From Prosthecobacter sp. (GTDB lineage Bacteria > Verrucomicrobiota > Verrucomicrobiia > Verrucomicrobiales > Verrucomicrobiaceae): a DNA stretch of 32,303 nucleotides. Under the pieces are notes generated by a model. The model was given only the letters and a program-made list of their open reading frames with translations, had not been told where the DNA came from and did not search any database. Shown here piece after piece: positions 1 to 32,303 of the stretch (position 1 is its first letter; every line of letters starts with the position of its first letter). The translations under genes were made by a program, and so were the position numbers. The stretch covers positions 1 to 32,303 of the forward strand of contig JAUREI010000026.1 of NCBI GenBank assembly GCA_030827515.1, written 5' to 3'.

Positions 1-1959
1 AACCCCCACGGTGTCGAGGGTGACGCGGCGCAGGAATTCGAGGTCCTCGGTCAGCGGCGCGGCGGCGATGGTTTTGCCGGCCGTCTCATACGCGGCCCCC
101 TGCGCGATCCAGTCGGTCAGCAACTTCCGCTGAGCCTCGGTCAAGGGATCGCCGGTGGGTGGCATGATGTCGTCGCCGGCCCCGGGGTGGATGGCGTGGA
201 GCAACCGGCTGGCGTCGGGCTGCCCTGGAACGATGGCGGGCTCGCCGGATTCACCCCCCTGTTTCGCGGCCGCGAGCGTGTTCAGGCGCAGGCCCCCCTT
301 GGCCTTCTCGGCATGGCAACGGTAGCAGTTGTCCGCAAGGATGGGCCGGATCTGTTTGGCAAAATCAATGCCGCCGCGGCTGGCCTCACCCGCCGCATTT
401 TCCTTGGCCCAGGAGGCGGCCAGCAGTTCATCGATGCCTCCCGCCGGTGCCGGACCACCGACCACCGCCTTCCTGGCCTCCACATGGCGCTGCGCCCAGT
501 AGTCGTCCTGTTTGGCGCGCAGGGCGAGACGCCGGCGCTGATCCAGCCCGCGATAGTGATCCAGACGCTCCCGCCGGTAGGCGTCCCAGCCGTCGTCGGT
601 GAGCGGAACGACGCGTGCCGTGGGCGACAGCAGGGCGAACGAACCGTCCGCCCCGCGCAGGCTCAGGCTGGTCTCGCCAAGGGTCGGCCGCACCCGGCCG
701 TTGCCGGCGAGCATTTCCAGCACAAAGACATGCGGCTGTCCGTCGCTTTCGAGGACAATCCTCTGCTCGCGATCCCCCGGGCCAAGAAGACGCAACGCGG
801 GGCCGGCTCCCTCCGCCTCGGCATGTTCGACCTCGTTGTGGGCGCCGCCGCCCGTGTTTCCGAAGGCGATGTCGGCAAGGATCCTGCCGTCCATCCAGAG
901 TCGCCCCTGGCCTCGCACGCGCAGCAGCAGTTCCTGCTTCCCGGCAGGCAGCGTCAGCTGCGCCAGGGCGCGCAGCAGATAGGGGTTGCTGCGGGCGGCG
1001 CGCACGCCGCTGTCGGTGTATTTCTGGACGATCTGGAAAAAGCCAAAAGCCTCCTCCTCATAAACATCCACCGGTTGCGGAAACTGGCGCGGCCACTTGG
1101 CGGCCTTGCCGACGTTCTCGACGATCTCGACGCGCACCCGCTTCTGCGGCAGGCCTTCCGCCGGCAGGACCGGCACATAGGGCTCGACCGGATAACGCGC
1201 GACGATCGTCGACTCCGGCAGAGCCGCGCGATAGAGGCGCACCTCATCCAGCAGGCCGTCGAAGGTGACGCTCGCCTGCCGGTTCATCGAGGTGCCAAGC
1301 CAGATCTCATCGTTGTCGACCACCGGCGCGCGCTGGGTCGCGCCACCCATGTCCCAGGCGCCTGGGACCGCCTCGCCGTCGATCCAGCCGCGCACCGATT
1401 CCGGTTTGCCGAACTGGTAGGTGAAGGCGACGTGGTGCCAGCCGCTGGCGGGGGCGATGCCGGCCGTGGTGGTCCAGCGGTGCCAGTCGCCGGCGAACGC
1501 GCCCTCGGGACGGCTGCGAAACAGGAAGCTCAGGCGCAGCACGCCGCCGCCATCCCACAGGCGCAGGCCCCAGTTCTGGTTGTTGGTCTGCTGCCCCGGG
1601 TTGCCCGTGCGCCCCTTGCCGAGCAAATACACGTTGCCGCCCTTGGGCGCCGAGGCGGGATTGACCCAGGCCTCGATCGTGATCGTGTCGCCGTTGTCAA
1701 AGTCATAGGGGCTGTTCGCGCCCGGATCCGGCACGCGGATGAAGCCCTGCTTGGCGGCGTCAAGCCGCACCGCCTTGTTGCCCTCGGCCAGATGCTTGAA
1801 CTGCGCGCGGGAGGGGCCGTCCTGCTGAAACAGCACGCCGCCCTCGGCACGGCCGAGATCGGGGGCGGGGCCGTCAAAGGTCCATTGCGCCACCGGCTCG
1901 GCCGCGATGAGGACGGAGGTGAGCGCAAGGGCGCAGGTCGGAAGGGCAAACCAGTTCAT
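1..1959 (-). CDS. LamG-domain / planctomycete-type cytochrome c / DUF1549 protein, 3' end beyond the left edge
   Basis: Partial gene: 653 codons are visible and the frame is still open at base 1. It starts with ATG at 1959, followed by a signal peptide (about residues 1-20, ending in Ala-Ala). Residues about 20-250 look like a LamG/concanavalin-type lectin domain (ITIEAWVNP, GWHHVAFTY, FDGLLDEVRLYR). A middle segment (about 260-500) I cannot assign. A planctomycete-type cytochrome domain follows, with the heme motif CYRCH at about residues 545-549 and the context IRPILADN before it and MPPTGDPLT after it. The last visible residues (EDLEFLRRVTLDTVG) are the start of a DUF1549 domain, so DUF1549 and DUF1553 should lie beyond the edge. 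Families of this type are abundant in Planctomycetes and Verrucomicrobia and are exported, but their reaction is not established. It lies 156 bases downstream of the sigma-factor module on the same strand. Confidence 0.88.
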   Translation of the reverse strand, partial: MNWFALPTCALALTSVLIAAEPVAQWTFDGPAPDLGRAEGGVLFQQDGPSRAQFKHLAEGNKAVRLDAAKQGFIRVPDPGANSPYDFDNGDTITIEAWVNPASAPKGGNVYLLGKGRTGNPGQQTNNQNWGLRLWDGGGVLRLSFLFRSRPEGAFAGDWHRWTTTAGIAPASGWHHVAFTYQFGKPESVRGWIDGEAVPGAWDMGGATQRAPVVDNDEIWLGTSMNRQASVTFDGLLDEVRLYRAALPESTIVARYPVEPYVPVLPAEGLPQKRVRVEIVENVGKAAKWPRQFPQPVDVYEEEAFGFFQIVQKYTDSGVRAARSNPYLLRALAQLTLPAGKQELLLRVRGQGRLWMDGRILADIAFGNTGGGAHNEVEHAEAEGAGPALRLLGPGDREQRIVLESDGQPHVFVLEMLAGNGRVRPTLGETSLSLRGADGSFALLSPTARVVPLTDDGWDAYRRERLDHYRGLDQRRRLALRAKQDDYWAQRHVEARKAVVGGPAPAGGIDELLAASWAKENAAGEASRGGIDFAKQIRPILADNCYRCHAEKAKGGLRLNTLAAAKQGGESGEPAIVPGQPDASRLLHAIHPGAGDDIMPPTGDPLTEAQRKLLTDWIAQGAAYETAGKTIAAAPLTEDLEFLRRVTLDTVGV

Positions 1960-2115
1960 GGGGAGCGTGGACAAATCTACGCTGTGCCCCCGGTGGTTCT
2001 TCGGCAGAGGCCCCATTTCGAAACCTGCGCAACGAGGACAAGAGTCCACACTGTCCCTCGATGGACTGGCCTCTCATGGAAGGAAGCCAGAGGAGAGACC
2101 GCGGCGTCAAATGCA

Positions 2116-5100
2116 TCACCGCGCCGCCTCTCTCAGCAAGCCCGTCCAGGGAAGATATTCGACGCCGTATTCGCCAACCGGCAACCACAGCCCGCCCGCA
2201 TCAGGCCGTGCACGATCCAGCCGCGGATGGAGATTCACCGGGGTCACGTAGTCTCCGGGATGGGGACGGAGGCCCTCGGCCGTGAGGTTGGCGACGGCGA
2301 GGCTACCGTGGGCTGGCGCCAGAAGCAGGTCACCCACAACATGCAGGGCGTGGGGAGCCTCGAGCAGCTCCCAACCACGCCCCTGCGACAAGCGCCCGGT
2401 GGGTGCGTCGTAGATCACCTCGGCAACACCCGGCTGCTCCGGATGACGGACCACGAACAGGCGGGACGCGGCAGCCGCCGTTGGTGTCCAAGCCGGCAGG
2501 TCAAGTGCCAGCTCATCCAACTGCCAGACCGAAAGGCCATCGTAGGCACAGGCTTGAATGTACCGGCCCTGGGTCCCGGCGCTCCCCTCGACTTCCGTCA
2601 TCAGAATGGCTCCCTGGGCATCGGCGCGGTCCATGCCCACCAGCCGCCCCGGCAGATTCACCGGCGGCCGAACCAGCAGTTCTGAAGGACGACAATCCAG
2701 CACATGGAGACGGGATTGAAGGCCTGCGGCAGCAGACCGGCCCCTCGCAGTTCGGCCGCGCCCGCGACGACTGGGCCGGGCCGGAATCTCCGAAGTTGAG
2801 GATTCGTCGTGGCTTGTGAAAATAAACCCCCCGCCGGCAAAGGTTCGCCCCACCGACTGAAGATTCTTGGCCGCCGGCAGCATCAAAACCGGCAAGGCCG
2901 AGGTTTGATCCCCCAAAAGCACCGGGCAAAAGCAGCTGGCACTGCCTGACCGCCAGAGGATGGGCGGCGAAATGGCGAGCCTGGCGGCGGGAACATTCCC
3001 GCTGTTGACGGGCAGAGCCACAACGGGTGTCAGGGTTTGCAGTCGCACTTCTCCCGTGATTGCCGGGAAAGTGATGCGCTGCCACCACCAGCGATCGTCA
3101 AAGGCCTGCGCCGGCAGATGCCAGACCAGCAGGTCGGGCCGCGGAAAGAGAGCACGGGCGTTATCCAAATCGAGGTTCCATTCCGTGGCCTTGACCGGCT
3201 GGTCCAACGTCGCCACGGGAATGAGGTCGGGCAATGGTCCCAAATCCAACACCCAGGTGCGCAGGATTCCCTCTTCGCCCGCCGCAAGCCACTGCGCCAG
3301 GTAGATGCGGTTTCCCACGCGCTCCAAACCCACCACGGGCGCATCCTCGATCTCCAACTCCACAAGCGGTTGGTCGGGTTCATCCGCACGGCTTACCACC
3401 ACCTGAGTGCGCATCGCCGGTGCTGCCTGTGCCACTCCCATGAGAAAAGGACCGACACGGAAGCTGGATTGGGGGCCGTCATCCACCTGAATGAGGAATC
3501 CCTGATGTTCGAGAACACGATCGACACGCCACGCCAGGGTCACGCGCGTGGCATCGCCTCCGGTCCGCGGCGTCGCCAAAAGCTCCTGCCCCGAAACCGT
3601 GACGTAATGCGAACCCACCAGTCTGCCTCTGCGCGCACGATTGGGATGCGGCAAGACCTGGAGTGCCGACAGTTCCTGGCGATCGACGGCCAGAACTTGA
3701 ACCTCACTTGACATGCCGGTGCTGTCCCATTGTTCAAAGGGCACCATCAACACGTTCTGTTCCCGATCAAAGAAAACCGCCTTTTCATCGTAGTTGGCCT
3801 CGCTCCAGCTGGGCTTGCCGGCCTCGCCAAGGGAAACACGGGAGAGCAGGGCGGGAGCATGGGCATCCCCCACGTCGAAGAGGGAAGCGGTCACGCGGCC
3901 TGCCTCGACACCGACGGCGATCAAGCGATCCCCCATGGGTTCCAGGTAGGTCGACCATCCCGGGATTTCCAGCACGCCCTGCAGACTGGGCATGGCCGGA
4001 TCCTCGAGATTGACGACAAAGAGAGGATCCACCTGGCGGAAAGTCACCACATAGAGACGTGAGCCATCAAAGCGGGTGGCATGCAGGCTCTCGTCGCGGG
4101 CACCCTCGAGTTCCAGCCTGGCAAGGGGCTGCAGTGAGGCCCCATCGAGGGGGAAGGTTTCCACCCAGGTCTCGCTGCGGCCGTTTTGCCAGGAAACACT
4201 GACACAGGCGATGGCATTGCCCACCCTGGCCATCTTGAACTTGTCCTGAAGGTGGCCGGCCGTGGCAAAGGTTTTGCGCAGGATGGGGCCCGCTTCAGGC
4301 TGGACGGCGAGCACCTGCAGCTGCGGAGTCCAGGTGCCCGCCGCCACCCCCCCGACAAGCAGGTGGCCTTCCGCTGCCTGCAGGCAGCTGGCCTGCCCGG
4401 GCAAACGGACCGGCGGGTGGACAACGGGCGTTTCCAACGCGCGGAGATCCAGGGTGTGCAGCCGCGCTTCAGGGGCCCAGGTGGCCCAGGAGTGACGGAT
4501 GAGACTCATCGTGAAAACGCCCGCCTCATCGCCGACGGGCGCGGACGACTCGAGATGCCAGGACTGCGTCAGCACATGGAGATGACCGCCCACCAAACGA
4601 CTGTCAACAACATGTCCGCCCAGAGGCAACTCCGCCGTCAGACTTGGCACGCCATCGCGGATGGCCACGAGAAAAACAGCGGCCTCCCCGGCCGTCTCCC
4701 GGCGATTGGAGCGCCCCAGCAGTGCCACCGCAGAGCCGGTTTCATCGAGGACAAAAAGTTGCTCGCCACTGGCGGGCAGGCGCAGCGCGCCGGTGCGACG
4801 AGGCAGGGCGGGATCGCTCATGTCAAACACCTGCAACCCGCGAAATTGGTTGAAGAAAAACAAGGTTTCACCCGCCATCTGCCAGATGTCAGGCTCGGTG
4901 ACGGCAGCCGCGGCTGCGTCTGTCTGAGCCCTTGCTGCCGTGGCGCTGACAACGGCCACGGCCTGCGCTCCCTGCAGCAGCCTGCTGCCTGCAACACTGT
5001 CGGCAATCATTTCACCTGGAGCTTGAGGGAGAGGCCGGGCTTTGAAGGCTTTTTTACCCCGGATGAAACGGCTGGGAAATTTGGCATTCTCGTAGGCCAC

Positions 5101-5394
5101 CAGCCGCAGGTTGCGGCGTGCCACGCCTGCCGGCAGCGTGATCGCCACCTGGCGTTTGGGCAGTTTCGTGAATGCGGTGAGATGCCAGACCCGAAGAGGG
5201 CGCCAACCAGAACCCTGGCGGACTTCCAAGACCAGCTGCTTCAGCTTGGCGGGCACATCCGCATGATATCGGGCCTGGCCAAACCAACGGCTGCTCCGGA
5301 GGGCAATGGCATGAGGCTGTTCCGTGGCGGCGTTGGCAGTGGCCAGCAGGACGGAAACGACAGAGAGACTGAGAAATACGCGGAAGGGATTCAT
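2116..5394 (-). CDS. Large secreted beta-propeller protein
   Basis: 1092 residues, with an N-terminal signal peptide (about residues 1-22, ending ATANA). From about residue 165 it resembles the secreted C-terminal beta-propeller family (Beta_propel, distantly WD40-like): the entry segment reads EPDIWQMAGETLFFFNQF and is followed by LQVFDMSDP, the typical 'item, value, current state' repeat. Further blades recur along the chain (LHTLDLRALETP, LYVVTFRQVDPLFVVNLEDP, TASLFDVGDAHAP). A low-complexity Arg/Ser-rich stretch near residue 880 separates a last group of blades. No catalytic motif is evident; a binding, scaffold or sensor role is the simplest inference. Its ATG overlaps the stop of the upstream anti-sigma-like gene as ATGA, so the two are almost certainly co-transcribed and probably translationally coupled. 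It may be the extracytoplasmic partner of that membrane protein, but this is inference from gene order. Confidence 0.85.
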   Translation of the reverse strand: MNPFRVFLSLSVVSVLLATANAATEQPHAIALRSSRWFGQARYHADVPAKLKQLVLEVRQGSGWRPLRVWHLTAFTKLPKRQVAITLPAGVARRNLRLVAYENAKFPSRFIRGKKAFKARPLPQAPGEMIADSVAGSRLLQGAQAVAVVSATAARAQTDAAAAAVTEPDIWQMAGETLFFFNQFRGLQVFDMSDPALPRRTGALRLPASGEQLFVLDETGSAVALLGRSNRRETAGEAAVFLVAIRDGVPSLTAELPLGGHVVDSRLVGGHLHVLTQSWHLESSAPVGDEAGVFTMSLIRHSWATWAPEARLHTLDLRALETPVVHPPVRLPGQASCLQAAEGHLLVGGVAAGTWTPQLQVLAVQPEAGPILRKTFATAGHLQDKFKMARVGNAIACVSVSWQNGRSETWVETFPLDGASLQPLARLELEGARDESLHATRFDGSRLYVVTFRQVDPLFVVNLEDPAMPSLQGVLEIPGWSTYLEPMGDRLIAVGVEAGRVTASLFDVGDAHAPALLSRVSLGEAGKPSWSEANYDEKAVFFDREQNVLMVPFEQWDSTGMSSEVQVLAVDRQELSALQVLPHPNRARRGRLVGSHYVTVSGQELLATPRTGGDATRVTLAWRVDRVLEHQGFLIQVDDGPQSSFRVGPFLMGVAQAAPAMRTQVVVSRADEPDQPLVELEIEDAPVVGLERVGNRIYLAQWLAAGEEGILRTWVLDLGPLPDLIPVATLDQPVKATEWNLDLDNARALFPRPDLLVWHLPAQAFDDRWWWQRITFPAITGEVRLQTLTPVVALPVNSGNVPAARLAISPPILWRSGSASCFCPVLLGDQTSALPVLMLPAAKNLQSVGRTFAGGGFIFTSHDESSTSEIPARPSRRGRGRTARGRSAAAGLQSRLHVLDCRPSELLVRPPVNLPGRLVGMDRADAQGAILMTEVEGSAGTQGRYIQACAYDGLSVWQLDELALDLPAWTPTAAAASRLFVVRHPEQPGVAEVIYDAPTGRLSQGRGWELLEAPHALHVVGDLLLAPAHGSLAVANLTAEGLRPHPGDYVTPVNLHPRLDRARPDAGGLWLPVGEYGVEYLPWTGLLREAAR

Positions 5395-6812
5395 GGTTCG
5401 TTTGGCGGGGCGGGTTGAACAGGAACAAGAAGAACGATCTGGCGGGCGCCGGTTGGATTTGGCGCCAGAACGCCAGATTCCACCAGGGATGCCGTTGCGG
5501 AACTGCCAAGCAGGACCGGTTGATCGGCATTCAAAGCGACGGTTGGGACGGCGGATTGCGCCGTTGCCACGGTCGGCGAGCCGACGACTTCAACGACCAG
5601 TTGGAGTCCCTCCCCTGCAGGCCGGTAAAGGATCCTGGAAGCTTCCGTCCTGCTGACCATCGGTGCGGCGGTGAAACGGGCGACAGGGCCGGAAAAAATG
5701 CCGGAATTCAAAAGCTGTTTGGCCTCGTACTCGCCCAGATTTTGGTCCGCCGCCGCTTCGCCGCCGGGGGCAGCTTCCTCGGCCACGTAAAGTTGATACG
5801 CCGGTGCCGGCATCAGGGCCAGTGCCTGACGGGACTGCGTGAGCAGGAGCAAGGCGGCACGCTGCCCCGGGGAGAGACGTGCGTTCCAACCTTCGGATTC
5901 TTCAGGGTTCACCGCAATGCCCAGCCGCTGTGCATCCTCCCTCAGGGCAGCGAGAGCGACCTCATCCTGCTCGGCCGGCCGACCGTCCGTACTGAAGCGT
6001 CCGGCAAGGACCTCCAACAGGCTGCTCTGCGAAGCCGGTTGCGGATAGATTTCCTCACGGAGGACAACGCTGACGCGGTGTTCGTCCGTCTCGACATCGC
6101 AGCCTGCCAGTGCCGCCAGAACCTGCACCGCCTTGAGGAACGAAATGGGCCCGGAGGTCAGGCTCACCATGCGGCCTGCGGCATTGCGTGGGATGATGAC
6201 CCGAAGGTCACCCATGCGGCCGCGCTGGTCCAGGAGGCGCAGCTGTCCTTGAAGCAAGCCGATGGCGCGATCCAACGGCTGCCGGTGCAATTCAACACTC
6301 GTCAGGTAAAACGCGTCCAGCCGTTGATTCAAGGGTTCAGCGGCAGCACCGTCACTGGCGGGTTTTGGCACCGGATCGGGCGCCATCTGCCGGTGAGTGA
6401 CGGGTCTCACGGGAACATGGGCTGGTTCGCTGTTCCGCGAAGCCTGCAGGCCCTGACGCCTTGGGGCCAGCTCCACTCCCGCCTCAAGTTGCCACCAGAG
6501 AACGGAAACCACCGCCAGCGCCGCCGCCAAGCCGAATGCAATGGGTTTCCATGCACCGCCGGGCGCAGCGGCAGCCTTGGGCAAGGGGCGTGACGACTCG
6601 ACCGTGGATGCATGGGAAACAACCCGAGTCTTGAGCGCCAGGGCGTCGGCCAAGAGGCTCTCAAAGCGCGCAAGCTCGGCAAACTGGGTCGCTCGATCGG
6701 GATTCCCGGCAAGGATTTGCCACAGTTGTTCCGCCCGCTCCGCGGAGCAGCCACCTCCTAGCCATTCCAGGGCCAGGGCTTCAAAAGCTTCGGAATCCAG
6801 GGTCGAGTGCAT
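5391..6812 (-). CDS. Putative anti-sigma factor: one-pass membrane protein with periplasmic secretin/STN-like domain
   Basis: 473 residues from the chosen ATG at 6812, which lies just after the sigma-factor stop; an in-frame GTG at 6854 would add 14 residues and overlap the sigma gene. Residues 1-60 resemble the cytoplasmic part of FecR-type and other anti-sigma proteins from this phylum (a short helical segment, NPDRATQFAELARF). One membrane helix spans about 90-108. After a Pro-rich linker, residues about 168-255 (LDRAIGLLQGQL, RMVSLTSGPISFLKAVQVLA, RVSVVL) look like a secretin/TonB short N-terminal (STN) fold; the rest is unassigned and Ala-rich. The role as anti-sigma factor is inferred from position behind an ECF sigma gene and from topology, not from a firm family match. 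It is translationally coupled to the beta-propeller gene by an ATGA overlap. Confidence 0.7.
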   Translation of the reverse strand: MHSTLDSEAFEALALEWLGGGCSAERAEQLWQILAGNPDRATQFAELARFESLLADALALKTRVVSHASTVESSRPLPKAAAAPGGAWKPIAFGLAAALAVVSVLWWQLEAGVELAPRRQGLQASRNSEPAHVPVRPVTHRQMAPDPVPKPASDGAAAEPLNQRLDAFYLTSVELHRQPLDRAIGLLQGQLRLLDQRGRMGDLRVIIPRNAAGRMVSLTSGPISFLKAVQVLAALAGCDVETDEHRVSVVLREEIYPQPASQSSLLEVLAGRFSTDGRPAEQDEVALAALREDAQRLGIAVNPEESEGWNARLSPGQRAALLLLTQSRQALALMPAPAYQLYVAEEAAPGGEAAADQNLGEYEAKQLLNSGIFSGPVARFTAAPMVSRTEASRILYRPAGEGLQLVVEVVGSPTVATAQSAVPTVALNADQPVLLGSSATASLVESGVLAPNPTGARQIVLLVPVQPAPPNEP

Positions 6813-6820
6813 GCTCTGGT

Positions 6821-7342
6821 TCAGATGAATTCCCTCAGCCGGCGTGTCACGCACTCCCTCAGCCGCCGCCGCAGGCGGCTGAGCGTTTGATAAAGGGCGT
6901 CGGCACCGGACTGATAAGCGCGGGCGATTTCCTCCATGCAGAGATTTTCCTCGTAGCGCATCCGCAGCAGCCGGCTGCTGTGAGCCGGCAGTTCCTGCAG
7001 ACAGCAGGTCAGGGCCTGCTCACGGGCTCTCCAGTTTGCGGAGGTCGGACCCGGTTCAAAGGCCCCGGAGAGCTGTTCGATCTGCTCCAGAGAGAGAGAT
7101 TCGGGCAACCGCGCCCTGTGGCGGCGGTCCTCCCAGATTTTCCTCACGGCCACGCCGCGGGCCCAAGCCCCAAAAGAGCGGTCAGGATCGTAGCGGTCAA
7201 AACTCTTCCAGAGCACAACCGCCACCTCCTGAAACACATCCTCGCGGGCAGCAGGCTCGGGAATCATGGACCCGATGAAAGCCCGGAGGTCTGGCTGTGC
7301 CGCAAGAAAGAGCGGCAAAAACTGTTCTGGATCGGCGGGCAT
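6821..7342 (-). CDS. ECF-type RNA polymerase sigma factor (Rhodopirellula/Verrucomicrobium-like subfamily)
   Basis: 173 residues, the usual length of an ECF sigma factor. Region 2 is at about residues 10-75: a helix with AREDVFQEVAVVLWKSF (compare the DxxQEvf..w core), then FGAWARGVAVRKIWEDRRHR, the region 2.3-2.4 promoter-melting and -10-reading helix. Region 4 is at about 105-165, with LPAHSSRLLRMRYEENLCMEEIA and a helix-turn-helix in which two small residues precede LYQTLSRLRRRLREC. Region 3 is absent, as expected for ECF factors. The short, Arg-rich C-terminus and these signature helices fit the subfamily described from Rhodopirellula and Verrucomicrobium. It is the first gene of a three-gene module, 8 bases ahead of the putative anti-sigma gene, and is likely autoregulated, though I could not identify its promoter. 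Confidence 0.93.
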   Translation of the reverse strand: MPADPEQFLPLFLAAQPDLRAFIGSMIPEPAAREDVFQEVAVVLWKSFDRYDPDRSFGAWARGVAVRKIWEDRRHRARLPESLSLEQIEQLSGAFEPGPTSANWRAREQALTCCLQELPAHSSRLLRMRYEENLCMEEIARAYQSGADALYQTLSRLRRRLRECVTRRLREFI

Positions 7343-7405
7343 GGACTTCTGAATGCACTTTGTGGCCGCACCCGCTTTTCTGACACATTTTTAGCACCTT
7401 GACGC

Positions 7406-7434
7406 AAAAAACCCGCCGAGTCGTCCTCCGGGGC
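7406..7434 (-). terminator. Possible Rho-independent terminator of the 14180-7446 gene block
   Basis: On the minus strand a GC-rich imperfect stem (CCGG pairing with CTCGG around an eight-base loop) is followed by GGG and six T (T-tract at 7406-7411), 12 bases after the stop of the phosphoesterase-like gene. The stem is short, so this is moderate evidence. If real, it separates that block from the sigma-factor module, whose promoter must then lie in 7343-7405. Confidence 0.4.
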
Positions 7435-7445
7435 CGCCCTCGCCG

Positions 7446-8591
7446 TCAGCGTGCGCGCTTCTTGAAGACTTGGCGGTCGAGCACGCGACCATCGTCGAGG
7501 GCCTTCAATTCCGACCTCAGGGTGCCGGCGGCGCGGTCCAGGGTCAGCAGCTGGTAGCTGGCCGACTTGTCCGAGAAGGCGGCCTGCGGATCGTGACCGA
7601 AGGTGCCGTTGCCGCGCACCGAGCTGTTCGTGTAGATCATGCCGTCGACGACGCTGCGCTCGGCGTGGTAGCACTCGCCGGAGATGGCCAGCGTGCCTTT
7701 TTCGAGAAGCCGCTTCCAGCCGCCCTCGGCGTGGCGGCGCACGGTGCTGCTGGTCTCGCCATAGACCGTGACGACGAAACCCGCCCTCGTGTCGTTCATT
7801 GTCTGCTCGAACCACTGGAACTGCTCGGAGTCCCTGCCGAAGGCGTTGCAGGCCTGGTTCGGCTGGCCGAAGTCGCCGGTGTGGCTCATGTCAACGCTGA
7901 TGAAGCGCAGGTCGAAGTCCGGGATGTCCCAGGCCCAGAGCCACTCCCTGCCGGGCAGGGCGAAGAACTTGCGGTACCCGGTGGCGTCGATGTCGTAGCC
8001 GGGCTCTTCCAGGCTGAGGCCGTTCGGGCGAATCTTGCGGTCGAGGTTGCCGAGCGACACCATCAGGGGCGTGCTGCGAAAAAGATCGGCCTGGGTGTCG
8101 ATCGCCGTGCTGTGCGACTTCGTCGCCTCCTTGTCCGCCTGGGTGGCAAACTGGTATTGCATGGCCGTGTCGCCCGCCGAGAGCAGCAGGTGCGGGTCAT
8201 CCTGGCGGATGGCATCCAGCTTCACCTTTGCGTCGGCCCGCAGGTTGGCGAAGACGGCGATGCGCAGCACTTTCGAGGGATAGCCCTTGAAGCGGTGGAT
8301 CTCCGAGACCTGATCGCCGCTCTTCACGCGGTAGTGATAGACGACGTCCTTCTGCGGAATCGGGATCTCGACATGGTGCAGGGTGCGGCTGCCCTCCATC
8401 TTCACCATTTCACCGAGCTGCGGCGAGGTGCCGAATTCGACCACGGAATCGCCCGGATTCGTGGTTTCCCACGAGATGACGATCTTCGAGTTGTCCGGCG
8501 ACTGATGGGTCATCCAGATGCGCTCGACACTGGCCATGACGAACGATGACAAAAGCAGCAATAGAGCGGCGGTGAGAAGTCCGGTTTTCAT
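7446..8591 (-). CDS. Secreted purple-acid-phosphatase-like protein with degenerate metal site
   Basis: 381 residues with a signal peptide (about 1-20, LLLLSSFVMA). Residues 22-105 match the fibronectin-like N-terminal domain of purple acid phosphatases (KIVISWETTNPGDSVVEFG, then VVYHYRVKSGD). Residues 110-340 follow the metallophosphoesterase layout but the ligands are largely gone: the first Asp motif reads VFANLRAD, the GD motif survives at 140-141, GNHE is reduced to GNLD at 181-184, the next His site reads VVTVYGETSS, and the usual GHxHxYERS is GECYHAERS at 305-313. So about two of seven expected ligands remain. It is probably not an active two-metal phosphatase; a binding role or a different reaction is possible. 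The gene is intact, with no frameshift. It is the last of four same-strand genes, 59 bases after the ceramidase-like gene. Confidence 0.82.
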   Translation of the reverse strand: MKTGLLTAALLLLLSSFVMASVERIWMTHQSPDNSKIVISWETTNPGDSVVEFGTSPQLGEMVKMEGSRTLHHVEIPIPQKDVVYHYRVKSGDQVSEIHRFKGYPSKVLRIAVFANLRADAKVKLDAIRQDDPHLLLSAGDTAMQYQFATQADKEATKSHSTAIDTQADLFRSTPLMVSLGNLDRKIRPNGLSLEEPGYDIDATGYRKFFALPGREWLWAWDIPDFDLRFISVDMSHTGDFGQPNQACNAFGRDSEQFQWFEQTMNDTRAGFVVTVYGETSSTVRRHAEGGWKRLLEKGTLAISGECYHAERSVVDGMIYTNSSVRGNGTFGHDPQAAFSDKSASYQLLTLDRAAGTLRSELKALDDGRVLDRQVFKKRAR

Positions 8592-8650
8592 GGGAACGCG
8601 CGACGACGAAGCAGGGAGACGGTGATTGAGTGATGGATTCGCGGCGCCAT

Positions 8651-10060
8651 TCAGCGCAGGCGCTCAAACAGTTCCTCGAGACCGGCGACGATCTTCGTGG
8701 AAGCATGGACCTCCAGGCAGCTGGAGCGTGCGCGCCAGGTTTCATAGCCGCCGAGCGCGTGCTGTTCCGGGGTTGGCAGGTAACCGTGATAGGCGTTGGC
8801 GAGCGAGACGGTGAAGGTGGGCGCGTGGCGCTTTTTCAGGTCGAGCCCGATCTCAACAAAGACCTCCGCGGGAATGGCCGAAACCCGCAGGCTGCCGATC
8901 TTAAAGACCTGGAGCGGTGCCGACACCGTTTTCGGGAAATCGGCGAGCAGCACCGTCTCGCGCGCATAGACCTGCTCCATCGTTTCCATGCGTGGGGACA
9001 GCTTCGACTGCTGCATGACGGCGCGCGCGGCGATCACCTCATCCGGCGTTGGCAGGCGCAGGCCGAGTTCGACTTCCTTCTGTGCGGCGGCCAGCGGAAC
9101 GTCGGCTCGATGTTCGACCTTCTTCACCGCCGTCGCCACGGCCTGGGCGACCTCATCGGCAACGATCTGGATGCGGCCGTAGGGTGGCTGCTTTTCCTGA
9201 CCCCCGCGGAAGTCGATGTTGTTGATGTCGCCGCTGGTGCCGTTCGACATCAGTCCCACGAAGGGCGGCTCCGCGTTCCCCGCGCCAAGCAGTTCGCCGA
9301 TGCGTTCCGAGAACACGCCGAAGTAGTCGGCGGAAATGTGGCCCGGTCCGACACCGCCGACGTAGTGCAGCGAGTAGTTGGCGAGCAGGGCGAGCGGGCG
9401 CCCGTCGGCAGTCTGCACGCTGAGAAAGGCGACTTCGGGATCGGTCGGACCGGCGGGCTCCACCAGGTTCGGATTCCTGACGCCGGGATTGGTCCTCACC
9501 TGATCGGTTGTGACCCCGAGCGGGGTCGGCGGGATCGTGCCCGGCTTCAACTTCCAGCGACGGTTGAAGACCTGGCCCGGCACGGAGGCGCCGCCATGCC
9601 CCAGCTTCGCCGGCGCCAGGTTGTTGAGGGCGCGGCGCACGCCATCGGCGATGCGACGCGCCAGGAAGCGCTGATACATCGGGTCGGGCTCGCTTTGGCC
9701 AACCGCCTGGGCGGTTCCGCAGGAGTGGGAATGGGTGGCCGACATCATCAGGTTTTCCACCGGCAGGCCGGTGGCCTCATGCACGAGCTTTTTCGCGGCA
9801 TCGAAAATGCCGCGCCCGATCACACAACTGTCGACGACGACAAAGACGAGCCGCGTTGTGCCGTCGTCGAGCGCCAGGCAGCGCGCATGGAGTTCGTCAT
9901 GAATGGAGGTGGCCTTGCCATCCTGAAAGCCGCCGTTGATGGAACTGCCAAGCGGTGGCGTGACATTGCTGGTGGCGGCGCCGGCGCGAAACACCGGCTC
10001 GGCAGCGGACAGGGCGGTGGCGGCGAGCAGGCCGGCGGTCTGCAGGAGGATCGAGCGCAT
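8651..10060 (-). CDS. Neutral/alkaline ceramidase-like secreted hydrolase
   Basis: 469 residues from ATG at 10060, chosen because it begins a clean signal peptide (MRSILLQTAGLLAATALSAA); an upstream start would overlap the previous gene's stop. The body matches the N-terminal domain of neutral/alkaline non-lysosomal ceramidases: FRAGAATSNVTPPLG at about 24-38, HDELHARCLALDDG at 54-67, VVVDSCV, the conserved MSATHSHS at about 106-113 with probable zinc-ligand histidines 110 and 112, and ANYSLHYVG with a third probable ligand. Family enzymes hydrolyse the amide of ceramide, but in Planctomycetes and Verrucomicrobia this domain is common in proteins of unknown substrate, and the C-terminal ceramidase domain is lacking here, so the substrate is unknown. 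It follows the DUF1501 gene by 43 bases in the same probable operon. Confidence 0.87.
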   Translation of the reverse strand: MRSILLQTAGLLAATALSAAEPVFRAGAATSNVTPPLGSSINGGFQDGKATSIHDELHARCLALDDGTTRLVFVVVDSCVIGRGIFDAAKKLVHEATGLPVENLMMSATHSHSCGTAQAVGQSEPDPMYQRFLARRIADGVRRALNNLAPAKLGHGGASVPGQVFNRRWKLKPGTIPPTPLGVTTDQVRTNPGVRNPNLVEPAGPTDPEVAFLSVQTADGRPLALLANYSLHYVGGVGPGHISADYFGVFSERIGELLGAGNAEPPFVGLMSNGTSGDINNIDFRGGQEKQPPYGRIQIVADEVAQAVATAVKKVEHRADVPLAAAQKEVELGLRLPTPDEVIAARAVMQQSKLSPRMETMEQVYARETVLLADFPKTVSAPLQVFKIGSLRVSAIPAEVFVEIGLDLKKRHAPTFTVSLANAYHGYLPTPEQHALGGYETWRARSSCLEVHASTKIVAGLEELFERLR

Positions 10061-10103
10061 CCGAGCGATACGTCCGGCAGCGGGGGCTTCCTGCGCCGAC
10101 GGG

Positions 10104-11597
10104 CTACACAAGAATCTCGCGGATGACATTGCCGAAGTCCTGCTCCAGACGCTGGCGACCGGGGTGCATCATGCGGTGGTTGAGACCGAGCTGATGCAGT
10201 ACGGTGGCGTGCAGGTCGGTCACGTACTGGCGGCCCTCGACCGCATGGAAACCGAGTTCGTCGGTGGCCCCGTGGACGAAGCCGCCCTTGGTGCCGCCTC
10301 CGGCCATGAAACAGGTGAAGCCATGCGGGTGATGATCGCGGCCCGAGCCGCTGACGTTCGCATCGCGGAACTCCGCACCCGGCGTGCGGCCAAATTCGGT
10401 GCCCCAGACCACAAGCGTTTCCTCCAGCATGCCGCGCTGCTTGAGGTCGTGGATCAGACCGGCAATGGGCTGGTCGATTTCCGCGCACATCGGCGGCATG
10501 AGCCGGGCGATGTCCTTGTGATGATCCCAGCGGCCGGCGTTGCCGCTGTAGCCATGGAACAGCTGCACGAAGCGCACGCCCTGCTCGACAAGGCGACGCG
10601 CGGCCAGGCACTGGGATCCGAAGGCAAGGCACTCCTTGCGGTCGAGGCCGTAAAGGCGCTTCACATGTTCCGGTTCCCCGGAGAAATCCATGATGCCGGG
10701 CACCGCCATCTGCATCTGGAAGGCGAGTTCATAGGCTTTGAGCCGGGCGTTCAGCTCGGCGTCGGTGGGATAATCGATGCCCGAGAGCTGGTTCAGTTCG
10801 CCGATGAGGCTGAAGGCCTCGCGCTGCTCCTCGAGCGTCAGCTTCGGATCGGCCGGATGGACGAAGGAGAGCGGGTTTTTCGGGTCAACCTTCAGTCGCA
10901 CGCCACCGTATTCCGGACCGAGGTAGGCGCTGCCAAAGGTGAAGGAGCGCCCGCAGCAGTCCGCACTGGGTTCGCCCAGCACGACAAACTCGGGCAGGTT
11001 CGCATTCAGGGTGCCAAGTCCGTAGCTGGCCCAGGCGCCAACCGTGGGATGCCCGGTGTCGCCGATCTTGCGGCCCGTGTGGAAGGTGAGCTGGGCGCCG
11101 TGGTTGTTGTCGATCGTCCACATCCCGCGCAGGAAGGAGATGTCGTCCACCGCGCCGCCGATGTGCGGAAAGAGATCACTCACCTCAATGCCGCTCTGGC
11201 CATGCTTGCGGTGGCCGGCGATGAGCGGCAGGATTTTCTTGAAGACCTCGCGCTTCTCCTTGCCCGGTTCGGCGAGAATCTGGTTGATCCTGCCCTGGTC
11301 GGCCGCCTCCCGGTAGGGCGTCTCGTCAATCGACTTGCCGGCATACTTCGTGAGTTCCGGTTTCGGATCGAAACTTTCGACGTGGCTGGTGCCGCCGATC
11401 ATGAACATCCAGATCACGGACTTGGCCTTCGCCTCGCCGGTTTGCCACGCGGAAAGCACCTCCTGCGTCGAGGGAGAGGCCTGGGCGACACCGTCGCGGA
11501 AGAGCATGGCGTTGAGGGCGAGGCCGGTGAAGCCCATGCCCGTGTCGAGCAGGAACTGGCGGCGGGTGCCGGTGCAGCCGGGGCGTTTCGGTCTCAT
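10104..11597 (-). CDS. DUF1501 protein, Tat-exported sulfatase/phosphatase-like fold
   Basis: 497 residues. A twin-arginine signal lies at residues 10-35 (TRRQFLLDTGMGFTGLAL), so export of the folded protein is expected. The rest is a full-length DUF1501 domain: MIGGTSHVESFDPKPEL at about 66-82, the stretch IGGAVDDISFLRGM, and near the C-terminus VVWGTEFGRTPGAE with HHPHGFTCFMAGGG, typical family signatures that resemble the metal-site layout of the alkaline-phosphatase superfamily. The enzymatic activity of DUF1501 proteins is not established. The gene starts 3 bases after the stop of the DUF1549/DUF1553 gene, and this pairing is characteristic of Planctomycetes and Verrucomicrobia, which implies that the two act together. 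Confidence 0.94.
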   Translation of the reverse strand: MRPKRPGCTGTRRQFLLDTGMGFTGLALNAMLFRDGVAQASPSTQEVLSAWQTGEAKAKSVIWMFMIGGTSHVESFDPKPELTKYAGKSIDETPYREAADQGRINQILAEPGKEKREVFKKILPLIAGHRKHGQSGIEVSDLFPHIGGAVDDISFLRGMWTIDNNHGAQLTFHTGRKIGDTGHPTVGAWASYGLGTLNANLPEFVVLGEPSADCCGRSFTFGSAYLGPEYGGVRLKVDPKNPLSFVHPADPKLTLEEQREAFSLIGELNQLSGIDYPTDAELNARLKAYELAFQMQMAVPGIMDFSGEPEHVKRLYGLDRKECLAFGSQCLAARRLVEQGVRFVQLFHGYSGNAGRWDHHKDIARLMPPMCAEIDQPIAGLIHDLKQRGMLEETLVVWGTEFGRTPGAEFRDANVSGSGRDHHPHGFTCFMAGGGTKGGFVHGATDELGFHAVEGRQYVTDLHATVLHQLGLNHRMMHPGRQRLEQDFGNVIREILV

Positions 11598-11600
11598 GGA

Positions 11601-14180
11601 TCAGCGCAGGGTGATGAAGTCGTTGTGATTGAAGAGGGCGCCCAGGAAGTGCTGGCGCCGCCTCAGGCCATCCCCGCCAGATTTGGCGAGGAACCCGGCG
11701 CTGACGCGCCGTTCCGCATCGCTTGGCGGCCGGTTCAGGATGTGTTCGAAGGCGGCGGTGACGAAGACCATGTCATCCGTGCCGACCTCCCGCGCGAGAC
11801 GCGCCTCCAGCGCCACGGAGGCATCCAGCGTCACGCGGCTGTTGGCCAGTGCCAGCGCCTGGTGCGGCTTGATGCTGCGCTCGCGCTGGTAGCACTCGTT
11901 GGGGCGCGCGCCGTCAAAAATCTGCACGAGTTCCGCCTGGGTCTCCTGCGCGTGACGATGGTAGATGCTGCGGCGGCGACTCGTCTCGGCGGCCTCGCTG
12001 GCGAGTTCCGGACCTCCAGAGGTGCCATCCAGCAGGCCCGCCACATGCAGCAGGTTGTCGCGCACGGCCTCGCCCTCCATGCGGCGCACCGGCGCCCGCC
12101 AATACCACCGGTTGTCGGGATCAACGGCATCATTCGCGACCGCAGGGCCGCTGGCACCGGCACGCCGGTAAACGGCGCTGCCCAGGATGAGACGGTGCAT
12201 GTGTCGCAGATCGTAACCGCTTTCCATGAACTCGGCCGCCAGCCAGTCGAGCAGCGCCGGGTGCGTGGGTTTTTGGCCGTTGGCACCGAAGTCATCCGGC
12301 GTGGCCACCAGGCCCGTGCCAAAATGGCGGATCCACAGGTGATTGACCGCAACGCGGGCAAACAGGGTGTTCTGCGGCGAGGTGAGCCAGCGCGCGAAGG
12401 CGAGGCGCCGGCCGCTGCTGGTCGCGGGATAGGTCGTGACCTTGCGCGGTTGATAATCGGTGGCCTTCACCGCGGACTGCATCGCCTCCTCCGCCGCAGC
12501 GAGGGCTTTCGTGGCCGCCGTTGCATTCGTCTTTGCCGTGACGATGGCCTTTTTCACGGCCGTCGTCAGCGGCTTGGTGGCCATGGCCTTTTGCAGGGCG
12601 TCCTCCGCCCTGTCCTTCTCCGCACGGGCCTCGGCCAGCGCCGTTTGGCGCTGCAATTCCGCCACCTTCACGGCGCGGGCCTGCCAGTCGGCGGACTTTT
12701 TGTTCATGCCACCGTCCTCGAGCGCCTCCAACTCCAGTTGCTGCTCAAGCGTCCGGCGTTTCATCTCGCGCAATTCCCGGTCCGCCAGCGATTCCACGGC
12801 GGCAAGCATGGCCGCCTTGTAGTGGTCGCTTTTCTCCGGCTGCTGGGCCACCAGCGGCAGGCTCACGGGCTTCACCTTGAGGTCGCCGCCAAACAGGGCC
12901 GGCACGCCCGGAGCAACGGGCTTGTCCTTGATCGGAAACCGCTCGTCGCCGCGCTGGAAGAGGTAAGTGACCGCGGTCAGGGTCTTGTCGTAGGCGCGAG
13001 GCAGGCCGTCCTTCGCCACATCCATCTGGCCGGGCACCGGGTCGGTGCGCACCTGGTAGGGCTCGAACACCGCGCGAATCGCATAATAGTCGGTCTGCGG
13101 AATCGGGTCATACTTGTGATCGTGGCACTTCACGCAGTTCATCGTCAGCCCCATGAAGGCCTTGCTGGTGTGCTCGACGATGTTGTCCATCCACTGCAGG
13201 CGGTCGCTCTGGAAATTGCGCGCCAGGTAGCCGGTGGCACGCACCGCGTCCTCATCGGTCGGCGCCAGTTCATCTCCCGCCAGCATCTCCTGCACCATGC
13301 GGTCGTAGGGCTTGTTGGCGTTCAGCGACTCGATGATCCAGTCGCGCCAGCGCCAGATGTGCGGCTGGCTCAGGCGCACCGCGCCCTTGTAGCCCTCCCA
13401 GTCGGAGTAGCGCCAGATGTCCATGAAATGCCGGCCCCAGCGCTCGCCATGACGCGGGTCTGCCAACAGCCGGTCGGCAAGCCGTCGCACTGCTGCATCC
13501 GGTTCAACCGCGTGGTCGGCGGTGAATGCCGCCACCTCTGCGGGCGTCGGTTGCAGGCCGGTCAGATCCACATGGATGCGCCGAGCGAGCTGGGCGGCGG
13601 TGGCCTCGCCCAACGGCTTCAGGTCGCGCGCCGCCAGCTGTTCGTTGATGAAGACGTCAATTGGATGGGGCACCCCCGATGGCGGCAGTTCGGGACGCGT
13701 CACCGGCTTGAAAGGCTGCCATGGATAGCGCTTCAGAAAGGCGGCCAGCGCCTCCTCCCTGCCGCCCAGTTGAGCCAGCGAATCCGGCTTCACCCTGGCG
13801 TCGCCCGGATGGCCCCCGAGGAGGATCTCCGCGAGGTTCGCCACGCCATCGCCATCGCTGTCCCGGCTGCCGGCCTGTTGCAGCCGATCCGAAAGCGCCA
13901 CTTTTTTGCCCATCCCCGCCAGTTCCCGGCCAAAGGCATTGTGCGGAAACTCCTCCAGGCTTTCCGGCGCATGGTTAGAGGACGGCAGATGGCAGAGGTC
14001 GCACTTTGTCAGCGTTGCTGGCAAAAAATGCTCAAAGTGGTTCGCCGCCGCCTTTTGATTGGCGGGGGTCGCCAGCACCGTCCCAGGGCCGAGTGCCAGC
14101 ATCAGGAGGATGCGAGTCACGGCCGAATGGCTGTCTGGGACGGGGTTTTGCACAGGCACAATACGGGCCTTCCATGGCAT
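11601..14180 (-). CDS. DUF1549/DUF1553 (PSD1) planctomycete-type cytochrome protein
   Basis: 859 residues from ATG at 14180; an in-frame GTG at 14120 would place the hydrophobic signal (TRILLMLALGPGTVLA) at the N-terminus and may be the true start. A first heme motif CDLCH is at residues 60-64, followed by a Ca-loop-like DSDGDGVANLAE at 107-118 as in thrombospondin type 3 repeats. DUF1549 spans about 170-380, with LTGLQPTPAE, RHGERWGRHFMDIWRYSD and a second heme motif CVKCH at 349-353 followed by DHKYDPI. Residues about 451-572 are a charged, Ala-rich probable coiled coil. DUF1553 spans about 585-855 (RRLAFARWLTSPQN, RVAVNHLWIRHFGTGLV, DDFGANGQKPTHPALLDWLA). It is probably a periplasmic or surface c-type heme protein of unknown reaction. 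First gene of the block that continues with DUF1501. Confidence 0.93.
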   Translation of the reverse strand: MPWKARIVPVQNPVPDSHSAVTRILLMLALGPGTVLATPANQKAAANHFEHFLPATLTKCDLCHLPSSNHAPESLEEFPHNAFGRELAGMGKKVALSDRLQQAGSRDSDGDGVANLAEILLGGHPGDARVKPDSLAQLGGREEALAAFLKRYPWQPFKPVTRPELPPSGVPHPIDVFINEQLAARDLKPLGEATAAQLARRIHVDLTGLQPTPAEVAAFTADHAVEPDAAVRRLADRLLADPRHGERWGRHFMDIWRYSDWEGYKGAVRLSQPHIWRWRDWIIESLNANKPYDRMVQEMLAGDELAPTDEDAVRATGYLARNFQSDRLQWMDNIVEHTSKAFMGLTMNCVKCHDHKYDPIPQTDYYAIRAVFEPYQVRTDPVPGQMDVAKDGLPRAYDKTLTAVTYLFQRGDERFPIKDKPVAPGVPALFGGDLKVKPVSLPLVAQQPEKSDHYKAAMLAAVESLADRELREMKRRTLEQQLELEALEDGGMNKKSADWQARAVKVAELQRQTALAEARAEKDRAEDALQKAMATKPLTTAVKKAIVTAKTNATAATKALAAAEEAMQSAVKATDYQPRKVTTYPATSSGRRLAFARWLTSPQNTLFARVAVNHLWIRHFGTGLVATPDDFGANGQKPTHPALLDWLAAEFMESGYDLRHMHRLILGSAVYRRAGASGPAVANDAVDPDNRWYWRAPVRRMEGEAVRDNLLHVAGLLDGTSGGPELASEAAETSRRRSIYHRHAQETQAELVQIFDGARPNECYQRERSIKPHQALALANSRVTLDASVALEARLAREVGTDDMVFVTAAFEHILNRPPSDAERRVSAGFLAKSGGDGLRRRQHFLGALFNHNDFITLR

Positions 14181-14264
14181 TTATCGCCCGGCACAGGCAA
14201 AGACTCTCCCTCAGGATCATCGCCTCTTGGCAGGATGACCCGGCCGGCTACGTTCCCTCCCCGC
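14181..14264. promoter_or_regulatory. Divergent intergenic region
   Basis: This 84-base gap separates the minus-strand DUF1549/DUF1553 gene from the plus-strand membrane-anchored protein, so it must hold, or lie next to, promoters for both. I do not see a convincing -35/-10 pair or an operator. If the minus gene starts at the GTG at 14120, the gap grows to 144 bases and includes a TATTGT hexamer (14155 area) that could serve as its -10. Confidence 0.4.
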
Positions 14265-14957
14265 ATGTCACGCCGCCTTCTCGTCTGCCTGCTGCTGGTC
14301 GCTCCCCTGCTGCGCGCCCATCAGATCCCCAACATCACCCTCGAGGCGATGTTCGCGGCCGATCACGGCTTCACCCTGCGCGTCAATCTCGACCCGAGAA
14401 TCGTGCTCAGCGACCAGCCCACCAGCCTGCCGCCGGTGGAGGCCGGCTGGTATCTGGGCCAATCCGAGGACGAGCAGCGTGAAACTCATGCGCGCGTGCG
14501 GGATTACCTGCGCCGGAACCTGGGGCTGCGCTTCGGGACCGACACGGTGGACTGGCCGGATGGCGAGATCACCGCCATTGACGGCAGCACGCTCGAACCC
14601 CTGAAGCCCGACACCGCGGAAACTCATCTGCTCGTGCTTGCCAAGGGTCGACTGCCGGGCGGAGCCGAGCAGTTTGAACTGGTCTTCGGTCCCGAGGCGA
14701 ATGTCAGCCTGATCCTGCTCAACAGCGAGGATGGCAAGCCGGAGCGGCGGCCGCAGGTGCTGTTTCCCGGGGAAAACAGCCGGCCCTACAAACTCACGGC
14801 CGTGCCCGTGATCGCTCCGCCTCCGACCGAAGAGCCCCCGGCACCGGCGGTGCGGGGATGGCACCTCGACGACGCCCTGCTCCTGTTTGGCGTCCCCTTG
14901 ATCGTTTTCGTCATCGCCTGGCGGCTGCGGCGACAGGGAACGAAGAGAGGCGAGTAG
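14265..14957 (+). CDS. Exported protein of unknown family with C-terminal membrane anchor
   Basis: 230 residues. The start at 14265 gives a compact signal peptide (MSRRLLVCLLLVAPLLRA); an in-frame ATG at 14235 would only add ten residues. Cleavage after LLRA would leave a mature protein beginning with His-Gln. The soluble part (about 19-195) is mainly beta-strand-like and ends in a Pro-rich stalk (IAPPPTEEPPAPAV). One membrane helix lies at about 203-222 (ALLLFGVPLIVFVIAWRL), followed by a short basic cytoplasmic tail. The beginning (AHQIPNITLEA) is reminiscent of the exported N-terminal part of HupE/UreJ-like proteins, but I cannot assign a family. It transcribes away from the DUF1549 gene and its stop directly abuts that of the converging yheT-like gene. 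Confidence 0.75.
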   Translation: MSRRLLVCLLLVAPLLRAHQIPNITLEAMFAADHGFTLRVNLDPRIVLSDQPTSLPPVEAGWYLGQSEDEQRETHARVRDYLRRNLGLRFGTDTVDWPDGEITAIDGSTLEPLKPDTAETHLLVLAKGRLPGGAEQFELVFGPEANVSLILLNSEDGKPERRPQVLFPGENSRPYKLTAVPVIAPPPTEEPPAPAVRGWHLDDALLLFGVPLIVFVIAWRLRRQGTKRGE

Positions 14958-15902
14958 TCATCTCTCCACTTCCAAAAACGCCAGAATGCGTCGCTCATGC
15001 CAGCGGCACAGGCAGGCGTCGAGAAAACCCACGTGACCGCCATGGGTCGGCGTTTCGAGATGAAGATGCCGGCTGGCAGTGGCGAGATCGGTCGGGAAGG
15101 AAGGCCGCGCCAGCAGGGGGTCGTCGAACGCATTCAGCAGGAGCGCCGGCACGGTCAGCGCGCCGAGGTGCGGCAACGCACTGGCGCGGGCGTAGTAGTC
15201 GGCGGCATCCCGGAATCCGTGCAGGGGTGCGGTGAAGCGCTCGTCGAACTCGCGAATCGTGCGGATGGCGTCAAGGGGGGCAACCGCCTCCGGAAAACGC
15301 AGGGACTTGGCCTTCGCCTTGGCGAGCAGGGAGCGCAGGAACCGCCGCTGGTAGAGACGGTTGCAGGGCCGGCCGTCGAGGGTATCGGCGCTGGAGGCGA
15401 GATCGACCGGCGCGGACACGGCGACGGCGGCGCGCACGGCCGGATGCGGTGGCGACTCGCCCAGGTATTTGAGGGTCAGGTTGCCTCCCAGGCTGAAACC
15501 GACCAGGGCGACTTCCGCGTAGGCCGGTGCCGCGTGCTCGATGACCGCGCGCAGATCCCCGCTTTCGCCGCTGTGGTAGGATCGCGGCAGGCGGTTGGGC
15601 AGGCCACCGCAGCCTCGGTAGTTCCAGGCCAGCACATCCCATCCGGCACGGCCCGCCGCCGCGGCCAGGCCCCGGATGTAGGCGGCCTGCAGCGAGCCCT
15701 CCAGCCCGTGCGAAAGGATCACCAGCCGCCGGTGGCCACTGCGCCGCCAGCCAAGATGCAGGACATCGCCGTCTTCGAGATCGAGAATCTCCGGGGTGTA
15801 AGGCGTCGGCGCGCCGGCGGGCCACAGCGCACCCAGCAGCGTCTGCACATGCCCCCCGCGCAGCAGCACGGGCGCGCGATAGTCGGAAGAAACCAGAGGC
15901 AT
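14958..15902 (-). CDS. yheT: YheT-family alpha/beta hydrolase
   Basis: 314 residues, the normal length for the family. Family signatures are in order: GGHVQTLLGAL at 16-26 (HxQT motif), SHGLEGS at 64-70 (oxyanion side), WNYRGCGGLPNR at 93-104, the nucleophile elbow GFSLGGN at 135-141 with Ser137, an acidic site at AFDDPLL (Asp260/261) and the catalytic His in GGHVGFL (His290). Together these give a complete Ser-Asp-His triad. YheT-type proteins are cytoplasmic hydrolases or esterases of the EMB8/ABHD1-3 group; the natural substrate is unclear. It is the last gene of the trpS-methyltransferase-yheT series, 13 bases after the methyltransferase stop. It converges with the plus-strand gene with no base in between. 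Confidence 0.93.
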   Translation of the reverse strand: MPLVSSDYRAPVLLRGGHVQTLLGALWPAGAPTPYTPEILDLEDGDVLHLGWRRSGHRRLVILSHGLEGSLQAAYIRGLAAAAGRAGWDVLAWNYRGCGGLPNRLPRSYHSGESGDLRAVIEHAAPAYAEVALVGFSLGGNLTLKYLGESPPHPAVRAAVAVSAPVDLASSADTLDGRPCNRLYQRRFLRSLLAKAKAKSLRFPEAVAPLDAIRTIREFDERFTAPLHGFRDAADYYARASALPHLGALTVPALLLNAFDDPLLARPSFPTDLATASRHLHLETPTHGGHVGFLDACLCRWHERRILAFLEVER

Positions 15903-15915
15903 GGGGCGCCAGCTT

Positions 15916-16776
15916 TCAGCCCGGCAGGTTCAGCCACCAGCAGAAACTGCCGCTGGGCACGGGCAGCACGTCGGTGCCACCGCGCAACTGCATCTCGCCG
16001 TGCTCCAGTGTGCCGCCACGTTCGCCGAAGGCCTGCAGCAGCAGGTGATGCAGGGAAATCGGCGTCAGTTCCGGGGTGTGACAGGACAGCAGGACGCCGA
16101 GCGGCTGGTCGGAGAGCAGACGGCCGAGCAGGTCGAGCAGGGGCGGCAGGTCGTTCTCGATCTTGAAGACCTCGCCCTTGGCGCCGCGGCCGTAGCTGGG
16201 TGGATCGAGGATGATCAAATCGTAGCGGCGCTCGCGGCGCAGCTCGCGCTCAAGGAACTTGGTGACGTCGTCGACGATCCAGCGAATCGGCCGGTCCTCC
16301 AACCCATTGAGGGCGGCATTCTGGCGCGCCCAGTCGACCATGCCCTTGGAGGCGTCGACATGGCAGACTTCCGCCCCGCCGCGGGCGGCCGCCAGCGTGC
16401 TGCCGCCGGAGTAGGCAAAGAGGTTGAGGGCGCGCGCAGGGCGGCCGTTGGCCTTGGCGTAGGCCGCGCCGAGTTCGCGGATGCGCATCCAGGTCTCGCG
16501 CTGCTCGGGGAAGATGCCGAGGTGACCGAAGTCGGTGCTGCTCAGGCGGAAGCGGGTGCCGTCGACCTCGATCTCCCAGGTGGCGGGCAGGCGCTCGCGG
16601 CCGCGCCACTGGTTGCCACCGTCGCGAAAGAAGGCGGCGGTGGCGCCCTGCCAGTCCGACTTCGGCCGGCGCGGCTGCCAGACCGCCTGGGCGCAGGGCC
16701 GCGAGAGCACGACCTTGCCAAACCGTTCCAGCTTCTGGAAGCCGCCGCTGTCGAGGAGTTCGTAACCGTCTTGCAT
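15916..16776 (-). CDS. Class I SAM-dependent methyltransferase, RlmI/YccW-like (Methyltrans_SAM family)
   Basis: 286 residues. The SAM-binding motif I is at about 115-123 (LNLFAYSGGSTLAA, the family's typical NLFAYTGG variant), followed by the acidic residue of motif II (VCHVDASKGMVDWARQNAALNG). The catalytic-type motif IV is LIILDPPSYGRG near 187-198. A DPPSYG motif of this kind occurs in RlmI-like 23S rRNA cytosine C5 methyltransferases, but the N-terminal PUA domain of RlmI is not present, so the RNA substrate is uncertain. The N-terminal part (ELLDSGGFQKLERFGKVVLSRP) is characteristic of the shorter family members. The start lies 5 bases after the trpS stop, so it is co-transcribed with trpS. 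Confidence 0.88.
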   Translation of the reverse strand: MQDGYELLDSGGFQKLERFGKVVLSRPCAQAVWQPRRPKSDWQGATAAFFRDGGNQWRGRERLPATWEIEVDGTRFRLSSTDFGHLGIFPEQRETWMRIRELGAAYAKANGRPARALNLFAYSGGSTLAAARGGAEVCHVDASKGMVDWARQNAALNGLEDRPIRWIVDDVTKFLERELRRERRYDLIILDPPSYGRGAKGEVFKIENDLPPLLDLLGRLLSDQPLGVLLSCHTPELTPISLHHLLLQAFGERGGTLEHGEMQLRGGTDVLPVPSGSFCWWLNLPG

Positions 16777-16781
16777 GACCG

Positions 16782-17750
16782 TTAGTCGCCGAGGCCGACC
16801 GCGGCGCGGACGCGGTCGAGGGTCTTGCGGGCGATGGCCCGGGCTTTTTCGGCGCCCTCGGCGAGCACGCGGTTGACGTAGGCGGGGTCGGCCACGATTT
16901 CGGCGCGGCGTTCGCGGAAGGGGGCAAAGTGAGCGAGCATGGCCTCGAGCAGGCGCTTCTTGAAGTCGCCGTAGCCGATGCCGCCGCGCAGGTGGTCGTC
17001 GACCATCGTCTGGTAGTCGGCCGGGGAGGCAACCAGCTTGTAGAGGTCGAGAACGCTGTTGTTTTCGATCGGCTTGGGCGCCTCCAGCGGGGTGGAGTCC
17101 ATGACGATGCGCATGATCTTCTTCTTCAGGGCGCCGGGCTCCTCGAAAAGCTGGATGGTGTTGTCGTAGCTCTTGCTCATCTTGCGGCCGTCGAGGCCGG
17201 GCACGACGGCAGTCTCCTCGCGGATGCGCGGCTCGGGCACCTTCAGCAGGCCGTCTCCGAAGGCCAGGTTCATCTTGACCGCGATGTCGCGGGTGACCTC
17301 AACGTGCTGCTTCTGGTCCCGGCCGACCGGCACGACGTCGCTGTCGTAGATGAGGATGTCGGCGGCCATGAGCACCGGATAGGCGAACAGGCCGTGCGAG
17401 GGGCTGATGCCGTTGGCGATCTTGTCCTTGTAGCTGTGGCAGCGCTCGAGCAGGCCCATCGGCGTAACGGTGCTGAGGATCCAGGCGAGTTCGGTGTGCT
17501 CGGGGACGTCACTCTGGCGGAAAAGGACGCACTTGGCCGGGTCGAGCCCGCAGGCGAGGAAGTCGATGGCGAGGTCGCGCACGTGCGAGCGCAGCAGTTT
17601 GCCGTCGTGGATGCTGGTCAGTGAATGGTAGTCGGCGATGAAATAAAAGGCCTCGCCCTCGTGCTGGAGCTTCAGGGCGGCCTCCATCATGCCGAAGTAG
17701 TTGCCAATGTGGAGTCGCCCGCTGGGCTGAAGGCCGGAAAGGATGCGCAT
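16782..17750 (-). CDS. trpS: Tryptophanyl-tRNA synthetase
   Basis: 322 residues from ATG at 17750, chosen because the family begins directly at the Rossmann strand (MRILSGLQPSGRLHIGNYFG); an upstream in-frame start would add 14 non-conserved residues. Class I motifs are intact: HIGN at about 14-17 (HIGH equivalent) and KMSKS near 189-193. Also seen are the Trp-pocket region (PVLMAADILIYDSDVVPVGRDQKQHVE) as in other bacterial TrpRS. It charges tRNA-Trp with tryptophan in the cytoplasm. First gene of a three-gene series with the methyltransferase and YheT-like hydrolase. It diverges from nuoA across 112 bases. Confidence 0.97.
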   Translation of the reverse strand: MRILSGLQPSGRLHIGNYFGMMEAALKLQHEGEAFYFIADYHSLTSIHDGKLLRSHVRDLAIDFLACGLDPAKCVLFRQSDVPEHTELAWILSTVTPMGLLERCHSYKDKIANGISPSHGLFAYPVLMAADILIYDSDVVPVGRDQKQHVEVTRDIAVKMNLAFGDGLLKVPEPRIREETAVVPGLDGRKMSKSYDNTIQLFEEPGALKKKIMRIVMDSTPLEAPKPIENNSVLDLYKLVASPADYQTMVDDHLRGGIGYGDFKKRLLEAMLAHFAPFRERRAEIVADPAYVNRVLAEGAEKARAIARKTLDRVRAAVGLGD

Positions 17751-17825
17751 GGTGGGAAAGGGAAACCATGCCCGGCCCGGCCCCCGATTCAAGGCCGGAG
17801 CGTGCCAACCCGCCGTTTCGGCATC

Positions 17826-17853
17826 TTGACGGACGGCCCGGGCCGGTTAGGCT
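17826..17853 (+). promoter_or_regulatory. Possible promoter of nuoA
   Basis: TTGACG at 17826-17831 and TAGGCT at 17848-17853, spaced by 16 bases, resemble a housekeeping promoter. The predicted transcript start would fall within a few bases of the nuoA ATG at 17863, giving a nearly leaderless mRNA, which agrees with the lack of a ribosome binding site. The -10 match is poor. Confidence 0.3.
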
Positions 17854-17862
17854 GGGGTTTCC

Positions 17863-18237
17863 ATGCTCGAGAACTACCTCCCCGTCCTTTTGCAGATCCT
17901 GATCGCCGCCGGTTTCGCCGGGGGCACCCTGGTGGCGTCCGTCCTGGCGGGCAAGGCGGCCAAGCGCAACACGATGAAGGACAGCGCCTACGAGTGCGGC
18001 ATGCTGCCGATCGGCGAGGCCCAGCCGCGGTTCAGCGTGAAGTTCTACATTGTGGCGATGCTTTTCGTGCTGTTCGACATTGAAGTGGTCTTCCTCTACC
18101 CGGGCGCGGTGATCTTCCGCGACCAGATCGCGGCCTACGGGGTTGGCATCGCCTGGGCGGCGCTCGGCTTCATCAGCATTCTCGGCGTCGCCTTCCTCTA
18201 CGCCTGGCGCAAGGGCGCGCTCGACTGGAAGCAGTAA
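17863..18237 (+). CDS. nuoA: NADH-quinone oxidoreductase subunit A
   Basis: 124 residues with three predicted membrane helices (about 6-28, 60-82 and 89-112), the fold of NuoA/ND3 in the membrane arm of respiratory complex I. The functional loop carries the conserved SAYECGMLPIGEAQPRFSVKFYIVA with the critical Cys (ECG) and the helix reads LFDIEVVFLYPGA, a near-universal family signature. NuoA works together with NuoH, NuoJ and NuoK near the quinone site. Unusually it stands alone: the next gene (dapL) is on the opposite strand and nuoB does not follow, so the remaining complex I genes must be elsewhere. Confidence 0.96.
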   Translation: MLENYLPVLLQILIAAGFAGGTLVASVLAGKAAKRNTMKDSAYECGMLPIGEAQPRFSVKFYIVAMLFVLFDIEVVFLYPGAVIFRDQIAAYGVGIAWAALGFISILGVAFLYAWRKGALDWKQ

Positions 18238-18251
18238 CCTTGCCGACCGAC

Positions 18252-18338
18252 GGTAGAGCGGGCTGTCTCAGCCCGTCGTGTGGTTCCCATCGGAGCAGCC
18301 GCGGCCAAACCCGGCGCCCTGGGACAGGGCGCCCTACC
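18252..18338. repeat. Small palindromic element with hairpin arms (REP/BIME- or MITE-like)
   Basis: The left arm (18252-18275) begins GGTAGAGCG and the right arm (18313-18338) ends CGCCCTACC, so the ends form an imperfect inverted repeat. Each arm is itself a hairpin built around a TGTCYCA core: the left stem is CGGGCTG/CAGCCCG and the right stem is GCGCCCTG/CAGGGCGC. Where the arms differ, both sides of the stem change together. It lies between the converging ends of nuoA and dapL, a typical place for REP elements. I see no second copy in this window. Confidence 0.6.
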
Positions 18339-18372
18339 CGCAAGGCCCCGCCGGGAAGCCCGAAAGGACAAC

Positions 18373-18398
18373 GGGCCCGCCCCGAAGGGAGCGAGCCC
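18373..18398 (-). terminator. Probable terminator hairpin of dapL
   Basis: An 11-pair GC-rich stem with a GAA-type loop lies 35 bases past the dapL stop. Two positions are C-A mismatches if read on the plus strand but become G-U pairs in the minus-strand RNA, so the hairpin is better formed in the dapL transcript. A strong T-tract is missing (only GTTGTCCTTTC follows). Confidence 0.5.
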
Positions 18399-18433
18399 GA
18401 TGCAAGCGATGGGAGTGACTGGCCGTGCCGTCC

Positions 18434-19666
18434 TCAGAGGGCGGCGATGCGGCGGCAGACTTCCTCGACGTTGGCGCGGCTGTTGAATGCGCTGATGCGG
18501 AAGTAGCCCTCGCCGGCGCTGCCGAAGCCACTGCCGGGGGTGATGACGACGTTGGCCTCATGGAGCATCTTGTCGAACATCTGCCAGCTGGTCAGGCCGG
18601 CCGGGCAGCCAACCCAGACGTAGGGTGCATTGACCCCGCCGAAGACGGTCAAACCGGCCTTCTTGCAGGCCTCGACGAGAAGGGCGGCGTTGCCCATGTA
18701 GTGCTCAATGAGTTCGGCGACCTGAGCCTTGCCCTCGGGGCTGTAAACGGCCTCGGCGCCGCGCTGGACGATGTAGCTGACGCCGTTGAACTTCGTGCTG
18801 TGACGACGGCTCCAGAGCGGGTGGATGGCCTGCTGGCTACCGTCCTTCTTGCGGCCCATCAGCCCCTTGGGGATGACGACGACGGCACAGCGCACGCCGG
18901 TGAAGCCGCCGTTCTTGGAAAAGCTGCGGAACTCGATGGCGCAGTCGCGGGCCCCCTCGATTTCAAAGATCGAGCGCGGCACCTCGGGGTCGCGGATGAA
19001 GGCCTCGTAGGCGGCGTCGTAGAGCAGGATCGTGCCGTTGGCGCGGGCGTAGGCGACCCAGGCCTCGAGCTGCGCGCGGGTGGCGGTGGCACCGGTCGGG
19101 TTGTTCGGGTAGCAGAGGTAGGCGAGGTCGACCGGCTCGTCGGGGATGGCCGGGACAAAACCGTTTTCCGGGGTGCACTTCAGGTAGTGCAGGCCAGCGT
19201 AGGCGCCGTTTTCATCGGCCTCGCCGGTGTTGCCGGCCATGACGTTGGTGTCGACGTAGACCGGGTAGACCGGGTCGGTGATGGCGATCATGTTGCCCGC
19301 GCCGAAGATGTCGAGGATGTTGCCGGTGTCGCACTTGCTGCCGTCGGAGATGAAGATCTCGTCGGCCTCGACCTGGATGCCGCGCGCCCGATAGTCGTTC
19401 TCGGCGATGGCGTTGCGCAGGAAGTCGTAGCCCTGTTCGGGGCCGTAGCCGCGGAAGCTGGAGCGGTCGCCCATCTCGTCGACGGCCTTGTGCATGGCCT
19501 CGCGCACGGCGGCGGGCAGGGCCTCGGTGACGTCGCCGATGCCGCAGCGAATCAGGCGCTTGGCGGCCTCCGGATTGGCCTCGGTGAAGGCTTTGACGCG
19601 GCGGGCGATCTCCGGGAACAGGTAACCGGCTTTGAGCTTGAGGAAGTTTTCGTTGATGTAGGCCAT
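18434..19666 (-). CDS. dapL: LL-diaminopimelate aminotransferase
   Basis: 410 residues, the usual DapL length, from ATG at 19666 ([20 protein letters not shown], the conserved family beginning). It is a fold-type I PLP enzyme: the PLP-binding Lys is 251 in [13 protein letters not shown], Asp217 and Tyr220 ([11 protein letters not shown]) contact the cofactor, and CYPNNPTGA at 185-193 and the Arg near ISAFNSR close the site. It converts tetrahydrodipicolinate directly to LL-diaminopimelate using glutamate, bypassing the succinylase steps of lysine and peptidoglycan precursor synthesis; this route is known in plants, Chlamydiae and Verrucomicrobia. A Cys-rich neighbourhood and the NGG after the active Lys (often TAG) are small variations. 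It is transcribed alone, with a terminator just upstream for the preceding gene. Confidence 0.95.
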
Positions 19667-19750
19667 GACGTGAAACGTGGTTCGGCAGTCTGGCGAGCCG
19701 GCGCCGGGATGCAAGGGGTTGACAGGGGCAAGCCTGGAAACTGGCACCAC

Positions 19751-19777
19751 AAAAAAACCCCGGCCTCGCAGCCGGGG
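19751..19777 (-). terminator. Rho-independent terminator of the DUF1080 gene
   Basis: On the minus strand a perfect seven-pair stem (CCCCGGC and GCCGGGG, 19758-19764 and 19771-19777) encloses a six-base loop and is followed by seven T (19751-19757). It lies 25 bases after the stop of the DUF1080 gene and upstream of dapL, so it isolates dapL from the preceding transcript. Confidence 0.9.
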
Positions 19778-19801
19778 TGGGTGAAGGTTCAACGGGCCGG
19801 C

Positions 19802-20614
19802 TCAGTCGAGCGGCCGGATCCAGATGTTGCGCAGGCGCACGGGCGGTTCGTTCTTGTGGTCCTGCAGGCGGATCGGCGCCTTGGCGGGGAAAACGCCTTC
19901 GTAGCTGGTGATGTTCTTGTGCTTGGTCGGGCCCTGAATGACGGTGTTGTTCTGGACGAGGATGCCGTTGATCAGGGTGGTGATGCGGGCGGGCTCGAGC
20001 ACCTTGCCGGCGGCGTCCAGTTTGGGCGCGGTGAAGATGATGTCGTAGCTCTGCCACTCGCCGGCCTTGCGCACGGCGTTCACCAGCGGCGGGGTCTGGC
20101 CGTAAACGGCGCCGGCCATGCCGTCGGCGTAGGTGGGGTTGTTGTCGCAGTCGAGGATCTGGCTCTCGTAGAGGTCCATCAGGAAGACCCCGCCGTTGCC
20201 CTTCTTCTGCGAGTTGCCCTTGGTGTGCGGCTCGCTCTTCCATTCCAGGTGCAGCTGGCAGCTGGCAAACTCCTGCTTGGTCCAGGCGTCGCCACCGTCG
20301 ACAAGCAGTTCGCCGTTTTCGATTTTCCAGGCGCAGGGGGCCCAGTCCTTGGTGGGCTTGCCATCCGGCCCCTTCTTCTTGGACTGGAAAGCGTCGGTGC
20401 TGGTGCCGTCAAAAAGCACGATGGCATCGGCAGGCGCGCCGCCGGGCTTGGCGGACGGGGCAACGACCGCCGGGTGGGGGCGGTCGATGTCATGCACCTT
20501 CCACTTGCTGCCTGGAATGACAGGGGTGTCGGTGTAGCCGGTGGGGGTGGGCTTTTCCTGGGCGGTGGCGGCCAGGGCGGCGAGGCAGACGGCGGGAAGC
20601 AAAAGCTTTTTCAT
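19802..20614 (-). CDS. Secreted DUF1080 protein (3-keto-disaccharide hydrolase-like / glucanase-like fold)
   Basis: 270 residues from ATG at 20614, chosen because it starts a signal peptide (MKKLLLPAVCLAALAATAQ); an in-frame start 11 codons earlier would bury it. The body matches DUF1080, a concanavalin-like jelly roll: IVLFDGTSTDAFQ, APCAWKIENGELLVDGG, QLHLEWKSEP, then GNGGVFLMDLYESQILD and the late GEWQSYDIIFTAP. Some members of this family hydrolyse 3-keto-disaccharides; many are uncharacterised, and the substrate here cannot be told. The Asn-rich connecting loops are typical. It follows the DUF2062 gene on the same strand with a 48-base gap and has its own strong terminator. Confidence 0.92.
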   Translation of the reverse strand: MKKLLLPAVCLAALAATAQEKPTPTGYTDTPVIPGSKWKVHDIDRPHPAVVAPSAKPGGAPADAIVLFDGTSTDAFQSKKKGPDGKPTKDWAPCAWKIENGELLVDGGDAWTKQEFASCQLHLEWKSEPHTKGNSQKKGNGGVFLMDLYESQILDCDNNPTYADGMAGAVYGQTPPLVNAVRKAGEWQSYDIIFTAPKLDAAGKVLEPARITTLINGILVQNNTVIQGPTKHKNITSYEGVFPAKAPIRLQDHKNEPPVRLRNIWIRPLD

Positions 20615-20662
20615 GGGCGGACTGCAAACGAGCCCAGTCGGCGCCATGTTGCAAGCGCCGGC

Positions 20663-21199
20663 TCAGGCGGCCTGGGTCCGGCGCAGGCGGCGGCGGCGGA
20701 ACCAGGCGAGGGCGGCCGGACGCAGGCGGGCATGCAGAAGAAACACCACCACATAGGCAAGCAGGCCGGCGAGGATGATGTTGACCGACATGCCGAGAAT
20801 GAAGGACTTGCCCCACATGAGGGCGTTCATGCTCTTCTCGTTGAGCTCGGCGACGTCGTGCACCTCCACCTCCGGGCGCACCAGCAGGCCGCCCATGCGC
20901 AGGTTGAGGAAGAACAGGAAGGGCCAGAAAAAGGTCAGGGAGGCACCCCCGGCGATGCCGGCGATGACGTTGCCGCCGAACAGGCGGGCGACGAAGCCGG
21001 AAATGAGCACGCCGAGACCGAAGGTGGGGATGAAGTTGACGATCATGCCCAGCGCAAAGCCTCGGGCCACCCGCTCGCTCGCGTCCTTGACGCGGAAGAC
21101 GCGCAGGGCCAGCGACTTGGTGCCGCGACGAAGGCGGAACCAAGGTTTGCGCAGGGCCTGAAACAGGGAGGAACTCAAGGGGAAACCTGATCTTGGCAC
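20663..21199 (-). CDS. DUF2062 inner-membrane protein
   Basis: 178 residues, starting with GTG at 21199 (an in-frame TTG at 21178 is an alternative; neither has a clear ribosome binding site). The DUF2062 signature is clear: ASERVARGFALGMIVNFIPTFGLG at about 40-63, then FGGNVIAGIAGGASLTFFWPF, with two to four hydrophobic segments (about 48-66, 76-100 and 128-155) and a basic C-terminus (RRRRLRRTQAA). The family is a small membrane protein of unknown function, sometimes next to glycosyltransferase or lipid genes. Here it sits between a FabG-like reductase (50 bases upstream) and the DUF1080 gene, which gives no strong hint of role. Confidence 0.88.
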   Translation of the reverse strand: MPRSGFPLSSSLFQALRKPWFRLRRGTKSLALRVFRVKDASERVARGFALGMIVNFIPTFGLGVLISGFVARLFGGNVIAGIAGGASLTFFWPFLFFLNLRMGGLLVRPEVEVHDVAELNEKSMNALMWGKSFILGMSVNIILAGLLAYVVVFLLHARLRPAALAWFRRRRLRRTQAA

Positions 21200-21249
21200 A
21201 GGTCCGCGCAGGGTTCAAATGCCGGCGTTGGCCGTCGGCGAATTTCCCT

Positions 21250-22008
21250 TCACCCCCGCCAGCCCCCGTTGATTTCGAGGGTCTGGCCGGTGACATACGC
21301 GGCCAACGGCGAGCACAGGAAGAGCACGACATGGGCGACCTCCTCGGCGGTGCCAAAGCGGCCCAGCGGGATATTCTTGAGCATCTCGGCGCGCACGGAC
21401 TCCGGAATCGTCGCCGCCATGCTGGTGTCGATGACGCCGGGAGCGACCGAGTTGGCGCGAATGCCGCGACGGGCGCCTTCGCGGCTGAGCACGCGCATCA
21501 TGGCCTGCACGCCCGCCTTGGCGGCGGCGTAGTTGGCCTGGCCAAAAAAACCCTGGATGGCGGCGATGCTGCCGAAGCTGACGATGGCGCCGCCGTCGCG
21601 CAGGATGTCGAGCGCGAACTTGCAGCAGTGGAAGACGCCGGAAAGGTTGACGTCGAGCACGGCGTCCCACTCTTCCAGGCTCATCTTGGCGACGGTGCGG
21701 TCGCGAATGATGGCGGCGTTGTTGATGAGGAAATCGATTCCGCCATGGCGCGCCTGGGCCTCGGCCATCATGGCGCGCACCTGGTCGGGGTCGGCGACGT
21801 CGGCGGCAACAACGCTGGCGCTTTCGGTGCGCAGCAGGTTCAGTTCCTTGGCGAGCGCTTCGGCATCCAGCGCGGTCTGAGGCAGACCCGGGTGGTTGAT
21901 CACGACGTTGGCACCAGCCCGGTGGAAGGTGCGGGCAATCTGGGCGCCGATGCCCTGGGAGGCGCCGGTGATGAGGGCGGTTTGGCCACTGAGCTGGATG
22001 GGGATCAT
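21250..22008 (-). CDS. FabG-like 3-oxoacyl-ACP reductase family short-chain dehydrogenase
   Basis: 252 residues, classical SDR length. The cofactor motif is TGASQGIG at 14-21, the structural NNAA is at 96-99, and the catalytic tetrad is Asn121, Ser147, Tyr160 and Lys164 (ANYAAAKAG). The end (GFFGQ, SVAPGVIDTSM, FLCSPLAAYVTGQTLEINGGWRG) is that of FabG-type reductases, which use NADPH to reduce 3-oxoacyl-ACP in fatty acid synthesis. Because acyl-carrier and other fab genes are not adjacent, it may instead act on another 3-keto or sugar substrate. First of three same-strand genes, with DUF2062 following. Confidence 0.9.
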   Translation of the reverse strand: MIPIQLSGQTALITGASQGIGAQIARTFHRAGANVVINHPGLPQTALDAEALAKELNLLRTESASVVAADVADPDQVRAMMAEAQARHGGIDFLINNAAIIRDRTVAKMSLEEWDAVLDVNLSGVFHCCKFALDILRDGGAIVSFGSIAAIQGFFGQANYAAAKAGVQAMMRVLSREGARRGIRANSVAPGVIDTSMAATIPESVRAEMLKNIPLGRFGTAEEVAHVVLFLCSPLAAYVTGQTLEINGGWRG

Positions 22009-22190
22009 GGCGGGGGTCCGACGATCGGGCCGGACAGATACAACGCAACGGACGCCCCCTCATCATGCAGTGATTCTCGTCGTTGACGGCCCCGGCGCCC
22101 GGTGACAGCATCCAGCGGCGAATTGCCTGCATCAAGGCGCGCCGTCCCAACGTTTCCACCGACGTGAACCCTGCACCCACCAAATCCCAC
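22009..22190. promoter_or_regulatory. Divergent intergenic region
   Basis: 182 bases lie between the start of the minus-strand FabG-like gene and that of the plus-strand membrane protein, so promoters for both directions are expected here. I see no convincing -35/-10 pair, and no RNA gene or operator. A GC-rich palindromic stretch (CCGACGATCGGGCCGG, near 22018-22033) lies close to the FabG-like start. Confidence 0.35.
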
Positions 22191-22760
22191 ATGACCTGGC
22201 TCACCTTCGCGCTGCTCACCGTTCTCTCCTGGGGTGTCTATGGCGTCATCCTGCACGCCGCGCGCTCGAAGATGCCCATGGGCTCGGAGACGCCGAATGC
22301 CGGCCTGAAGGCCTTCCTCTTTGTCTGCATCGCCTACGCCATCATCGGCGTGGTCGCCGCCCTTGTCCTGAAGGCACGCGGCACCAACTGGAGCTTCACG
22401 GGTGAGACGGGCAGCGGCATCCCGCTGAGCCTGGTCGCCGGCATCGCGGGTGCCCTTGGCGCCCTGACTCTGGTGCTCGCACTCGGCGCCGCGGCCACGC
22501 CGGCCATCAAGGGGGGCGGCGGCTTCGGGGTGGCGGCGGCGGCGGCGGTCATGCCCATCGTCTTTGCCGGTGCACCGATCGTCAACACGATCACCGCCAT
22601 GATCATCCACCCGCCCGAGGGCGGCTGGTCCAAGCTGCCCTTGCCCTTCATCGCCGGCTGCGTGCTGGCTGCCGGCGGCGCCTTCCTGGTGGCCAAATTC
22701 GCCCCCTCCAACACCGGTTCTGCCGCCGCGCACCCCGCGCCGGCCGCCCCCGGCAAGTGA
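22191..22760 (+). CDS. Small multi-pass membrane protein, possibly EamA/DMT-like
   Basis: 189 residues from ATG at 22191, which opens a hydrophobic helix (MTWLTFALLTVLSWGVYGV). Five membrane helices are predicted at about 3-22, 38-60, 76-98, 108-132 and 147-168. The alternation of Gly/Ala-rich helices and the WGVYG at the start recall one half of a drug/metabolite-transporter (EamA) protein, but the length is about half that of full members and the helix number is odd, so the assignment is weak. It ends in a Pro/Ala-rich tail (SAAAHPAPAAPGK). The CCA-adding enzyme gene follows after 38 bases. Confidence 0.7.
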   Translation: MTWLTFALLTVLSWGVYGVILHAARSKMPMGSETPNAGLKAFLFVCIAYAIIGVVAALVLKARGTNWSFTGETGSGIPLSLVAGIAGALGALTLVLALGAAATPAIKGGGGFGVAAAAAVMPIVFAGAPIVNTITAMIIHPPEGGWSKLPLPFIAGCVLAAGGAFLVAKFAPSNTGSAAAHPAPAAPGK

Positions 22761-22798
22761 CGCCACCGCCGCCACGATCCGGGCGGCCGTCCTGACCG

Positions 22799-24109
22799 AT
22801 GCCCGACGCCGCCCTCCACGTCCTGAAAACCCTGCGCGCGGCCGGCCATGAGGCCCTGCTCGCCGGCGGTTGTGTGCGCGACTTCCTGCTCGGCCTGCAC
22901 CCGAAGGATCACGACATTGCCACCAGCGCCACCCCGGACCAGGTTGTCGGCCTGTTCCCCGGCGCACGCACGGTCGGCGCCCACTTTGGCGTCGTCATCG
23001 TCCGCCACGTCGAGGATCATGTCGAGGTGGCCACCTTTCGCACCGACGGCAGCTACAAGGACGGCCGGCGACCGCAGACGGTCAGCTTCTCCACGGCCGA
23101 GGAGGATGCCAGGCGGCGCGACTTCACCATCAATGGCATCTTCCGTGATCCGGTGGAGGATCGCATCATCGATTATGTCGGCGGCCGTGAGGATCTGGAG
23201 GCCCGGCTCCTGCGCGCCATTGGCGACGCTCATCGACGCTTTGAGGAGGACAGGCTGCGTCTGCTGCGTGCGGTGCGCTTTGCCGCCACTCTCGACTTCG
23301 CCATTGAGCCCGCCACCTGGGCGGCGGTGCGGGCTCATGCCGGGGGCATCGGCGATGTCAGCGCCGAACGCATCCGCGACGAACTGGTCAAGATCCTCCT
23401 GCACCCCAACCGCCTGCGCGGCTTTGACCTGCTGGTCGACAGCGGCCTGATGGCGGGCGTGCTTCCGGAAATCCTCGTCCTTCAGGGCGTCGAACAGCCT
23501 CCGCAGTGGCACCCCGAGGGCGATGTCTACGTGCACACCCGGCTCATGCTCAGCCTGCTGCCAGAGCAGGCTTCCCTGCCGCTGATACTCGCCGTGCTGC
23601 TGCACGACATCGCCAAGCCGGCCACCTTCACCCGCGATGCCGACGGTCGCATCCGCTTCAACGGCCACGACAAGCTGGGGGCCGAAATGAGCGGGGAGAT
23701 CCTGCGCCGGCTGAAGTTCCCCAACGATGTCATCGAGCCCGTCACCGGCATGGTCGAGCGGCACATGACCTTCAAGGATGTGCAAAAGATGCGTCACAGC
23801 ACCCTGCGCCGGCTGATGGCGCGACCGAGCTTTGCCGATGAACTCGAACTGCACCGGGTCGACTGCCTGGGCTCGAACGGCCTGCTCGACAACCACGAGT
23901 TTCTGGTCGCCAAGCAGGCCGAGTTCGCCTCCGAACCCCTGCTGCCGCGCTGGCTGGTCACCGGGACCGACCTGGTGAAGGCAGGCTGGCCCCCAGGGCC
24001 GGACCTCGGCCGCATGCTGACCGCCGTGCAGAACGCCCAGCTCGAGGGGGTGGTAACGACCCGCGAGGAAGCCCTGGCCTGGCTCGGGCGGCAGACGCCG
24101 CGGGCCTGA
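22799..24109 (+). CDS. CCA tRNA nucleotidyltransferase / poly(A) polymerase family, with HD domain
   Basis: 436 residues. The class II nucleotidyltransferase core is complete: GGCVRDFLL at 23-31, KDHDIAT at 36-42 with metal ligands Asp37 and Asp39, RRRDFTING at 105-113 (template Arg/Asp region for NTP choice) and EEDRLRLLRAVRFAA at 149-163. A C-terminal HD domain is at about 240-340, with His246 (YVHT) and LLHDIAKP at 268-273 (His269, Asp270), giving the metal-dependent phosphohydrolase residues found in CCA enzymes of Gram-negatives. The activity could be CCA addition or repair, A-addition or poly(A) tailing; sequence alone does not separate these. It is transcribed with the preceding membrane protein and possibly with the following dehydrogenase. 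Confidence 0.93.
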   Translation: MPDAALHVLKTLRAAGHEALLAGGCVRDFLLGLHPKDHDIATSATPDQVVGLFPGARTVGAHFGVVIVRHVEDHVEVATFRTDGSYKDGRRPQTVSFSTAEEDARRRDFTINGIFRDPVEDRIIDYVGGREDLEARLLRAIGDAHRRFEEDRLRLLRAVRFAATLDFAIEPATWAAVRAHAGGIGDVSAERIRDELVKILLHPNRLRGFDLLVDSGLMAGVLPEILVLQGVEQPPQWHPEGDVYVHTRLMLSLLPEQASLPLILAVLLHDIAKPATFTRDADGRIRFNGHDKLGAEMSGEILRRLKFPNDVIEPVTGMVERHMTFKDVQKMRHSTLRRLMARPSFADELELHRVDCLGSNGLLDNHEFLVAKQAEFASEPLLPRWLVTGTDLVKAGWPPGPDLGRMLTAVQNAQLEGVVTTREEALAWLGRQTPRA

Positions 24110-24116
24110 GGCGTCG

Positions 24117-24132
24117 GCAAACTCGCGTTTGC
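24117..24132 (+). terminator. Hairpin after the CCA-enzyme gene, possible weak terminator
   Basis: A perfect six-pair stem GCAAAC/GTTTGC with a TCGC tetraloop begins 8 bases after the stop codon. GGC and GCC nearby could extend it through a bulge. There is no T-tract, so it may be an attenuating or mRNA-stabilising structure rather than a terminator. Confidence 0.3.
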
Positions 24133-24164
24133 GCCGGTGCCCGCCCCGGCTTCACTGGCGGCCC

Positions 24165-24917
24165 ATGAATTCCATCCAGCTTGCCGGCCGCAAGGCCATC
24201 GTCACCGGAGGCGCGCGCGGCATCGGCCTCGCCATCGCCGAACGCCTTCTGCAGTCCGGCGCCGCCGTCTGCCTGTGGGATATCGACGCCGGTGCCCTTG
24301 CGGAAGCGCGCACGCAACTCGCCCCGCTCGGCGACGTGGCCGTGGCCCAGGTCGACGTGACCTCGGCGGACTCGGTCGAGGCCGCCGTCCAGACGACCCT
24401 CGCCGCCTTCGGCAAGCTGGACATTCTGGTCAACAACGCCGGCATCGCCGGCAACAACGCCAAGGTCTGGGAACTGACGCCCGAGGAGTGGCGGCGGGTC
24501 GTCGACATCAACCTCACCGGCCCCTTCCTGTGCTGCCGCGCCGTGGTGCCGCACCTGGTGGCCAACGGCTACGGCCGCATCGTCAACATCGCCTCGATCG
24601 CCGGCAAGGAGGGCAACCCCAACGCCTCCCACTACAGCGCCTCCAAGGCGGGTGTCGTTGCACTGACCAAGTCGCTCGGCAAGGAACTGGCCACCGCCGG
24701 GGTGCTGGTGAACTGCGTCACGCCCGCCGTCATCGAGACCGACATCTTTGCGCAGATGACCCAGGCGCACATCGACTACATGCTGGCCAAGATCCCGATG
24801 GCGCGCTTCGGCCAGAAGCATGAGGCGGCGGCCCTGGTCGCCTGGCTCAGTTCGGAGGACTGCTCCTTCTCGACCGGCGCTGTCTTCGACCTGTCTGGCG
24901 GCCGGGCCACCTACTGA
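24165..24917 (+). CDS. Short-chain dehydrogenase, sugar or sugar-acid type
   Basis: 250 residues from ATG at 24165. Cofactor motif TGGARGIG at about 14-21 with an acidic residue (Asp38, WDID) after the second strand, which favours NAD+ over NADP+. Structural motif NNAG is near 90, and the catalytic residues are Ser (ASIAGKEGN) and YSASKAG. The C-terminus GAVFDLSGGRATY resembles that of 2-keto-3-deoxy-sugar-acid and related polyol dehydrogenases rather than FabG, which ends in GG(M/L)xM. I therefore suggest a sugar-acid substrate, with low certainty on which one. It converges with guaD, 6 bases apart. Confidence 0.85.
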   Translation: MNSIQLAGRKAIVTGGARGIGLAIAERLLQSGAAVCLWDIDAGALAEARTQLAPLGDVAVAQVDVTSADSVEAAVQTTLAAFGKLDILVNNAGIAGNNAKVWELTPEEWRRVVDINLTGPFLCCRAVVPHLVANGYGRIVNIASIAGKEGNPNASHYSASKAGVVALTKSLGKELATAGVLVNCVTPAVIETDIFAQMTQAHIDYMLAKIPMARFGQKHEAAALVAWLSSEDCSFSTGAVFDLSGGRATY

Positions 24918-24923
24918 GCCGCC

Positions 24924-25427
24924 TCAATACGCCACCCGGTCCGGTTTGGCGAGCCAGTCGGCAAAGACCGCCGCGGCCTCGTCGTGCAGAGCCTGTCTCA
25001 CCGGCAGGCGGCGCTGCGCGGGTGGCCGCGCCAGTTCCTCGTGGAGATAGGCGTCGTCGAAGCCGCCAGCCGCCGCGTCGGCGCGGCTGGCGGCAAAGAT
25101 GATGCGGTCGACGCGCGCCCAGTAAGCCGCGGCCAGGCACATCGGGCACGGTTCGCAGCTGGCATACAGCACGCAGCCGGCCAGGGAGAAATCCTGCAGA
25201 CGGGCCGCCGCGCCACGCAGGGCGACGATTTCCGCATGGGCGGTGGGATCATGCGTGCCGGTCACCTGATTCCACCCTTCGGCAAGCACCTCGTCGCCAC
25301 GGGCCACCACCGCCCCAAAGGGTCCGCCTTCACCCGCGAGCATCTTTTCCCGCGAGAGGTCAATCGCGCGCCGCAGGTGCCTCAGGCCAATGGCCCCCAG
25401 GTCGGGCTCGGGTGGATCGTCTCTCAT
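24924..25427 (-). CDS. guaD: Guanine deaminase, cytidine-deaminase fold
   Basis: 167 residues. The deaminase zinc motif is complete: DPTAHAE at 60-66 (ligand His64, proton-shuttle Glu66) and SCEPCPMC at 90-97 (ligands Cys94 and Cys97). The context GGPFGAVVARG and AYWARVDRIIFAASRADAAAGGFDDAYLHEEL closely follows Bacillus-type GuaD, including the C-terminal swapped segment ending in Tyr, which is why guanine deaminase is preferred over tRNA adenosine deaminase TadA. It converts guanine to xanthine with release of ammonia. The ATG lies only 3 bases after the end of a tRNA-Gln gene on the same strand, leaving no room for an independent leader. Confidence 0.93.
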   Translation of the reverse strand: MRDDPPEPDLGAIGLRHLRRAIDLSREKMLAGEGGPFGAVVARGDEVLAEGWNQVTGTHDPTAHAEIVALRGAAARLQDFSLAGCVLYASCEPCPMCLAAAYWARVDRIIFAASRADAAAGGFDDAYLHEELARPPAQRRLPVRQALHDEAAAVFADWLAKPDRVAY

Positions 25428-25430
25428 GGC

Positions 25431-25504
25431 TGGTTACCCCGCAAGGACTCGAACCTTGAACGAGAGAATCAAAATCTCCTGTGTTACCATTACACCACGG
25501 GGTA
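25431..25504 (-). tRNA. tRNA-Gln (anticodon TTG)
   Basis: 74 bases including an encoded CCA end. The acceptor stem is TACCCCG paired with CGGGGTA, with discriminator A. The D arm is GTGTAATGGTAACAC and the anticodon stem GGAGA/TCTCT holds the loop TTTTGAT, giving anticodon TTG. The T arm carries the standard GGTTCGAGTCC. All four stems pair, with one G-U pair in the anticodon stem. The following guaD start codon begins 3 bases after the CCA. Confidence 0.97.
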
Positions 25505-25519
25505 GCAGGCCAGACCATC

Positions 25520-25547
25520 AAAATACCTCCGGCGATCGCGCCTGCAA
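25520..25547 (-). promoter_or_regulatory. Promoter of tRNA-Gln and probably guaD
   Basis: On the minus strand TTGCAG (25542-25547) and TATTTT (25520-25525) are separated by 16 bases, a good housekeeping-type pair. Transcription would begin about 9 bases before the mature tRNA 5' end. It lies directly behind the stop of the symporter gene, whose transcript shows no strong terminator. Confidence 0.6.
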
Positions 25548-25567
25548 CCGGCGTTCTCGGCCTTTTT

Positions 25568-26914
25568 TCAGTCCTTGCCGGACAGTTCGTGGTGATATTT
25601 TTGGGTTTCACGTGCCACGACACCGCTGAGCATGATCAGACAGACCAGGTTGGGAACGGCCATGAGACCGTTGGCAGCGTCGGAGAAATCCATCACCACC
25701 GCGGCCGGTTGAACGGCGCCCACCAGCACCGCCAGCACCCAGCAGAATCGATAGGGCCTGACCGCGCGCTGGCCCAGCAGATATTCGACCGCCTTCTCGC
25801 CGTAGTAGCTCCAGCCCAGGATGGAGGAGAAAACAAAGGTCATGAGGCCAAACAGCAGGAAGATCGGGCCAATGGTATGCAGGTCGGCAAAGGCGGCATT
25901 GGTCAGGGCGCCCTTGGCCAACCCCTCCTTCCAGTGGCCACTGCTGACCAGCACCAACCCGGTGAGTGCGCAGACCACGACCGTGTCCCAGAAAGTTGCG
26001 GAGGCGGAGACCAGGGCCTGTCGCACCGGGTTGCGGGTCTGGGCGGCGGCGGCGACAATCGGCGCACTGCCAAGACCGGACTCGTTGGAGAAGAGCCCGC
26101 GGGCGACGCCGGACTGCACCGCCTGACGAAGGGTGGCGCCGAGGAAACCGCCGACGGCGGCCTGGCCGGCAAAGGCACCGTCCCAAATGTCCACGAAGGC
26201 CTGCGGCAAAAGACTGGCATTCTTGATCAGGATGAGCAGGCAGCCGAGGACATAGCCGCCGGCCATGATCGGAACGAGGAAACCACAGACCTTGGCGATG
26301 CTCTGCACGCCGCCGAGGATGACGGCGCCGGTGATGGCGGCCATGACACCACCGGCCACCCAGCGCAGCACCCCATCGGACTCCGGCTTCACGTGTTCCA
26401 GCAACAGGTCCACCACGGCATTGGCCTGAAACATGTTGCCGATGCCAAAGGCGGCGATCGCGGTCAGGACGGCAAACAGCACGCCCAGCCATTTCTGGCC
26501 GAGACCGTGCTCAAGGGCATACATCGGTCCGCCGGCATGACTGCCGTCCGGCTGGCGCACGCGGTATTTCACCGCCAGGATCGCCTCCGAATACTTCGTG
26601 GCGATGCCGAAGACACCCGTCAGCCACATCCAGAACACGGCCCCCGGACCGCCAGTCGCAATGGCGGCTCCGACCCCGATGATGTTGCCGGCGCCAATGG
26701 TCGCGGCCAGCGCGGTCATTAGGGCACCGAATTGAGAGACTTCTCCCTCTCCTTCCGCCTTGCGGGAGAGGGAAATGCGGATGGCGCGCGGCATGAAGCG
26801 CTGGATGAAGCCGGTGCGAACGGTGAGATACAGGTGGGTGCCAAACAGCAGCACGATCAGCGGCGTGCCCCAGACCCAGGCGGCGAAGTCAGCAACGAAG
26901 GCGGAAATATCCAT
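25568..26914 (-). CDS. Alanine/glycine:cation symporter family protein
   Basis: 448 residues with about ten to eleven hydrophobic helices, as in the AGCS family (TC 2.A.25). Signatures are plain: FGALMTALAATIGAGNIIGVGAAIATGGPGA at about 62-92 (family motif ALAATIGxGNIxGVAxAI), GGPMYAL, VARGLFSNESGLGSAPI at about 285-301, and FVFSSILGWSYYGEKAVEYL. These proteins import alanine or glycine with Na+ or H+. The protein lies in the cytoplasmic membrane. It is likely transcribed alone: a terminator stands behind it upstream (26957-26977) for the previous gene and the tRNA promoter follows directly downstream. Confidence 0.96.
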   Translation of the reverse strand: MDISAFVADFAAWVWGTPLIVLLFGTHLYLTVRTGFIQRFMPRAIRISLSRKAEGEGEVSQFGALMTALAATIGAGNIIGVGAAIATGGPGAVFWMWLTGVFGIATKYSEAILAVKYRVRQPDGSHAGGPMYALEHGLGQKWLGVLFAVLTAIAAFGIGNMFQANAVVDLLLEHVKPESDGVLRWVAGGVMAAITGAVILGGVQSIAKVCGFLVPIMAGGYVLGCLLILIKNASLLPQAFVDIWDGAFAGQAAVGGFLGATLRQAVQSGVARGLFSNESGLGSAPIVAAAAQTRNPVRQALVSASATFWDTVVVCALTGLVLVSSGHWKEGLAKGALTNAAFADLHTIGPIFLLFGLMTFVFSSILGWSYYGEKAVEYLLGQRAVRPYRFCWVLAVLVGAVQPAAVVMDFSDAANGLMAVPNLVCLIMLSGVVARETQKYHHELSGKD

Positions 26915-26956
26915 GCAGCCTTGTTAGCGGAGTGACGGCCAAAACCCAAGGAAAAG

Positions 26957-26977
26957 TTCGCCCCAGGCCGGGGCGAA
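26957..26977 (-). terminator. Rho-independent terminator of the giant PEP-CTERM gene
   Basis: On the minus strand a perfect eight-pair stem (TTCGCCCC and GGGGCGAA, 26957-26964 and 26970-26977) with a five-base loop is followed by CTTTTCC. It lies 25 bases after the stop of the repeat protein. Confidence 0.75.
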
Positions 26978-27002
26978 GAACGCTTTGACCTCTGTTGGGT
27001 GC

Positions 27003-30000
27003 TCAGCGGCGTCGGCGGAAGCCCAGGCCCAGCAGGCCAAGGAACACCAGCAGCATCCGTCCAGGCTCCGGCACCACCACCATGATCGTGCCCGCCGAAT
27101 ACAGATTCGACACATCCCAGGCCAGTCCAATACTGCTGAGATCCGGCAGGTTCACGTAGTTGAACGGCGCAGGATCCGACAGGTTGCTGAACGTGCCCGT
27201 CACCCCGCCGGAAAGGCCCGACCAGTCGAACAGCTTCCACTCCGTGCCCACCGCCCAGTTGCTGTCAATCGGCAGGCTGGTGCTGACCTGCAGCGTCGAG
27301 GTCGCACCGATCGTAAAGCCACTGCTGCCGCCAACCACGAGCTGGTCGTTGTTGCCGGACTGGGCATTGAGCGTGCCGCTGCCCTGGCCGCCGAACAGGT
27401 CGAAGGCCACCACCCCGTTGACCGTCGTCAGGCCGGTGCCGGTGGTGGTCAGCGTCAACTGGCGCGCCGCGTCGTTGATACCGCCAACCCACACACTGCC
27501 GTCAACGGTGATGCTGTTGTTGGCCGCCGGGGCGAGGATGCCGTTGCCGGCGAGGGTGGCGCCGGAGGCCACCGTCACCGCGCCGCTGCCGGTCGCCGAT
27601 CCGGTCGTGTTTGCGGCATAAAGCGTGCCTTCACTCACCAAAGTGCCGCCGCTGTAGGTGTTGACGCCTGCCAGCGCAAGAACGCCCCCGCCGGCTTTTG
27701 CAAGGGGTGCGCTGCCATGGCCCGTGAGCACGCCTTCCATGACCAGAACGTTCGAGTCACCACCGACAACCTCAATCGTTCCACCAATGCCATTCAATTC
27801 AAGGGCACGATTGGCGCTTAGGATGACATAGGCGCCGGTGCTTTGCAGGACGGCACCGTTGCGCAGCGCGAGGGTGTTGCCCGACGTGTCAGCTCCGAGG
27901 CTGCTTGCCTGGGAGATGCTGAGCGTGCCCTCATTGATGACCGTGTCACCCTCATAGGTGTTGGTACCGGTCAGGATCAGCCTCTGGCTGCCTTCCTTGA
28001 TGATGCCGCCATTGGTGATGATGGTCTCGATCGTCGCATCCATGCCGGGGTTCGTCCCGGTGGTGCGGGTGACCGTGATGGTTCGGGCGACACCACCCAA
28101 ATTGAGCGTGCCGGTGTCGGGAGCCGCCAAGCCGTAGGTGCCGGTGCCCGTGATGAGCACTTCACGGCCCGTGTTGCCAGCGGCGGCACGGTTGTTGATC
28201 AGAAGGATGTCACCCGTGACGGTCAGCACACCGCCGCTGCCGGTCTGAACCATGGATCCGTTGGCCGTGGTTCCCGTGATCGTCAGCGATCCGATGGTTT
28301 CCGTGTTGCCGTTCAGGTTGAGCAGCGCGCCATTCGAGCTGACAGACTCCACGTTCACCGACGCACCGTCGGCGATCTGGTTCGACTGCGAGAACAGCAC
28401 CGTGGTCGGGTTGAGGCTGGAGACGATGGACAATCCGCCGGGGCCGATGGCGGTGCCACCCGTCTGGGCAAGCTCAAGGGTTCCACGCGTCACCAGGAAG
28501 AGGCCCGTGTGGTTCGATGCCGTCGTTCCGGCCAGAGTCAGCGTGCCATTTCCGGCCTTCGCGAACTGACCGGCTCCGCTGCCGATGCCATTGTTGAGGG
28601 TGACGTTGTTGCCGTTCGTGTCCAGGGTGCCACCGCCCGTCAGAATCGAGATGGTCCGGGTGGAGAAATCATCTCCGCTGTAGGTCGAGCCAAGACGCAG
28701 CGTGCCACCGGCAAAGACGAGCCTGCCTGTGTTGCCTCCGATGTTGTCCAGATCCGCGATCTCAAGTTCACCTTCGTTGATCGTGGTTTTATTCGAACCG
28801 CCACCCGCGGTGTTGACGGTGGTCAAGACAAGCCTGCCGCGTCCGGATTTGGTGATGTCTGCGCTGGAAATCAGCGATGACGAGACGGTCACCGCCTGAG
28901 TAGCCGTGTTCGCAGCCGAGGAGGGATTGACTACATGGAAGATGTATTCACCCGAGGATGAGACGATGCCTGCGTCAAATCCACCGAGATTGGTGCTGTG
29001 GGCACTCGATGCCGCAGCCGCCGTGTTCAACGTGAACAGGAATGCACCCGTCGTGTTGGTTAGAGTCTGGCCAGCGCCCGCACCTGAGACGTTGATTGCC
29101 GAAGCTGCAGTGCTACCGTTGTGAATCACGAGGGCATTCATCGTTTTTCCTGTCAGCCCCGTCAGGTTAGCCACCAGTGATTCACGAATGTTGTCCGTCA
29201 CCGCCCCGAGAGCATAGGTGTTATATTCCGTGGTCAAGTTCAGGGGCCTCAATCCAAGCCCCGAATTGTAAGTGGCAAAGGAATTGCCCATGTCGGTGTC
29301 GGCAAGGGCACCCGTCGTGGCTGTCGATATAGCCCATGGCACGATGCTGATGTTTTTGCTGCCCGCCGCTCCACTTCCCCCTGTCAGGTTGGCAATGAAA
29401 GCGGCTTCATTGGCACTTGTTCCAATTCTGAATGCATTGCGGGTACCGGTCGCATTGCCAAGATTGCGGCCGCGCACCGCCACAGTGGCATTGTTCAACC
29501 TCACAAAATCATCCGCGAGGATTTGAGCGATCGCACTTCCTGTTCCGACAGAAGCTTCTCCTGAAAGATAGTTGGCTCCCGAACCAAAATTCAACACACC
29601 GATCGTCTCGTTGGTTTGCGCGTTTTGGTCAATGCGAATGGCAAGGCCGCGAACAATCGTCGAGCCGTTGTAGGTGCCATCCGCGGAATCAAGCGTCACA
29701 GTGGTGGTGTCGAGGATTCGGGTGCCCGAGCGCGTCCCACCAGTGTTGTCCACAAGGAGTGCGCCGCCTTTGCTAACCCGAATCCCGGAGGCGTTGATCT
29801 GGCCGACGTTGCTGAGTTGGAACAGGCCGGAATCCACGGTCACGATGCCGGTGAAGCCGGTGCTGACGTTGGTCATATTGAGGTTGTGTGTGCCACGTTT
29901 CACGATAGCACCCGTGCCGGAGAAGAAACCGGCATAGGTGGTGTTGGCGCCACTGTGGTTGATGGTCAGGGTGTTGTCCCCAACATCCACCAGGCCGTGA

Positions 30001-32303
30001 TCGTCGTCACCCTGCCGCTGGCCGCCCGAAAGACGCCCGATGGTTTCATCCGCAAGGAGCTGAAGCGTGCTGTCCTCGTAAATGGCCAAGTTGACAGGAG
30101 AGTTGTCGCCGATCGCGTTGCCACCACCCACCTGGAGCGTGCCGGCGTGGATCTCGGTCTCATCGGTGTAGGTGTTGTAGCCCGTCAGGAGCAGAGTGCC
30201 TGTACCGCTCTTGGTCACGGCATGTGAACCGCCGATGTTGGAACCGATCAGGAAGGTTTGCTGACTGTCCTGAGTCACCACGATTTCATTCACCCCGGAA
30301 ACCAGATCCCCACCCATGATGGACGGAGTCCCGCCCACGTTCGAGGTCACGAGAACACCGCCGCTGCCGATGACGAAATCAATGCCGGACCCGATCACAA
30401 GGTCGGAACCGGACGAGGCATTGAAGCGAAGGCTGTTGATGCGGGCGGCCTGGAGACTGCCCGTGAAACCGGTGTCGTCGGTGATGTGTTCGCCGAGAGC
30501 CCAGGTTGCAATGTCGTCCTTCGCCGTTGAACCCAAAGCCACCACATTGCCGCCACTGTTCGTGGCGAACCAGGTGCCGAAGGCATCCTCGACCGTGGCG
30601 TAGGCGGCATCCGCCGTGCTCGAACCACCCGTGCCGAGCAGACCAAAGGTGCTGTTCGGGCTGGTCGTGTTCACGCCATGCGTGGCGTTCTGCGCGCCGG
30701 CGGGCAGGTTGAAGCGAATCGTGCCGTCGGAGGCGCCGTTGCCGCGGGTAATCTGGCCCAGGTTGATGACTGCATCCTGGCCGCTGCCGGGGTTGATGAG
30801 GATGGTGCTGTATCCCCCGCTGGCGAGAGTCAGGCTTCCAACCGTCTGGCTGGTGGCCGCTCCGGCATTGCCGATGATCTGCAGCGTGCCACCGCGAAGA
30901 TCCAGCGCCGAAGCAGCGCGAAGTTTGGTCGTGTTGCTGACCGTGTAATCCAGGGCAAGCGTGCCGCCATAGACGATGCTGGACCCGGTTGAATCGAGGC
31001 CGCTGTTGTCGCCTCGCAGCGTGACGGTCTCCGATCCAATTTTCTCAAAAGAAGTGGTTCCGCTGCTGGCAAGGTTGGCATGAATGATTCCCTCATAGAC
31101 ATCCAAGTTGCCGGTCACCGTGAGGGTTCCGGTCCCAGTAACAAGACCTTCGCGATCCAGAGTCCGGTTGCCGAGAATGAACTCGGTGACGGTTTGGTTG
31201 GCATTCAAAACTAGCGTGCCCAAGCCGGCGGCATCCACGCCAATGCGCAGGCCGTCGAACTGGGTTGAGTTAACCGCGCCTTCCGCATTGATAACGATGG
31301 TTCCGCCAGTGGTCGCGCGGAGGCTGGCATCAGCGCTTAGAGTGGCGACATCGAAAGAGAGCACACCTGCGTCGTTCAGGTAGAGAGTGGCATCGGTGGT
31401 GACCGTGAAATCATCTCGCACCTGAATAGTGCCTCCATCCACTTTCAAAATCGTATTTGCTCCACTCAACGTCAGGTCATCTCCGATTCGGCTGCTCCCA
31501 GCCTGATGCGTCCAGGATCCTCCGCTGATGCTGGCATCCGCGGCATCACCGGTCTGAGTGATGCCCCCGCCAATGACACCCTGGCTACCCGCAACGCCAG
31601 TCAACACGATTTGGCTTCCGTCGGCCGTGGGGCCAACCGTGATAGCGCCATTGTAGGTGATCGTTCCAGAGCCGTTGGCGGACAGTGTCAGTACGCCTGT
31701 GGTCGAGGTGATCGGCCGGTCCGTGGACTGGTCGGTCGGGCCAATGAAGCGCAGATTGACTGCGTTGATCGTGCTGATAGCGGAGCCTTTGCCAAGCGAA
31801 CTGGCTCCCCCGGCGGCGTCAGTGACGGTCGTAAATTCTAGGATGCCGGAGTCAATCGTGAGGTTGCCGCTGAAGGTGTTCTGGCCCGTCAATCGCACAG
31901 TGCCGTTCGTCTGCGCCCAGCCACCCGCATCATCGTTGATAGCTAGGCTGTAACCGCTCTCCATTTCTCCTATATTGCCTGAAATGATCAGCAATCTGGT
32001 GGACGAATTGGACACCGAGATGCTGCTGGGGCCACCGAGGGTGACCGCGCCCTTGATGTCAAGGTAGGCCAGGGCATCGACGAGCGCGACTCGCAGATTG
32101 GCACCGAGGCCACCGTCACCCAGAGTCACCGCTCCGTTCTGATTGACCTGGAAGCCCAGGGTCTGAGTTGTGGTAACGTTGTCGACCTGGAACTCGCCAA
32201 CAGCGCCAGCCGCGAAGTTCAGTGTGCCCGCCCGGTTGATCGTCTGACCGTCAATCCCTCCGTAGATGATGCGGCCGAAGCTGTTGAAGGTGACATTGTT
32301 CGG
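27003..32303 (-). CDS. Giant PEP-CTERM protein with autotransporter-associated beta-strand repeats, 5' end beyond the right edge
   Basis: The frame is open to base 32303, so 1766 residues are visible and the start is outside the window. The chain is Gly/Thr/Ser/Asn-rich with few Cys, Lys or Arg, and folds predictably as a beta-helix. Autotransporter-associated (PATR) repeats occur several times, for example LALAGVNTYSGGTLVSEGTL, LILTGTNTYEGDTVINEGTL and LLLTGYNTYTDETEIHAGTL. The C-terminus is VVPEPGRMLLVFLGLLGLGFRRRR, split here as PEP motif, hydrophobic helix and four Arg: the exosortase-type PEP-CTERM signal, not an autotransporter barrel. It is therefore predicted to be sorted and displayed at or released from the cell surface. 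Parts of the coding region (about 28700-29700) look less GC-rich than flanking genes. Confidence 0.9.
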   Translation of the reverse strand, partial: PNNVTFNSFGRIIYGGIDGQTINRAGTLNFAAGAVGEFQVDNVTTTQTLGFQVNQNGAVTLGDGGLGANLRVALVDALAYLDIKGAVTLGGPSSISVSNSSTRLLIISGNIGEMESGYSLAINDDAGGWAQTNGTVRLTGQNTFSGNLTIDSGILEFTTVTDAAGGASSLGKGSAISTINAVNLRFIGPTDQSTDRPITSTTGVLTLSANGSGTITYNGAITVGPTADGSQIVLTGVAGSQGVIGGGITQTGDAADASISGGSWTHQAGSSRIGDDLTLSGANTILKVDGGTIQVRDDFTVTTDATLYLNDAGVLSFDVATLSADASLRATTGGTIVINAEGAVNSTQFDGLRIGVDAAGLGTLVLNANQTVTEFILGNRTLDREGLVTGTGTLTVTGNLDVYEGIIHANLASSGTTSFEKIGSETVTLRGDNSGLDSTGSSIVYGGTLALDYTVSNTTKLRAASALDLRGGTLQIIGNAGAATSQTVGSLTLASGGYSTILINPGSGQDAVINLGQITRGNGASDGTIRFNLPAGAQNATHGVNTTSPNSTFGLLGTGGSSTADAAYATVEDAFGTWFATNSGGNVVALGSTAKDDIATWALGEHITDDTGFTGSLQAARINSLRFNASSGSDLVIGSGIDFVIGSGGVLVTSNVGGTPSIMGGDLVSGVNEIVVTQDSQQTFLIGSNIGGSHAVTKSGTGTLLLTGYNTYTDETEIHAGTLQVGGGNAIGDNSPVNLAIYEDSTLQLLADETIGRLSGGQRQGDDDHGLVDVGDNTLTINHSGANTTYAGFFSGTGAIVKRGTHNLNMTNVSTGFTGIVTVDSGLFQLSNVGQINASGIRVSKGGALLVDNTGGTRSGTRILDTTTVTLDSADGTYNGSTIVRGLAIRIDQNAQTNETIGVLNFGSGANYLSGEASVGTGSAIAQILADDFVRLNNATVAVRGRNLGNATGTRNAFRIGTSANEAAFIANLTGGSGAAGSKNISIVPWAISTATTGALADTDMGNSFATYNSGLGLRPLNLTTEYNTYALGAVTDNIRESLVANLTGLTGKTMNALVIHNGSTAASAINVSGAGAGQTLTNTTGAFLFTLNTAAAASSAHSTNLGGFDAGIVSSSGEYIFHVVNPSSAANTATQAVTVSSSLISSADITKSGRGRLVLTTVNTAGGGSNKTTINEGELEIADLDNIGGNTGRLVFAGGTLRLGSTYSGDDFSTRTISILTGGGTLDTNGNNVTLNNGIGSGAGQFAKAGNGTLTLAGTTASNHTGLFLVTRGTLELAQTGGTAIGPGGLSIVSSLNPTTVLFSQSNQIADGASVNVESVSSNGALLNLNGNTETIGSLTITGTTANGSMVQTGSGGVLTVTGDILLINNRAAAGNTGREVLITGTGTYGLAAPDTGTLNLGGVARTITVTRTTGTNPGMDATIETIITNGGIIKEGSQRLILTGTNTYEGDTVINEGTLSISQASSLGADTSGNTLALRNGAVLQSTGAYVILSANRALELNGIGGTIEVVGGDSNVLVMEGVLTGHGSAPLAKAGGGVLALAGVNTYSGGTLVSEGTLYAANTTGSATGSGAVTVASGATLAGNGILAPAANNSITVDGSVWVGGINDAARQLTLTTTGTGLTTVNGVVAFDLFGGQGSGTLNAQSGNNDQLVVGGSSGFTIGATSTLQVSTSLPIDSNWAVGTEWKLFDWSGLSGGVTGTFSNLSDPAPFNYVNLPDLSSIGLAWDVSNLYSAGTIMVVVPEPGRMLLVFLGLLGLGFRRRR
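27006..27077 (-). other. PEP-CTERM exosortase sorting signal (within the giant gene)
   Basis: Codes for VVPEP (PEP at 27063-27071), a hydrophobic segment MLLVFLGLLGLGF and a terminal RRRR directly before the stop. All three parts of the tripartite signal are present. The cognate exosortase gene is not in this window. Confidence 0.9.
27606..31910 (-). repeat. Dispersed autotransporter-associated beta-strand repeat units
   Basis: Clear units lie at about 27606-27700, 27908-27997, 28467-28560, 28755-28850, 30127-30211 and 31833-31910. Each codes for a pattern of the form G-L-x-L-T/A-G-x-N-T-Y/F-x-G-x-T-x-I/V-x-x-G-T-L. The best-conserved part at DNA level is the reverse complement of AACACCTA or similar at the NTY/NTF codons. 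Between units the sequence is more diverged, so the copies are old. Confidence 0.75.

Follow-up and report, generated by a model that had tools for sequence, protein, structure and literature searches.

A predicted autoregulated ECF sigma factor/STN anti-sigma switch for exported proteins in Prosthecobacter and its relatives

An ECF sigma factor and a candidate transmembrane anti-sigma factor with a periplasmic STN domain are encoded, together with an exported double beta-propeller protein, in the window analysed here (the whole 32,303-nucleotide stretch of Prosthecobacter sp. contig JAUREI010000026.1), and it is likely that the first two form an autoregulated switch controlling exported, probably surface, proteins. 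The promoter motif of this module and the regulon predicted from it by sequence comparison are new here; in the open literature no paper on such an ECF system in Verrucomicrobia was found, the one listed dealing with ECF41. One of the several TIGR02989 sigma factors present in each genome examined gains a concrete predicted promoter and regulon, both of which can be tested. The module also adds another layout of STN-containing anti-sigma proteins, with neither the solenoid of PupR nor any TonB transducer that could be found, and places the PF09826 propeller family in a regulatory context.

The three-gene module and its recurrence

The sigma factor gene (6821–7342, minus strand as are all features below, 173 aa), identified by its open reading frame and profile matches, belongs to the TIGR02989 (Rhodopirellula/Verrucomicrobium) family: residues 6–165 matched the model with 134.7 bits (E = 2.6e-39, curated cut-off 124.55), a full-length match in agreement with the ECF assignment of the original prediction. 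Sigma region 2 (PF04542) scored above its cut-off (41.6 vs 24) and the region-4 models scored below theirs (18.3 vs 25.7 and 17.2 vs 24.1); the 17 aligned sigma homologues share 53–60% identity. Each of 7 genomes examined contained 3–7 TIGR02989 sigma factors above the cut-off and 16–40 matches at E ≤ 0.001. The three open reading frames lie head to tail exactly as had been predicted, with an 8-base gap (6813–6820) between the sigma stop codon and the ATG of the anti-sigma gene (5391–6812, 473 aa) and an ATGA overlap (5391–5394) formed by the anti-sigma TGA and the ATG of the propeller gene (2116–5394, 1092 aa).

When conservation of the gene order was checked across 68 genomes of one family, 20 were found to carry the sigma/anti-sigma pair, and 16 of these had the order sigma/anti-sigma/propeller, including a second genus (g5). 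The other 15 loci with this order share about 55–59% identity with the window in the sigma factor, 31–36% in the anti-sigma protein and mostly 36–41% in the propeller (lower in L067 and L069), and the recurrence of the order in 16 genomes at such divergence is, judged from these comparisons, more than chance. The complete module is also present in a cultured strain, Brevifollis gellanilyticus NBRC 108608 (L105). The propeller, the sole partner met in every genome with the pair, was held by all 20 genomes with the sigma factor and a full anti-sigma protein and by 7 of the 48 without the pair (Fisher p = 1e-11, relatedness ignored). Profile A1, representing the anti-sigma protein, matched 15 of 387 genomes of the phylum when the best 4 candidates per genome were scored, 12 of them outside the family; since the matches outside the family were all partial (within model positions 3–253), the module is not claimed beyond the family, although a sigma gene adjoined 9 of the 13 loci concerned. 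Orphan STN paralogues lacking the anti-sigma domain (L086–L090) had no constant neighbour in the gene maps.

The anti-sigma candidate and its STN domain

The open reading frame, the alignment and the AlphaFold2 (AF2) model of the middle protein agree with a single-pass membrane protein starting at the ATG at 6812; a GTG at 6854 was ruled out as the start by the homologue alignment. The protein matched nothing in Pfam or NCBIfam even at E ≤ 1, and it is regarded as a candidate anti-sigma factor because of its position, its architecture and a weak structural match of its N-terminal helical, putatively cytoplasmic domain (residues 4–77; 6582–6803) to RsiW (5wuq_C, Z 7.0, rmsd 4.9). Of 22 homologues, 3 matched zf-HC2 (best E 0.018), the window protein not being among them. 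A transmembrane helix (residues 91–110; 6483–6542), predicted from the AF2 model and a hydrophobic stretch in the alignment, is followed by residues 112–155, which were modelled without strands at a pLDDT under 50, and directly thereafter by the STN region, the model containing no juxtamembrane beta-solenoid (CJM) ahead of it.

The periplasmic part had been predicted to be STN-like, and structure prediction of residues 168–255 (6048–6311) followed by a fold search returned STN domains. Residues 161–330 were modelled with STN topology (pLDDT per ten-residue block 78–97, mostly at least 86), and the region matched the anti-sigma factor PupR (6ovk_R, Z 9.5, rmsd 1.9, 73 residues aligned), the putative anti-sigma factor BDI_1681 (4m0n, Z 8.2, rmsd 1.8 over 72 residues) and further FpvA, FoxA, PupA and secretin N0 domains, a Z under 8 possibly reflecting just a common arrangement in this search. 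A phage tail protein ranked first in the structure search with the anti-sigma protein. In sequence, the STN resembles that of the Amuc_1098 family of secretins (E 6e-7 in a pairwise comparison with L024; in hhalign, a probability of 84.9 and E 6.4e-6 over columns 157–263), the likeness being confined to the STN stretch and the secretin pore domain being absent. As an A1 sequence search against the PDB gave nothing at E ≤ 1, the STN assignment rests on the model and the secretin comparison; on this modelled evidence, the anti-sigma candidate carries an STN fold. The original prediction had further held that an STN normally belongs to the receptor rather than to the anti-sigma protein, a view that has to be revised, since PupR (6OVK) and BDI_1681 (4M0N) both carry one and the placement seen here therefore has a precedent. 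Behind the STN, the alignment and the model define a conserved alpha/beta extension (residues 256–347; 5772–6047; block pLDDT up to 96, dropping to about 64–81 near its end) without any family match in Pfam or NCBIfam, and then a tail of variable sequence, modelled mostly at low confidence and rich in proline at its end (residues 348–473; 5394–5771). PATR was rejected as a general feature of this tail, with weak matches in just 2 of 22 homologues (best E 0.031).

A predicted promoter shared with genes for exported proteins

Conservation upstream of the sigma gene points to an operon promoter (7358–7385) composed of a −35-like TGTCAG (7380–7385), a 17-base spacer and a −10-like CAAAG (7358–7362), which stands 15 bases ahead of the sigma ATG. 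The pattern TGTCAGR-N15/16-CAARG occurred upstream of 19/19 sigma homologues with readable upstream DNA, and a predicted bipartite TGTCAGRAA/CAARG promoter preceding the sigma operon is supported. In the window, profile R1, built from this motif, recovered the operon promoter with E = 3e-6 and eight other sites at chance level (E 0.75 to 9.9). With the sigma gene's own site as the sole match better than E 0.7, the suggestion that the neighbouring DUF1501/cytochrome genes are targets of the sigma factor is weakened. Matches to DUF1501 are very common (at least 36–57 per genome), and 7 of the 20 loci have a gene of DUF1501 or PSCyt/PSD1 type (clusters c5 and c7, typed by Pfam of one member each) in the vicinity of the module. 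At 4 of these 7 loci it lies downstream and on the same strand. In the window, such a gene follows 157 bases past the propeller gene on the same strand, so read-through from the operon may reach it.

To define the regulon, the best 150 R1 candidates per genome were scored in 19 sigma genomes (a further pair genome, G007, was left out because its contig breaks there) and in 19 same-genus control genomes without the pair, among which an anti-sigma-like paralogue occurs in G014, a secretin match in G035 and a propeller in G044. At E ≤ 0.01, 38 sites were found in the sigma genomes, 20 at sigma genes and 18 elsewhere, as against none in the controls; for E values from 0.01 to 1 the difference shrinks to 35 vs 21 rows. 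The plain pattern was only modestly in excess (1.09 vs 0.60 sites per Mb, sigma genomes vs controls), and its sites were often intragenic or not ahead of an exported gene. The 40 stretches inspected were a subset chosen best-looking first from 99 non-sigma pattern sites, and the site counts are therefore based on the R1 searches. By eye, 17 of the 18 non-sigma R1 sites lie upstream of genes for exported proteins, and a crude export test gave 14/18 target genes vs 93/313 background genes (p = 6e-5), the 18 sites corresponding to about 9 gene families, several of them repeated among close relatives. The target proteins in the relatives are exported and often contain Ig-like, FG-GAP or Calx-beta domains, others having fn3 domains or being small; all five genes for near-full-length FG-GAP-type proteins in the 68 genomes were preceded by a site. 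The best-scoring non-sigma site (G037:C207, E 8.6e-7) precedes purU, which codes for a cytoplasmic enzyme. Taken together, this suggests that the same predicted promoter drives genes for exported proteins in relatives. In the window's own genome, R1 found the operon's site alone among the best 150 candidates and no full-length FG-GAP-type target was found, so the wider regulon is seen just in relatives; as each of the 7 genomes examined has several TIGR02989 sigma factors, another one could share the promoter.

The propeller gene itself is a further predicted target. Where it is unlinked from the pair (G003, G004 and G001), the motif stands right ahead of it in 3/3 cases, for which mean motif density gives a chance of about 1e-10; the sites in G003 and G004 were found by pattern rather than among the best 150 R1 candidates, and that in G001 has an R1 E of 0.041. 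No motif was present ahead of the propeller genes of L076–L080, which lack an adjacent sigma pair. Since the motif precedes the propeller even when unlinked, its membership in the predicted regulon, within the operon or through its own promoter copy, is supported.

Role of the propeller and comparison with known systems

A large exported beta-propeller had been predicted; the PF09826 match (E = 7.2e-52, 177.3 bits, gathering score 22.4) and the AF2 model confirm this and indicate two propellers. The model comprises an N-terminal beta domain (residues 42–120; 5035–5271), a first propeller (residues 168–610; 3565–4893) with structural matches (YxaL, Z 22.5; BamB and WD40 proteins, Z about 20 each) and a second propeller (residues about 616–1082; 2149–3549) read from the all-beta model, the whole chain reaching TM-scores of just 0.14–0.30 with multi-propeller proteins such as DDB1. 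A search of the open literature yielded nothing on this family beyond a pipeline paper. PF09826 relatives are common in other orders without an adjacent sigma pair, some of their genes in other Verrucomicrobiota being located between ABC ATPase, pilin-like and ABC-2-like genes. In a quick-search tree rooted at the midpoint, which excluded duplicates and copies shorter than 500 residues (L075, L113 and L151 among them), the sigma-linked propellers among the loci seen were confined to one Verrucomicrobiaceae-centred clade.

The propeller may be output alone, a BamB-like outer-membrane biogenesis or surface-assembly factor without a sensing role, and we hold this to be a real if tentative possibility: it has its own predicted promoter when unlinked, is widespread without an adjacent sigma gene and has BamB among its best structural matches, but such matches tell little about function, and an optional output need not be present in every pair genome when the other targets each occur in few. 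That constancy, together with export of the propeller and the lack, in its own genome, of any STN match other than a secretin, would also fit a ligand sensor which binds an outside molecule and signals by touching the STN directly, in the manner of FecA towards FecR. We consider such a sensor rather unlikely, because the propeller contains no STN by Pfam or in the model, and its own promoter when unlinked and its relatives without an adjacent sigma or anti-sigma gene suggest a separate function.

It is improbable, in our estimate, that the anti-sigma STN touches a type IV pilus secretin of the Amuc_1098 type, or a similar export machine, whose free or blocked state would release the sigma factor. 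Such a contact would make sense as a coupling of the synthesis of exported proteins to their export, and it is in line with the STN likeness described above, with the binding of STN domains to one another described in PMC11637429, with the pilin-like gene adjoining the propeller in other Verrucomicrobiota and with an own-genome secretin that exceeds the NF042912 cut-off and holds the genome's sole STN (PF07660) match. The likeness, however, may reflect common descent alone, the STN of PupR is closer in structure than the secretins listed, and BLAST with the own-genome secretin was insignificant (best E 1.2; alignment over the STN, E 8). Highly speculative is the combined proposal that the state of an Amuc_1098-family pilus or secretion pore, with the propeller as obligatory periplasmic co-regulator, gates a regulon of giant exported proteins; if true, export capacity would control transcription without any TonB receptor.

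In the autoregulated switch that we favour, the middle protein would hold the sigma factor through its helical N-terminal domain until an event at its periplasmic STN and extension destabilises it, most likely by regulated proteolysis, by analogy with the protease-released STN anti-sigma factor FoxR (PMC11637429). The freed sigma factor would then increase transcription of its own operon and of the genes for exported proteins. The most probable role of the propeller is that of a component of the periplasm or outer membrane acting back on the anti-sigma protein or assisting in the placement of the exported proteins, which we favour over that of a proven ligand receptor.

In RpoE/RseA/RseB, too, a sigma factor that regulates its own operon is combined with a membrane-bound anti-sigma factor and a third, exported protein, but RseB has no propeller, and the targets predicted here are large exported proteins. 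The putative anti-sigma factor BDI_1681 of Parabacteroides (PDB 4M0N), from another phylum, is comparable by its STN fold. PUMA3 of Pseudomonas aeruginosa (VreA/VreI/VreR) likewise signals at the cell surface without a TonB receptor barrel; its STN resides in a small protein, the receptor component (PMC2729926), whereas here it is in the anti-sigma candidate with the propeller as partner. Similar systems are PupI/PupR/PupB and FoxI/FoxR/FoxA of Pseudomonas, which also combine an ECF sigma factor with a single-pass anti-sigma factor bearing a periplasmic STN (PMC7186176, PMC11637429). Between membrane and STN, PupR-type proteins have the CJM solenoid (PMC7186176), which the model of our protein lacks; moreover, about 215 residues follow the STN here, whereas in Pup/Fox it ends the protein. 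No TonB-dependent transducer adjoins the module, where the third gene codes for the propeller, and none with an N-terminal signalling domain was found in the genome (96% complete, within the sensitivity of the model), the PF07660 match being the pilus secretin. Compared with PF09826 proteins at large, the module protein stands out by its two propellers, its N-terminal domain and its sigma linkage, and in contrast to the iron uptake functions of Pup/Fox, the predicted targets of the module are exported Ig/FG-GAP-type proteins.

Layout and conservation of the three-gene module

The three genes predicted from the sequence were borne out on the minus strand, namely the sigma factor gene (6821–7342), the gene of a 473-residue anti-sigma candidate (5391–6812) and that of a propeller protein (2116–5394). 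Their close packing was likewise as described: 8 bases separate the sigma stop codon from the anti-sigma ATG, and the anti-sigma TGA and propeller ATG overlap as ATGA. The sigma factor scored above the cut-off as a member of TIGR02989; its region 2 was above the Pfam cut-off and the region-4 models were below it. In the model of the third protein, a beta domain at the N-terminus is followed by two propellers, the first of which matched YxaL (Z 22.5), BamB and WD40 proteins.

Among 68 genomes of the family, anti-sigma matches were found in 24 and propeller matches in 27. The order sigma, anti-sigma, propeller, the conservation of which had been in question, was kept in 16 genomes (the window and L061–L075, tblastn of fetched loci), counting L075, in which a contig end cuts the propeller. 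Four further genomes carried the sigma–anti-sigma pair: G007 has contig breaks (L092, L093), and in G003, G004 and G001 the propeller is located away from the pair. The propeller was present in all 20 genomes with the pair versus 7 of 48 others. The other four of the 24 anti-sigma matches were a paralogue without a sigma gene (G014) and pilus secretins (G009, assigned by NCBIfam; G028 and G035, by sequence likeness). Five anti-sigma paralogues (L086–L090), matching only in the periplasmic part and having neither an anti-sigma domain nor an adjoining sigma match, are possible STN partners.

A promoter motif and its predicted regulon

TGTCAG and CAARG, with a spacer of 16–17 bases, precede every sigma gene whose upstream DNA could be read (19 of 20 loci; L074 begins at a contig edge); in 15 measured loci the motif ends 14–36 bases before the sigma start codon. 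In 16 sigma genomes the plain pattern TGTCAGRN{15,16}CAARG was counted 116 times, including 17 occurrences at sigma genes, versus 24 for the reversed pattern; 16 pairless genomes of the same genus gave 63 versus 22. With the sigma genes subtracted, the density of the plain pattern was 1.09 versus 0.60 per Mb. A profile trained on 16 sigma promoters was run with the best 150 candidates per genome scored in both genome sets. Across 19 sigma genomes, at least 38 sites had E ≤ 0.01: at least 20 (the 16 training promoters and 4 more) at sigma genes and at least 18 elsewhere, close relatives included in these counts. In 19 genomes without the pair, no site reached E ≤ 0.01 among the best 150 candidates per genome (best 0.0152); between E 0.01 and 1, at least 35 versus at least 21 matches were obtained.

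The strongest single result is that the promoter, as read from sequence, stays with the propeller when the propeller leaves the operon: the motif lies directly upstream of the unlinked propeller in G003, G004 and G001, where chance predicts about 0.00045 such sites per 700 bases of one strand. No motif was found within 700 bases upstream of five propellers without an adjoining pair (L076–L080), or of those at L085 and L110, for which rough starts were used. Autoregulation, the unlinked propellers and the motif's absence from pairless genomes point to this sigma factor as the one that would recognize the promoter; related sigma factors are also present in the genomes examined.

All 18 non-sigma sites have a gene within about 110 bases downstream. 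In 4 genomes it encodes a small exported protein and in 4 an Ig-like protein (653 residues when the gene is complete); 4 genes in 3 genomes code for FG-GAP-type proteins of roughly 1170–1200 residues, with a fifth gene at E 0.026. The remaining sites precede genes for Calx-beta proteins (2) and one each for an fn3 protein, a very long DUF11/Calx-beta protein, an exported protein without family and purU. A signal peptide was seen by eye at the start of 17 of the 18 proteins, and a crude mechanical test classed 14 of 18 as exported versus 93 of 313 background genes. From their domains, we infer that the exported targets are located at the cell surface. When the best 10 candidates per genome were scored, the FG-GAP-type profile gave at least five near-full-length proteins in the 68 genomes, all five with a promoter site; the C-terminal 400 residues of the profile recur in many other proteins, including in the window's own genome. 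The top-scoring non-sigma site (L304, G037:C207) lies upstream of purU, a cytoplasmic enzyme, and is perhaps the remnant of a lost target. At L236 and L239 (G040:C131, G041:C94), upstream of the small exported protein, the motif is readable both ways as overlapping inverted sites.

In the window's own genome (4.05 Mb in 315 contigs, the window being the entire contig C92), the operon's site was the only one among the best 150 candidates, and a wider regulon there is therefore a prediction from relatives. The neighbouring genes, of which the cytochrome and DUF1501 genes were originally proposed as possible targets, encode Laminin_G/PSCyt1, ceramidase-like, DUF1501 and PSCyt2/PSD1 proteins (1–14180, minus strand), and none carried the promoter; each of the 20 genomes has at least 36–57 DUF1501 genes. 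Read-through from the propeller could reach the gene that lies 157 bases further on in the same orientation and encodes Laminin_G and PSCyt1 domains. A large ORF with passenger-associated-transport repeats (PF12951; 27003–32303, minus strand) runs off the contig edge.

Propellers beyond the family

Scanning a genome collection with the propeller alignment yielded 75 loci, 13 of which have the sigma and anti-sigma genes adjoining (11 named Verrucomicrobiaceae, Prosthecobacter or Brevifollis, 2 Verrucomicrobia only); contig ends cut some of the other 62. In a tree of 78 rows, which took in sigma-linked propellers of sufficient length only, one 28-row clade (SH-aLRT 100) contained all sigma-linked propellers together with five Prosthecobacter copies without an adjoining pair and two Chromatiaceae copies. 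Because these pairless copies fall within the clade, the tree suggests that the pair was lost in some lineages and that the propeller was transferred to purple sulfur bacteria. The four Chromatiaceae homologues (L110, L111, L113, L151) show 44–62% identity to the query in the best segment; three are broken into pieces, and the two of sufficient length for tree building both fall within the Verrucomicrobiaceae-centred clade. They were probably acquired laterally without the sigma pair.

Elsewhere in the Verrucomicrobiota, several propeller loci also contain ABC ATPase, pilin-like and ABC-2-like genes and often a GntR-like gene, these functions being assigned by visual inspection of the L138 sequences. 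At L119, L127, L138, L148, L157 and L169 the order is ABC ATPase, propeller, pilin-like gene, mostly with an ABC-2-like membrane protein, and the GntR-like regulator is often upstream of the ATPase.

The periplasmic domain of the anti-sigma protein

The middle protein had no match among Pfam or NCBIfam models. In its AlphaFold2 model, made with an alignment of 22 sequences, residues 161–330 have pLDDT 78–97 in blocks of ten, and residues 173–251 run beta-alpha-beta-beta-alpha-beta-beta. Foldseek returned one match at E ≤ 0.001, to the secretin GspD (N-terminal domain). VIA-align gave Z 9.5 against PupR (6ovk_R; rmsd 1.9 over 73 residues, 22% identity), Z 8.2 against 4m0n (rmsd 1.8 over 72) and Z 7.0–8.7 for EscC, PilQ, FoxA, FpvA and PupA; since a phage tail lysin ranked first (Z 9.9), PupR is not singled out by Z alone. 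The predicted structure and these matches bear out the original call of an STN domain in the periplasmic part (residues 168–255).

In the window's own genome the one PF07660 match, below cut-off, lies within a pilus secretin of the Amuc_1098 family. The anti-sigma STN resembles this family in sequence (hhalign probability 84.9, E 6.4e-6), and BLAST of the anti-sigma protein against the own-genome secretin gave no significant match. STN domains are described in PMC11637429 as binding each other. That of the anti-sigma protein may contact the secretin, the propeller or neither of them.

The premise that such a domain normally belongs to the outer-membrane receptor rather than to the anti-sigma protein held only in part, as an STN domain in an anti-sigma protein has a precedent in PupR (PMC7186176). 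The juxtamembrane fold of that precedent is absent from the model of the window protein (residues 112–155, pLDDT < 50), which, unlike the precedent, has about 215 residues C-terminal to the STN domain.
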